The translations under genes and the position numbers were made by a program. Below the pieces are notes generated by a model. That model did not search any database and had not been told where the DNA came from. It was given only the letters and a program-made list of their open reading frames with translations. This document shows positions 1 to 50,906 of a stretch of 50,906 nucleotides of DNA, piece by piece. Positions within the stretch are counted from its first letter, which is position 1. The number at the start of each line of letters is the position of its first letter. The DNA is taken from assembly GCF_902705855.1 (NCBI RefSeq), contig NZ_CACSIJ010000014.1, positions 226,349 to 277,254 on the forward strand, written 5' to 3'. This DNA comes from Zhongshania aliphaticivorans (lineage in GTDB: Bacteria; Pseudomonadota; Gammaproteobacteria; Pseudomonadales; Spongiibacteraceae).

Positions 1-167
1 GTAGGTTTTTGTTTGATTTGAATCTAGTAATGCTATTTCGAGTGGCGTTAATAGACATGATCTGGGGGATGGCGACCTGATGTATTACAGGGTGTATGAT
101 TAGATAGATAATTCGTCACATAATAAATCAAATATATTGAGCAATAATCTGGAAGGGGTAATGCGAC

Positions 168-1613
168 ATGAATAGCAGTGTTGATATAGCTGGAAATATT
201 GAACAGGCATCCATTCTACAAGAGGCCTTCCATGCCCAGCGTAGGGCTTATCTGGCCGCGCCTATGCCGGATTATAATCAGCGCAAGCAAGACCTGCTGA
301 CTCTGAAGCGAATGATTAATGAAAACCGCGATGCGATAATTTCTGCTATATCAGAGGATTATGGCAATCGCTCACGCCACGAAAGTTTATTCGCCGAAAT
401 CATCACGGTGACTGACGGTATCAACGGCATTATTAAAAAGATGAAAGGCTGGATGAAGGTTCAGCGTCGTCATGTTGACCAGATGATGTTTCCGGGCGGT
501 AAAAATAGAGTGATTCCCCAGCCGTTAGGTGTGGTAGGTCTAATCATTCCGTGGAATTTTCCGATTAACCTCAGCATGACGCAAATTACCGCAGCTTTTG
601 CGGCGGGTAACCGCGCAATGGTGAAAATGTCTGAAAACTCCATTGCACTTACTCGATTATTAATCTCGATAGTGCCTAATTATTTCCCACCAGAAAAATT
701 AATGTTCTTTGAAGAGACCGGGCAGGTAGGGATTGAGTTTTCAACGATACCGTTTGATTTACTAGTATTTACGGGCTCTGGCCAAACTGGTCGCGCAGTT
801 ATGGCGGCGGCGGCAAAAAATCTAACGCCAGTGGTGTTGGAGCTGGGCGGTAAGGCGCCAGCCATTGTCGATCCAGATTATCCTTTGGAGAAAGCCGTAG
901 ATCGCATTCTATTTATTAAGCAGTTTAATGCCGGCCAAATCTGTACCAATGTTGATTATGTGTTTGTTCACCAAAGCAAAATTGAAGAGTTTGTTAGTGC
1001 ATCGCAAGCATGGGTGAAAAAACACTGCCCAGATATTAATAGCCCTGACTACACATCTATTATTGATGCTCGCTCCTTGCAGCGTCTTGAAGGCACGCTG
1101 GAAGATGCCCGCAGCAAAGGTGCGCGGGTGATTAATTTACACGGGGATCAGGGCAGTGACCCCGCGACGCGTAAGATGCCGCTGCATTTGATTTTAGATA
1201 CCACTGCTGAGATGAATATCCGCAGCCGAGAAACCTTTGGGCCACTGTTGTTGGTGATGGGCTACGATCAGCCAAGTGAGGTGATTGATTACGTTAATGC
1301 CAATGACCGTCCGCTGGCAATTTACCCCTTCACCAATAAGCGGGCGCTACAAGACCAATACATTGAGCGTATTATGTCGGGCGGCGTAACCGTTAACGAT
1401 GCGCTATTCCATGTTGCCCAGCACGACATTCCCTTCGGTGGTGTTGGTCCCAGCGGCATGGGGCATTATCATGGCTATGAAGGTTTTGTGACCTTCTCTA
1501 AATTGCGGCCGATCTACTATCAGCCGGCGTTTTCGCCGATGAAATATTTGCGACCACCTTACGGTAAATTCGCGACTGGGTTTTATGAATTTTTAGTGAA
1601 GTTTAAGAGTTGA
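168..1613 (+). CDS. Coniferyl-aldehyde-type NAD(P)+ aldehyde dehydrogenase
   Basis: A 481-residue aldehyde dehydrogenase that should oxidise an aldehyde to its carboxylic acid in the cytoplasm. The family signature VVLELGGKAP carries the general-base Glu (about residue 225), and GQICTN carries the catalytic Cys (about residue 259). PWNFP near residue 127 belongs to the cofactor-binding region. Overall character (short N-terminus, PGGKNRVIPQPLGVVG, HYHGYEGF near the C-terminus) matches coniferyl aldehyde dehydrogenases (CalB type), which also take medium-chain or aromatic aldehydes. The ATG follows an AAGGGG ribosome site at a rather long spacing. It stands upstream of a molybdenum hydroxylase in the same direction but 232 bases away, so co-transcription is uncertain. 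The 167 bases before it hold no gene. Family is sure; the substrate is inferred. Confidence 0.9.
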   Translation: MNSSVDIAGNIEQASILQEAFHAQRRAYLAAPMPDYNQRKQDLLTLKRMINENRDAIISAISEDYGNRSRHESLFAEIITVTDGINGIIKKMKGWMKVQRRHVDQMMFPGGKNRVIPQPLGVVGLIIPWNFPINLSMTQITAAFAAGNRAMVKMSENSIALTRLLISIVPNYFPPEKLMFFEETGQVGIEFSTIPFDLLVFTGSGQTGRAVMAAAAKNLTPVVLELGGKAPAIVDPDYPLEKAVDRILFIKQFNAGQICTNVDYVFVHQSKIEEFVSASQAWVKKHCPDINSPDYTSIIDARSLQRLEGTLEDARSKGARVINLHGDQGSDPATRKMPLHLILDTTAEMNIRSRETFGPLLLVMGYDQPSEVIDYVNANDRPLAIYPFTNKRALQDQYIERIMSGGVTVNDALFHVAQHDIPFGGVGPSGMGHYHGYEGFVTFSKLRPIYYQPAFSPMKYLRPPYGKFATGFYEFLVKFKS

Positions 1614-1845
1614 GGCGGTAAAGTTTAGCCTTGTTCGTTTTTCTTTGATCAACGTGCTGTTCAATACCCTAGTTGAGTAGCCCGTTGAATATGATAATGT
1701 ATGCGTACAGTATGCTCGCTTAAACCTAGATTTTCATTTTAGTATCGCTGCGGGCGTCCGAGCTCAGCACTTTATTTATACTGCTAATTACTACCCCTTC
1801 CTGTTTTTGAAACGCAATGCTCACCGGAACAAACGGAGATTCGTC

Positions 1846-2319
1846 ATGGCTATAAATTTTACTCTTAATGGTAAGCCGGCTGAAGTTGATGTCGCGCCCG
1901 ATACCCCATTGTTATGGGTCTTGCGTGATGAGCTGAAAATGACCGGAACCAAGTTTGGTTGTGGCATTGCTCAATGTGGCGCCTGCACTGTGCATTTTAA
2001 TGGCAATGCCATGCGGTCCTGCTCGCTGCCGGTACAGGCAGTAGAGGGTCAGAACGTGACGACCATCGAGGGCGAAGTCAGCCCACAGGCCAAGGCCTTG
2101 CAAGCTGCCTGGGATGAGCTTGCGGTTTACCAATGTGGTTACTGCCAGTCGGGGCAGCTGATGTCTGCTGCCAAGTTACTGCGGGATAAGCCGCAGCCCA
2201 CCGATGACGATATCGACCAATTTATGTCGGGCAATATTTGCCGCTGTGCTACCTATCAGCGGATTCGCGCCGGGATTAAACAGGCCGCAACGAGCTTGGC
2301 AAAAGAGGTGGCGGCATGA
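1846..2319 (+). CDS. iorA: (2Fe-2S) subunit of isoquinoline 1-oxidoreductase-type molybdenum hydroxylase
   Basis: Small electron-transfer subunit (157 aa) of a xanthine-oxidase-family hydroxylase. The N-terminal plant-type ferredoxin domain has Cys39, Cys44, Cys47 and Cys59 (GCGIAQCGAC, RSC). The C-terminal helical domain holds the second 2Fe-2S cluster with C97GYC100 and C132RC134. A TTG further upstream (1807) keeps the frame open, but the ATG at 1846 is preferred: a GGAG lies just upstream and the family starts at this point. The stop overlaps the ATG of the next gene in an ATGA arrangement, indicating translational coupling with the molybdenum subunit. Electrons from the Mo site would pass through these clusters to an acceptor such as a quinone or cytochrome. 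Isoquinoline is only the founding substrate; the real one cannot be read from sequence. Confidence 0.88.
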   Translation: MAINFTLNGKPAEVDVAPDTPLLWVLRDELKMTGTKFGCGIAQCGACTVHFNGNAMRSCSLPVQAVEGQNVTTIEGEVSPQAKALQAAWDELAVYQCGYCQSGQLMSAAKLLRDKPQPTDDDIDQFMSGNICRCATYQRIRAGIKQAATSLAKEVAA

Positions 2320-4448
2320 GTACGGTGCAAGGATTAAGCCGCAGACTGTTTCTTATTCGCAGCGCGCAGGCGGGAGCGGGGTTGACGCTAGGTATGAGTA
2401 TTAGCGGTCAGTTATTGGCCGCTGGCGAAGCGACAGATTTTGAGCCGAATGCCTTTGTGACTATTCAGCCGGACAATACCGTCGTCATTACCATAAAGCA
2501 TTTGGAAATGGGGCAGGGTACGTATACCGGTTTGGCAACCATTGTTGCTGAAGAGCTGGACGCAGATTGGTCTCAGATTAAAGCGGTAGCTGCGCCGGCC
2601 AATACCAAAAAATACGCGAATTTGTCCATGGGCTTTCAGCTTACTGGCGGCAGCACGGCCATTGCCAATTCCTATACTCAAATGCGAGAGGCGGGTGCTA
2701 CCGCTAAAGCGATGTTACTTGCCGCCGCCGCTGAGCGCTGGAAGCAGCCGGTTTCAAGTCTCACGGTTAAGTCGGGCAAGGTGATTCACGCGGCGTCAGG
2801 TCGTCAGGCGAGCTTTGGTGACCTGGCGGCAGCGGCCGCTAAGCAGCCAATGCCCAAGAAAATCACCTTAAAAAATCCCAGTGAATTTGTACTCATTGGC
2901 AAGGCCAAGCTCAGCCGGAAAGACAGCGGTAAAACCGATGGCACCGCGATTTTTACCCAAGATGTGCAATTACCCGACATGTTAACCGCTGTGGTGGCCC
3001 ACCCGCCGTTATTTGGTGCCACCCTAAAATCTGTCGATGCTAGTCAAGCGAAAGCGCTGCCCGGTGTTAAGGCCGTGGTGAAAATTCCCAGTGGTGTGGC
3101 GGTATTGGCCGATAGTTTTTGGCAGGCGAAAAAAGGCCGTGATGCCCTAAAATTGCAGTGGGAGGGCGGCAGCGAACGCAGCTCAGAAGACATTATTGCC
3201 GACTACAAAAAGCTGGCTGATACACCCGGTTTAAGCGCGGCTAAAAAAGGTAGTGTGGCGCCAGCCTTGGCCAGCGGCAAGCATGTTTTGGAAGCGGAAT
3301 TTGAATTTCCCTTTTTGGCTCACGCGGCAATGGAACCCATGAACTGCGCCTTGCAGAAGGACAGCAAAGGCGTAGAGATGTGGTATGGCTGCCAAGGGCA
3401 GAGCTGGGATCAGCAAAACGTGGCCAAGGTTTTCGGCATTGCCGCAGAGCAAGTCACCATTAATACCTTATATGCCGGTGGCAGCTTTGGTCGTCGGGCA
3501 ACGGTTGGGTCGGATTACCCTGTTGAACTCGCAGAAATTGTCAAAGCCTGGGGTGGCTCCGCGCCGGTTAAGCTGGTGTGGACCCGCGAAGATGACACCC
3601 TCAGCGGCTATTATCGGCCTATGTATGTTCATAAATTGACCGCCGCGCTGGATGCGTCGGGTGAGCTAAGCGCTTGGCAGCAGCGTATTGTTGGTCAGTC
3701 TATTATGGGGGCGGGAAAATCCGTCGATCACACCTCGGTCGAAGGTGCATCAAATCTGCCGTACGCAATTCCCAACCTTAGTGTCGAGTCCCACAACACC
3801 CAAGAAGCCGTGCCTATTTCTTGGTGGCGCAGCGTGGGCTCTACTCACACCGCCTATGCGGTAGAAACCTTTATTGACGAGCTGGCTCACAAGGCCGAGC
3901 GCGACCCCGTTGAGTTTCGTTTGGCGCTGTTAAAAAATGAGCCTCGCTATGCGGGCGTTCTCAAACTCGCTGCGGAAAAAGCGCAGTGGGCTAAGTCTTT
4001 GCCTGAGGGGCATTTTCACGGCGTAGCGCTGCATAAGTCGTTTGGTACTTATGTTGCTCAGGTGGCGGAGATTGCAGCGCAGAAGGACGGCAAGTTCAAG
4101 GTCGTCAAAGTGACGTGTGCTGTGGATTGTGGGGTGGCTATTAATCCCGATGTGATTGCCGCGCAAATGGAAGGTGGCATTGGTTTTGGCCTATCGCCGC
4201 TGATGTTCAGCGAAATTACCCTAAAAACCGGCAAGCCTCAGCAGCGTAACTTTGATGCCTATAAAGTGCTGCGCATGCGTCATATGCCAGAGGTTTCGGT
4301 GCACATCGTTCCATCTGCAGAAGCGCCTACGGGGGTGGGTGAGCCCGGCACGCCGGTAATTGCGCCAGCAGTGGCAAATGCCCTATTTGCGGCGACAGGC
4401 ACGCGCCTACGTAAATTACCGGTTGGGGGCGATTACTTCACCGCATAA
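2316..4448 (+). CDS. iorB: Molybdopterin-binding subunit of isoquinoline 1-oxidoreductase-type hydroxylase, Tat-exported
   Basis: Large catalytic subunit (710 aa) expected to bind molybdopterin cytosine dinucleotide and hydroxylate an N-heterocycle or oxidise an aldehyde. It begins with a twin-arginine signal (SRRLFL at residues 8-13, then a hydrophobic stretch ending around LLAAG), so the folded heterodimer is probably carried to the periplasm together with the FeS subunit. GGSFGRR (about residues 388-394) is a molybdopterin loop. GVGEPGTP (Glu676) carries the active-site glutamate of the xanthine oxidase family. The gene overlaps iorA by four bases. No xdhC-like maturation factor or cytochrome lies beside it here. 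Confidence in the family is high and in the substrate low; the nearby aldehyde dehydrogenase hints at aldehyde metabolism. Confidence 0.88.
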   Translation: MSTVQGLSRRLFLIRSAQAGAGLTLGMSISGQLLAAGEATDFEPNAFVTIQPDNTVVITIKHLEMGQGTYTGLATIVAEELDADWSQIKAVAAPANTKKYANLSMGFQLTGGSTAIANSYTQMREAGATAKAMLLAAAAERWKQPVSSLTVKSGKVIHAASGRQASFGDLAAAAAKQPMPKKITLKNPSEFVLIGKAKLSRKDSGKTDGTAIFTQDVQLPDMLTAVVAHPPLFGATLKSVDASQAKALPGVKAVVKIPSGVAVLADSFWQAKKGRDALKLQWEGGSERSSEDIIADYKKLADTPGLSAAKKGSVAPALASGKHVLEAEFEFPFLAHAAMEPMNCALQKDSKGVEMWYGCQGQSWDQQNVAKVFGIAAEQVTINTLYAGGSFGRRATVGSDYPVELAEIVKAWGGSAPVKLVWTREDDTLSGYYRPMYVHKLTAALDASGELSAWQQRIVGQSIMGAGKSVDHTSVEGASNLPYAIPNLSVESHNTQEAVPISWWRSVGSTHTAYAVETFIDELAHKAERDPVEFRLALLKNEPRYAGVLKLAAEKAQWAKSLPEGHFHGVALHKSFGTYVAQVAEIAAQKDGKFKVVKVTCAVDCGVAINPDVIAAQMEGGIGFGLSPLMFSEITLKTGKPQQRNFDAYKVLRMRHMPEVSVHIVPSAEAPTGVGEPGTPVIAPAVANALFAATGTRLRKLPVGGDYFTA

Positions 4449-4476
4449 AATCCGTTTTCATCTGCCCTCCGTATAT

Positions 4477-4506
4477 ATTGACTGAAAGGTCAATTTTGTA
4501 TGCGAT
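4477..4506 (+). promoter_or_regulatory. Candidate promoter with palindromic operator before the 4581 gene
   Basis: ATTGAC-tgaaag-GTCAAT (4477-4494) is a six-base-pair inverted repeat whose left arm contains TTGACT (4479-4484), usable as a -35 box. Seventeen bases on is TGCGAT, a weak -10. The arrangement looks like a repressor site on a promoter. The alternative is that the repeat followed by TTTT is a weak terminator of iorAB. Confidence 0.35.
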
Positions 4507-4538
4507 AACTGTGCTCCCTCTGTGGATCACAGTTATCG
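4503..4538. repeat. 11-bp perfect inverted repeat in the iorB-4581 gap
   Basis: CGATAACTGTG (4503-4513) is mirrored exactly by CACAGTTATCG (4528-4538) around a 14-base loop. There is no U-run after either arm, so it is not a standard intrinsic terminator. It lies in the expected 5' leader of the next gene, where it could form an mRNA hairpin or be a protein site. Confidence 0.6.
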
Positions 4539-4580
4539 TGCTTGGAGAATAATAAAGGGTAATAACCCGAAGGAGGGTGT

Positions 4581-5192
4581 ATGAAACGGCTAATTACAAT
4601 GTTGCTAGGTGCATGTTTGTCGATGGCGGCGCAGGCAGATACCACAGACGTGTTAACTGTGAAGCAAATGGTTGAGCTTACTCAGTATCATCGAGTGGGC
4701 GCCGATGGCGATTCGGTGCTGCGCGGTATGAGCATTACTAAACGGATCCCAAAAGGCTGGGTTGACGACTTCAGCGAACGCTATATTCGCACTATTGTCG
4801 ATGACGAAGGCATAACGCGCCATCAGGTATTGTTGGAGATGCGATACGTTGGGGGCTGGCGCTACTACCGTGCGGCCACTTTGGCCGACGGGCAGCAACT
4901 GACATTTAATGCTGAAGAGCGTCGGTTTTCTCGTTGCTCAAGTGCTTTCCTCAAATGTGATCAGCGCGAAGTTGTTACCGCAGACCTAAGTCATGATCAG
5001 TTGAAAGACGCTATGACAAACGGCTTGGCGGTGTATTTTGACGCTAAAAAACCGGGACGAGATACCGTGGCGCAGTTTCCGCCAGCCTACGTGTTGGCGT
5101 ATTTGATTAAGCTAGACGGTGAAGATGCCGTGTTGCCTGCTGGTGACGAGAAGGAGAAATCTAAAGTCGTCGTCATCAATGCTAGCCGGTAG
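4581..5192 (+). CDS. Secreted protein of unknown function
   Basis: A 203-residue protein I do not recognise. It has a classic Sec signal peptide (MKRLITMLLGACLSMAAQA, cleavage predicted after AQA about residue 19), so the mature form should be periplasmic or outer-membrane associated. The mature part is a mixed alpha/beta protein of charged, soluble character, with one likely disulfide pair in RCSSAFLKC. There are no membrane segments after the signal and no lipobox. A very strong ribosome site (AAGGAGGGT) precedes the ATG. It lies alone between iorB and an oppositely directed hydrolase, with its own hairpin-rich leader and candidate operator. Being a real gene is secure from signal peptide, ribosome site and codon pattern; function is unknown. 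Confidence 0.75.
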   Translation: MKRLITMLLGACLSMAAQADTTDVLTVKQMVELTQYHRVGADGDSVLRGMSITKRIPKGWVDDFSERYIRTIVDDEGITRHQVLLEMRYVGGWRYYRAATLADGQQLTFNAEERRFSRCSSAFLKCDQREVVTADLSHDQLKDAMTNGLAVYFDAKKPGRDTVAQFPPAYVLAYLIKLDGEDAVLPAGDEKEKSKVVVINASR

Positions 5193-5268
5193 TAAATGAG
5201 CATAGTCATGCATGGGCTGACGTTAAATAATGATGTTCATTTATTGTTAGTCGTCAAGGGTGGAATAG

Positions 5269-6177
5269 CTATTCTAGCCTTTGGCCATCAATAAAATTCA
5301 AAAAATGCTGCGCGACCTCTACAGGGTCTTCGACCTGAGGGTAGTGGCCAATGGTCGCCAATTCACCTAAGTAATCTAAACGACATTTTAGCTCTTTATA
5401 GCGTGCGACCATATGTGCCCCAGAGACGGGATCTACTGAGCCATTGATTAAGGCCAGCGGTATAGTTGATTTTTGTAGGACGCCCACCCAGCGTTCGCGA
5501 TGCTGTTTACGATCCCGCATATAGGTAATTAAATTGTGAAATATGTGCTTTCCGCCTTTCTCATTAATGAGCGCCCAAAAGAGCCCTAATTCTTCTTCGG
5601 TGGGTTTGGTGTGTTCACCAAATACGGAACTAAATCGAGCGCTAAATTGTTTATAGCCAGATAGCTTATTGAGTATTGGGCCCAAGGGACTCAGTAGTAA
5701 TTTTTGGGTCAATATTGCGCGGTGTGTTTCAGGAAATAAGCCGCCATTTAAAAAACAGCATGACAGCCATGTGCCCACGCCGACGCCTTGTTGCTGTCTT
5801 GCCAATAGCTCTTGGGCTACGGTGTCGCCGTAGTCGTGAGCCAATACATGGAATTCTTTTAAGGATTTGGCCGCTACCAGCGCCTCAACAATATCGGCTT
5901 GGCTATGAATGGAGTAGGTACTCACATTGGGTTTGTCTGAATAGCCAAAGCCCAGCATATCGAGTGTGACTAGGCGAAAGCGTGATTTTAGCGTATCCCA
6001 AATGCTATGCCAGTCCCAGCTTGAGGTTGGAAATCCGTGGATAAGCAGCAATACCGGGAGGTCGCTCGCGCCGTCGTCTTTAACGAATATTTGATGGCCC
6101 TTGAGTTCTAGCCACTCTCCGCTGGCTTTCCAGCTGACAAGGGCTGTATTTAAATTGCTTTTATTTTGAGTGTTCAT
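5269..6177 (-). CDS. Alpha/beta hydrolase, epoxide hydrolase / haloalkane dehalogenase-like
   Basis: A 302-residue alpha/beta-hydrolase. IHGFPTSSWDW (from residue 46) forms the oxyanion-hole loop. AHDYGD places an Asp (Asp115) rather than Ser at the nucleophile elbow, as in epoxide hydrolases and haloalkane dehalogenases. NGSVDP and IGHYPQVEDP carry the usual acid and catalytic His. A cap domain lies between about residues 140 and 230. The open frame extends to an ATG at 6201, but GGGG six to nine bases before the ATG at 6177 makes that the better start. It diverges from a TetR gene across a promoter with a palindromic operator, so it is probably controlled by that regulator. The nucleophile type argues for ester-intermediate chemistry on an epoxide or halide; the substrate is unknown. 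Confidence 0.85.
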   Translation of the reverse strand: MNTQNKSNLNTALVSWKASGEWLELKGHQIFVKDDGASDLPVLLLIHGFPTSSWDWHSIWDTLKSRFRLVTLDMLGFGYSDKPNVSTYSIHSQADIVEALVAAKSLKEFHVLAHDYGDTVAQELLARQQQGVGVGTWLSCCFLNGGLFPETHRAILTQKLLLSPLGPILNKLSGYKQFSARFSSVFGEHTKPTEEELGLFWALINEKGGKHIFHNLITYMRDRKQHRERWVGVLQKSTIPLALINGSVDPVSGAHMVARYKELKCRLDYLGELATIGHYPQVEDPVEVAQHFLNFIDGQRLE

Positions 6178-6240
6178 GTTTACCCCAATATAACCATGCA
6201 TTACGCAAATAGAGTGGACTAATGTTTTGCTATTAAAACT

Positions 6241-6274
6241 GAACTTGACGTCTAGTTCAAGTTTTGGCTATATT
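6241..6274 (+). promoter_or_regulatory. TetR-type operator overlapping a sigma-70 promoter
   Basis: GAACTTGACGTCTAGTTC (6241-6258) is an 18-bp palindrome with one mismatched pair (16 of 18 bases symmetric). TTGACG (6245-6250) inside it, an 18-base spacer and TATATT (6269-6274) form a good sigma-70 promoter reading into the TetR gene at 6327. The operator covers the -35 box, as expected for autorepression. It also sits 64 bases before the divergent hydrolase start, so it could control both directions. Confidence 0.65.
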
Positions 6275-6326
6275 GCGTAGATCAACGGTTTGATACGCCG
6301 TACAAGTCGACAATTAGAGCCACGCA

Positions 6327-6944
6327 ATGAAAGCCATACCAAGCCAAGCGAGAGCCAAACAAAAACACGCCGCCTTAATCGCGGCGGCAAGCGAGTGTTT
6401 TGTTAGCTACGGCTATCACAACACCACGGCAAAGATCGTGGCAAGCAAAGCGGGCGTCGCGACGGGTACTTTTTATCAGTATTTTGAAAATAAAGAAGAC
6501 ATGTTGCGCGTCATAGCAAAGCAGCGCATGGAAGAGCTTTATCAACAGGTGCCGTCGGCGACCGAGTTTCTTGAACTTAGTAGCAAGGTGGAAAAAGCCT
6601 CTGTAAAACCGGGTGCCACGGAACGGATTTTTCACCATGTTTTGGAGCTTATCTATGCTTTTCATGAGCAAGCACCTGAGCTTCATCAAATATTAGAGCA
6701 GCGCAAAGAACTCGATCCGGAACTGGCCGAAATTTTAGGCCAGGGCGAAAAAATGCTATATGACCGCGTACTGATGTTTGTGAATCGCTTCAATATTGAA
6801 AACGCCGATGCCGTTGCCTTTAACTTATTTGCCATGGCAGAGGGCTTGGTGCATCGCCAGGTATTTGGCAGCCCAAGGCAATCGAAAGCCCTTACATTAC
6901 AACTGGGCGCAGCCATGCTCGCCAGTTATTTTGATAACTTATAA
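6327..6944 (+). CDS. TetR/AcrR family transcriptional regulator
   Basis: A 205-residue one-component repressor. The N-terminal helix-turn-helix is typical: KHAALIAAASECFVSYGYHN leads into TTAKIVASKAGVATGTFYQYF (about residues 14-54). The rest is an all-helical ligand-binding and dimerisation domain without recognisable ligand motif. It is followed after 18 bases by an amidohydrolase in the same direction and is divergent from an alpha/beta hydrolase. The intervening 18-bp palindrome overlaps its own promoter. The likely role is ligand-relieved repression of itself, the amidohydrolase and perhaps the hydrolase. The inducer is unknown. Confidence 0.9.
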   Translation: MKAIPSQARAKQKHAALIAAASECFVSYGYHNTTAKIVASKAGVATGTFYQYFENKEDMLRVIAKQRMEELYQQVPSATEFLELSSKVEKASVKPGATERIFHHVLELIYAFHEQAPELHQILEQRKELDPELAEILGQGEKMLYDRVLMFVNRFNIENADAVAFNLFAMAEGLVHRQVFGSPRQSKALTLQLGAAMLASYFDNL

Positions 6945-6962
6945 AAATAGAGATAATAAGCC

Positions 6963-8840
6963 ATGAGTTCATCAGTGATAGTCGACACCCTGATTCAGAA
7001 TGCAAAGATCTTTAATAACGGTGAAGCCGCGGTTGTAGAAGACATTGCCATAGCCAACGGTAAAATTGTGGCACGTGGTAAAAATCTAGATGTGGAGCGC
7101 GCGACACGGGTGATCGACGGCAGTGGTAAATGGCTTATGCCGGGGCTGTTTGATATTCACACCCACTACGATCTAGAGCTCGAAGTCGCGCCCGGTTTAC
7201 CCGAGTCGGTGCGGCACGGTACGACCTCGGTTGTTATCGCGAATTGTAGTTTAGGTTTGGCGTTCGGCAATCAGCGCAGCGGCGATATAGACCCCATCGT
7301 CGATTGCTTTGCTCGGGTCGAGAATTTACCAAAGTCCTTGTTGCGCAGCTGCGCAGACAAAGTTTACTGGGACTCACCAAAAGCGTATTTGGAACATCTA
7401 GAGCAGCTAAATCTCGGCCCCAATGTCGTCACCTTATTTCCGCACTCAATGTTACGTATTGATGCCATGGGATTTGATGCCAGTATTAGCCGCGACCCAA
7501 GTGACAGTGAATTAAAGAACATGCAGGCTACCTTGGGCGCTGCGCTTAAACTGGGTTACGCGGGCTTTTCGACCGACGCCTTGCCCTTTCATTACTTGGC
7601 TAATCAGCCGAATTGCGAAAAAACTATCCCCACCCAATTTGCCAAATACGAAGAAATTAAAGCATTGACTCAGGTCGTGCGGGACAACGGCGCGGTATGG
7701 CAGGCAACACCACCAAAAGACAGTGCGATTAACACCTTAAAAACGTTTTTGTTGACCAGTGGCAGACTGCATAAACGACCATTGCGAACCACGGTCGTCG
7801 CTGCCTTAGATGTGGCGAATAACCGGAAACTTCTACGCTTAGCGAAGTTGCTTAGCAAAGTTTTAAATTCCAAATTTCTCCGCGGTGACTTTCATCTTCA
7901 GGCCTTGGGTGCGCCGTTTAAAGTTTGGTCAGATGGTGCAGTAACGCCACTGTCAGAAGAGATACCTGAGCTTAGAAAGCTGAATGAAACCGACATTGAA
8001 GATCGCGACGCGCGGCTACGTATCCTGAATGACGCCGATTACATTAAAGCGTTTAGGGTAATGTGGCTAAAGGGTAAGCATGGCTGGAGCGTGGCGAGGC
8101 TAAAGCGTATTCTCAATATGGAAGACTATGCTTTCAATCGCAACTTAAGTGATATGACCGTGGAGGGCTGCCCAATTGATAATTGGGTAGGCTTGAATAT
8201 GCAGCACCTGCTGGACCGCATCATCGCGATTAAACGCGGCGAGACGCCGAGCGGATGTAATGACGCAGAAAAAGAGATCATTAACAGTGATTTCTTTTGG
8301 ATCAGCGACGAAGCGGACTTTATGCTGCAGCTGTTGCGTAGCTTTGACCTTGACCTTAGCTGGAGCACAGTCACAGCGAACCGCAACCCAGAGACTATTC
8401 GCGAATTATTAATGAATCCCCTGCTTATGCCAGGCTTCAACGACTGCGGCGCGCATCTGACCAATATGGCGTTTTACGATGTTAATTTGCGCAGCCTCAA
8501 ACTCGCCTCCAGTGGCGGTGATAAAGACGTCTCGTATATGGTGAAGCGACTTACCAAAGATGCCGCAAATCTCTTTGGTGTTAAAGGCGGCACGATCAAC
8601 GAAGGGGATACTGCAGATTTGATTTTAGTTGACCCACAGGCGCTGGCGAACTACGACGGCGAAGCCCACGTTATTCGCCAGTTCCGCACCGAATACAATC
8701 ACGATCAATTAGTGAATCGCTCCGACGGTGTGGTGCCGCTGGTAATGATTGCCGGTAATGTCGCCTGGGAAAATGATGATTTCTCCAGCCAATTTGGTAA
8801 CAAGCCAATGGGGCGTTTACTCAGAGCGACAGCAAGCTAG
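6963..8840 (+). CDS. Amidohydrolase, N-acyl-D-amino-acid deacylase-like
   Basis: A 625-residue metal-dependent amidohydrolase. DIHTHYD (His66, His68, Asp70) is the HxH metal motif at the end of the first TIM-barrel strand. ANCSLG, just downstream, places a Cys where D-aminoacylases have their metal-bridging Cys. GFNDCGAHLTNM near residue 500 corresponds to the late Asp motif. The family usually cleaves N-acyl-D-amino acids or related amides and is about 480-600 residues long; this one is slightly long, with an insert in the middle third. It lies 18 bases after the TetR gene and is probably co-transcribed with it. A catabolic cassette with the divergent epoxide-hydrolase-like enzyme is plausible, but the substrate cannot be inferred. 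The following 234 bases to the next, convergent gene show nothing recognisable. Confidence 0.82.
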   Translation: MSSSVIVDTLIQNAKIFNNGEAAVVEDIAIANGKIVARGKNLDVERATRVIDGSGKWLMPGLFDIHTHYDLELEVAPGLPESVRHGTTSVVIANCSLGLAFGNQRSGDIDPIVDCFARVENLPKSLLRSCADKVYWDSPKAYLEHLEQLNLGPNVVTLFPHSMLRIDAMGFDASISRDPSDSELKNMQATLGAALKLGYAGFSTDALPFHYLANQPNCEKTIPTQFAKYEEIKALTQVVRDNGAVWQATPPKDSAINTLKTFLLTSGRLHKRPLRTTVVAALDVANNRKLLRLAKLLSKVLNSKFLRGDFHLQALGAPFKVWSDGAVTPLSEEIPELRKLNETDIEDRDARLRILNDADYIKAFRVMWLKGKHGWSVARLKRILNMEDYAFNRNLSDMTVEGCPIDNWVGLNMQHLLDRIIAIKRGETPSGCNDAEKEIINSDFFWISDEADFMLQLLRSFDLDLSWSTVTANRNPETIRELLMNPLLMPGFNDCGAHLTNMAFYDVNLRSLKLASSGGDKDVSYMVKRLTKDAANLFGVKGGTINEGDTADLILVDPQALANYDGEAHVIRQFRTEYNHDQLVNRSDGVVPLVMIAGNVAWENDDFSSQFGNKPMGRLLRATAS

Positions 8841-9074
8841 GGCGTACTGTTCTCGTTAGAAATGATTGCAGTATCGATACGTGGCGCGAGGGTTTTCTTG
8901 CCTATTTCCTAGACGGATATCGTCGTTGCGCCTAGGGCAAAGGGGTTGTCGTTAGCTTCAATATAGAGTTGAAGATGCAACTCATTGCTTAGTATCAATT
9001 TGGTGCTATTAGAGCTGGGATGGGATCTAAAGTTTTACATCTGAAATATTTCCCGGCACTTGAGTAAGCAATCA

Positions 9075-9614
9075 TTATGGAATTAGCCAGCGGAGTGTTT
9101 CTACGGAAAATTCTGCCCGTTGGTGCCCTTTGGGATCTAAATACAGCCAATCCATATGATTCACCTTTGCGGTGATTATTGCTAAATTGTGAGTGCTGCT
9201 TAGCTCTGTCGATAGTTCGGTAGTCAGTGCATCACCCGGAGCCAGAGGCGAAAGATAGTCCTGTCGTGTAGGACCTAGTTCAACTTGTTGCCATGCAGCA
9301 TCTACTGTAGTACCTGCAGTTTCAATTGTTGCGAGCGCACTTACTCGCAACTGCCACTTCAGCGCGTTGCTCCAGAAGATTAGTTGAATTTTCGGTGACT
9401 CAATCATCTGCTTAATTTTGGGGCTGCGGCAGTCGGTAAAAAATTGCAGTGTCTGAGAATCGCTATTTACATTTCTTAGGACTACCGTGCGGGCTTGAGG
9501 TGATCCGTCGTTATCAATGCTCGCGAGCACCGGTGTGCGCCAAGCATGTTGTCGATCGTCTTTGGCTAGCTCGAGCTCCCGCCAAAGAGTGTGGGGTAAG
9601 GTTGTTAAATCCAT
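9075..9614 (-). CDS. Pyridoxamine 5'-phosphate oxidase-like FMN-binding protein
   Basis: A 179-residue protein of the PNPOx-like split-barrel family, close in style to the Alr4036 group. ARTVVLRNV and LQFFTDCRSPKIKQM are typical FMN-phosphate-binding strands, and FWSNALKWQLRVSA is the conserved barrel strand with W and R. A C-terminal LRWLIP resembles the RL..P ending of the family. True PdxH is longer (about 210 residues) and has a C-terminal substrate-binding motif (RxH) that I do not see. A general FMN-dependent reductase or unknown flavoprotein is therefore more likely than vitamin B6 synthesis. It is a single gene, convergent with the amidohydrolase and divergent from the pilus operon. 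Confidence 0.8.
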   Translation of the reverse strand: MDLTTLPHTLWRELELAKDDRQHAWRTPVLASIDNDGSPQARTVVLRNVNSDSQTLQFFTDCRSPKIKQMIESPKIQLIFWSNALKWQLRVSALATIETAGTTVDAAWQQVELGPTRQDYLSPLAPGDALTTELSTELSSTHNLAIITAKVNHMDWLYLDPKGHQRAEFSVETLRWLIP

Positions 9615-9846
9615 AGCGCATAGTGTATCGATGAAAATTTAATGACAATCATAACTGGAAACTGGCCTGTTTATTTTGTGCGCTGTGGGTATTTATATTT
9701 AATTCACGTCGCAAATTAAGACAAAGTGTCATGATTTCTTATTGCGCTTTACCGGCCCTTTGATCCGTACAATTACTATCTGTAGCTAATTTGGTGAAGG
9801 CATATACTCAATTCTCACAAATTGTTACGTAAAGAGAATATTGAGC

Positions 9847-10350
9847 ATGACTATTCACCGGAATTATTTATTTGGTTTTATGGCTGCCACGCTGGTCTGG
9901 TCAAACTCTTTGTTTGCTCAAACAACAGATACCTTCGACGTTACTATTACGATTGAAGACAGTTGTGAGCTGACGACACCAGCGACTGATATGGGCTTTG
10001 GTACGGTTCAGTTGTTGAATACTAATTACACGGCAACGTCGACGGTATCTGTTACTTGTACTACTGATGCAGCTTACGATCTCGCCTTGGATGACGGGGC
10101 GAATGCGAGTGCGACGACACGTCGGATGACGGATGACGGTACTAATTTTGTCAGCTACCGTTTGTACAGCGATGCGGCTTATACCACTTTGTGGGGTGAC
10201 GACACGACATTCGGCAGCGTGAATGCCGGTACAGGTGTTGGCATTGAGCAAGATATAACCGTGTATGGCCGTGTTGAAACCGGTGATAATGCCACGACCC
10301 CACCTGCTGGTGCGTATTCTGATACAGTAACGGTATCGGTAACGTTCTAA
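9847..10350 (+). CDS. Spore coat U (SCPU)-domain major pilin, Csu-like
   Basis: A secreted pilin subunit of about 167 residues. The signal peptide ends near LFAQ; the mature chain begins TTDTFDVTITIEDSC and ends in the repeated beta-strand pattern YSDTVTVSVTF typical of SCPU-domain pilins (CsuA/B family). MGFGTV and TRRMTDDGTNFVSYRLYSD are the family's conserved core strands; two Cys (in DSCEL and VTCTT) should form a disulfide. A TTG at 9841 also opens the frame, but the ATG at 9847 has an AAGAGA nine bases upstream. It is the first gene of a four-gene archaic chaperone-usher operon and the likely rod subunit. Acinetobacter csu has three small pilin genes; only one is present here. Confidence 0.88.
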   Translation: MTIHRNYLFGFMAATLVWSNSLFAQTTDTFDVTITIEDSCELTTPATDMGFGTVQLLNTNYTATSTVSVTCTTDAAYDLALDDGANASATTRRMTDDGTNFVSYRLYSDAAYTTLWGDDTTFGSVNAGTGVGIEQDITVYGRVETGDNATTPPAGAYSDTVTVSVTF

Positions 10351-10374
10351 GTATTCTATGTGGCCCTTTAATTT

Positions 10375-11163
10375 ATGCGCCGTTTATTGTTTGTCCTTTG
10401 GTCTTCATTGCGGCTCCCGCATTTATTGGGGCCGCTTCTTGCGCTAACAATCCTTCCTAGCTTTGCGGCTGGCTTAGGTGTTTCTCCTACTTTACTTGAA
10501 TTTTCCCCCGTCGAGGTGGCTAAGGGTTTGACCCTGCGCAATACCGGCACTGCCACTTTGCGTGCACAGGTGAGGGTGTTTGCCTGGGAGCAGCGGGATG
10601 GTAAGGATGTGCTTGAGCCGTCTACGGCGCTGCTAGCCAGTCCGCCATTTTTAAATATTGCGCCGGGAGCCAGTCAGATGGTGCGGATTATTCAGCGCGG
10701 TGGTGCAGCGCCAGACGAGGCTAATGGTGAGCGCAGTTTTCGTATTTTAGTGGATGAATTGCCCGCTCCAGCGCTTGATGATATCGGGGCGAATACCCCA
10801 CCTGGTGCACAGCCGGGTCTTACTTTTTTATTACGTTTTTCTATTCCGGCTTTTATTGCGCCAAGCGTGAATGCCGCCGATGCCAAGCTTAATTGGCGCT
10901 TGCAAAATACCGAGACGGGTTTGCAATTAGTCACCGACAATACCGGAAATAGTCGCGCCCAGATTACCGATATTCAATTGATGGGCCGCGATGGCGAGGT
11001 GCTTTATGAGCATAAAGGCCTTGCGGGTTATGTGTTATCTGGGAGCGTGCGACGTTGGTCTTTTGGTTTACCAAGCAGCGTGGCGGCCGCGACGGAAATA
11101 AGGATGCAGGTCAATGGTCAGCCCACTCGCTACCCTTTGGCGCCAGCTGACGTTACTGATTAG
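10375..11163 (+). CDS. Periplasmic pilus chaperone, PapD/CsuC-like
   Basis: A 262-residue periplasmic chaperone with an N-terminal signal peptide (hydrophobic to about residue 32). The first Ig-like domain starts LGVSPTLLEFSP and contains LRNTGTATLRAQVRVFAWEQ and ASQMVRIIQRG, matching the G1-strand and cleft regions of archaic-type chaperones. The second domain follows from about residue 155. It donates a strand to pilin subunits and delivers them to the usher. It lies 24 bases after the pilin gene, and its 3' end overlaps the usher start by 50 bases in another frame, indicating tight coupling. Confidence 0.88.
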   Translation: MRRLLFVLWSSLRLPHLLGPLLALTILPSFAAGLGVSPTLLEFSPVEVAKGLTLRNTGTATLRAQVRVFAWEQRDGKDVLEPSTALLASPPFLNIAPGASQMVRIIQRGGAAPDEANGERSFRILVDELPAPALDDIGANTPPGAQPGLTFLLRFSIPAFIAPSVNAADAKLNWRLQNTETGLQLVTDNTGNSRAQITDIQLMGRDGEVLYEHKGLAGYVLSGSVRRWSFGLPSSVAAATEIRMQVNGQPTRYPLAPADVTD

Positions 11164-13501
11164 TTGCGCGCTGGCTCCGGTTTGGGTGAGCGCTGAGCTT
11201 TCTTCTGCGCCTGTCTCAACAACGACGGGCGGCATTATGCTTCTCGACGGGCCTGCAATGGCCGGCAGCAAAGAGCTACTTTATCTCGAAGTGGTGCTTA
11301 ATATGGTGCCGACAAATTATCTTTTGCAGGTGATGCCGCTCGACGGCCGTTTTTATGTTTTGTCTGACCATCTGGCGGCAATGGGTATTGTTTTAAACAA
11401 TCCTCCTAAGAAGCCGTATCTCGATTTAGATTCAATTAGTGATCTTCAATATAGCTACGACGTGGCACAGCAAAAATTGCACCTGACGGTGGCGCCGGAT
11501 TTGCTCAATGCGCGTTTGCAGTCTTACCGCCGCGATACCCGTCGCAGCCCGCAGGCGCAGGCTAGTTTTGGTGCCTTGCTTAATTACGATATGTACCTAA
11601 CCCTAGATGAGTTCGGTGAATACGATGTTGCCGCGAGCACAGCCATGCGCGCCTTTGTTGATCATCATGTAGTAGAAAACACCGGCTTATTGCGCAACGC
11701 CAGTAGTGGTGACCAAGATAGCTATACCCGCTTGGATACGCATTGGACGTGGTCCTCTCAGGACGATTTACTTACCGTAACGGCGGGGGATTTTATTAGC
11801 GGTGGCTTGTCTTGGACCCGGGCAACGCGGCTGGGGGGGATTCAATTTCGGCGTAATTTTGCTCTGCAACCGACCTTAGTGACGCAAGCCTTGCCTGCGT
11901 TTTATGGTGAAGCGGCCTTGCCCTCGCAGGTGGAGCTTTACGTAGAGGGCTTGCGGCAATACAGCGGTGAGGTTTTACCCGGTGCTTATCGTATTGATAG
12001 TGCGCCTACGGTTAGCGGTTTGAGCCAGGCGCAAATGGTGTTAACCGATGCGCTTGGGCGCACGACGGTGCAAGATTTTTCTTTTTACAGCTCTCCTAGT
12101 TTACTGCAACGGGGCTTGAGTGATTTTTCCTTTGAAGCGGGTAGTGTTCGCCAACGCTACGGAGTGGATTCGTTTAGCTATCGCGATCACCTTGCCGCCA
12201 GCGCGAGCTTGCGTCATGGTCTTAGTGATACTGTGACCTTAGAAGGTCACGCAGAAGGCGATGAGCAGTTAGCGGCGGCTGGTGTGGGGGCCTTGTTTAC
12301 ACTGGGTCGCGCTGGCTTGTTTAGCGGCGCGGTGGCCAAGAGCACAGGTCATGACGCAGACGGCAGGCAGCAAACGTTGGGATACAATTGGAGCCGTCTT
12401 GGTTTTACTGTTGATTACAGTTTGCAGCGTAGTTTTGGGGATTATCGTGATATTGCCTCTAGGGATGGTCGCCCGCCACCGCAGCGCACCGAGCGCCTGT
12501 TGTTAGGTCTTGGCTCTAGTACTAGCGGCCGAGTGTCATTAAATTACAGCCGTCTCAATAGGCTGGATGAGGCGCCGTACAAAAGTGTTGGCGCAAGTTA
12601 TAGCAAGCGACTTTTTGCGGGGCTTACGCTGTTTGTTAACGCCTCCCGAGAGCTCGATAATGACGACGGTTATAGTGTGTATGCGGGGCTGTCGGTGTCG
12701 TTGGGCGGCCGCGTGAACGGCGGCGTTTCTGCTAGCCGCAATCGTGACGGCAGCAGTCAACAGGCCGCTTATCTTAGCCGTGGGGTATCGGCTGATGGCG
12801 GTACGGGTTGGGGTTTGCAAATGCAGCGCTCTGAGAATGTCGATTACCTACAGGCGGATGCCCTGTACCGGGGTGATTATGCGCAAATTGGCGCTGGGCT
12901 GCGCTCTTTGCCCAGTGGTGAGTCGGCTTTTGGTGATGTGAGTGGTTCATTTATTTGGATGGCCGACGCGCCGAACGCTATTTTTCCTGCCCGTGAGGTG
13001 AGCGATAGTTTTGCCTTGGTTTCTACCAACGGAGTTGCCGACGTGCCGGTGCAATTGGAAAACCGGCCTATCGGTCGCACCAATAAAAAGGGCTATTATT
13101 TGCTGACGGGTTTGGGCGCTTACCGAGGCAATCACGTGTCAATTGATCCCTTGTCTTTGCCGAGTGGTATTCAGTTCGATAGGCAGGGCGTGCTTGCGGT
13201 GCCGACCGAACGCGCGGGAGTGCGTGTCGATTTTGGTTTACGTCGCGTGCGTGCGGTTTTGCTTACTTTGCAGGATACTGCGGGCAAGTTTATTCCTTTG
13301 GGGAGCCACGTTTTGCAAGGTGAGAATACCATCGCATTTGTGGGCCACGATGGCCAAGTTTATGTGGAGGGATTGCCTGAGCGCAGCACGCTTGTTGTAG
13401 CGCCACCGGGGGCTGGCCGCTGTGTTGTAGATGTGGTTTTAGCCGAGAAAATGGATGGTATATCTGCCATTGGGCCACTGATTTGCCGAGAGCAACCATG
13501 A
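11114..13501 (+). CDS. Outer-membrane fimbrial usher, CsuD-like
   Basis: A 795-residue usher that forms the secretion pore for pilus assembly. A signal peptide ends around VSA (residue 27). There follow an N-terminal chaperone-binding domain, a long beta-barrel region of alternating aromatic strands (about residues 140-620) and C-terminal plug/CTD segments with VPVQLENRPIGRTNKKGYYL, a family hallmark. The length fits archaic (Csu-type) ushers. The start overlaps the chaperone gene and the stop overlaps the tip-adhesin ATG (ATGA), so the four genes form one translational chain. Confidence 0.9.
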   Translation: MVSPLATLWRQLTLLISCALAPVWVSAELSSAPVSTTTGGIMLLDGPAMAGSKELLYLEVVLNMVPTNYLLQVMPLDGRFYVLSDHLAAMGIVLNNPPKKPYLDLDSISDLQYSYDVAQQKLHLTVAPDLLNARLQSYRRDTRRSPQAQASFGALLNYDMYLTLDEFGEYDVAASTAMRAFVDHHVVENTGLLRNASSGDQDSYTRLDTHWTWSSQDDLLTVTAGDFISGGLSWTRATRLGGIQFRRNFALQPTLVTQALPAFYGEAALPSQVELYVEGLRQYSGEVLPGAYRIDSAPTVSGLSQAQMVLTDALGRTTVQDFSFYSSPSLLQRGLSDFSFEAGSVRQRYGVDSFSYRDHLAASASLRHGLSDTVTLEGHAEGDEQLAAAGVGALFTLGRAGLFSGAVAKSTGHDADGRQQTLGYNWSRLGFTVDYSLQRSFGDYRDIASRDGRPPPQRTERLLLGLGSSTSGRVSLNYSRLNRLDEAPYKSVGASYSKRLFAGLTLFVNASRELDNDDGYSVYAGLSVSLGGRVNGGVSASRNRDGSSQQAAYLSRGVSADGGTGWGLQMQRSENVDYLQADALYRGDYAQIGAGLRSLPSGESAFGDVSGSFIWMADAPNAIFPAREVSDSFALVSTNGVADVPVQLENRPIGRTNKKGYYLLTGLGAYRGNHVSIDPLSLPSGIQFDRQGVLAVPTERAGVRVDFGLRRVRAVLLTLQDTAGKFIPLGSHVLQGENTIAFVGHDGQVYVEGLPERSTLVVAPPGAGRCVVDVVLAEKMDGISAIGPLICREQP

Positions 13502-14505
13502 CAGCACCCTATATAAAAGCGGCATTGCTCGCAGCATTTATTGTCTTACCGACAGCAGCTCAGGCCGCCACGACCTGCAGTGCGAGCATGACGAATGTGA
13601 ACTTTGGGGCGAGTGATCCCTTTACTGGCTGGACGGGTGTGACCGCCACAATTAATTACCAATGTAATACCGCCGGCTTATCTCTGCTAGCAAACGCGAG
13701 GGTTATGCTTTGTTTCGGCATCGGTAGTGGTGATCAGGGCTCGGGGTTTACCACTGTGCCAAGGCGTATGACCAGCGGGGCCAATGAATTACGGTTTAAT
13801 CTATATGAAGATGCCGGCCATTCTTTGGTTTGGCCTGCTGCAATCTCCGGGTCAGACAGGTATGAAGTCGCTCTTCAATATTCGGTGCCACTACTGGGGG
13901 GCTCAGGAAGTGGTAGTGTTACTGTTTACGGTGACATTATTTCTGGCCAAAACACGGCTATACCGGGCAGTTATAGTAATAGCTTTTCAGGCCTTGATGC
14001 CTTTATGGTGTTCCAAGCCAATGAAAGATTACTTGGCACGCCAGGTTGGCCGGATGACTGTAGCAGTGGTGGCTCGTATAGCGGAGGTGGTAGTTTCCCG
14101 TTTACCGCAAGCGCGACGGTAGACGCGAGCTGCAATCCTAGTTTTTCTGTACAAAATATAGGTTTTGGTACACAAGGCATTCTCAGTAGCAATATAGACA
14201 CCACCGCTGTTATTGCGCCGCAGTGCACGAATACCACGCCGTATCAGATTGGTTTAGACAATGGCCAGAACGCAACGGGCAACACCCGCCGGATGCATAA
14301 CGGAGCCGGCAAGTATGTTAGTTATGAACTGTATCGCGATGCCGCGAGAAGCCAGCGCTGGGGCGACACCCTTAATAGCGACACACTGGCTGATATCGGC
14401 ACCGGTAGCGCGCAGGCGCAAAGTGTTTATGCGCGCACGGCACCGCAGATAACACCGCCGCAAGGAACGTATAGCGATACCGTAACGGTCACGATTTATT
14501 ATTAA
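13498..14505 (+). CDS. Two-domain SCPU tip adhesin, CsuE-like
   Basis: A 335-residue secreted protein with two SCPU-type domains. After the signal peptide (ending AQAA), the first domain runs to about residue 185 (NVNFGASDPFTGW, VPRRMTSGANELRFNLYED). The second (about 200-335) starts TASATVDASC and contains VQNIGFGTQG, TRRMHNGAGKYVSYELYRD and ends YSDTVTVTIYY. A Gly/Ser-rich linker joins them. This is the architecture of CsuE-type tip adhesins, where the N-terminal domain binds surfaces and the C-terminal one accepts the donor strand of the next subunit. The ATG at 13498 overlaps the usher stop; a TTG 15 bases upstream is less likely. Confidence 0.86.
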   Translation: MTAPYIKAALLAAFIVLPTAAQAATTCSASMTNVNFGASDPFTGWTGVTATINYQCNTAGLSLLANARVMLCFGIGSGDQGSGFTTVPRRMTSGANELRFNLYEDAGHSLVWPAAISGSDRYEVALQYSVPLLGGSGSGSVTVYGDIISGQNTAIPGSYSNSFSGLDAFMVFQANERLLGTPGWPDDCSSGGSYSGGGSFPFTASATVDASCNPSFSVQNIGFGTQGILSSNIDTTAVIAPQCTNTTPYQIGLDNGQNATGNTRRMHNGAGKYVSYELYRDAARSQRWGDTLNSDTLADIGTGSAQAQSVYARTAPQITPPQGTYSDTVTVTIYY

Positions 14506-14622
14506 GAGCGCAGTAAAAAGCACAATGGTTTGTTGTTGTTCTTGCTAGTGACGTAAGACTAGATTGGGAGGAAAGCGATTATCTATATACGTTTTTGATG
14601 ATGATCGCGGCGCAATTTTTTG

Positions 14623-14667
14623 CACCCCTCCCATCGTTTCTGTGGCAGTGACAGGAGGGGTGTTTTT
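14623..14667 (+). terminator. Intrinsic terminator of the Csu-like pilus operon
   Basis: CACCCCTCC (14623-14631) pairs with GGAGGGGTG (14654-14662) across a 22-base loop, followed by TTTTT (14663-14667). The U-run is only on the plus side, so it ends the pilus operon rather than the convergent metY gene. Confidence 0.75.
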
Positions 14668-14680
14668 ATGGCAAGTGCTT

Positions 14681-15958
14681 TTAAGAAACAGCGGCTTTTA
14701 GCGCTTGATCGAGATCGGCAATGATGTCGTCGATATGTTCAATACCCACCGAGATCCGAACTAGGTCTTCGCTTACACCCGCAGCCTTGAGCTCTTCTGC
14801 GTTCAACTGGCGGTGTGTTGTGCTTGCTGGATGGCAGGCCAAGGATTTGGCATCGCCGATGTTTACCAGTCGAAGCAGTAGCTGCAGAGAATCAATAAAT
14901 TTGGCTCCGGCTTCGCGGCCACCTTTGATACCAAAGCTAACAATTCCTGAGGCTTTTCCGCCGCAAATTTTATCGCATACGGATTTGTATGGGCTGTCGC
15001 TAAGTGCTGCGTAATTTACCCATTCTACTGCGGGATGATTTTGCAAATAGCTGCTGACCCGCTCGGCATTTTCGCAATGGCGTTCCATGCGCAGTGCGAG
15101 GGTTTCTAGTCCCTGCATAATGAGGAAGGCATTGAAAGGGGACAGGGCGGCACCGGTATTTCGCAGTGGCACAACTCGACATCTGCCAATGAACGCGGCT
15201 GGGCCTAGCGCCTCGGTATAGACTACGCCGTGATAGGACGGATCTGGCTGGTTGAGCATGGGGAATTTATCTGCGTTGGCCTTCCAGTCAAACTTCCCTG
15301 AATCGACCACAACACCGGCGATGGTGGTGCCGTGACCGCCTATGTACTTTGTTAGTGAGTGCACAACAATATCTGCACCGTGTTCAAAGGGTTTGCATAG
15401 AAATGGCGTTGCAACGGTATTGTCGACAATTAGCGGGATGCCGTGGGCGTGGGCGATTTCTGCCCAGCGTTGAATATCGACAACATTGCCTGCGGGGTTG
15501 CCGATTGATTCGCAAAAGAGTGCACGGGTGTTGCTGTCGATATTGGCGGCGATGGCATCGAAGTCATCGTGCGCGACCATGCGGCACTCTATGCCTTGAT
15601 TGGGTAGCGAGTGTGCAAAAAGGTTGTACGTGCCGCCGTATAGTTGGCTGGTGCTAATAAAGTTATCGCCAACGCGGCAGATGGTTTGCAGTGCGTAGGT
15701 AATCGCGGTCATACCAGAGGCGACGGCCAAGCTGCCGATTCCGCCTTCTAGCTCTGTCATTCGCGCTTCTAGAATGGCATTGGTCGGGTTCATGATGCGG
15801 CTGTAGATATTGCCTTCGACTTTTAAGTCAAACAGGTCTGCGCCATGCTGTGTGTCGTCAAAGGTGTAAGACGTTGTTTGATAAATAGGGACGGCCGCGG
15901 CGCGTGTTGTTGGGTCGCTTTTGTAACCTGCGTGCAATGCTAAAGTTTCGGGTTTCAC
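14681..15958 (-). CDS. metY: O-acetylhomoserine sulfhydrylase (aminocarboxypropyltransferase)
   Basis: A 425-residue PLP enzyme of the Cys/Met metabolism family, which makes homocysteine from O-acetylhomoserine and sulfide in methionine synthesis. [27 protein letters not shown] is replaced here by the closely similar N-terminus typical of Met[12 protein letters not shown] carries the PLP lysine, and [13 protein letters not shown] and [15 protein letters not shown] are standard. Length is as usual for MetY (about 425-430), longer than cystathionine gamma-synthase. The start is GTG with AAGGGAAGA upstream. I looked for a SAM riboswitch in the leader and saw none. It is probably a single-gene unit. 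Confidence 0.93.
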
Positions 15959-16124
15959 GGTATATCTTCCCTTTTTTAGTGTTGGTTAATATTTATTTTC
16001 GATGATCAAACTACAGGCTTTGAAAATCAAGCCACAGTATTTGACTTACAGGTAAGGATATCAAGTGATGAGGGGGAATTAGCCCGCTGTGTCTAGCTGC
16101 TGTGATTCTAGTACTGTGTAGTCG

Positions 16125-16171
16125 ATAACTGCTTACCCTTGGCCATTGCAGCATTAGGGGTAAGCAGTTAT
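16125..16171. repeat. 14-bp perfect inverted repeat downstream of the CotH gene
   Basis: ATAACTGCTTACCC (16125-16138) is exactly mirrored by GGGTAAGCAGTTAT (16158-16171) around 19 bases. It lies 43 bases beyond the CotH-gene stop. Neither strand has a U-run after it, so it may be a factor-dependent 3'-end hairpin rather than an intrinsic terminator. Confidence 0.6.
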
Positions 16172-16213
16172 ACAGTTCGGCTATTTCAAAATAGTCTTAC
16201 AAGGCGTTTGGGC

Positions 16214-18538
16214 TTAGATCCCTGCAGCGTCTAGTTCTTCACCGAGTACACGCTGACGCCACTTAACATATTCTTTGATGGATATGTCCCCGTTGTCGCA
16301 GGGGCTGTGTTCACTTAGCCCTAGCGCGGTTTCATTGTAATCAGTATCGCAGTTGCCTTTTATGCTAATGCTTGCATCCAAAATGGTGGCTTTAATTAAG
16401 TTATTGCGGGTATTTAATACGTGCTTTAAGTTGCCTTCCCAGTTTAGTTGATTGTTTAGCAGACTTTTAATTTCTTGATACAAGATCGTTTTGTTTTCTT
16501 CTTTAGAGAAAACGATTGTCCACAAAATAGGGTCGATCCAGCTTGACGTTCCTTCATTCCAGGCTGGTGTAATACCGTTTGGAAAAATTCTCGTGTCCGC
16601 GATATTTTGGAAGTTCGTTGAGTTACCCCAATATTCTGGATGGCGGTCGCGGAAGCTAAAGTCGTAATCGTAAACAAGATAGCTCCACTTATCGTTTAAG
16701 GGATTTAAGTAGAGGTAGTAGTTGTTGCCGACGCGGGTGTAATGATCCACCGCGCCGGTCACAATATCGGCCGCTTGGGCTTTGATAAACCCGAGTACGT
16801 CGAATTGTTCATTTAGCTCATCTGCAGTCGGATTACTCTGCAGAAAGAGCATGAAGTCTTGTAAAGCAAGGCGTGCCTCGGTAATTGATCCTTTCTTTTC
16901 TTTAAGATCATAGTTCGGTCTATAAGGCGCAAATTGCGAAACTTCGCCGCCATCATTGATGTCGCTGTTCACAAAGTCAGGGTTGAGGTAATTGTCTATG
17001 CCCAGCCATTCTTGGCGGCTACTTGGGTCTGATTTTTCGATACCTATGCGGCAAAAATCTTCGTTAATATAACCTGTGTTCGCTTTATCGTCGTTTTCAT
17101 ACGGCAGACAGTTTGGGTTTACGGTGCCGGTAAGGTCGGCGCCACCTGCCTTAAATAGATAGCCATTTTTACCAAAGTAGCGCTGCAAATAAAGCTTATC
17201 GATGGGTTCTTCTACCATGTAGATGCCCATCTTATGGGTTTGCGGCAGTGGTTTGTTAAATAATTTTTGACCTGCTTCGCCGGTGATGACTATTTCGATA
17301 GCGGCATAGGCCATGCGAGAGGTTGGTGCTCCAACTTGAGTTAGGATGTCGTGGCTAAGCAGTTCGCGTGCGTAAGTTGGGTCATCTTTATTAAACTTAA
17401 AGTTGAGCTTTTCGATACCTTTAAGGGTGCGATCGTCATTTTCTGGTATTTCTGGGTGGTCTAAAGAAACACGCTTCCAGCAAGGTGCGCCAGAAACTGC
17501 AGCCGGGTTGCCTGATGCATCTATACAAGCGTAAACACCTTCGTCGTCGTTAAATTTTTCGGCGAATTTTAGCGAAAAGTGAAAGCGGTTGGGCTGCCCT
17601 TCGTCGGGCTTGGTATCTGAATTGTAGCGAACCCAATACTCAGGCCATTGGCGGCTATTATTGCCACGCATTTTAAATCCGACATTGTCGAATTGGTCTA
17701 GTACTTCGCCGGTAGTGGCGTCTACGCGTTGAACGTCTACTTTTCGGTAAATCTCGCTATGCGTCCACAGATTGTCTCTTGCGTCATTTTCTGAATCTCT
17801 GTTGTCGTATCGTGCCCGCTCGGTATCTAATACAAATGCGTCCCACTCATCCGCAGTTATTGTGATTCTATATTTATGTAATACATTAATATCAAACAGC
17901 TCGGCGCTTTCATCGTCGGCACAATTTATTTTAATAATAGGAACTGGGCCACTGGCGACGCCGCTTTCATCCACTACGTCGCATTCTTGCCGTGCTGGGT
18001 GGCGTTTAATGTCTACCGTATAGGGTTGCTTATAGGCCACTTGTTCGTCAAATGTATAATCACCATCTCCTTGAATGGTTAATATCTGTTCGCTGACATC
18101 ATCTTCATTTAAAACAACATCGAAGTCGTACAGGTTTGATGCGCCAGAGATACGAATAGAGATGGTGCTGTTTTCTATCTCGTGAACCCTCAGGGAAAAA
18201 ACTGGCAGGCTGGTGGTAAATTCGCCGTCAGATATAGAGATGCTTATGTTTTCTGTTATGCCAAGTTGGTCGGCGGTGCCAGATAAGATTCCAGTAGCAA
18301 CATCAAACTCAGCCCAGCTTGGTTTGTTGATGATAGAAAACGTCAAGGTGTCATTGTTAGGATCTGAGAACGTTGGAGCGAAGCGGTAATTTTCGCCAAC
18401 GGTTATATGGTTTGCTGGAACACCGCTAATACTTGGGGCGATGTTGACGTCGGGGGCTGAGCTTCCGCCGCCTCCTCCGCCACAGGCGAATAAAACGAAA
18501 CAAAGGGTAAATATGATAACTATCTTTGTATATTCCAT
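16214..18538 (-). CDS. CotH-kinase-domain lipoprotein with N-terminal Ig-like domain
   Basis: A surface or periplasmic lipoprotein of about 774 residues. The signal FVLFAC places the lipid Cys at about residue 19, followed by a Gly/Ser stretch. Next is an Ig-like putative cadherin-type domain (ISGVPANHITVGENYRF, PSWAEFDVATGILSGT), a short linker domain, and a CotH kinase domain over the C-terminal 500 residues. Hallmarks include GFKMRGNNSRQWPEYW, EKLNFKFNKDDPTYAREL, MGIYMVEEPIDK, YLFKAGGADL and the metal-binding VYDYDFSFRDR. CotH proteins are atypical protein kinases known from spore coats and fungal surfaces; bacterial extracellular homologues are poorly understood. The ATG at 18538 is chosen; a GTG at 18553 has an AGGA only one base before it. 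Function in a non-sporulating bacterium is unknown, perhaps modification of a surface or matrix protein. Confidence 0.85.
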   Translation of the reverse strand: MEYTKIVIIFTLCFVLFACGGGGGGSSAPDVNIAPSISGVPANHITVGENYRFAPTFSDPNNDTLTFSIINKPSWAEFDVATGILSGTADQLGITENISISISDGEFTTSLPVFSLRVHEIENSTISIRISGASNLYDFDVVLNEDDVSEQILTIQGDGDYTFDEQVAYKQPYTVDIKRHPARQECDVVDESGVASGPVPIIKINCADDESAELFDINVLHKYRITITADEWDAFVLDTERARYDNRDSENDARDNLWTHSEIYRKVDVQRVDATTGEVLDQFDNVGFKMRGNNSRQWPEYWVRYNSDTKPDEGQPNRFHFSLKFAEKFNDDEGVYACIDASGNPAAVSGAPCWKRVSLDHPEIPENDDRTLKGIEKLNFKFNKDDPTYARELLSHDILTQVGAPTSRMAYAAIEIVITGEAGQKLFNKPLPQTHKMGIYMVEEPIDKLYLQRYFGKNGYLFKAGGADLTGTVNPNCLPYENDDKANTGYINEDFCRIGIEKSDPSSRQEWLGIDNYLNPDFVNSDINDGGEVSQFAPYRPNYDLKEKKGSITEARLALQDFMLFLQSNPTADELNEQFDVLGFIKAQAADIVTGAVDHYTRVGNNYYLYLNPLNDKWSYLVYDYDFSFRDRHPEYWGNSTNFQNIADTRIFPNGITPAWNEGTSSWIDPILWTIVFSKEENKTILYQEIKSLLNNQLNWEGNLKHVLNTRNNLIKATILDASISIKGNCDTDYNETALGLSEHSPCDNGDISIKEYVKWRQRVLGEELDAAGI

Positions 18539-18746
18539 TATTGAATGTCTCACTTCCTAGCTGTTTGTGTAAACGTAATGGGACCTTACGTTAGATATTT
18601 CACTTATTGAAAAGCGGCGCCATATTGCTTGCTAAGCTGGGCGCTGTAAAGGTCGTGTGGGAATTTTGACTTAAATATCAACGCGATGTTTGGCCGTGTT
18701 TTTCGCTCTGCTATGCCTTTTTCAATGTTTTGTCGGCATTTGATGC

Positions 18747-18790
18747 TTGCCTGAATCTGTCGAGCCATTTATGATATGTTATATCATATC
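18747..18790 (+). promoter_or_regulatory. Zinc-island promoter with Zur-box-like operator
   Basis: GATATGTTATATCATATC (18773-18790) is an 18-bp palindrome with one mismatched pair. Its core GTTATATCATATC matches 10 of 12 informative positions of the gammaproteobacterial Zur core GTTATAnTATAAC. TTGCCT (18747-18752), a 17-base spacer and TATGAT (18770-18775) make a sigma-70 promoter whose -10 overlaps the left arm. Zinc-loaded Zur would therefore block it. The rest of the 306-base gap (18539-18844) shows nothing else. Confidence 0.75.
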
Positions 18791-18844
18791 TGTATATGGG
18801 GAGTGATAGGTGTGAAATACAGCTAACAGGGCGATGGGGCCATC

Positions 18845-19246
18845 ATGAGTCTAGCGATAGGTATTGCGGTGACACCGTATATGAATGCGCAACAACTGGC
18901 GTTTTTCTCCGACAGATTGTCAGCGCTGAAGCGCGAAACATTGGGCCATATTCACGCGGCGCAAAAACGTCTTGGCGAGCGTTTTGAGCTGAATGACGAG
19001 GCGGACTTGGCGCAGTATGAGGAGGAGTCTCGTATGGCGCTGCGCATTGTCGACCGAGAGGCAAAGTTGCTGCACAAAATAGATGCCGCTGTGGCGCGTA
19101 TCCGCGCTGGAGAATATGGTTATTGTTTGGAAAGCGGTGAGCCAATTGGTATTGACCGCTTATTGATTCGACCTACCGCTGAATACTGTGCGGAGGTGAA
19201 AACACAAATGGAAGAGAAGGAAAAGCACTATGGCAAACGCCGCTAA
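18845..19246 (+). CDS. DksA2-like RNA polymerase-binding regulator with incomplete zinc finger
   Basis: A 133-residue DksA/TraR-family protein. The coiled coil has the DxxDxA tip motif (Asp51, Asp54, Ala56) that enters the RNA polymerase secondary channel with ppGpp. The C-terminal finger has only Cys94 and Cys115; the partner positions are Ser97 (CLES) and Val118 (CAEV). Canonical DksA has four Cys. This matches the DksA2 paralogue of Pseudomonas, which works without zinc and is made under zinc limitation. It is the first gene behind the Zur-like box and overlaps the next gene by 17 bases. Role inferred: keep stringent-response control running when zinc-dependent DksA fails. Confidence 0.88.
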   Translation: MSLAIGIAVTPYMNAQQLAFFSDRLSALKRETLGHIHAAQKRLGERFELNDEADLAQYEEESRMALRIVDREAKLLHKIDAAVARIRAGEYGYCLESGEPIGIDRLLIRPTAEYCAEVKTQMEEKEKHYGKRR

Positions 19247-20441
19247 AAAACTGCCTGTCTCGGTACTTTCGGGATTTCTTGGCGCGGGCAAAACGACGGT
19301 GTTGAGTCATGTTCTGAACAATAGAGAAGGTCGGCGGGTGGCGGTGATCGTTAACGATATGAGCGAGATCAATATTGACGCCAGTGCGGTGAAAAATGAG
19401 GTTGAGCTCAATCGCAGCGAGGAAAAGCTAGTCGAAATGAGCAATGGCTGTATTTGTTGCACCCTGCGGGAAGACTTGCTGCTGGAGGTGCGCCGGCTGG
19501 CGGATGAGGGTCGCTTTGATTACCTGCTAATTGAATCTACGGGTATTTCTGAGCCGCTGCCGGTTGCAGAAACCTTTACCTTTGCGGATGAGGATGGCGT
19601 CAGCTTGTCTGATGTGGCGAGCTTGGACACCATGATTACGGTCGTCGATGCGGTTAATTTTTTAAAGGACTATGACGAAGCCAAATTTCTGCAGGAAACG
19701 GATGAGCACTTGGGTGAAGAAGACCAACGCAGTGTGGCAGATTTATTGGTGGAGCAGGTGGAATTTGCCGACGTACTGCTGATCAGTAAAACGGACTTGG
19801 TGGATGAGCCCACGCTAAACCGTTTGATTGCGGTACTGAAGACCCTGAATACCGTCGCGGATATTGTTCCTATTCGCAACGGGCAGGTGGATATCGATCA
19901 GGTGCTCGGCACGGGCAAGTTTAGTTTTGAGCGAGCGCAGCAGGCGCCGGGCTGGTTACAAGAGATGCGCGGTGAGCATGTGCCGGAGACAGAGGAATAT
20001 GGTATCGCCAGCTTTACCTATACCGCTCGGAAGCCGTTTCACCCACAAAAGTTTTACGACTTTCTTCATGGCGGAGATATTCAAGGCAAGTTAATTCGTT
20101 CTAAAGGTTATTTTTGGTTGGCCAGCCGTCCCGAGTTTGCTGGGCAGTGGAGTCAGGCTGGCGGTATGGCCCGCTATGGTTTTGCCGGCATGTTCTGGAA
20201 GGCTATTCCCCAGGAGCGCTGGCCTGAGGATGAGGAGTATCTCGCCTCTATTAAAAGTTCGTGGCAGGAACCCTTTGGTGATATGCGTCAGGAGCTGGTG
20301 TTCATTGGCCAGAAACTTGATCGAGATCGCTTTGTTGATGAATTAGATAACTGCCTGTTAAGCGATGATGAATTATTGGCGGGGCGTGAGCATTGGCTGG
20401 CCCTGCCAGATCCTTTTCCGGCTTGGGAGGCTGAGGCATGA
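19230..20441 (+). CDS. zigA: COG0523 zinc-chaperone GTPase, ZigA type
   Basis: A 403-residue CobW/COG0523 GTPase. GFLGAGKTT (residues 15-23) is Walker A, NGCICC (Cys74, Cys76, Cys77) is the CxCC metal motif, IESTGISEP is the switch/Walker B region and ISKTD replaces the usual NKxD. The CobW C-terminal domain follows (about residues 265-380). Homologues of this subfamily bind zinc and are thought to deliver it to client enzymes under starvation. Its position directly behind a DksA2-like gene with overlapping frames mirrors known Zur regulons. The symbol follows the Acinetobacter/Pseudomonas usage and is an orthology guess. Confidence 0.87.
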   Translation: MANAAKKLPVSVLSGFLGAGKTTVLSHVLNNREGRRVAVIVNDMSEINIDASAVKNEVELNRSEEKLVEMSNGCICCTLREDLLLEVRRLADEGRFDYLLIESTGISEPLPVAETFTFADEDGVSLSDVASLDTMITVVDAVNFLKDYDEAKFLQETDEHLGEEDQRSVADLLVEQVEFADVLLISKTDLVDEPTLNRLIAVLKTLNTVADIVPIRNGQVDIDQVLGTGKFSFERAQQAPGWLQEMRGEHVPETEEYGIASFTYTARKPFHPQKFYDFLHGGDIQGKLIRSKGYFWLASRPEFAGQWSQAGGMARYGFAGMFWKAIPQERWPEDEEYLASIKSSWQEPFGDMRQELVFIGQKLDRDRFVDELDNCLLSDDELLAGREHWLALPDPFPAWEAEA

Positions 20442-21118
20442 ACGCAGTTGCATTAAGTGATGGCAGCGCTATCGAGCGTGAGCACAGTGATTTATTAATA
20501 CGCCGCACGGTTTTTGGTTCGGCGGCAGATTGCTTGGTCGATATTTACCAGACTGACGTTAATTTAGCGGTGTGGCAGCGCGAGCTTTCAAACTCAGTAA
20601 AAAAGAACTGTCTTAGCTTGCTCGCTGATCGACACTTTACCGGCTGCCGCTTAGTGCTGACGGCGGATAAGATCGATAGCTTAGACGATGTTATGCCGGA
20701 GTTGCTTCGGTATCCCGACCTTCGGCGGGATATACAGTTGTTGGCGGATATGTTTCTCACCTTGTTTGGCCTTGAGCGCATCGGCCTGCGCCTGACGCCA
20801 TTAAAAGGCAGTATGTGCCCTAAATTTCATGTTGATCGTGTGCCCTGCCGACTAATCACGACGTATGTGGGAAAGGGGACTGAGTGGCTTCCCCATCATG
20901 AAGTAGACCGCAGCAAACTGGGTGCCGGTAGCAATGGAATGAGTGACTCGGTGAGCGGGATTATATCTGGCGATGGCTGTATTCAAACCTTGGCAAGTGG
21001 CGAAGTAGCACTGCTAAAGGGTGAAATGTGGGAAGGGAATGAAGGTGCGGGGGTGGTTCACCGCTCGCCCTTAGTTGTACCGGAAGATCGCTTATTGCTT
21101 ACCTTCGACGTGGGATGA
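20438..21118 (+). CDS. DUF1826-family protein of the zinc cluster
   Basis: A 226-residue cytoplasmic protein matching DUF1826 in character; this family is repeatedly found next to COG0523 zinc GTPases. The ATG overlaps the GTPase stop (ATGA). Seen in the sequence: CPKFHVDRVPCRLITTYVG (His131, Asp133) and GVVHRSP (His208, Arg209). This HxD...H...R pattern at this spacing resembles the metal and 2-oxoglutarate ligands of double-stranded beta-helix Fe(II) dioxygenases. That resemblance is my inference, not a known assignment. No signal peptide or membrane segment. Function is unknown; a metal enzyme or metal-sensing partner of the GTPase is possible. Confidence 0.75.
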   Translation: MNAVALSDGSAIEREHSDLLIRRTVFGSAADCLVDIYQTDVNLAVWQRELSNSVKKNCLSLLADRHFTGCRLVLTADKIDSLDDVMPELLRYPDLRRDIQLLADMFLTLFGLERIGLRLTPLKGSMCPKFHVDRVPCRLITTYVGKGTEWLPHHEVDRSKLGAGSNGMSDSVSGIISGDGCIQTLASGEVALLKGEMWEGNEGAGVVHRSPLVVPEDRLLLTFDVG

Positions 21119-21182
21119 ACCGCGATCACCTTGGACGGGGTATGAGTACTTGAGTGCAAAAAATGAGAGGAACCATACGGTG

Positions 21183-21764
21183 ATGCATCGTCTTCGCGGC
21201 TTAACCCTGCTGCTAGCCTTGGGTGTGTCTGCTGGTTTGATTCATGCCGAGGGTGCGCATCATCAAGGTCATTCGCACCAAGCCCATGTGCACGGCAAAG
21301 CCGAATTGCTTGTGGTGCTCGAAGGGCAGCAACTCGATATTGAACTGCGCTCTCCGGCTGTGAACGTATTGGGTTTTGAGCATTATACCGATAGTCCTGA
21401 ACATCAAGCCCAGATGACTAAGGTAAAGGCAGCGCTGACTGAGGCGGGCGGTTTGTTTTACTTCGGTGCAGGGGCTTGTTGGCTATTGGATCAGCGTATT
21501 GATTTTGGCGCCCTAGCTAAGGTGGATGATGATCACAAAGGCCATTCCGATAGCGACTTGGCCGCTGAGGAAAAACCCGAACATAGCGATGTTCAAGCTT
21601 ATTACCAGTATCGCTGCGAACAGCCGGACAAACTCGACTCACTGACAGCGGATATTCCTGTCATCTTTCCCGGCGTTGAGTCGTTGCAGGTGGAGTGGAT
21701 AGTGAATGGTCGGCAGGGAGCTTCAGTTCTGGATGCTCGTCGTCGCGATGTTAGTTTTAGGTAA
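21183..21764 (+). CDS. His-rich periplasmic zinc-binding protein, ZrgA/DUF2796 family
   Basis: A 193-residue exported protein. The signal peptide ends near LIHAEG; the mature N-terminus is His-rich (HHQGHSHQAHVHG), and a second acidic/His patch lies mid-chain (DDDHKGHSDSD). AHVHGKAELLVVLEG, LRSPAVNVLGFEH and FPGVESLQVEWIV are typical of the DUF2796 family, which includes ZrgA, a zinc-regulated periplasmic protein that helps zinc uptake. The frame is open from 21075, but GAGAGGAA sits just before GTG-ATG at 21180/21183 and the signal peptide starts there. In Pseudomonas a homologue (PA4063) is next to the ABC/DUF3299 genes; here those lie 4 kb further on. Confidence 0.83.
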   Translation: MHRLRGLTLLLALGVSAGLIHAEGAHHQGHSHQAHVHGKAELLVVLEGQQLDIELRSPAVNVLGFEHYTDSPEHQAQMTKVKAALTEAGGLFYFGAGACWLLDQRIDFGALAKVDDDHKGHSDSDLAAEEKPEHSDVQAYYQYRCEQPDKLDSLTADIPVIFPGVESLQVEWIVNGRQGASVLDARRRDVSFR

Positions 21765-21772
21765 GCCCTGTA

Positions 21773-22222
21773 ATGAATAATATTGAGCGAACCCTCGAAC
21801 AAGCTGAAATCAGTTGTCGCGCCACTGGTGCCAGACTAACGGAAAAACGTAAGCGCATTCTGATTGGCTTACTCAAGTCGGAAAAAGCTCAGTCTGCCTA
21901 TGAATTGATTGGCTATATGCAAAAAGAGTTTGGTGAGTCGCTGCCACCCACAACGGTGTATCGCATTCTTGATTTTCTGGCCAGTGAAAATTTAGTACAC
22001 AAACTTCATCTGGCTAATAAATACGTTGCCTGTTCCCACATTAATTGCGACCACACCCATGAGGTGCCGCAATTTTTGATCTGCGATGAATGTGGCAGCG
22101 TGAAGGAGATGGGGATTAAAACGGCGTTGATTAACACGCTTAGTCGCAGCGTCAAAGACGCTGGTTACATCCTCAAAAGCCCGCAGTTAGAGCTGCACTG
22201 TCTTTGTCAGGGCTGCGCCTAG
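21773..22222 (+). CDS. zur: Fur-family zinc uptake regulator
   Basis: A 149-residue Fur-family repressor. The winged helix spans about residues 20-85 (PTTVYRILDFL is the recognition region). The dimer/metal domain has CSHINCDHTHEVPQFLICDE with CDECG, and the C-terminus HCLCQGCA supplies the second CxxC of the structural zinc site. The N-terminal part and the HCLCQGC ending fit Zur rather than Fur. Lying inside the zinc cluster and only nine bases after the ZrgA-like gene, it should bind the palindrome at 18773-18790 when zinc is plentiful, thereby repressing its own operon. Confidence 0.88.
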   Translation: MNNIERTLEQAEISCRATGARLTEKRKRILIGLLKSEKAQSAYELIGYMQKEFGESLPPTTVYRILDFLASENLVHKLHLANKYVACSHINCDHTHEVPQFLICDECGSVKEMGIKTALINTLSRSVKDAGYILKSPQLELHCLCQGCA

Positions 22223-22255
22223 TTGGCCATCTGACAGCGACGATAAGGAGAAAAC

Positions 22256-22669
22256 GTGACACCTTTATCTACCCATATCGACAAGGCCGCCATCGGTCTG
22301 TCTCTGTTGTGCGCTGTGCATTGCTTACTGCTTCCGGTCGCTTTGGCGGTCTTGCCAACGCTGGCTGCCAGTTCGTTTGGAGGTGAGCGTTTTCACCTGT
22401 GGATGTTAATAGCGGTATTACCCACCAGCGTAATTGCCTTGAGTATGGGCTGCCGGCGCCATCGCAATATCAGCGTTTTGGTGATGGGCTTACCTGGGCT
22501 GGCTATTCTCACCGTGGCGGCGCTATTTGGTCATGAGTGGTTTGATGAACGCGGCGAGAAAATCGTATCGCTTATAGGTGCGTCGCTGATTGCCTTTGGT
22601 CATATTAAAAACCATACATTGTGCCGACAACAAAAGTGCGACTGTGAGGGGCAGCAAAATGCAAAATAA
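22256..22669 (+). CDS. MerC-domain small membrane protein
   Basis: A 137-residue integral membrane protein with four predicted hydrophobic segments. The first holds LLCAVHCLLLP, a CxxxC pair where mercury transporter MerC has its metal-binding cysteines. The C-terminal tail is Cys-rich (CRQQKCDCEG). The start is GTG, with a perfect AAGGAG five bases upstream. MerC carries Hg(II); no other mer gene is present, and the setting between zur and a methyltransferase points to zinc or another divalent metal. Its 3' end overlaps the next gene by 11 bases. Family fairly sure; metal and direction unknown. Confidence 0.8.
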   Translation: MTPLSTHIDKAAIGLSLLCAVHCLLLPVALAVLPTLAASSFGGERFHLWMLIAVLPTSVIALSMGCRRHRNISVLVMGLPGLAILTVAALFGHEWFDERGEKIVSLIGASLIAFGHIKNHTLCRQQKCDCEGQQNAK

Positions 22670-23387
22670 TGAAATAGCAGCACTCTTTAATAAAGCTGCA
22701 GCGACATACGATAAACAGTGGGAAAGAATGGCACCCATCCGCGATACCATCCATTTGTTAATGGAGGCCATCTTCGTCGAGCTGCCTGAAAATGCCAATA
22801 TTCTATGTGTAGGTGCAGGCACTGGGGCTGAATTGATTCAGTTGGCGCAAAGGTTTCCGTCTTGGACTTTTACTGCTGTAGACCCTTCGGAAGCCATGTT
22901 GGCAGTTTGTGCTCGGCGACTTGAAGAGTTGGGTTTGGCTGAGCGTTGCACTCTTCATTGTGGCTATCTTGAGTCGCTCGAACCGGCCGGTGCTTTTGAT
23001 GCGGCTACGGCCTTACTGGTATCTCAGTTTTTGTTGGATAAAACCGCTCGCATCCAATTTTTTGAGAGCATAGCTAAGCGGCTCTTACCCGGCGGTATCT
23101 TGGTGAGCTCAGACCTGTCTGCCGATTTGGATTCGCCTGCTGATTTGGCGCTTATGAAGGTGTGGTTTCGTGTGATGAAGGCCAGTGGTCTGAGTAAGGA
23201 AGACATCGAAAAAATGCACGCCGCATATCGCAATGACGTGGCTGTTTTACCTGAGGCAGAGCTTAGCCGCATTATTGAATCGGGTGGATTCGAGATGCCC
23301 ACAGTATTCTTTCAGTCTGGGCTGATACATGCATGGTATAGCAAAAAAGCTCATTGCTTGGCAGCGCCGACGGCGGAAACACTATGA
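22659..23387 (+). CDS. Class I SAM-dependent methyltransferase in the zinc operon
   Basis: A 242-residue methyltransferase. [12 protein letters not shown] (motif I, about residues 46-57), [10 protein letters not shown] (acidic loop binding the SAM ribose) and [13 protein letters not shown] (motif after strand 5) define the Rossmann fold. The N-terminus [15 protein letters not shown] resembles small-molecule and tRNA-modifying (CmoA-like) enzymes. The ATG at 22659 is preceded by GAGGGG and overlaps the MerC gene; an earlier in-frame ATG at 22590 lies deep inside that gene and is unlikely. Its stop overlaps the HisI-like start (ATGA). Nothing in the sequence shows the substrate; operon position ties it to zinc limitation. 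Confidence 0.85.
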
Positions 23388-23815
23388 TCAATACAGGTTT
23401 TCTTGCCTTTGAAGATTGCCTGCGCGGTGATCGGCTGGCGCTGCCTGAGGTATTGGATAATGTGCGTTTTGCGTGTAATGGGCTGGTTCCGGTCATTGCT
23501 CAGGATCACCACAGTCGCGAGGTGCTTATGCTGGCGTGGATGAATCGGGATGCCTTAGAGCAAACGCTCCAAAGCGGCGATATGACGTATTGGTCTCGCT
23601 CACGCGCTCAGTTGTGGCGAAAAGGAGAAACGAGTGGCCATTACCAGCGTCTGAAAACCATGCGGATTGATTGTGATGGCGATACCTTGCTGTGCGACGT
23701 TGAACAGCGCGGTTCTGCCTGCCATACCGGCAGACCTAGCTGTTTTTACTTGCAGGTGGATGCAAACACCCGCAGCGTAAAAGTCACTCACTCCGCGCCA
23801 AAGAAACAATGTTAG
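23384..23815 (+). CDS. hisI: HisI paralogue (phosphoribosyl-AMP cyclohydrolase) in the zinc operon
   Basis: A 143-residue PRA-cyclohydrolase, which opens the purine ring of PR-AMP in histidine synthesis. [11 protein letters not shown] (from residue 78), DCDGD (Asp96, Asp98, Asp100, metal site) and the zinc cysteines Cys97, Cys113 (ACHTG) and Cys120 (SCF) are all present, so it should still be a zinc enzyme. No HisE domain is fused. About 12 residues of N-terminal extension precede the usual start region. Extra HisI copies in Zur-linked clusters are known and are suggested clients of COG0523 GTPases. The his operon at 29.6 kb in this window holds no hisI, so whether this is a second copy or the only one cannot be told here. 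Confidence 0.87.
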
Positions 23816-23894
23816 AAACTTGCTTTCGTGTTGCGATTAGCCTTATAAAATTCGAGCTACTATTTTTTGCAATGCACACCAAGGATGTTTGTAA

Positions 23895-24941
23895 ATGTCG
23901 ACACTGAGCGCTATTCCCACCAATGTTATCACCGGCTTTCTTGGTGTTGGAAAGTCGACGGCCATCCTGCATCTTTTAAAGCAAAAGCCAGATCATGAAC
24001 GTTGGGCGGTGCTCGTCAATGAGTTTGGCGAGGTGGGTATCGACGGCAGTTTAATCAGCGGTAAAGAAAGCGAAGTTTCTGGGGTATTTATTAGAGAAGT
24101 ACCGGGAGGGTGTATGTGCTGCGCCGCCGGTTTACCCATGCAGATTGCATTGAACCGTTTACTGACTCACGCCAAGCCACATCGATTGTTAATCGAACCC
24201 ACTGGTCTTGGTCATCCTCAAGAGGTGCTGGCGGTGCTATCTGCTGAGCACTATAAAGTGGTGCTAGATTTACAAGCGACTATCACCTTAGTGGATGCCC
24301 GAAAAATTACTATACCGCGCTATACCGAGCACGCGATATATAATCAGCAAATGGCGATTGCCGATGTGATTGTGGCGAACAAGGCGGATCAATATGAGGT
24401 TGAGGATTTCCCTGCGCTGCTAGATTTTTTGGAGACGCGTTTTGGCAATAATCAGGTGGGCTTGAGTAGCAAATCTGTTTTTCAAGTGAGCCAAGGCGAA
24501 CTTGATATTGAGTGGCTGGCGGCGCCGGCCCATGAGCACCAGCAGGAGTATCACCATCATCATAATTCGGATTCAGGCGAACAACCGGTCGTGGAAGACT
24601 TCCCGCCGATAACATTGCCGGATGAAGGTTTTCTTTGTATCGACAACCAAGGCGAGGGTTTCTTCAGTCGTGGTTGGGTCTTCTCCCCAGAGTGGGTTTT
24701 TGATGCGGCTAAACTTTATGGTTTGTTAGTGGGTGTCGATGCCGAGCGTATCAAAGGCGTCTTCGTCACAGCGCAAGGCATTACGGCCTACAACAAGGCC
24801 GACGGGGTATTGACGGAGTTCGAGCTTGACGATTGTCTGGACAGCCGAATCGAATGCATTAGTACAGACCCAGAGGTGCTTGCGCTCTTAGAAACAGCCT
24901 TATTTGATTGTGTATTAAGTAAGCCCTATTCCTCTGTGTAG
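23895..24941 (+). CDS. Second COG0523 GTPase, His-rich (ZinG/YeiR-like)
   Basis: A 348-residue COG0523 GTPase distinct from the one at 19230. GFLGVGKST (residues 14-22) is Walker A, GGCMCC (Cys73, Cys75, Cys76) the metal motif, IEPTGLGHP the switch and VANKADQ the guanine-specificity motif. A His cluster (HEHQQEYHHHH, about residues 212-222) sits between the GTPase and C-terminal domains, as in YeiR/ZinG-type zinc-binding members. AAGGATG eight bases upstream is the ribosome site. It starts 79 bases after the HisI paralogue; a role in supplying zinc to that enzyme is an attractive guess. Its 3' end overlaps the convergent DUF3299 gene by 16 bases. Confidence 0.85.
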   Translation: MSTLSAIPTNVITGFLGVGKSTAILHLLKQKPDHERWAVLVNEFGEVGIDGSLISGKESEVSGVFIREVPGGCMCCAAGLPMQIALNRLLTHAKPHRLLIEPTGLGHPQEVLAVLSAEHYKVVLDLQATITLVDARKITIPRYTEHAIYNQQMAIADVIVANKADQYEVEDFPALLDFLETRFGNNQVGLSSKSVFQVSQGELDIEWLAAPAHEHQQEYHHHHNSDSGEQPVVEDFPPITLPDEGFLCIDNQGEGFFSRGWVFSPEWVFDAAKLYGLLVGVDAERIKGVFVTAQGITAYNKADGVLTEFELDDCLDSRIECISTDPEVLALLETALFDCVLSKPYSSV

Positions 24942-25507
24942 GGCCTAATGGAGTCTACTTCGATGGAGTAGGCCGCTGTCGCAGTATCGTTCTCGACGAT
25001 TGTGGTTTTGATGGTGCCGTATAACCAAAATGGGTCGTACAGTGATGATAGTTTGAAGCCCTTTTTAAACTCAGCATACACAATTTGATTCGGGGGTGGC
25101 GGTGGTACATGAATGCAGGCGCCAAAATACGGAACTAAAAAGAATTTGGTTATATGGTGCCGATCTACACCAAACTCCAGTGGTACGATAAATCCGGGAA
25201 TACGAATGGCTTTGCCGTCGAACTCGGCAATAACCTTGGTGGAAACCAAGGCTTGCTGATAGGGGTCGTCGCCTGGCGCATCCAATGCGGCTTTGATTTG
25301 GCTGGCAATCTTATCTGCGTCTGAGCCATCTTTAATTTCATTGATAGAATCTGGTGGATTTAAAAAAGCTTCCAGATCATCTTTGGGTATAAGGTCTGTC
25401 CATTCTACCGTCTGGTAATTACCCTGAGCGAAGGCCGTGCTAGTCAATACAAGCAGCAGTGCGACCAGAGCATAAGTAGGAATTGAACGTAAAGAAACGA
25501 GTGCCAA
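24926..25507 (-). CDS. Secreted DUF3299-family protein
   Basis: A 193-residue exported protein with signal peptide MALVSLRSIPTYALVALLLV ending at AFAQG. The mature part carries VEWTDLIPKDDLEAF, IRIPGFIVPLEFG, FFLVPYFGACIHVPPPPPNQ and YGTIKT, the conserved core of DUF3299. Members sit next to a LolCD/MacB-like ABC transporter in zinc-repressed loci (PA4064-PA4066 in Pseudomonas, as recalled). Here the gene is divergent from the ABC genes rather than in line with them. The C-x-H-V-P loop suggests a metal or redox site, but function is unknown. Confidence 0.82.
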   Translation of the reverse strand: MALVSLRSIPTYALVALLLVLTSTAFAQGNYQTVEWTDLIPKDDLEAFLNPPDSINEIKDGSDADKIASQIKAALDAPGDDPYQQALVSTKVIAEFDGKAIRIPGFIVPLEFGVDRHHITKFFLVPYFGACIHVPPPPPNQIVYAEFKKGFKLSSLYDPFWLYGTIKTTIVENDTATAAYSIEVDSIRPYTEE

Positions 25508-25617
25508 AATGGGCTCCTTTTACATAATTGGTCGCAGGGCTTGCTAGGCTTATTTTGCCAAGTCAGCTTGACGAAATACGCAATTGGCTTGAAAACAATC
25601 ATCGCGACTTTAAATAT

Positions 25618-25630
25618 GATACGTTATATC
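25618..25630. promoter_or_regulatory. Candidate second Zur site in the DUF3299/ABC divergent promoter
   Basis: GATACGTTATATC (25618-25630) repeats the left part of the Zur-like box at 18773 with one change (GATATGTTATATC). The right half is degenerate (GCCAAC). It lies 32 bases before the ABC gene and 111 bases before the DUF3299 gene, where one regulator could serve both. No convincing -35/-10 pair was found on either side. Confidence 0.5.
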
Positions 25631-25661
25631 GCCAACAACCACATCAATAGGAAATCGGCTC

Positions 25662-26330
25662 GTGCTACTCAGCATTAAAGACCTCCGTTTTCACTACCCT
25701 GGCGACAGTAAGGTGGTGCTAGATATTCCGCAATGGTGCTTGAGCGCGGGCGAACAGGTTTTTCTTCACGGTCCCTCTGGTGCGGGTAAGTCTACGTTTC
25801 TTAAATTGTTAGCCGGTCTTCTTGTTCCCAGCGGCGGCGGTATTACGATGTTGGGGCAGCCCTTGCAGGCTTTGCGCAGTGGCCAACGGGACAAGTGGCG
25901 GGCTCGCCATATTGGCTTTGTCTTTCAGCAGTTCAACTTAGTTCCCTATTTGAGTGGCCGAGATAATATTCGTCTCGCCGCCCACTTTGGCGGCAAGGGT
26001 GATGTCGATGCGGCTGCAACGGCTTTATTGACAAGCTTGGGGCTGGACGAAAAATTACATCGCAAGCCGGCGGCTGAACTCAGTATTGGGCAGCAGCAGC
26101 GGGTGGCCATTGCCCGCGCACTGATTAATCAACCGGAGCTGCTTATCGTCGATGAGCCAACCTCCGCTCTCGATGCTAAAAATCGCGATCTCTTCATGGC
26201 CTTGCTGGGTGAACAATTGGCGGAAAATAATACCGCGTTGATATTTGTCAGCCACGATCTTAGTTTGTCGAATGGCATGAGTCGCGTGGAGTCTTTGCAG
26301 GACATCAATCAGGCTGGAAGGGTTAACTAA
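25662..26330 (+). CDS. ABC transporter ATPase, LolD/MacB type
   Basis: A 222-residue ATP-binding subunit. LHGPSGAGKST (Walker A, about residue 35), VFQQFNLVPYL (Q-loop), LSIGQQQRVAIARAL (signature) and LLIVDEPTSALD (Walker B) are all intact, followed by the H-loop VSHD. The starting codon is GTG, with GGAAAT upstream. The FtsX-like permease follows in TAATG overlap, so the two make one transporter. This subfamily usually drives mechanotransmission or lipoprotein/peptide extraction rather than classic import. Its partnership with DUF3299 and ZrgA-type proteins in other species suggests a role in envelope adaptation to low zinc. Confidence 0.9.
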   Translation: MLLSIKDLRFHYPGDSKVVLDIPQWCLSAGEQVFLHGPSGAGKSTFLKLLAGLLVPSGGGITMLGQPLQALRSGQRDKWRARHIGFVFQQFNLVPYLSGRDNIRLAAHFGGKGDVDAAATALLTSLGLDEKLHRKPAAELSIGQQQRVAIARALINQPELLIVDEPTSALDAKNRDLFMALLGEQLAENNTALIFVSHDLSLSNGMSRVESLQDINQAGRVN

Positions 26331-27556
26331 TGTTTTTACGTTTAGCCCTGGCAAGTCTGCGCAGTCGCAAAGGTTCAGTATTGCTGACGTTTCTCGCTAT
26401 TACAGTCAGTGTGTTCGTATTGCTGGGTGTAGAGCAAATTCGCCAACAAGCTAAAAGCAGTTTTAACAATACCGTGTCTGGTATTGATTTGATTGTTGGG
26501 GCGCGCACCGGCGATATTAATTTACTGCTGTATTCAGTTTTTCGTTTGGGTCACGCCAGTAATAATATTTCTTGGCAAAGTTATCAGCACATTGCCGCAG
26601 ACCCAAACGTTGCGTGGACAATCCCCGTTGCCCTTGGCGACTCTCACAAAGGTTACCGGGTCATGGGAACGACGGCGGATTATTTTAATCACTTTCGCTT
26701 TGGTCAAAACCGACCCTTGGTGCTGGCGGAGGGCAAGCCTTTTTCCCAGCTCTATGAGCTGGTTCTTGGCAGTGAAGTTGCTCGATCACTGGGTTATCAG
26801 ATTGGCGACGAGCTGGTGCTGGCACACGGTTTGGGGAGTACCAGCTTCAGCCAACACAAGGACAAACCTTTTCGGGTTGCGGGCATTCTTCAAGCTACCG
26901 GTACGCCAGTAGATCAGACCTTGCATGTTAGTCTTCAGGCGATTGAAGCCATCCACAGCGGCTGGCAAAACGGTGTAAAAATACCCGGTGCAGATCATGG
27001 GCACGACGAAGAAGACCTGACACCGGAGTCTATAACCGCGTTTATGGTTGGACTTAAATCCAAGCTGGCCACCTTTCGTTTGCAGCGACAAATTAACACC
27101 TACGACAGCGAAGCCCTGCAAGCCATTCTTCCCGGCGTGACCCTAAGCCAGCTTTGGCAGATGATGTCGGCGATGGAAAATACCCTGCGTTTGATTGCGG
27201 CCTTAGTGCTGCTTGCCTCTTTGCTAGGTCTTGCCGCCATGTTGCTGGCGTCTATCAAAGAGCGTCAGGGCGAGATAGCCGTTATGCGCGCTATTGGCGC
27301 GCCGCCCCTGTTTGTCTTTGCGCTGATTCAGGCCGAGGCGCTGCTGATTAGCCTTGGCGGCATTCTCGTAGCAAATTTGCTCCTCATTTCATGTATTACG
27401 GTGGCCGGCAACGTCCTTGCCGAGCGTTACAGCTTGTTTATTGATGGCAAGTTACTTACACCCCAGCTGGCGTTTTATATGGGTGTGATCATTGTCAGCA
27501 CACTACTGGTGAGCGTAATACCGGGGATAAGTGCGTATCGAAAGGCGTCGGGATAG
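26330..27556 (+). CDS. ABC transporter permease, FtsX/MacB family
   Basis: A 408-residue membrane subunit with the FtsX layout: one N-terminal helix (about residues 17-37), a large periplasmic domain (about 40-270) and three C-terminal helices from about 280, 325 and 375. LASIKERQGEIAVMRAIGAP is the cytoplasmic coupling helix. A His/Asp/Glu patch in the periplasmic domain (DHGHDEEDL, about residues 223-231) could bind metal, though this is inference. The start codon shares a base with the ATPase stop. With the ATPase it should form a four-helix-per-subunit type VII transporter; the substrate is unknown. Confidence 0.88.
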   Translation: MFLRLALASLRSRKGSVLLTFLAITVSVFVLLGVEQIRQQAKSSFNNTVSGIDLIVGARTGDINLLLYSVFRLGHASNNISWQSYQHIAADPNVAWTIPVALGDSHKGYRVMGTTADYFNHFRFGQNRPLVLAEGKPFSQLYELVLGSEVARSLGYQIGDELVLAHGLGSTSFSQHKDKPFRVAGILQATGTPVDQTLHVSLQAIEAIHSGWQNGVKIPGADHGHDEEDLTPESITAFMVGLKSKLATFRLQRQINTYDSEALQAILPGVTLSQLWQMMSAMENTLRLIAALVLLASLLGLAAMLLASIKERQGEIAVMRAIGAPPLFVFALIQAEALLISLGGILVANLLLISCITVAGNVLAERYSLFIDGKLLTPQLAFYMGVIIVSTLLVSVIPGISAYRKASG

Positions 27557-27629
27557 GATCAAGCCTATTGGATGGTGATTGCTGGCAATGGAGTTTTAGG
27601 TAAGCTATTGATTTTAAAAAGAAAATTAA

Positions 27630-27705
27630 TGGTGCCCAGAGACGGAATCGAACCGCCGACACGAGGATTTTCAATCCTCTGCTCTACCGACTGAGCTATC
27701 TGGGC
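27630..27705 (-). tRNA. tRNA-Phe (GAA)
   Basis: The minus strand folds as a complete 76-base cloverleaf: acceptor stem GCCCAGA/TCTGGGC, D-arm GCTCAGTCGGTAGAGC, anticodon stem-loop GAGGATTGAAAATCCTC with anticodon GAA, T-arm GGCGGTTCGATTCCGTC, and an encoded CCA end. All standard invariant bases are present. Confidence 0.97.
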
Positions 27706-27789
27706 ATATTTGAGAGCTTTGGCTGCTTCTCAGAAGGCGCGTATTAAACCTGTTCCGAAACAATGAGTCAAGCCCCTGAAATAAGAGAG

Positions 27790-28062
27790 TTATTCGCTGG
27801 GGGGTACGTAACCCTCGGCTTTTTCGTAGTCTTCACCGGATAGAAACTTTTCCATTTCAGCTTGCAGGAATTTCCGAGAGGCGGGGTCCATCATGCTTAG
27901 GTGTTTTTCATTTATAAGCATAGTTTGGTGGGCGTGCCATTCTTCCCAGGCTTTTTTAGAGACGTTTTCGAAGATGTCTTGGCCTTTTGGGCCTGGGTAC
28001 GGCGGCTTGTCTAGGCCGTCGAGTTCTTGCTGAAATTTTTTGCAGAATACGGTGCGGGTCAT
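27790..28062 (-). CDS. yggX: Fe(2+)-trafficking / oxidative damage protection protein YggX
   Basis: A 90-residue small protein. The start [20 protein letters not shown] with Cys7, [16 protein letters not shown] and [19 protein letters not shown] match the YggX family almost throughout. YggX protects iron-sulfur clusters from oxidation and supports Fe-S repair. The ATG overlaps the mutY stop by four bases; the mutY-yggX pair is conserved in Gammaproteobacteria. Confidence 0.95.
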
Positions 28063-29141
28063 AGTGGGGCTTCTCTTAATAAATCTGAGCTGAATACAGC
28101 GTCGAGCAGTTTTTTAACTGGCGCGGCAAGGCCGACTTGTTGTTCAGGGTGTCCCTTATACCAAAGCTGTGGCTTGGCTTCCATGATTGTGGTGATTTCG
28201 CCGTGCAGGTGAATGTGCACTGGCGTGATGTCTAGGTGGAAGTGGCTAAAGGTATGTCGCATAAGCGGCCAGTGTTGTTTGCTACTGTTAGTGCTGAGGT
28301 TTTGGTCGATATAGTGATCGAGTTCGTCTGCGTTGGCAGCTTCGGGGAAGCTCCACAGACCGCCCCATATACCGCTGTCGGGGCGCTGTTCGAGTAAAAT
28401 TTCGCCGCGATTATTTTCAATTATCAGCATGTGAACTTGTCGAGTCGGTATTTGTTTCTTCGGTTTTTTGCTGGGGTAGTTGGTTTGAGTGTTACTGGCG
28501 AAGCTCTGGCAGTTATTTTGGACTGGGCAGCTTGGGCATTGGGGTTTGCTGCGGGTACAGAGCGTGGCACCGAGATCCATAATGGCTTGAGTGTAGTCGG
28601 CGACTCGCTTATCAGGAGTTAGCTCTTCGGCCAAATCCCATAATTGGCTTTCGACGTGTTTTAGCGCTGGCCAGCCGTCAATGGCGGCATAGCGCGTGAG
28701 TACCCGTTTTACATTGCCGTCGAGTATGGGGGCGCGACCATTACAGGCGATGGAGTATATTGCGGCAGCGGTTGAGCGACCTACGCCGGGGAGTTGCTGG
28801 AGTAGTTCGTGGTCGTGGGGGAATTCCCCGCCAAATTCATCGCAGACCAGTTTTGCGGCTTTATGGAGGTTTCTGGCGCGGGCGTAGTAGCCAAGACCCG
28901 TCCACAGCGCGAGCACGTCATCAGTTGGTGCGTCGGCAAGGTTCTGTACAGTGGGAAACCGCGCCATAAATCGTTGGTAGTAGTCGATGACGGTGGTGAC
29001 TTGGGTCTGCTGAAGCATAATTTCAGATACCCACACCCGATATGGCGTGATGTCTTGTTGCCACGGCAGATCTTTGCGGCCGGCGACGTCGAACCATGCC
29101 AGCAACTGTTGGCTGAAGGTGTGCTTACTGCTTGATTTCAT
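28059..29141 (-). CDS. mutY: A/G-specific adenine DNA glycosylase
   Basis: A 360-residue base-excision enzyme that removes A opposite 8-oxo[37 protein letters not shown] (helix-hairpin-helix), [11 protein letters not shown] with the catalytic region, and the iron-sulfur loop [17 protein letters not shown] (four Cys) are all present. A C-terminal NUDIX-like domain ([19 protein letters not shown]) reads the 8-oxoG. A GTG at 29162 extends the frame by seven residues, but the ATG at 29141, sharing a base with the upstream stop (TAATG), fits the family's length better. Confidence 0.95.
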
Positions 29142-29536
29142 TAAGTATTGCGCTGCCAGCACCAGAGGCGATTATTGGCGCTAAAGCCTAGTTCTGCGAA
29201 CAGGTTGATGAGTTCTGGCGCGCCACGCAAATCGGCGGAGATAGATTGCAGGTCGTCGGGTAGCTGCTTCATCGCTTGGATGATGAGCTGCCGCGCTACG
29301 CCTCTACGTCGAGTGACTTCACGTACGGATAATTGCGCTATCTGGTAGTCGCCGCCGTAGATGGGAGTGAGGGTAAAAGCAGACAGAATTCGGCCATTAA
29401 AGCGGCCGCCGTAGATAATTAGTTTGCCAGAATTGGCAGACGCCAGCAGTTTTACACTGTCGTTTGGGTACAGTATTTCGAGGTCCGCAGCGTCCTGTGG
29501 GTCTGGCTGGGTGATAATTTCTGCGTATACAGGCAT
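29141..29536 (-). CDS. panZ: PanZ/PanM-like GNAT protein (aspartate decarboxylase maturation factor)
   Basis: A 131-residue GNAT-fold protein. [17 protein letters not shown] and [17 protein letters not shown] are strikingly close to E. coli PanZ (ARFNERLL..., [12 protein letters not shown]). PanZ binds acetyl-CoA and the PanD zymogen, triggering its self-cleavage and inhibiting it when CoA is high, so tuning beta-alanine and CoA supply. It is the first gene of a panZ-mutY-yggX run, divergent from hisB across 81 bases. The call rests on the motif match from memory; a generic GNAT acetyltransferase is the alternative. Confidence 0.75.
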
Positions 29537-29617
29537 TTATGACGTTTCTGCTTGGTGTAATACGGGTTGGGATTTTTTATAATACGCTATTGTAAGCAAA
29601 TAACCGATGAGGCGTCG

Positions 29618-30211
29618 ATGAACGAGCGCAAAGCTACGATCAGCCGTAACACCCTAGAAACCCAAATTACCGTGACAGTGAACCTGGATGGCACGGGTAC
29701 GTCTCATTTTGATACTGGGGTTCCCTTCCTAGATCATATGATGGATCAGATTGCCCGTCACGGCCTGATTGATTTGGTAGTGCACGCCAAGGGTGATTTA
29801 CACATTGACGCGCATCACACCGTTGAAGACATTGGCATCACCATGGGCCAGGCATTCGCTGAGGCGGTTGGCGATAAGAAAGGTATTACTCGCTACGGTC
29901 ACGCTTATGTGCCGTTGGACGAGGCTTTGTCGCGGGTGGTAATCGACTTCTCTGGTCGTGCTGGTCTGGAATATCACGTGCCTTATACTCGCGGCAGCGT
30001 GGGTGGTTTTGACGTGGATTTGTTCTCTGAGTTTTTTCACGGCTTTGTGAATCACGCCAAAGTGACTCTGCACATCGATAATTTGCGCGGTAAAAACACC
30101 CATCACCAAGCTGAAACGGTGTTTAAAGCATTTGGTCGCGCACTGCGTATGGCCTTGCAGGCCGACGAGCGCATGGCGGGCATTACGCCTTCTACCAAGG
30201 GTAGTCTCTAG
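29618..30211 (+). CDS. hisB: Imidazoleglycerol-phosphate dehydratase
   Basis: A 197-residue monofunctional dehydratase, the sixth step enzyme of histidine synthesis. [24 protein letters not shown] and [20 protein letters not shown] carry the paired His/Glu manganese ligands. The frame is open from 29567, but the ATG at 29618 has GAGG upstream and gives the standard [16 protein letters not shown] start. No phosphatase domain is fused, unlike the enterobacterial HisB. First gene of hisBHAF. Confidence 0.95.
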
Positions 30212-30222
30212 GGTTTTTCAAT

Positions 30223-30888
30223 ATGAGTAAGTCTTCCGTTGCCGTAATAGATTACGGCATGGGTAATTTGCACTCGGTGGCCAGCGCTCTCGAGAAGGTT
30301 GGCGATGGCGTTAAGGTCATGGTCACCGATTGCCCCGACACAATTTTGAGCGCGGATCGGGTGATTTTTCCCGGTGTGGGCGCGATTCGCGATTGCATGG
30401 CTGAGCTTAAATCTCGTGGTTTAGATGAAGTCATTCAGGAAGTAGCGGCGCAAAAGCCACTGCTCGGCATTTGTCTTGGTATGCAGGCTTTGCTGGAAAG
30501 CAGCGAGGAGAATGGCGGCGTTGAATGTTTAGATGTACTGCCAGGCGCGGTTAAATTCTTTGGTAGTGATCTGCGCGATGCTGCGGGCGGGCGTCTTAAA
30601 GTCCCGCACATGGGTTGGAACAATGTTATTCAAGCCATTGATCACCCGTTGTGGGCCGGTATTCCCGATGCCAGCCGATTCTATTTTGTGCACAGCTACT
30701 ACGTTGATGCACCGGAATTTGTGGCGGGTAGCTGCGACTACGGCGTGCAAGTACACGCGGCACTGGCCTGCGACAATGTGTTTGCCGTGCAGTTTCACCC
30801 TGAAAAAAGCGGTGATATGGGCCTGCGCCTGCTAAGCAATTTTTTGAACTGGGATCGCCCCGCGGCCTTTTTCCCAGTGACTGACTAA
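30223..30888 (+). CDS. hisH: Imidazole glycerol phosphate synthase glutaminase subunit
   Basis: A 221-residue class I glutamine amidotransferase that feeds ammonia to HisF. The triad is visible: Cys84 in LGICLGMQ, and His192 and Glu194 in [19 protein letters not shown] and [11 protein letters not shown] are family motifs. It lies 11 bases after hisB, and hisA follows after 15, so the genes are one operon; HisH and HisF form the synthase heterodimer. Confidence 0.95.
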
Positions 30889-30903
30889 TATTAAGGTTTC
30901 ACT

Positions 30904-31638
30904 ATGTTGATTATCCCCGCAATAGATTTAAAAGACGGCCAATGTGTGCGTCTGCGTCAAGGCGAAATGGGCGACTCTACGGTATACGGCAATGATCCCG
31001 TAGAAATGGCTGCACGCTGGGTTACTGCGGGTGGTCGTCGCCTGCATTTGGTTGATCTCAATGGTGCCTTTGAAGGCAAGCCCGTGAATGGCGAAGCGGT
31101 AACCGCTATTGCTAAGGCCTACCCAGATTTGCCGATTCAAATTGGCGGCGGTATTCGCTCATTGCATACCATCGAGCAGTATTTAGATGCTGGCGTGAAC
31201 TATGTGATTATCGGTACTAAAGCCGTTAAAGATCCTAAGTTTGTGGCTGAGGCCTGCAAGGCGTTCCCTGGTTCGGTCATCGTCGGCTTAGACGCCAAAG
31301 ATGGTTTGGTTGCTACAGACGGTTGGGCCGAAGTGTCTAATTTAGTGGCTACAGAGCTGGCTAAGCGTTTTGAGCAAGATGGCGTGAGTTCGATTGTATA
31401 CACCGATATTAGTCGTGACGGCATGATGCAGGGCGTTAATATTGATGCGACCGTGGCAATGGCGAAGGCTTCTGGTCTGCCGGTAATTGCCTCTGGTGGT
31501 GTGACCAATATGGACGATATTCGGGCGCTTAACGCAGTTGCGGATGCCGGTATTTTGGGTGCAATCACTGGGCGTGCGATTTACGAAGGCGAACTCGATT
31601 TAGCCGAAGCGCAGCGTTACTGCGACGACAACCGTTAA
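30904..31638 (+). CDS. hisA: Phosphoribosylformimino-AICAR phosphate isomerase
   Basis: A 244-residue TIM-barrel isomerase of histidine synthesis (ProFAR to PRFAR). [17 protein letters not shown] gives the first catalytic Asp (Asp8); [11 protein letters not shown] carries the second (about residue 170) and phosphate-binding loops GGGIRS and ASGGV are in place. Length is normal. Third gene of the his unit, followed after 24 bases by hisF. Confidence 0.95.
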
Positions 31639-31662
31639 CAGCGGATAGGACGAGAAACCACT

Positions 31663-32439
31663 ATGGCTTTGGCTAAACGCATTATTCCCTGCTTAGATGT
31701 GGACAAAGGTCGTGTTGTAAAAGGTGTTAATTTTGTTGGTATTCGCGACGCCGGTGATCCGGTAGAGATTGCCAAGCGCTACAACGAACAGGGCGCCGAC
31801 GAAATCACCTTTTTAGATATTACGGCGACTCACGAAGGTCGTGAGACGACTGTTCACACCGTTGAGCAAATCGCGGCAGAGGTGTTTATTCCGCTAACAG
31901 TTGGCGGCGGTATTCGCGAGATTAAAGATATTCGCACCATGCTTAATGCCGGTGCCGATAAGGTCGGCATTAACTCGGCAGCAATTCACCGGCCCGATTT
32001 TGTTAAAGAAGCCGCAGACCGTTTTGGATCACAGTGCATTGTGATTGCCATTGATGCCAAGCGTGTTGCCGATGAGGCCGACGGTCGTCCCCGTTGGGAA
32101 ATATTCACCCACGGTGGTCGCAAGCCAACCGGTATTAATGCGGTGGAGTGGGCGATAAAAATGGTTGAGAACGGCGCGGGTGAAGTTCTACTTACCAGCA
32201 TGGATGGTGACGGCACTAAAGCTGGTTATGATTTGGCGTTGACCCGTGCTATTTCTGAAGCCGTGCCGGTGCCGGTTATTGCCTCTGGTGGGGTGGGTAA
32301 TCTCGATCATATGGTGGCGGGTATTAAAGAAGGCTTGGCCGACGCCGTGTTGGCGGCAAGTATTTTTCACTTTGCGGAATACACCGTGCCAGAAGCCAAG
32401 GCTTATATGGCAGCCCACGGGATTGAAGTACGTTTATAA
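31663..32439 (+). CDS. hisF: Imidazole glycerol phosphate synthase cyclase subunit
   Basis: A 258-residue TIM barrel that closes the imidazole ring using ammonia from His[13 protein letters not shown] (Asp11) and [14 protein letters not shown] (Asp about 185 region) carry the cyclase acids; VGGGIREI and IASGGVGN bind phosphate. The gene ends the his unit, and a strong bidirectional terminator follows. No hisI or hisE follows here, although they often do in this order. Confidence 0.95.
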
Positions 32440-32451
32440 TTTATACTTTAG

Positions 32452-32497
32452 CAGACACAAAAAAGCGGGCTTGGGTTTGCCCGCTTTTTTGTGTCTG
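32452..32497. terminator. Bidirectional intrinsic terminator between hisF and ctpA
   Basis: A perfect 19-bp stem (32452-32470 with 32479-32497) around the loop TTGGGTTT. Within it the core AAAAAAGCGGGC...GCCCGCTTTTTT gives a GC stem flanked by an A-run and a T-run, so it works on both strands for the convergent hisF and ctpA genes. Confidence 0.9.
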
Positions 32498-32517
32498 GAA
32501 TAATGCTGGAGCAGCAA

Positions 32518-33864
32518 TTACTGAATAGCAGTTTCAATAATCGCTGTTTTGGGTGTAGACATGATGTACATGCCTTTGAGTAGGTTTAGCGCTTCATATA
32601 ATTGATTGTCGCCACCAGCTATATCTTCGCGTCCGCCTTTCTCGGCTTTGCGACTTACGCTAGTGCTTTCTTTACCGTCGCCGCGACCGAGGTGGCCGGC
32701 CAAATCCGCTTCGGTGATTTCAATGCCTGCCGCCAGTGCTTCAATACGTGCTCTTTCAACAATAATGTCTGGCTCTATACCTTGGGCCTGAATCGATCTG
32801 CCACTGGGGGTAAAGTAACGTGCGGTAGTTAGTTTAATAGCGCTTTCTTCTGAGAGCGGAAGCACGGTTTGCACCGAGCCTTTACCAAAGCTGCGGGTGC
32901 CGATAATGACGGCGCGGCGGTGATCTTGCAGGGCGCCGGCAACGATTTCAGATGCGGAGGCAGAGCCGCCATTAATTAATACCACCATCGGGGTAGCATC
33001 GGCAGGGCTTTTGGCGCTAGCCATGAATCGGCTATAGGCGTTTGGGAGTCGTCCTTCGGTATAGACAATAAGACCGTCATTAATGAACTCGTTGACGACC
33101 TGTACTGAAGCCTGCAGTAAGCCGCCGGGGTTATTCCGCAAATCTAAGACTAGGCCTCTTAATTCATCGCGCCCCGCCTTGAGTTTGTTGAGTTCCTTTT
33201 TCAAATCTTGGCCGGTGCGGCTTTGGAATTGGGAAATACGAATATAGCCGTAGCCGGGTTCAAGCACTTCGCTACGCACGCTGGCTACGGTAATAACGTC
33301 ACGCTTTAGCGGTATTTCAAATGGTGCGCTAATGCCGCTGCGGAGTATTGTTAGTACAATTTTACTGCCGGCGGGCCCGCGCATTAAGGTGACCGCTTCT
33401 TGGAGGTTAAGACCTTTTATTGGTTTATTATCGATTTGAATAATAAGGTCGCCGGTTTGGATGCCGGCGCGTTCAGCGGGCGTGTCGTCGATGGGCGTAA
33501 CGACTTTAATAAAGCCATTTTCCATGCCGACTTCAATGCCCAAACCGCCAAATTCGCCGGTGGTATGGTTTTGTAAGTCTTCAAAAGAGCTGGCGTCTAG
33601 ATAGTCTGAATGTGGATCTAGGCCGCTTAGCATACCGCGAATGGCATTTTCTAGAAGGGTTTTGTCGTCTACTTCTTCTACATAACTAAGACGGATTTGA
33701 TTAAACACGTCGGCAAAATTTCTTAATGCCTGCAGCGGTAGCTGGCCCTGTGCTGCGGTGACCTCTTGCGTAGCGACATCATCTTCTTCGGCCATTGAGC
33801 TTATTGGGGCGGCCAATAGGGCAACCGTAATGGCGGTTAGAGTGAGGCGAAGCATATTTGGCAT
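32518..33864 (-). CDS. ctpA: Carboxy-terminal processing protease (S41)
   Basis: A 448-residue exported serine protease. Signal peptide to about residue 25 (PISSMAEE); a PDZ domain around residues 95-175 (GGLGIEVGMENGFIKVVTP, IQIDNKPIKGLN) recognises substrate C-termini; the S41 core has GGSASASEIVAGAL with the nucleophile Ser (about residue 300) and SFGKGSVQT with the base Lys (about 326). CtpA-type enzymes trim or degrade periplasmic proteins, including cell-wall hydrolases. It is the last gene of gpmI-envC-ctpA; being beside an EnvC-type murein hydrolase activator fits a cell-wall role. Confidence 0.92.
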   Translation of the reverse strand: MPNMLRLTLTAITVALLAAPISSMAEEDDVATQEVTAAQGQLPLQALRNFADVFNQIRLSYVEEVDDKTLLENAIRGMLSGLDPHSDYLDASSFEDLQNHTTGEFGGLGIEVGMENGFIKVVTPIDDTPAERAGIQTGDLIIQIDNKPIKGLNLQEAVTLMRGPAGSKIVLTILRSGISAPFEIPLKRDVITVASVRSEVLEPGYGYIRISQFQSRTGQDLKKELNKLKAGRDELRGLVLDLRNNPGGLLQASVQVVNEFINDGLIVYTEGRLPNAYSRFMASAKSPADATPMVVLINGGSASASEIVAGALQDHRRAVIIGTRSFGKGSVQTVLPLSEESAIKLTTARYFTPSGRSIQAQGIEPDIIVERARIEALAAGIEITEADLAGHLGRGDGKESTSVSRKAEKGGREDIAGGDNQLYEALNLLKGMYIMSTPKTAIIETAIQ

Positions 33865-33933
33865 GACGTAAATTCCTGGTGCAACTTCAATTGAGAGTTA
33901 TTGTATCTTGCTTTATCGGCGATTACTTCGCCC

Positions 33934-35079
33934 TTACTGACACCATCTACGGGGGTCTGTGGGGCGACCTTTGTAACGAATTTCAAAATAAAGTCCGGCT
34001 TGGCGCTGCCCGCCACTATTACCAACGGTGGCGACTGCTTCGCCGCCTTTAACCCAGTCACCTTCGGTGCGCAGTAGGCTTTGGTTATGTGCGTACAAGC
34101 TGAGGTAACCGCCGCCGTGATCGACAATAATAAGTAGGCCTGCACCGCGCAACCAGTCAGCAAATACTACGCGACCATTGTGAATAGAGATTACCGAGTC
34201 ACCTTCGTTGCCGGCAATTTGAATACCTTGCCATGTTACTGCGCTGCCTTGCCTAGGTGAGCCGTAACGATTGAGGAGCTTGCCTCTGACCGGCCAAGGC
34301 ATTTTTCCGCGCATGGCGTTAAAGGGCTTGTAGCTTGCTGGAATGGCGATATTGGTGATTTCACGCTCGACCGCCTGTAGGACGCTTTCTAGGCTTTTAC
34401 GTTCCTTGTCTAGGGTGTTAAGCGAGCTGGTTTTAGTGACGATATCGCGATCTATACCCGCGAGCGTATTGGCGCGTTGCTGCTTTTGTTGGAACAGTGT
34501 TTGTTGCTGGCGCTGCAATTCTGAACTGGTTTCCGCCAAGGCTTCGGCTTCAGCTTCGATGGCAGGCTTTAAAGTATCTAATTCAGTGAGTGTGTCACGG
34601 TACTTGCTAAGCTCTTCGCTGCGGGCGCGGTTAAAGTAGTCAAAGTAGGTCAGTGTGCGGCTGAGCTTTTCCGGCTGCTCCTGATTCAGCAGCATTTTTA
34701 ACTGACTTTCTTTGCCCAGTGTGTAGGCGTTGCGAACGTGCTCCGCAATAAGGTTTTTTTGGTTTTGTTGTTTTTTACGTAGCTGCTGCTGGCGTGTTTC
34801 TAACTCGGCTAACTTGCGCTGCTGCTCGTCGCGCTTTTTGCTAGTGCGATGAAGTTTTGCTGCTAGCTCGCCAATATCTTTCTCGATGTTACGTAGCGCT
34901 TTGGCGGTGCTGCTACGGTCATTTTGTTGTTTGCTAATCGACTTTTTTAACGAGCCGATTTTTTCATTCAGTGTATTGAGTTCACGCTGGGTCTTTTCGT
35001 TGTTGGCGCTCACCGCAGTGCTTGTCAGCAGCAATAAAACCCAACATAGTTTGCGAAGACTGGCAGCGCGCAGCAGCAC
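33934..35079 (-). CDS. envC: Murein hydrolase activator, EnvC-like with degenerate LytM domain
   Basis: A 381-residue periplasmic protein. Signal peptide (SSTAVSA type, to about residue 25), a long coiled coil (about 28-245, rich in KQQN, RRLA and QQQ patterns) and a C-terminal M23/LytM domain (about 265-381). The zinc ligands of active M23 peptidases are missing: TWQGIQIAG stands where HxxxD is expected and GLYFEIR where HxH is expected. Loss of the metal site is what defines EnvC-type activators, which switch on amidases at the division septum instead of cutting peptidoglycan. Between gpmI (13 bases away) and ctpA, an order common in Gammaproteobacteria. Confidence 0.9.
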   Translation of the reverse strand: MLLRAASLRKLCWVLLLLTSTAVSANNEKTQRELNTLNEKIGSLKKSISKQQNDRSSTAKALRNIEKDIGELAAKLHRTSKKRDEQQRKLAELETRQQQLRKKQQNQKNLIAEHVRNAYTLGKESQLKMLLNQEQPEKLSRTLTYFDYFNRARSEELSKYRDTLTELDTLKPAIEAEAEALAETSSELQRQQQTLFQQKQQRANTLAGIDRDIVTKTSSLNTLDKERKSLESVLQAVEREITNIAIPASYKPFNAMRGKMPWPVRGKLLNRYGSPRQGSAVTWQGIQIAGNEGDSVISIHNGRVVFADWLRGAGLLIIVDHGGGYLSLYAHNQSLLRTEGDWVKGGEAVATVGNSGGQRQAGLYFEIRYKGRPTDPRRWCQ

Positions 35080-35092
35080 TTTAATAACCGTC

Positions 35093-36649
35093 TCAGGCTT
35101 CGCGCAATAAATTAATGCCGGTCATCTCAGCGGGTTGGTCAACGGCCATCAGCGCCAACATGGTTGGGGCAATATCAGCCAGCTTGCCGCCGGATTCTTG
35201 CAGTGCGCCGAGCTTGCCGCCAACGTAGACCAGTGGCACCAGCTCTGTGGTGTGCTGGGTGTGGGCTTGGCCGGCGTCGTAGTCGACCATTTGCTCGCAG
35301 TTGCCATGGTCGGCGGTGATCAGGCAGTGGCCATCCATTTCTATTACCGCATCGGTGACGCGTTTTATACAGGCATCTAGTGCTTCAACGGCTTTCACTG
35401 CGGCAGAGAAAACACCTGTGTGGCCCACCATATCGCCATTGGCGTAGTTGCAAATAATCGCGTCGTATTTGCCATTGCGAATGGCGGCCACTAATTTGTC
35501 GGTGACTTCCGGTGCGCTCATTTCTGGTTGTAAGTCGTAGGTGGCTACGTCGGGGGAGGATATAAGCTCTCGGTCTTCGCCGACATAAAGTGCTTCGCGG
35601 CCACCGCTAAAGAAAAAGGTGACGTGGGCGTACTTTTCGGTTTCGGCAATACGCAGCTGAGTTTTGCCGCATTTCTCCAGTACTTCGCCCAAGCTGTTGT
35701 GCATTTTTTCTGGCGGGTAGGCGACGGCTGCTTTAATGCTGTCAGCGTACTCGGTGGTCATCACAAACTCAGCCAACGCGGGAGTAGCCTTGCGTTGGAA
35801 ACCGTCGAAGTCTTTATCGACAAAGGCGCGGGTGATTTCTCGGGCGCGGTCGGCGCGGAAGTTCATGAAAATCACGCTGTCGCCGTTTTTGACACTGCCA
35901 TCGGCTTGGCCGGCCGCTTGAATGACGGACGCATTTACAAATTCATCATTTTCATCGCGGGCGTAGGCGGCAGCTAGTGCCTCGCTTGCCGAATCGTAAC
36001 GGTAGTCGGCAGTGGATTGGGTGAGTAAGTTATAGGCCTTTTCTACTCGATCCCAGCGATTGTCTCTGTCCATAGCGTAATAGCGGCCAATGATCGAGGC
36101 GGTGCGACCACGGCCAAGTTCAGCAAATTTCTGATCAATCTTTTCCAGAGAGTTTTGCGCGCTGCGCGGCGGTGTGTCGCGGCCATCTAAAAATGCGTGG
36201 ACATAAATCTGCTCTGCACCGCGTTTAGCGGCAAGTTCCATCATGGCAAGAATGTGGTTTTCGTGGCTGTGTACGCCGCCGCTAGAAAGCAAACCAAGAA
36301 TGTGTACGGCCTTGCCTGCATTAGTGGCCTTGTCTATAGCATTGGTATACGTCGGGTTGGTGAAAAAATCACCATCGGCAATGTCTTTGTCGATGCGCGT
36401 AATACTTTGGTACACAATGCGGCCGGCGCCAAGGCTCATATGGCCGACTTCAGAGTTACCCATTTGACCGTCGGGTAAACCGACATCCAGTCCGGAGCCA
36501 GAAATGAGGGTGTGCGGTGACTTCTCCCACAGGGCGTCCCAATTGGGCGTTACTGCATGGAAAATAGCGTTGTCTTTGGGGTCTTCGCGGTAGCCAAAGC
36601 CGTCAAGTATAACTAATACAACGGGTTTTTTGGTTTGCGTGTCGGCCAT
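35093..36649 (-). CDS. gpmI: 2,3-bisphosphoglycerate-independent phosphoglycerate mutase
   Basis: A 518-residue manganese-dependent glycolytic enzyme interconverting 3- and 2-phosphoglycerate. LVILDGFGY (Asp16) and [15 protein letters not shown] (phospho-acceptor Ser66) are the alkaline-phosphatase-type metal and catalytic motifs; [22 protein letters not shown] and [10 protein letters not shown] carry further metal ligands. Full length. First gene of the gpmI-envC-ctpA unit, divergent from a rhodanese gene across about 156 bases. Confidence 0.96.
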
Positions 36650-36805
36650 AATAGAACCACTTTAAATCGGCTGGAATTAGCTCGACATTGTAACTTTTTC
36701 GACACAACGAGGCTATGCAGGGAAGGGTGAGAAATGCACAGTGGCAGTGTATACTCTCGCTTTTTTCGCGAATTGTGTTCACCGCGACGTATAAAGAGAG
36801 TTTTC

Positions 36806-37216
36806 ATGGAAAAATTAATCCCTTTTGTGGCTGAGCAATGGATACTTATTTCGGCATTAATTTCCTGCCTTTTATTGTTGAGTTTCCATGAGTCGCGGCG
36901 CGCAGGTAAGTCAATTACGCCTCAACAGATGGTGAGTTTGTTGAATCAGCAGGGCGCTGTGGTAGTGGATTTACGTGATAAAGGCGAATTCGGCAAAGGC
37001 CATATTCTCGATTCAGTGAATGTGCCATTTGCTAAATTAGATAAAGAAGTTGACGGTCTTGCCGACAAAGATAAGCCGATAGTGTTGGTGTGTAAGCTTG
37101 GTCAGCACGCGAGTGCTGCGGGCAAAAAGCTTGGTGCTAAAGGCTATACGCAGGTCCACCGTTTGAAGGGCGGTATTGCCGAGTGGCAGGCAATGCAGAT
37201 GCCGCTGGTTAAATAA
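36806..37216 (+). CDS. Membrane-anchored rhodanese-domain protein
   Basis: A 136-residue protein with one N-terminal membrane helix (about residues 11-27) and a single rhodanese domain (about 37-133). The catalytic Cys is Cys96 in LVCKLGQHAS; VVVDLRDKGEFGKGHI and LKGGIAEWQAM are typical. The active loop (CKLGQHAS) is two residues longer than the six-residue loop of plain sulfurtransferases. The frame is open from 36734, but AGAGAG before the ATG at 36806 and the family start (YibN-type) fix this start. It heads a run with grxC, secB and trmL, an order seen for YibN in enterobacteria. Confidence 0.88.
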   Translation: MEKLIPFVAEQWILISALISCLLLLSFHESRRAGKSITPQQMVSLLNQQGAVVVDLRDKGEFGKGHILDSVNVPFAKLDKEVDGLADKDKPIVLVCKLGQHASAAGKKLGAKGYTQVHRLKGGIAEWQAMQMPLVK

Positions 37217-37262
37217 TCGGCCTATATGCAAAAAAAGATAGTGTAATCGGGGAGGAGTGATA

Positions 37263-37517
37263 ATGGCGAAAGTAACAATCTACACAACACGATTCTGCCC
37301 TTATTGTGTCCGCGCCAAGCAGCTACTGAGTAGTAAAGGCGTAGACTTTGAAGAGATTCCGGTCGATGGCCGCAATGATCTTCGCAGTGATTTATTAGCT
37401 CGTACCGGTCAGCGGACGGTGCCGCAAATTTGGGTAGGTGATACTCATGTTGGTGGCTGTGATGAGTTGATGGACCTTGAGCGTCGCGCTCACCTTGATG
37501 GAATGCTCGCCTTGTAA
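37263..37517 (+). CDS. grxC: Glutaredoxin 3
   Basis: An 84-residue glutathione-dependent oxidoreductase. RFCPYCVRAK holds the redox pair Cys12-Cys15; RTVPQIWVGDTHVGGCDEL is the conserved cis-Pro and GSH-binding part. GGGGAGGAG before the ATG at 37263 decides the start over a GTG six bases earlier. It lies 46 bases after the rhodanese gene and 54 before secB. Confidence 0.95.
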   Translation: MAKVTIYTTRFCPYCVRAKQLLSSKGVDFEEIPVDGRNDLRSDLLARTGQRTVPQIWVGDTHVGGCDELMDLERRAHLDGMLAL

Positions 37518-37571
37518 TTAACGATGGCGCCCATATTGTTTGTTAATGCCCAGAATTAGGAATACACAATA

Positions 37572-38048
37572 ATGTCAGAACAAGCAGCAGCACCCGCTCA
37601 AGCTAAATTTGCCTTGCAGCGTATTTACATTAAAGACGCGTCGTTTGAATCACCAAGCGCGCCGTTAATCTTCACAAAAACCTGGAAGCCAAAGATACAG
37701 GTTGATTTGAATACTCGCAGCAACCCTGTGGCAGAGAATAATTTCGAAGTTATTCTTACAGTGACCATCACCGCTAAGCTAGAAGATGACGAGACCGCAT
37801 TCTTGGTAGAAATTCACCAAGGTGGTTTGTTCCTAGCGGAAGGCGTAGAAGGCGAGCAGTTGCGTCAGCTTCTGGGTATAGCCTGTCCGAATATGCTGTT
37901 CCCGTATTTGCGTGAAGCGGTAGATTCTTTAGTTGTGAAAGGCGGCTTCCCCGCACTGGCATTGCAGCCTGTCAATTTTGAAGCGCTGTATCGTCAGGCG
38001 CAGCAGCAGGCTGAGCAGCAAGCAGCTGCTGAACCAACAACTCACTGA
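37572..38048 (+). CDS. secB: Protein-export chaperone SecB
   Basis: A 158-residue cytosolic chaperone that keeps precursors unfolded and passes them to SecA. FALQRIYIKDASFESPSAP, NFEVILTVTITAKL, HQGGLFLAEGVE and CPNMLFPYLREAVDSLVVKGGFPALALQPVNF are the whole conserved SecB core. The C-terminal tail is Gln/Ala-rich, as often. AGGAA nine bases upstream is the ribosome site. Confidence 0.96.
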   Translation: MSEQAAAPAQAKFALQRIYIKDASFESPSAPLIFTKTWKPKIQVDLNTRSNPVAENNFEVILTVTITAKLEDDETAFLVEIHQGGLFLAEGVEGEQLRQLLGIACPNMLFPYLREAVDSLVVKGGFPALALQPVNFEALYRQAQQQAEQQAAAEPTTH

Positions 38049-38058
38049 GTTGATGGTA

Positions 38059-38091
38059 GCGTTGGGTTTGTTGTATTGATAAGCCCAACGC
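38059..38091. repeat. Hairpin between secB and trmL
   Basis: GCGTTGGG (38059-38066) pairs with CCCAACGC (38084-38091) around a 17-base loop, extendable by a G-U and two more pairs. It starts 11 bases after the secB stop and ends 11 bases before the trmL ATG, which has no clear ribosome site. No U-run follows, so it could be a leader structure or an attenuating hairpin. Confidence 0.55.
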
Positions 38092-38102
38092 ACCGATTTC
38101 CC

Positions 38103-38570
38103 ATGTTCCATATCGCCCTACATGAACCGCGTATTGCTCCCAATACCGGTAACATTATTCGCTTGGTTGCGAATAATGGCTGCCATCTGCATTTAATTGA
38201 GCCGCTGGGTTTTGACCTTGAAGAAAAAAAGTTGCGGCGTGCAGGCTTAGATTATGCAGATTTAGCGCGAGTGACTCGCCATGCAGATTATGAAAGCTTT
38301 CTAAAGGAAATGGCTGGCCGGCGTATTTTTGCCCTTACGACGAAGGGTAGTCGTAACTACGCAGATGCCGATTTCAAAGCAGATGACGTGCTGCTGTTTG
38401 GCTCTGAAACCGCAGGCTTACCACAATATATTCGCGATGAATTGGGCGTTGAGCACTGTTTGAAAGTCCCGATGATCGGCAGCTCCCGCAGTTTGAATTT
38501 GTCGAATACCGTTGCGCTGGTGAGCTATGAGGCGTGGCGGCAGGTGAGTTTTTTGGGGGCAGTTATTTAA
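38103..38570 (+). CDS. trmL: tRNA (cytidine/uridine-34-2'-O)-methyltransferase
   Basis: A 155-residue SPOUT methyltransferase that 2'-O-methylates the wobble base of tRNA-Leu. [18 protein letters not shown] (motif 1), [11 protein letters not shown] (motif 2) and [23 protein letters not shown] (motif 3, forming the trefoil knot) are all clear. An upstream in-frame codon at 38076 lies in the hairpin region; the ATG at 38103 gives the family start MFHIALHEP. Likely read from the secB side. Confidence 0.94.
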
Positions 38571-38604
38571 AGTTTAGCCCTCGTGTTTTAGTGAGGAACG
38601 CTAG

Positions 38605-38647
38605 ACGGGAGATGGGAGACGCAAATGCAGCGTTTTCCGTCTCCCGT
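38605..38647. repeat. Imperfect 17-bp inverted repeat between trmL and ntrC
   Basis: 38605-38621 pairs with 38631-38647 (14 Watson-Crick pairs, three G-U or mismatched) around a nine-base loop; the outer part is ACGGGAGA/TCTCCCGT. It lies between the 3' ends of the convergent genes. There is no U-run, so it may be a factor-assisted terminator or a dispersed palindromic element. Confidence 0.55.
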
Positions 38648-38661
38648 TAAGCATTTAGCGC

Positions 38662-40083
38662 TTAATCATCGTCATCATCACCACCCATGCCCAGTTCTTT
38701 AATTTTACGGGTCAGGGTATTGCGTCCCCAGCCCAGTAAATTAGCAGCATCGCGGCGGCGTCCGTGGGTGTGCTTCAGCGCCGACTCAATCATAATGCGT
38801 TCAAACTGCGGCACCGCACGGTCTAGTAATTTGTCGCGGCCCAGCATTAATTCCTGATCTGCCCAACGCTTGAGGTTGTCCTGCCAGTTGGACGCCGGCG
38901 CGGCTTCGCCCTGTGGCCTTTCCAGTAATTCTGGGGGAAGGTCGTCGATATGTATTTCGCGGCCCGCCGCCATCACGGTTAGCCAGCGGCAAGTGTTCTC
39001 TAATTGACGGACGTTGCCCTGCCATTCCATTTGGCAGAGATATTCTTCGGTTTCTGGGCGTAGGCGTTTTGGCTCTACGTTTAGCTCATTTCCCGCGCGG
39101 GTGAAGAAGTGTTGCATGAGCTTAGGTATGTCTTCACGGCGCTCTGACAGGCGCGGCAAATGCATGCGGATAACGTTGAGACGATGGAAAAGGTCTTCCC
39201 GAAATGTGTTGTTTTTTACTAGCTTTTCGAGATTTTGATGAGTCGCGGCAATAATGCGAACATCGACTTTGACGGGGGTGTGGCCGCCGACTCGATAGAA
39301 TTCGCCATCTGCTAATACCCGCAATAAACGCGTTTGGGTGTCGGCGGGCATATCGCCAATCTCATCCAAAAACAGTGTGCCGCCGTTGGCTTGTTCAAAA
39401 CGCCCACGACGCTGTGCGCTGGCGCCGGTAAAGGCGCCTTTTTCATGACCAAACAGCTCAGACTCCATTAAGTCTTTGGGGATGGCCGCCATGTTTAGTG
39501 CAATAAATGGTTTTGTAGCGCGGGGGCTGTGGCGGTGTAGCGCTTGTGCGACCAGCTCTTTACCCGTGCCAGACTCACCGTTAATTAGTACTGTGATATT
39601 GGACTGTGATAAGCGGCCAATAGCACGGAAAACTTCCTGCATTGCTGGCGCTTCGCCGATGATCTCGGTTGGCTCGAGCGGTGTTTGTTCAGGCAGTAAA
39701 TTACGGTTTTTATTGGCGTGTTGCAGTGCGCGTTGAGTGGTGGCGACAGCTTCATCTACATCAAAGGGTTTGGGTAGATATTCAAACGCGCCGCCTTGAT
39801 ATGACGCTACCGCGCTATCTAGGTCGGAGTGTGCCGTCGTAATAATAACGGGTAGGCCGGGGTGTGCGGCGGTAATTCGGGATAGCAGTTTTAAGCCGTC
39901 AATGCCCGGCATGCGAATGTCGCTAATGATGGCGTCGGGTACTTCGCCTTCAAGGTGTCCGAGCAGTTCGTCGCCATTTTCAAAGCAGCGAGTAACGATG
40001 CCGGCTTGGGTGAGGGCTTTTTCAAGTACCCAGCGTATCGATCGGTCGTCGTCGGCTATCCAGACGGAATTAGCTTGGCTCAT
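38662..40083 (-). CDS. ntrC: Nitrogen regulator NtrC (sigma-54 activator)
   Basis: A 473-residue response regulator. Receiver domain with phospho-acceptor Asp55 (SDIRMPG); AAA+ domain from about residue 140 with GESGTGKE (Walker A), EKGAFTGA (sigma-54 contact loop) and FLDEIGDM (Walker B); C-terminal Fis-type helix-turn-helix (RRRDAANLLGWGRNTLTRKI) and an acidic GGDDDDD tail. It is phosphorylated by NtrB under nitrogen limitation and activates sigma-54 promoters such as glnA. It overlaps ntrB by one base. The sigma-54 sites before ntrB and glnA are its probable targets. Confidence 0.95.
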   Translation of the reverse strand: MSQANSVWIADDDRSIRWVLEKALTQAGIVTRCFENGDELLGHLEGEVPDAIISDIRMPGIDGLKLLSRITAAHPGLPVIITTAHSDLDSAVASYQGGAFEYLPKPFDVDEAVATTQRALQHANKNRNLLPEQTPLEPTEIIGEAPAMQEVFRAIGRLSQSNITVLINGESGTGKELVAQALHRHSPRATKPFIALNMAAIPKDLMESELFGHEKGAFTGASAQRRGRFEQANGGTLFLDEIGDMPADTQTRLLRVLADGEFYRVGGHTPVKVDVRIIAATHQNLEKLVKNNTFREDLFHRLNVIRMHLPRLSERREDIPKLMQHFFTRAGNELNVEPKRLRPETEEYLCQMEWQGNVRQLENTCRWLTVMAAGREIHIDDLPPELLERPQGEAAPASNWQDNLKRWADQELMLGRDKLLDRAVPQFERIMIESALKHTHGRRRDAANLLGWGRNTLTRKIKELGMGGDDDDD

Positions 40084-41156
40084 TAGGCGTGCTCCAGGGG
40101 AATGTGTAGCGAGAACACGGTATTGCCGGGTTCGCTACGGCATTCGATAAGTCCGTTATGTTGGTTGAGTATTGATTGCGCGATAGACAGCCCAAGGCCG
40201 GTGCCTTCGGCGCGTCCGCTAACCATCGGTAAAAAGATAGATGCGCGTAGATCAGCGGGAATGCCTGGTCCGTTGTCGACGATGTCGGTGCTGCAGACTA
40301 AGCGATGCCGATGTGTGCCAATGGTGAGTTGGCGCAGTGTGCGGGTTCGGATAATGATGGTTGGATCACTATCGCCTGGTGAATCTTGCCGCAGTGCTTG
40401 CTGGGCATTGCGAATAACATTTAGGAAGGCTTGGATAAGTTGCTCGCGGTCGCCGAGTATGTCCGGAATACTGGGGTCGTAGTCGCGAATGATGCGAACA
40501 CCGCCGTCGCTTTCGGCTTCAACTAATTGTCTTACCCGTTCTAAAACTTCATGAATATTGGTCTTTTGTTTTTCTGGTGCGCGGTGAGGGCCGAGCATGG
40601 TGTCGACTAAATTTCGCAGCCGGTCAGCTTCTTCGATAATGATATTGGTGTAATCGTGTAGCTTTGGATCACTAAGTTCGCGCGCTAATAATTGGGCTGC
40701 GCCGCGCAGACCGCCCAGCGGATTTTTAACTTCATGGGCGATGCCGCGAATTAGTGCTTGGCTATTTTGCTGTGATGACAACAGGCCTTCTTCGCGGCTA
40801 ATTCGGATTAGCCGGTCTAGCGGTTGCAGCTCAATGATGAGCGAGGTGCGGCGGTTTTCGGTAACGGGTGTCACGGCGTAATCGACTGTGATTTCTGTGC
40901 CCGAGCGCAGAGTTAACACGGTTTCTCGTTTGGTATAGGCCTCGCAGTTATTAATGGCGTCGAGGAGTTTTACGAGGGTGTCTTCTTGTTCATGGAAAAG
41001 CTTGGTGATGGCCTCGCCGTGAATACGTTGATCAGATACCGCCAACAGTGATTCTGCCGCCGGATTGATATAGCTGACGGTCAGGTTCGGCTCGACCAAC
41101 AGTATTGCTGTTTTCAAGTTGTCGAGTATTTGATGGTAGATATTGTTCAGAGCCAT
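40083..41156 (-). CDS. ntrB: Nitrogen-sensing histidine kinase NtrB
   Basis: A 357-residue soluble sensor kinase. N-terminal PAS domain (about residues 8-110, LLVEPNLTVSYINPAAESLL), H-box RGIAHEVKNPLGGLRGAAQL with the phosphorylated His at about residue 142, and a HATPase domain with N-box FLNVIRNAQQAL, DNGPGIP and GTGLGLSIAQ. No membrane segment, as expected: it is controlled by PII protein in the cytoplasm. Phosphorylates NtrC. A sigma-54 promoter lies 34-49 bases upstream, with an NtrC-like palindrome further up. Confidence 0.94.
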   Translation of the reverse strand: MALNNIYHQILDNLKTAILLVEPNLTVSYINPAAESLLAVSDQRIHGEAITKLFHEQEDTLVKLLDAINNCEAYTKRETVLTLRSGTEITVDYAVTPVTENRRTSLIIELQPLDRLIRISREEGLLSSQQNSQALIRGIAHEVKNPLGGLRGAAQLLARELSDPKLHDYTNIIIEEADRLRNLVDTMLGPHRAPEKQKTNIHEVLERVRQLVEAESDGGVRIIRDYDPSIPDILGDREQLIQAFLNVIRNAQQALRQDSPGDSDPTIIIRTRTLRQLTIGTHRHRLVCSTDIVDNGPGIPADLRASIFLPMVSGRAEGTGLGLSIAQSILNQHNGLIECRSEPGNTVFSLHIPLEHA

Positions 41157-41189
41157 AGGGCCGCCATGTGTTCGTTGTGTTTGCTTTAA

Positions 41190-41205
41190 AGCAATTTCTA
41201 GGCCA
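41190..41205 (-). promoter_or_regulatory. Sigma-54 promoter before ntrB
   Basis: Read on the minus strand, TGGCCTAGAAATTGCT has GG and GC exactly ten bases apart and matches TGGCAC-N5-TTGCW at all but two positions. Start of transcription would fall near 41179, about 23 bases before the ntrB ATG. Confidence 0.6.
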
Positions 41206-41341
41206 AGCGACAGTTGAAGAATTTTATAGACGAATCAACAATTTTCCGTAACTGGCAAGCCTGAATGCCTTGTTATGGGGCCATTTTCGGGGTGGGTGCA
41301 GGGTATTTTTTTGGGGCGAAAATGACCAATATTTCACAGTA

Positions 41342-41358
41342 TGCGCCAATACGGTGCA
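41342..41358. promoter_or_regulatory. NtrC-binding-site-like palindrome upstream of ntrB
   Basis: TGCGCCAATACGGTGCA matches the 17-bp NtrC consensus TGCACYAnnnTGGTGCA at 12 of 14 informative positions. Its centre is about 170 bases before the predicted sigma-54 start, a normal enhancer distance. It would let NtrC activate its own operon. Confidence 0.6.
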
Positions 41359-41389
41359 AGCAAACACCTAAAGATTGTGAACGACGGTG

Positions 41390-41893
41390 TTAATTGTTTG
41401 GTCGGTAAACCATTACGTTGATACTGCTTTCAGCGACAGTTTTACCGTTGCTGTCGATAATAGCGGCGCTAATCTGATGTTGCCCGCGGGGGATTCGGGG
41501 GATAGATGCGCTTGTTGAGGACCTACTGCTGATAATGCGGCCATCGAGGCTAATACGTATTTGCTGGTCTTTGCGAAGTGCTTGATCAGTTTTGATATTA
41601 ACCGTGGTTGGAACAAGGCCATTGGGGATGATGGCGCCGTCGCTGGGGGAGCTTATTTGGATGCCGTTGATATCTAAGTTGATGGCTTTAGATGGTTTTC
41701 GTTTTGCTTCGTTAATATCTACTGCAGGTGTAGTGTTAATACTAGGAAGTGCCATAGGTGTGGGCGAGCTGCCTTTGGGGGCTTTATCAGAATACACCGT
41801 GTGACCATTTTCATCGATGTAGCGGTATATTTCCTTGTTTTGGGCGTGGGTGCACAGGGCAAAAAGGCAGCTAAATAACAGTATATATCGCAT
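41390..41893 (-). CDS. DUF4124-domain secreted protein
   Basis: A 167-residue exported protein. Signal peptide MRYILLFSCLFALCTHAQ; DUF4124 follows directly (IYRYIDENGHTVYSDKAP, the typical W/Y-x-D-x-G-x-x-x-Y/F-S-D-x-P pattern). The C-terminal half is a likely beta-sandwich (GDGAIIPNG type turns, IRISLDGRIISS, RGQHQISAAIIDSNGKTVAES), as in Ig-like extensions of this family. The frame opens earlier (41956), but GGA before the ATG at 41893 and the signal peptide decide the start. It is common beside glnA/ntrB in related bacteria; the function is unknown. The glnA terminator separates it from glnA. Confidence 0.82.
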   Translation of the reverse strand: MRYILLFSCLFALCTHAQNKEIYRYIDENGHTVYSDKAPKGSSPTPMALPSINTTPAVDINEAKRKPSKAINLDINGIQISSPSDGAIIPNGLVPTTVNIKTDQALRKDQQIRISLDGRIISSRSSTSASIPRIPRGQHQISAAIIDSNGKTVAESSINVMVYRPNN

Positions 41894-41956
41894 ATTTATT
41901 CCAGTGCGGCGAATACGATACCAATGATGTCGCGATAACGCATTTGCTACAAGCAT

Positions 41957-41981
41957 AAAAAAACCCGCCAGCCGGCGGGTT
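41957..41981 (-). terminator. Intrinsic terminator of glnA
   Basis: On the minus strand AACCCGCC-ggct-GGCGGGTT forms an eight-base-pair stem with a four-base loop, running into a seven-base U-run (41963 down to 41957). It is 22 bases past the glnA stop. Confidence 0.85.
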
Positions 41982-42002
41982 CTCTTAAAGCGCTAACAAG
42001 TA

Positions 42003-43409
42003 TTACACGCTGTAGTACATGTCGAACTCAACTGGGTGAGTTGTCATGGCTAGGCGTTCTACTTCTTGTGACTTCAGTGCAATGTAAGCGTCGATAGTAT
42101 CGTCGTCGAATACACCGCCAGCCGTTAGGAATGCACGGTCTGCGTCAAGTGCTTGCAGAGCTTGATCTAGGCTAGAGGCAACAGTTGGGATTGCTGCTGC
42201 TTCTTCTGCTGGAAGGTCGTAAAGATCTTTGTCAGCAGCATCGCCAGGGTGAATCTTGTTTTTGATACCGTCTAGGCCAGCCATCAGCAATACCGCAAAC
42301 GCGAGGTATGGGTTAGCAGATGGATCTGGGAAGCGCACTTCGACGCGACGTGCTTTTGGGTTTGGTACAAACGGAATGCGGATTGACGCAGAGCGGTTAC
42401 GCGCTGAGTAAGCCAGCATAACAGGTGCTTCAAAGCCAGGAACCAGACGCTTATACGAGTTAGTAGAGGCGTTGGTGAAGGCGTTGATAGCGCGAGCGTG
42501 CTTGATAACACCGCCAATGTAGAACAGGGCGGTTTCAGACAGTCCACCGTAAACGTCGCCAGCAAATAGGTTTGTGCCATCTTTGCTTAAAGACATGTGG
42601 ACGTGCATGCCGCTGCCGTTATCACCAACAATAGGCTTAGGCATGAAGGTCGCTGTTTTGCCGTAGGCATGAGCCACATTGTGTACGCAGTACTTAAGAA
42701 CCTGTACTTCGTCAGCTTTCTTAACGCAGGTGTTAGGACCAACGCCAATTTCACATTGACCGGCAGTACCGACTTCGTGGTGATGTACTTCAATGGTCAG
42801 GCCCATATCCGACATGGCGTTACACATAGCGCCACGTAGATCATGGAGGCTGTCGACTGGTGGTACAGGGAAGTAGCCGCCTTTAACACCTGGGCGGTGA
42901 CCTGTGTTGCCTTCTTCAAAGTTGTCGCCAGATTTCCATGCTGCTTCGTCAGACGCGATGGAGTAGCTAGCGCCTTCCATTGCCACTTTCCATTTTACGT
43001 CGTCGAAAATGAAGAATTCAGGCTCTGGTCCAAATAGTGCGTTGTCAGCAATGCCGCTTGAGCGCATATAGTCTTCAGCGCGCTGAGCGATAGAGCGTGG
43101 GTCACGGTTGTAGCCCAGCATGGTAGAGGGTTCTACGATGTTGCAGCGGATGATAATAGTGGATTCTTCTGTGAATGGATCTAAAACAGACGCAGAGTCA
43201 TCTGGCATAAGAATCATGTCTGATTCGTTAATGCCTTTCCAGCCAGCAATCGATGAACCGTCAAACATTTTGCCGTCTTCAAAGAAACCGGCGTCAACTT
43301 CGGTTGCCGGAATGGTGACGTGCTGCTCTTTGCCTTTTGTGTCGGTGAAGCGCATGTCTGCCCATTTCACGTCATTGTCGGCGATTAACTTCAGAGTGTT
43401 CTCTGACAT
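42003..43409 (-). CDS. glnA: Glutamine synthetase type I
   Basis: A 468-residue ammonium-assimilating enzyme (glutamate + NH3 + ATP to glutamine). [18 protein letters not shown] (near residue 50), [35 protein letters not shown] and [19 protein letters not shown] are the metal and substrate signatures of [12 protein letters not shown]-type and the adenylylated Tyr region (KDLYDLP) are present, so GlnE control is expected. The true start is the ATG at 43409, with GGAGG upstream; the frame extends further but the family begins MSENTLKLI. Preceded by a sigma-54 promoter and NtrC-like sites. Confidence 0.96.
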
Positions 43410-43522
43410 TATGTACGTCCTCCAGAATAGAGAGTCTGTTAAAGATTCGGCTAGGCCGAGTTGATGGTGATTATATTCGCAATGCATTGTGCCGCATAGC
43501 GGCGCAATCTGTGAACCGGAAA

Positions 43523-43538
43523 AGCAAAATTTATGCCG
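43523..43538 (-). promoter_or_regulatory. Sigma-54 promoter of glnA
   Basis: The minus strand reads CGGCATAAATTTTGCT, with the -24 GG and -12 GC ten bases apart; it differs from TGGCAC-N5-TTGCW at two positions. Transcription would start near 43512, about 100 bases before the glnA ATG. A sigma-70-type TATAAT also lies at 43470-43475 on the same strand without a good -35. Confidence 0.65.
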
Positions 43539-43586
43539 TTAAATTGTAGTTGCGGTGTTAGCTAAGAGATTTCCTGATTAGGCGCG

Positions 43587-43665
43587 TGATAAATGATTGT
43601 GCGTAAATTGAAAAACAATGGATTATTTTGGTGCGAAAACAGATTTTGTGGTCATTATTGGTGCG
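43587..43665. promoter_or_regulatory. Phased NtrC-site-like repeats upstream of glnA
   Basis: Three 17-bp segments end in GTGCG: 43587-43603 (8 of 14 consensus positions), 43619-43635 (TGGATTATTTTGGTGCG, 11 of 14) and 43649-43665 (TGGTCATTATTGGTGCG, 9 of 14). They are 32 and 30 bases apart, three helical turns. The last two centre about 115 and 145 bases before the predicted sigma-54 start, close to the -108 and -140 sites of E. coli glnA. Confidence 0.55.
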
Positions 43666-43695
43666 TTTTGCTCTATGGGCTGCGTCGAGGGCGGG

Positions 43696-43716
43696 GGGCG
43701 GCTATAATAGCCGCCC
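43696..43716 (+). promoter_or_regulatory. thiI promoter -10 box inside a perfect 21-bp palindrome
   Basis: GGGCGGCTAT and ATAGCCGCCC flank a single central A, a perfect inverted repeat. TATAAT (43703-43708) is exactly in the middle and would serve thiI, whose ATG is 29 bases on. No clear -35 box was found. The rest of the 328-base gap 43410-43737 is covered by the glnA control sites. Confidence 0.5.
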
Positions 43717-43737
43717 ATTTATTGATGCGGCCCCTAA

Positions 43738-45192
43738 ATGAAATTTATCGTTAAGCTGTTCCCCGAGATCATTATTAAAAGTAAGCCGGTGCGTAAGAAA
43801 TTTACCCAGCAGCTTCGGGACAACCTCCGTAAATTGCTTTTACCACTCGATCCAGAGCTGCTTATCGTGCGCGATTGGGACCGCATCACGCTGGAAACTC
43901 ACAGCGCTGATCCTTTGGTATTGCAGGGCTTCGTTACCGTGTTGAGCCAAACCCCGGGGATAGCCCATGTCATTGAGGTGGTGGAATATCCACTACTTGA
44001 TTTACATGACATTTATGAAAAAACCCGCGATGTGGTGGGTGATAGCTTGCAGGGCAAGAGCTTTGTGGTTCGTTGCAAGCGAGTTGGTGCGCACGATTTT
44101 AATTCCAGTGAAATTGAGCGTTATGTGGGCGGTGGCTTGAACCAGCACGTTGAGTCGGCGGGGGTGGATTTACATAACCCTGATGTCACCGTGCGTATTG
44201 AGGTACGCAATCAGCACTTATATATCGTAAAGCGTCGCCTAGAAGGTTTGGGTGGTTTTCCGCTGGGCACGGTTGATGCGGTGATGTCGCTGATCTCCGG
44301 TGGTTTTGATTCCACGGTGTCTAGCTATATGACGATGAAGCGCGGCATGCGCACGCATTTTTGCTTCTTTAACCTCGGCGGTCGTGAGCACGAGGTTGGT
44401 GTAAAAGAAGTGGCGCTGTATTTGTGGCTTAAATACGGTGCGTCGCATCGAGTTAAGTTTGTCAGTGTGCCCTTTGAGGAGGTGGTTGGCGAGATCCTCA
44501 AAAATGTCGAGAATTCGCAAATGGGGGTTATCCTCAAACGTATGATGTTGCGGGCGGCGTCCGACGTCGCGGCCCAGTTAGACGTGCCTGCGCTGGTGAC
44601 CGGCGAGGCCGTTGCACAGGTTTCCAGCCAAACACTGCAAAACTTGTCGGTTATCGACCAAGTGACCGATACCCTTGTGCTTAGACCGCTGATCACGATG
44701 GATAAGCTCGACATTATTAAAATTGCGGCGCAAATCGGCACCGAAGAGTTTGCGGCTAATATGCCCGAGTACTGTGGTGTGATATCGGTGAAACCAACCA
44801 CCCGAGCCAAGCCAGAAAAGATTGCCGCGCAGGAAGCGAATTTTGATTTCTCCGTGTTGGAGCGCGCAATTGCCGCCGCAGATTTCATTAATATTGATCA
44901 GCTAGCCGACGAAGACAAAATCGTAGTCGACGTTGAGGTCCTGTCTATTCCTGTGTCGGGGTCGGTAATACTGGATGTGCGCCATCCAGACGAAGTAGAT
45001 CGCAAGCCATTAAAGCTGATCAACGCTGAAGTGCAAACTGTGCCATTTTACGAATTGCATCGCGGCTTTGCAGAGTTAGACCAATCCCGCATTTACCTGC
45101 TTTATTGCGAGAAAGGTGTGATGAGCCGCTTACACGCCTCGCACTTGGTAGAACAGGGTTTTAATAATGTGAAGGTGTATCGTCCATCATGA
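43738..45192 (+). CDS. thiI: tRNA 4-thiouridine sulfurtransferase
   Basis: A 484-residue enzyme that makes s4U8 in tRNA and supplies sulfur for thiamine thiazole. N-terminal ferredoxin-like/THUMP region (to about residue 170), PP-loop ATPase with LISGGFDSTVSSYM (about residues 185-198), and a C-terminal rhodanese domain (from about 400) with LYCEKGVMSRLHA carrying the persulfide Cys (about residue 460). The presence of the rhodanese extension matches the E. coli type. The stop overlaps the thioesterase start by four bases. Confidence 0.96.
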   Translation: MKFIVKLFPEIIIKSKPVRKKFTQQLRDNLRKLLLPLDPELLIVRDWDRITLETHSADPLVLQGFVTVLSQTPGIAHVIEVVEYPLLDLHDIYEKTRDVVGDSLQGKSFVVRCKRVGAHDFNSSEIERYVGGGLNQHVESAGVDLHNPDVTVRIEVRNQHLYIVKRRLEGLGGFPLGTVDAVMSLISGGFDSTVSSYMTMKRGMRTHFCFFNLGGREHEVGVKEVALYLWLKYGASHRVKFVSVPFEEVVGEILKNVENSQMGVILKRMMLRAASDVAAQLDVPALVTGEAVAQVSSQTLQNLSVIDQVTDTLVLRPLITMDKLDIIKIAAQIGTEEFAANMPEYCGVISVKPTTRAKPEKIAAQEANFDFSVLERAIAAADFINIDQLADEDKIVVDVEVLSIPVSGSVILDVRHPDEVDRKPLKLINAEVQTVPFYELHRGFAELDQSRIYLLYCEKGVMSRLHASHLVEQGFNNVKVYRPS

Positions 45193-45614
45193 AAACACCA
45201 TCAATTCCGCCATTATTCGACGTGATGATTTCGCCGCGCTGGGCTGATCAAGACAGTATGGGGCATATTAACCATGTGCAGTATTTTCGGTATCTCGAAG
45301 AAGCCCGAGTGCAGTGGATGGCAAATACCGGCTTTGGCATGGGTCAAGGAAACGAATTGTCTGGGATGATCGTTGCAGCAATTGGGCTTAATTTTCGCAA
45401 AGAGTGGCATCACGACAAGCGCCTTCGCGCTAAGGCGTGGGTGGCGCATATTGGGAATAGCAGTTTTCGCTTGGTGCAGTCTTTGTACTCAGAAGATGGT
45501 AGTGAATTAGTTGCCGAAGGGGAGATTACCTTGGTGTGTATCGACGCCAAGCATCGTTCGGTGGCAATAGCTGACACCGAACGAGCTCAGTTGCAAAAAT
45601 GTGTATTGGTTTAG
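45189..45614 (+). CDS. Acyl-CoA thioesterase, 4HBT hot-dog fold
   Basis: A 141-residue hot-dog-fold thioesterase. ISPRWADQDSMGHINHVQYFRYLEEARVQW is the 4-hydroxybenzoyl-CoA thioesterase signature region, with the catalytic-type Asp in WADQD and the N-H-x-x-Y-F-x-Y-L-E segment; the second strand pair AWVAHIGNSSFRLVQSLY follows. It should cleave acyl-CoA thioesters in the cytoplasm; chain length unknown. Its ATG overlaps the thiI stop, so translation is coupled although the two functions are not obviously related. Confidence 0.86.
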   Translation: MKTPSIPPLFDVMISPRWADQDSMGHINHVQYFRYLEEARVQWMANTGFGMGQGNELSGMIVAAIGLNFRKEWHHDKRLRAKAWVAHIGNSSFRLVQSLYSEDGSELVAEGEITLVCIDAKHRSVAIADTERAQLQKCVLV

Positions 45615-45618
45615 CAGT

Positions 45619-46062
45619 TTATTTGTTTGCTGGGGCGCCCAAATTCAGGTTGTAGAATTTAAAGTGCTGGTTTTCTAATGTGAGTGTGGCGGTCATGATC
45701 GCGCTGCCGTGCTCAAAGCGCACATTGCTGCTATAGCTGAGTTTGGGTGGGTGGTTAAGAATAGATAGAGCACCACTTAGGCGTGAGAAAATCGGCTCGT
45801 CCATGTCGGTGAAGGCGCCTAAGTGCCGATAGCTTGCGGTTAATTCTTGTAGTTGCTGATCGCTAACCTCGTCTAGTGTTTCTTTTCCTAGCTCCGATTT
45901 TAAGTCGTCAACGTCCCAGCTTGAAATTTTTTCAAGCGAGGCTTTTAAATAACGATCTGCGTTCGTTTTGTAGTGATCCTCCACTTCGCCGCTGTAGTAA
46001 TAGAGTCCGCCAAAGCCGAGCAGGCCAGAGATAACAAATACATTTAGAGTGATATTGCGCAC
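45619..46062 (-). CDS. Membrane-anchored protein of unknown function
   Basis: A 147-residue protein I do not recognise. One N-terminal hydrophobic segment (residues 6-24, FVISGLLGFGGLYYY) looks like an uncleaved anchor; the rest is soluble, first helical and charged (about 30-85), then beta-rich (KLSYSSNVRFEHGSAIMTATLTLENQHFKFYNLNLG). That end resembles a small ligand-free beta sheet domain of cytochrome-oxidase-assembly or DUF4845-like proteins, but I cannot name it. It starts 14 bases after the stop of the sodium symporter gene, so the two are co-transcribed; its 3' end nearly touches the thioesterase gene. Confidence 0.7.
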   Translation of the reverse strand: MRNITLNVFVISGLLGFGGLYYYSGEVEDHYKTNADRYLKASLEKISSWDVDDLKSELGKETLDEVSDQQLQELTASYRHLGAFTDMDEPIFSRLSGALSILNHPPKLSYSSNVRFEHGSAIMTATLTLENQHFKFYNLNLGAPANK

Positions 46063-46076
46063 AGAGTGGATCCCGT

Positions 46077-47399
46077 TTAGATAAGTTTAAGGCTGTTTAA
46101 AAATACAAGAATAATACCGATGGGGGCGAGGTAGCGCAGTACAAACCACCAGCATTTAAAGAGCGTGCCTCGTCCCATGCCGAGTTCGTGAGCAGCGGTA
46201 TCGCGGGGCAAGATTCTACCCACAAACAGCGCAATCATTAGTCCCCCAAGTGGCAGCATAATATTGGCGGTGAGATAGTCGAGAGCGTCAAAGACCGCAC
46301 TATAGTAAATGCATGCTATGCCGCCGAGCCAAGCAAGGCTGGTAAATCCGAATGTTGATAGCGGGCGTTTGATGCCGTATTTCTCGAGCCAAGCGACCCC
46401 TGGCTCGATTAGCGATATTGAAGAGCTAAGTGCGGCAATACTGACCAAGGCGAAGAAAATAGTGCCAAAGAACTGGCCGCCAGCCATATTTGAGAAGGCG
46501 ATTGGCAGGGTGACAAACATAAGGCCGGGGCCTTGGCTTGGGGTGAGGCCGTTGGCAAATACCAGTGGAAACATGGCCATGCCGGCAACAAGGGCAATAA
46601 CAGTGTCGAGGGCGGCGATGGTTAAAACGGTTTTCCCGATAGAGGCTTTGCCAGGGAAATAGGCGCCATAGGCCATAATCGCGCCCATGCCTAGGCTCAA
46701 GGTAAAGAAGGCGTGACCCATGGCGACTAAAACGGCTTCACTTGTCAGTTTGCTAAAGTCGGTGTCGAACATGAAATGTAAGCCGGCGCTAAAGTCGCCG
46801 TTTATCCAGCTATAGCCCAGTAGCAGTAGTAAAAAGCCGAAGAGTATCGGCATTAAAATATCGACGGATTTGCCAATGCCATTAGTAACGCCACCAGCAA
46901 CAATCGATGCGGTAATTAAGCAGAAAATGCTGTGCCAGAGAAGTTGTTCAGATGGATTGCCAAGAAGTTGAGAGAAGTTTAGCTCTATCGTTGCAGTAGG
47001 TGCCTGAAGATAGGCGCCGCTCAAACTTTGGGCAACGTAGTCTAGCGCCCAACCGGCAACCACACTGTAAAACATCATAATCATCAGTCCGGCCAAAATA
47101 CCAATGGCCCCGACTGCGCCCCAGTTGGCGCTTCTGCCCGCAGCTTTCCCCATTTTACTCATACTGTGGACTGGATCGCTGCGGCCAGCTCTGCCGACCA
47201 TGATTTCTGCGATCATCACCGGTATGCCGATGGCTAGAATGCACGCCAGATATACCAGAACAAATGCGCCGCCGCCGTATTCGCCGGTAATGTACGGGAA
47301 TTTCCAAATATTACCGAGACCGACAGCAGAGCCGGTGGCAGCAAGAATAAAAGTCCAGCGGCTCTTCCATGTGACATTGGTGGTCATCGTGATTGGCAT
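46077..47399 (-). CDS. Sodium-dependent symporter, NSS (SNF) family
   Basis: A 440-residue membrane transporter with about 11-12 hydrophobic helices. GSAVGLGNIWKFPYITGEYGGGAFVLVYL (first helix pair) is the NSS/LeuT signature; the GNIWKFPY stretch forms the unwound sodium/substrate site. Bacterial members import amino acids or related zwitterions with Na+, commonly with 11 or 12 helices. The start at 47399 is MPITMTT; an internal ATG four codons later (47387) is equally good. The gene is divergent from typA, and a small unknown membrane protein follows. Substrate cannot be read. Confidence 0.9.
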   Translation of the reverse strand: MPITMTTNVTWKSRWTFILAATGSAVGLGNIWKFPYITGEYGGGAFVLVYLACILAIGIPVMIAEIMVGRAGRSDPVHSMSKMGKAAGRSANWGAVGAIGILAGLMIMMFYSVVAGWALDYVAQSLSGAYLQAPTATIELNFSQLLGNPSEQLLWHSIFCLITASIVAGGVTNGIGKSVDILMPILFGFLLLLLGYSWINGDFSAGLHFMFDTDFSKLTSEAVLVAMGHAFFTLSLGMGAIMAYGAYFPGKASIGKTVLTIAALDTVIALVAGMAMFPLVFANGLTPSQGPGLMFVTLPIAFSNMAGGQFFGTIFFALVSIAALSSSISLIEPGVAWLEKYGIKRPLSTFGFTSLAWLGGIACIYYSAVFDALDYLTANIMLPLGGLMIALFVGRILPRDTAAHELGMGRGTLFKCWWFVLRYLAPIGIILVFLNSLKLI

Positions 47400-47571
47400 C
47401 CGTAGCGGAATGTAGTCAGCTTTTATTTGATTGTAACGGCTATCGGCATTATGCCCAAGAGGTGCTTGTCATTGAGCAATTAAGGGTCATTAGGTGGTGC
47501 TATGCCGTTAACTTTTGCTTGTTAGCTGTAAAATGCACGGCATAAATCATGTGCTTGGCTAATAAACCCGC

Positions 47572-47577
47572 TATAAT
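47572..47577 (+). promoter_or_regulatory. Candidate -10 box of typA
   Basis: A consensus TATAAT 98 bases before the typA ATG. The -35 at 16-18 bases upstream is weak, so the promoter call is tentative. The rest of the gap 47400-47674 shows nothing clear. Confidence 0.35.
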
Positions 47578-47674
47578 CGCGACCTTATTTTAAATGGCGA
47601 AATTGCCAGCCCCGCTATTTGTGTGTATGCCTGCGTACACAGTAGCAAAAATATCCATTCGGAATTTCTAAATT

Positions 47675-49486
47675 ATGAGCGAAGTCAGTAAGTTAAGAAA
47701 CGTTGCTATTATCGCCCACGTTGACCACGGTAAAACCACACTAGTGGATAAGCTGTTGAGTCAGTCGGGAACCCTTGACCGCCGCAACCAAGATTCCGAG
47801 CGGATCATGGACTCCAACGATCAGGAGAAAGAGCGTGGTATTACCATTCTTGCGAAAAACACCGCAATCGAGTGGAACGGCTACCGTATCAACATCGTTG
47901 ATACCCCTGGTCACGCCGACTTCGGTGGTGAGGTAGAGCGCGTTCTGTCGATGGTCGACAGCGTGTTGCTGTTGGTTGACGCGGTTGATGGTCCTATGCC
48001 GCAAACGCGCTTTGTAACCCAAAAGGCATTTGAGCAAGGCTTAAATCCAATTGTGGTAATAAACAAAGTAGACCGCCCCGGTGCTCGTCCTGACTGGGTA
48101 GTTGACCAAGTATTTGATTTGTTTGACCGCCTTGGCGCGACAGACGAGCAGTTAGACTTCCCTATTATGTTTGCTTCGGCAATTAATGGTGTGGCCGGGT
48201 TGGATTTTAATGACCTCGCTGAAGATATGACTCCTTTGTTCCAAATGATTGTAGACAAAGTGCCGACGCCAGAAGTTGATGCTGTTGGTCCACTGCAAAT
48301 GCAAATTTCGGCTCTTGATTACAATAGCTACGTTGGTGTAATTGGTGTTGGCCGTATTACTCGTGGCACGATGAAAGCCAATGATCAGTTGGTTGTGGTG
48401 GGTGCTGACGGTAAAACTCGTAAGTGTAAACTGCTAACCGTGATGGGTTATTACGGCCTTGAGCGAGTTGAAGTGCCTGAAGGCAAAGCCGGAGAGATCG
48501 TTTGTGTAACCGGTATCGAAGGCTTGAACATCTCTGACACCTTATGCGCACCTAGTCACCCAGAAGCGCTGCCGCCATTGAGCGTAGATGAACCAACCGT
48601 GAGCATGACCTTCCAAGTAAACGATTCTCCGTTTGCTGGTAAAGAAGGTAAGTTTGTTACCTCGCGTAATATTCGCGACCGCTTAGATCAAGAGTTGATT
48701 CACAACGTTGCATTGCGCGTTGAGCCGGGTGAGACCCCAGATAAATTTAAAGTGTCTGGTCGTGGTGAATTGCACCTTTCAGTACTGATTGAAACCATGC
48801 GTCGTGAAGGTTTCGAAATGGGTGTTTCTCGCCCAGAAGTAGTACAAAAAATGGTTGATGGTGTGGTTCAAGAGCCTTTTGAGCATGTTGTTATCGACGT
48901 TGAAGAGCAGCACCAAGGTTCGGTCATGGAAGAGCTTGGCTTGCGCAAAGCCGAAATGACCAATATGGAGCCAGACGGTAAAGGTCGCGTAAAACTTGAG
49001 TTTATCGCTCCAGCTCGCGGCTTGATCGGTTTCCGTGGCCAGTTCCTGACCATGACCTCTGGTAGTGGCATCATGACCACTGTCTTCGATCACTACGGTG
49101 AAGTGAAGGGCGGTGAATTGGCTGGCCGTCAGAACGGTGTTCTGGTTTCTATGGTTGGTGGTAAAACCCTGAGCTATGGCTTATTTAATTTGCAGGATCG
49201 TGGCCGCCTTTTCTTGGGCCATGCTGCAGAGGTTTACGAAGGCCAGGTCATCGGTATTCACAACCGTAGCAACGACCTAGTCGTTAACCCAACCAAGGCT
49301 AAGCAGCTGACCAACGTGCGTGCGTCTGGTACCGATGATGCGCTGACCTTGTCACCGCATATCAAGCATACGCTAGAGCAAGCGCTTGAATTCATCGAAG
49401 ACGATGAGCTGGTAGAGGTGACGCCAAAGAGCATTCGCTTACGCAAAAAACTGCTGAAAGAGAACGAGCGCAAGCGCGCTAAGTAA
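47675..49486 (+). CDS. typA: Ribosome-associated translational GTPase TypA/BipA
   Basis: A 603-residue translational GTPase. [16 protein letters not shown] (G1), RGITILAKN (G2), [20 protein letters not shown] (G3) and [16 protein letters not shown] (G4) form the G domain to about residue 200; an OB/EF-Tu domain II, two alpha/beta EF-G-like domains and the family-specific C-terminal domain ([16 protein letters not shown], ending KERKRAK) follow. BipA acts on the 70S ribosome, supporting 50S assembly and cold or stress growth. Single gene ended by a strong terminator; the N-terminus is standard. Confidence 0.97.
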
Positions 49487-49500
49487 TCTTGCTCAATCTA

Positions 49501-49527
49501 ACGGCTGTCAATGACAGCCGTTTTTTT
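49501..49527 (+). terminator. Intrinsic terminator of typA
   Basis: ACGGCTGTC (49501-49509), loop AAT, GACAGCCGT (49513-49521), then a seven-base T-run to 49527. It lies 14 bases past the typA stop. Confidence 0.9.
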
Positions 49528-49607
49528 ATCCCCCTATTTGAGTACATACCGATACGCCAGCGACTGCGCTACACTGAATAGGCGCAATTCTCTTATTGGT
49601 TATCGCT

Positions 49608-50579
49608 ATGCTTACTTTGTATCCAGATATAAAGCCCTATAGTACCCACCGTTTATCGGTGCAAGCCCCCCATATACTCTATGTAGAAGAATCCGGAAAT
49701 CCCGATGGCATTCCTGTGCTCTTTGTTCATGGCGGCCCTGGTGCTGGGTGCAGCCCACGAGCGCGCTGCTTTTTCGATCCTGAACGGTACCGAATAATTT
49801 TATTTGATCAGCGCGGCTGCGGTCGTTCTGAGCCTCATGCCTGTTTAGACGATAACTCTACATCCGCGCTCATCTCAGACATGGAGCACATTCGGCAGTA
49901 TCTAAACATTGATAAATGGGTGTTGTTTGGTGGTTCTTGGGGTTCCACTTTGAGTCTCGCTTATGCGCAGGTCTACGCTGATCGGGTGCAAGCATTGATA
50001 TTGCGCGGCATATTTTTGTGCCGCCCCAGAGAGCTGACTTGGTTTTATGCCGAGGGTGGCGCGAGCAGAGTGTTCCCCGATTATTGGCAGGATTTTAATG
50101 ACTGCGTTACGCCGCGTGATGGGGAAAATCGAATACAAGCCTATCATCGGGTGTTGCATGGCGAGAATGAAGTGGCGAGGATGTCGGCCGCAAAAGCATG
50201 GTCACTATGGGAGGCTCGCTGTTCAACACTGCGTCCACATCACGATGTCCAAGATCATTTAATGGATGCGCATACCGCCGTCGCGATGTCGCATATAGAA
50301 ACCCATTACTTTGTTAATGACGCGTTTATGGAAGAAAATCAGCTGCTCAATAATATGGCGGCGATAGAGAATATCCCTGGAATTATTGTGCACGGCCGCT
50401 ATGACATGATCTGCCCATTAGAGAGTGCGGTGGAGCTTCATCAGCATTGGCCAAGTTCTGAACTGCATATTATTCGCGACGCAGGCCACTCAGCCTTTGA
50501 GGCAAGTATTGCCGATGCGCTAGTGAAAGCGAGCGATGATATTGCCGATTTACTGACTGACGGCGAGCTAAGTTATTAA
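49608..50579 (+). CDS. pip: Proline iminopeptidase
   Basis: A 323-residue serine aminopeptidase (S33) that removes N-terminal proline. FVHGGPGAGCSPRARCFFDP (oxyanion loop), FDQRGCGRSEPH, FGGSWGSTLSLAYAQ with the nucleophile Ser (about residue 110), HGRYDMICP (Asp) and DAGHSAFE (His) form the triad. A TTG at 49596 also opens the frame; the ATG at 49608 matches the family length, though its ribosome site is weak. It lies about 80 bases after the typA terminator and 35 before dtd. Confidence 0.93.
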   Translation: MLTLYPDIKPYSTHRLSVQAPHILYVEESGNPDGIPVLFVHGGPGAGCSPRARCFFDPERYRIILFDQRGCGRSEPHACLDDNSTSALISDMEHIRQYLNIDKWVLFGGSWGSTLSLAYAQVYADRVQALILRGIFLCRPRELTWFYAEGGASRVFPDYWQDFNDCVTPRDGENRIQAYHRVLHGENEVARMSAAKAWSLWEARCSTLRPHHDVQDHLMDAHTAVAMSHIETHYFVNDAFMEENQLLNNMAAIENIPGIIVHGRYDMICPLESAVELHQHWPSSELHIIRDAGHSAFEASIADALVKASDDIADLLTDGELSY

Positions 50580-50614
50580 TTTTTTAAGTATGAAATAGTA
50601 AAAGCAGAGGATGA

Positions 50615-50906
50615 ATGAAAGCATTATTACAACGCGTGCGCAGAGCAAGCGTAGAGGTAGAAGGGCAGTGTGTAGGCGAAATTAAGCAAGGTTTATTGGT
50701 GTTTCTGGGTTTAGAAAAAGAAGACAGCGAAGAAGCGGTAACAAAGCTAATTTCACGAATCTTGGCGTATCGCGTGTTTGCCGATGAGCAAGAGCGCATG
50801 AATAAGTCGGTTGCGGATATTGCAGGTGGCGTTTTACTGGTGTCGCAATTCACCTTGGCGGCAGATACCAAAAAAGGATTGCGCCCCGGCTTCTCTACTG
50901 CCGCCG
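50615..50906 (+). CDS. dtd: D-aminoacyl-tRNA deacylase, cut by the window end
   Basis: The first 97 codons of D-Tyr-tRNA deacylase. MKALLQRVRRASVEVEG and LLVFLGLEKED start the family, and SQFTLAADTKKGLRPGFSTA is the conserved Ser-Gln-Phe-Thr active-site region. The cross-subunit Gly-Pro motif lies beyond the window. GCAGAGGA before the ATG at 50615 decides the start. The enzyme clears D-amino acids (and glycine) from tRNAs. It follows pip by 35 bases. Confidence 0.95.
   Translation, partial: MKALLQRVRRASVEVEGQCVGEIKQGLLVFLGLEKEDSEEAVTKLISRILAYRVFADEQERMNKSVADIAGGVLLVSQFTLAADTKKGLRPGFSTAA

Follow-up and report, generated by a model that had tools for sequence, protein, structure and literature searches.

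The window, a 50,906-nucleotide stretch of the Zhongshania aliphaticivorans genome, carries an island of twelve genes spanning positions 18845-27556. Pfam and NCBIfam profiles recovered all twelve members of the dense zinc island proposed in the original prediction, each at or very near its predicted position. The order is dksA2-zigA-DUF1826-zrgA-zur-merC-methyltransferase-hisI2-COG0523 on the plus strand, then DUF3299 on the minus strand, then an ABC ATPase and permease on the plus strand. The nine leading genes do run in one direction with overlaps or small gaps (spacing of -17 to +79 bp); the DUF3299/ABC part had to be corrected to one opposing gene followed by two. The DUF3299 gene shares 16 bp with the 3' end of the second COG0523 gene and is divergent to the ABC pair. 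The products score above the Pfam cut-offs for DksA_N/zf-dskA_traR, DUF1826, ZrgA, FUR, MerC, PRA-CH, DUF3299, cobW (both COG0523 genes), ABC_tran and MacB_PCD/FtsX.

Table 1. Genes and putative operators of the island and its right edge (window coordinates).
Feature	Position	Strand	Remarks
Putative Zur2-type operator 1	18773..18790	.	two overlapping 13-mers upstream of dksA2
dksA2, DksA paralog	18845..19246	+	CxxS...CxxV, retaining two of four zinc-finger Cys
zigA, zinc metallochaperone GTPase (COG0523)	19230..20441	+	NF038288, 697 bits
DUF1826 protein	20438..21118	+	predicted Fe(II)/2-oxoglutarate dioxygenase-like fold; invariant H131xD133...H208, near-invariant R218
zrgA-like periplasmic zinc-binding protein	21183..21764	+	PF10986; PDB matches
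zur2, island Zur, Zur2 clade	21773..22222	+	Arg64-Ile65 in recognition helix; Cys/His ligand residues conserved
merC-like membrane protein	22256..22669	+	C19-x2-H22-C23 motif
Class I SAM methyltransferase, accessory	22659..23387	+	general methyltransferase families matched, none specific
hisI2, second phosphoribosyl-AMP cyclohydrolase	23384..23815	+	Cys motif kept
Second COG0523 GTPase	23895..24941	+	cobW above cut-off
DUF3299 protein	24926..25507	-	DUF3299 above cut-off; probably ZrgE-like, by position
Putative Zur2-type operator 2, GATACGTTATATC	25618..25630	.	DUF3299/ABC gap
ABC ATPase	25662..26330	+	Zrg/PA4064-like by position
MacB/FtsX-type permease	26330..27556	+	Zrg/PA4065-like by position
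tRNA-Phe gene	27630..27705	-	right edge of island

The island joins a ZrgA-like protein to a MacB-type ABC pair, the combination that marks a Zrg transporter. The former scores 136 bits against PF10986 (Pfam cut-off 27.4) and 95.4 bits against the NF047873 equivalog model (cut-off 185); it is ZrgA-like and, by NF047873, no equivalog. Its PDB matches are 7ahw, the PA4063 structure, and 8ezw, titled 'Zinc-binding protein'. We found a single solved DUF3299 relative, 4hsp, which bears the title 'hypothetical protein', and we would ourselves read the DUF3299 protein as a PA4066/ZrgE partner. According to passages of PMC9820375 and PMC11481552, which disagree over import versus export, ZrgABC(DE) of Vibrio cholerae and PA4063-PA4066 of Pseudomonas aeruginosa likewise combine a ZrgA-like protein, a MacB-like ABC pair, an extra periplasmic partner and Zur control, the last predicted here. 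In contrast to those systems, the arrangement here is divergent, a putative operator lies in the DUF3299/ABC gap, and zur and merC are embedded.

The dksA2 product matches PDB entry 4ijj best and has CxxS...CxxV in place of the CxxC...CxxC of E. coli DksA (1tjl), the partial loss of the C4 motif that characterizes DksA2, the zinc-finger-poor DksA. HisI2 lies above the cut-off of PF01502 (PRA-CH; 122.7 bits) and of NF000768 (167 bits, cut-off 126). A role as zinc-free replacement was ruled out because its Cys motif is retained; the Cys/zinc residues of other HisI paralogs are likewise kept, as passages of Haas 2009 (PMC2770081) describe. Acinetobacter baumannii zigA appears in a list in PMC6103462. 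ZigA itself matches the NF038288 NCBIfam equivalog over its full length, above the cut-off of 600; unlike known ZigA, it lies within a dksA2-headed unit with another COG0523 gene 3.5 kb downstream.

In the DUF1826 family, H131, D133 and H208 occur in 54/54 sequences and R218 in 53/54; a second count was similar. Foldseek listed 50 matches that, going by their titles, we take to be Fe(II)/2-oxoglutarate dioxygenase superfamily enzymes; the best E value is 7.5e-6, but TM scores are merely 0.34-0.48 and rmsd values 5.8-13 Å. The predicted fold suggests an Fe(II)/2-oxoglutarate oxygenase chemistry. The relationship to succinylglutamate desuccinylase mentioned in a passage of PMC5786701 found no support in the fold search, and a PMC2770081 passage on DUF1826 defines the abbreviation and nothing more. 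The MerC-like protein scores 99.6 bits against PF03203 (cut-off 27.6); among the matches listed for titles and abstract beginnings of the CC-licensed PMC literature, we found no report of MerC in a Zur regulon.

Zur is usually regarded, in the papers cited here too, as a cell's single zinc regulator, reading a single type of operator. This genome encodes three Zur proteins, namely Zur1, whose gene is divergent from znuA with an E. coli-like GTTAT half-site there; the island Zur; and a third, whose gene sits with ZnuD-like and AztD-like genes. The island Zur and the third Zur belong to a clade, Zur2, separate from Zur1 (FastTree, midpoint rooting; support 0.69 on the Zur2 side and 0.996 on the Zur1 side). 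The island protein (50.9 bits against PF01475; matched best in the PDB by 7dh7 and 4mtd) carries Tyr43, Arg64, H76, C87, H96, C104, C107, C145 and C148, that is, the Zur-type base-contact residues (Tyr45 and Arg65 of E. coli) and Cys/His ligands of the FUR family. Beyond the counterparts of E. coli C88 and C103, these ligand assignments are our assumption. C88 and C103 are zinc ligands of E. coli Zur (PMC4219657, in part). Both the island Zur (90.6 bits) and the znu-linked Zur1 (103.3 bits) fall below the NF008646 Zur equivalog cut-off of 167. The residue after the base-contacting Arg is Ile or Met (position 65) in 61/61 Zur2 proteins and Ala in 48/48 Zur1-side proteins, as well as in E. coli Zur and 7dh7. 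Zur2 resembles E. coli Zur (4MTD; passages of PMC4219657) in its Tyr and Arg base contacts, Cys/His ligands, 5-3-5 operator and overlapping dimer sites, and differs in having Ile/Met, not Ala, after the contacting Arg and GATAY, not GTTAY, half-sites. A search of the same literature, again limited to titles, abstract beginnings and the matches listed, turned up no publication describing a pair of Zur regulators that use different operators.

Comparison with relatives bore out a shared gene order: twelve of the twelve genes keep it in a close relative (G232), eleven in G171, ten in a distant genome of another family (G057) and nine in G192. Among the loci inspected, the complete order occurs only here and in Z. 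marina; blocks of it recur across many gammaproteobacteria, as a module zrgA-zur-merC-(hisI)-COG0523 / DUF3299 / ABC. Of 80 Zur2-bearing GTDB loci, merC directly follows zur in 47 and zrgA precedes it in 35. The gathering of otherwise scattered parts, predicted to be singular, is not supported as such, given this recurrence and the Zur-regulated clusters with COG0523, DUF1826, DksA and HisI already described in passages of Haas 2009 (PMC2770081). The clusters named there, COG0523 with FolE2/DksA/HisI paralogs and DUF1826, share with the island DksA paralogs lacking the canonical C4, a zinc-residue-retaining HisI paralog and predicted Zur sites. They differ from it in that zrgA, zur, merC, DUF3299 and a Zrg-type ABC pair here occupy the same contiguous block and the Zur encoded within it belongs to a separate clade.

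The methyltransferase was rejected as a member of the zinc programme. Of the loci inspected, only those of this genome and G232 have it next to zinc genes. It has matches in 22/293 genomes of the order sample; the 20 loci outside the genus (42-52% identity at 14 of them, less at the other 6) showed no match to any of the remaining eleven proteins within ~1.5 kb. Because of these loci and its presence in only 1/80 Zur2-bearing GTDB loci, we regard it as an accessory insertion.

That the twelve genes are chance neighbours, most with zinc-independent promoters, is hardly credible: internal promoters might fit into the 64- and 79-bp gaps, but the order kept in the four relatives named above and the boxes heading both units leave this reading disfavoured. 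Very improbable, too, is a mainly horizontally moving cassette, in which co-location would reflect transfer, not a dedicated circuit, and any host Zur would suffice. The distribution within the genus is patchy (Zur2 in 7/18 genomes; zigA in 5/18, all five Zur2-positive), and the island adjoins tRNA-Phe. None of the four flanking proteins nor tRNA-Phe matched at the island loci of G171, G192, G212 and G123, the G171 and G192 stretches barely extending past the right edge. Module order is, however, kept across families, and a cassette that brings along a regulator and operators of its own would be compatible with the explanation we favor, not opposed to it.

The E. coli Zur box reads RNNNYxxxRNNNY (PMC4219657, in part). 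We distinguish an A-type box, GATAY-N3-RTATC, from a T-type of the GTTAT kind, which differs at half-site position 2; hybrids mix both. Instead of the single Zur-like promoter originally predicted, two Zur-box-like putative operators stand at the heads of both units. Operator 1 consists of GATATGTTATATC (18773-18785) and the hybrid-type GTTATATCATATC (18778-18790) and overlaps a -10-like TATGAT at 18770-18775. In G232, G293, G171 and G192 its counterpart precedes dksA2 by 37-71 bp; the overlapping 13-mer of G232 and of G293 is a T-type box, to which Zur1 might bind. The 3.95-Mb genome matches TGATAYGTTATATC exactly at only two places, operators 1 and 2, a uniqueness that is partly circular because the pattern was derived from these sites. 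Scanning the genome with TGWTAYNNNRTAWCR gave nine rows at seven places, of which three are zinc promoters. Reversing the pattern as a control yielded six rows, and the pattern alone is therefore not enriched. Scans for sigma-70-like promoters and terminators came near the shuffle means, with promoter counts no higher than in shuffles.

Conservation, too, points to more than chance. A 13-bp box precedes dksA2/zigA in 85/97 loci, the window included, giving the dksA2-COG0523 unit the conserved promoter box of a Zur regulon; the 98 zigA loci fetched hold merely 146 boxes in 1.78 Mb. An exact box occurs in 10/25 divergent DUF3299/ABC gaps with the window's included (only 9/24 others), and none was found in that gap of the congener G171, a point against the explanation favored below. 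Shared gene order and the boxes footprinted across relatives at the dksA2/zigA promoter support the predicted single low-zinc programme, which would answer to a Zur-like regulator and has a zur gene embedded in it.

Box type is associated with Zur clade. The dksA2/zigA promoters are A-type in 28/40 Zur2-positive versus 0/37 Zur2-negative box-bearing loci (p=7e-12), and by family units in 13/18 versus 0/12 (p=9e-5), p-values that are overstated because the genomes are related. The other Zur2-positive loci comprise eight with T-type boxes only, four with hybrids and four without a box; among the boxless, the contig ends before the promoter in G054 and G165, and G057 has a T-type box ~440 bp upstream. 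Whether residue 65 is Ile or Met does not split A- from T-type boxes cleanly within Zur2, and this cause was rejected. Boxes lie near zinc genes in 67/80 Zur2-bearing GTDB loci, A-type in 51 and T-type only in 1, with T half-sites at 58/230, some of these genomes also belonging to the order sample. The Zur2-like genes of G293 (68-70% identical) were found only after its A-type box was read.

Sixteen genomes have both Zurs and a zur1 promoter that was read, and in 12 the zigA/Zur2 locus has an A-type box (in G107, upstream of Zur2). The zur1 promoter of these 12 is clearly T-type (0-1 mismatch) in six (G030, G107, G192, G202, G209, G288), weaker T-like (2 mismatches) in five (G000, G171, G212, G232, G242) and a tie in G078. 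A weak site, G[ACT]AATATTATAAC, one half of which reads GTTAT, recurs in 12/12 genus zur1 promoters fetched; its T-type assignment in G000, G171 and G232 rests on this conservation because other, A-like stretches with 2 mismatches are also present.

These counts bear on a common Zur regulon, in which Zur1, the island Zur and Zur3 would read both box types, the A/T difference being lineage drift and the island a redundant zur with ordinary Zur targets. Hybrid and overlapping A/T boxes are frequent; G123 carries a related island with a hybrid box, no Zur2 and solely a Zur1-type Zur; and E. coli Zur hydrogen-bonds chiefly to the RNNNY purines, present in both types (PMC4219657, in part). The GTTAT and hybrid boxes in Zur2 genomes likewise argue against strict exclusivity of Zur2 for A-type boxes. 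We nevertheless consider a common regulon unlikely, given the absence of A-type boxes from Zur2-negative loci, the coexistence of both types in the six clear and five weaker genomes, and a residue beside the contacting Arg fixed differently in each clade.

The island is, instead, probably a modular Zrg/ZigA low-zinc unit, autoregulated by Zur2 through diverged operators and insulated, in part or entirely, from Zur1. With ample zinc, the metal-loaded Zur2 would occupy the two GATAY-N3-RTATC operators and silence the nine-gene unit from dksA2 to COG0523, presumably a single transcript that includes its own gene, and the divergent DUF3299/ABC pair. As zinc falls, Zur2 would release the operators; ZigA and the second COG0523 GTPase would then deliver zinc to client enzymes, DksA2 would substitute for zinc-finger DksA, HisI2 would supply an additional copy of a zinc enzyme, and ZrgA, DUF3299, the ABC pair and MerC would serve metal transport. 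znuABC would answer to Zur1 through its GTTAT-type operator. We propose at least partial insulation because the residue beside the base-contacting Arg and the second half-site base both differ. The 'self-contained' programme of the original prediction may thus be truer than supposed, its Zur and the znu-linked one belonging to different clades with different operator types. More tentatively, and with some doubt, Zur2 could constitute a Zur lineage of its own, present in marine and other gammaproteobacteria, whose GATAY-N3-RTATC code is set by the Ile/Met, a portable insulated circuit traveling with zrgA-zur-merC-COG0523, such that some genomes run two separate zinc-starvation programmes, possibly at different zinc thresholds.

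Zur-regulated COG0523/DUF1826/DksA/HisI clusters were already known (Haas 2009, PMC2770081, in part); three Zurs in one genome, in two clades with apparently differing operator types, are newly noted here. Through the island, zinc starvation would be linked to MerC-like and to DUF1826 proteins, and Ile/Met versus Ala beside the Arg offers a concrete residue-base hypothesis. If true, a second Zur clade and diverged operator packaged with their targets would demonstrate duplication and insulation of a zinc circuit, and predicted Zur regulons perhaps merged by motif searches would be split.

All twelve genes that the original prediction placed in the island are present, as judged from open reading frames and family searches, and the nine forward-strand genes from dksA2 to COG0523 are linked by overlaps or by gaps of at most 79 bp, within DNA whose GC content is the same as that of the surroundings. 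A single Zur-like promoter had been proposed to head them. Instead, two candidate operators are found, one before dksA2 (operator 1) and one in the DUF3299/ABC gap (operator 2), and with this replacement the earlier observation stands. Both operators contain TGATAYGTTATATC, for which these are the only two exact matches in the 3.95-Mb genome, and both follow the layout G[A/T]TAY-NNN-RTA[A/T]C, which is compatible with the E. coli Zur box RNNNYxxxRNNNY as an excerpt of PMC4219657 gives it.

Genes, candidate operators and right edge of the zinc island
Feature	Position	Strand	Remarks
operator 1	18772-18785		~60 bp upstream of dksA2; shares TGATAYGTTATATC
dksA2	18845-19246	+	
zigA	19230-20441	+	
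DUF1826	20438-21118	+	
zrgA	21183-21764	+	
zur (island Zur)	21773-22222	+	
merC	22256-22669	+	
methyltransferase	22659-23387	+	
hisI2	23384-23815	+	
COG0523 (second)	23895-24941	+	
DUF3299	24926-25507	-	
operator 2	25617-25630		~32 bp upstream of ABC ATPase, 111 bp upstream of DUF3299; shares TGATAYGTTATATC
ABC ATPase	25662-26330	+	
MacB/FtsX permease	26330-27556	+	
tRNA-Phe	27630-27705		right edge of island

A ZigA search (E <= 1e-120) identified 96 of the 293 genomes of the order sample, and the 98 loci fetched hold 146 boxes in total over 1.78 Mb. A box lies upstream of dksA2/zigA in 85 of 97 zigA loci, the window counted in. Operator 2 is kept less widely. Of the 25 gaps between divergent DUF3299 and ABC genes, 10 contain an exact box, with two GATAY half-sites (A-type) in the source genome G000 and in genomes G232, G192, G212, G242, G030, G021 and G195, one GATAY and one GTTAY half-site (hybrid) in G004, and two GTTAY half-sites (T-type) in G057; no exact box was found in the other 15 gaps, including that of the congener G171.

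The source genome encodes three Zurs. Zur1 (contig C14, G000:C14:134124-134603) is divergent from znuA and adjoins znuC, which scores 333 bits against a ZnuC model cut-off of 306. Zur3 (G000:C12:282657-283079), which shares 55% identity with the island Zur, belongs to a unit on contig G000:C12 (L231:5143-9602) that is headed by GATATGGTATATC and encodes a ZnuD-like TonB receptor and an AztD-like protein, both scoring below their cut-offs (364 bits vs 950 and 120 bits vs 400, respectively). This unit, which has a counterpart in G232 (locus L232), is a second Zur2-type locus. A tree of 109 Zurs places 48 on the Zur1 side and 61, among them the island Zur and Zur3, on the Zur2 side. The clade-diagnostic positions 41, 60 and 65 fall in the DNA-reading part of Zur. 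At position 65, beside Arg64 (equivalent to Arg65 of E. coli Zur), all 61 Zur2 sequences have Ile or Met and all 48 on the Zur1 side have Ala; E. coli Zur and 7dh7 also carry Ala here, unlike Zur2. Met predominates among the Zur2 sequences at position 60 (54/61, with Thr in 6), where 47/48 on the Zur1 side have Pro, and position 41 is Ser in 61/61 Zur2 sequences and Gly (40) or Ser/Thr (8) in the 48 others.

The type of box follows the clade of Zur. With Zur2 status set at E < 1e-30 and transcribed manually, the dksA2/zigA promoters of 44 Zur2-positive loci carry A-type (24), A- plus T-type (4), hybrid (4), T-type (8) or no boxes (4), and those of 47 Zur2-negative loci T-type (34), hybrid (3) or no boxes (10) and never A-type; the 47 include two second ZigA copies (one genome each), both boxless, and one locus, G293, was left unclassified. 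Among the four boxless Zur2-positive loci, two (G054, G165) lie at contig ends that cut off the promoter, and in a third, G057, a T-type box is located farther upstream. A-type boxes thus occur in 28/40 box-bearing Zur2-positive loci vs 0/37 Zur2-negative ones (Fisher 7e-12). Per unit of family and Zur2 status the figures are 13/18 vs 0/12 (8.7e-5), with family f43 counted as Zur2-negative; its Zur is placed on the Zur1 side, and its dksA2/zigA promoters carry six T-type boxes and one hybrid.

Zur1 promoters were read in 16 genomes carrying both Zurs. Nine (G030, G057, G069, G100, G107, G192, G202, G209, G288) have a T-type site (0-1 mismatch, at least 2 to A-type), five (G000, G171, G212, G232, G242) a weaker T-like site (2 mismatches), G078 shows a tie between the types, and G084 has no usable site. 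At the zigA or Zur2 locus, 12 of the 16 carry an A-type box and four (G057, G069, G084, G100) T-type boxes. The within-genome contrast is therefore clear in six and weak in five; in the zur1 promoters of G000, G171 and G232 another stretch is an equally weak match to A-type. The zur1 site of the genus, G[ACT]AATATTATAAC, in which one half is GTTAT and the other degenerate, recurs in 12/12 fetched promoters. Of 18 genomes of the genus, five carry zigA and seven, those five included, carry Zur2-like genes (E < 1e-40); G293, which has an A-type box, holds two such genes. Some genomes with Zur2 have T-type or hybrid boxes, so the pairing of Zur2 with A-type boxes is not exclusive in general.

Gene order is complete (12/12) in the same-genus G232, and 11/12 genes are in order in G171 (methyltransferase absent), 10/12 in G057, from another family, and 9/12 in G192; a TonB receptor sits between DUF1826 and zrgA in G171 and G192. 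Many other zigA loci hold sub-blocks of the island, and many hold zigA alone, with or without DUF1826. Among 80 Zur2-bearing GTDB loci (the best 80 of 195 relatives, with flanks fetched up to 10 kb), we count merC in 49, zrgA in 43, COG0523 in 41, DUF3299 and an ABC ATPase-like gene in 40 each, the permease in 36, zigA in 33, DUF1826 in 32, hisI in 22, dksA2 in 6 and the methyltransferase in 1, with merC directly after zur in 47 and zrgA before zur in 35. The common core is therefore zrgA-zur-merC-(hisI)-COG0523 / DUF3299 / ABC, to which a dksA2-zigA-DUF1826 head is joined here. The known low-zinc parts are indeed collected in one place, as predicted, but as a richer version of recurrent modules. 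Locus L245 (G123) holds a related island under the hybrid box GTTATAACATATC, with DUF1826, a TonB receptor, zrgA, merC, hisI2, COG0523, DUF3299 and the ABC pair and without Zur2, zigA or dksA2.

DUF1826 has an invariant HxD...H motif and a near-invariant Arg ten residues past the distal His. The best matches of its AlphaFold model (pLDDT 91) are Fe(II)/2OG-type dioxygenases, at moderate TM, a label absent from the excerpts of literature consulted. Residues C19, H22, C23, H47 and H69 are kept in 62/62 MerC-like sequences of the fetched loci, a Cys/His set that may mark a zinc-site MerC variant. In other genera, the methyltransferase's relatives (L026, L030, L031, L032, L034) have an Rrf2-like regulator nearby, mostly together with an FAD oxidoreductase; both neighbours were named by eye. 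ORFs resembling hisB, hisH and hisA by eye occupy 29567-31638, ~6 kb downstream of hisI2.

In G232 the island has the same surroundings, namely four flanking proteins and the tRNA-Phe. They have no match in the loci of G171, G192, G212, G123 and G293; for G171 and G192 the sequence fetched extends little beyond the right edge, and for G293 it yielded dksA2-zigA alone. tRNA genes are frequent integration places of mobile islands, and the patchy presence, differing location and tRNA edge are compatible with horizontal transfer.

Zinc-loaded Zur is a repressor that low zinc releases, so the island would be derepressed in zinc starvation, and zur2, lying within its own unit, would be autoregulated. 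The putative ZigA and COG0523 metallochaperones, the Zrg-type transporter and MerC are compatible with a low-zinc programme, as are DksA2, with half its C4 motif lost, and the second of the genome's two HisI copies, with its Cys motif kept. The transport direction of the Zrg ABC pair differs between excerpts of two sources, a zinc importer in PMC9820375 and an exporter of a metallophore complex in PMC11481552. Association and a structural argument together make a case, short of demonstration, for a distinct Zur2 circuit, which is new here. The noteworthy part of the island is its private Zur, of a different clade and with a shifted operator.
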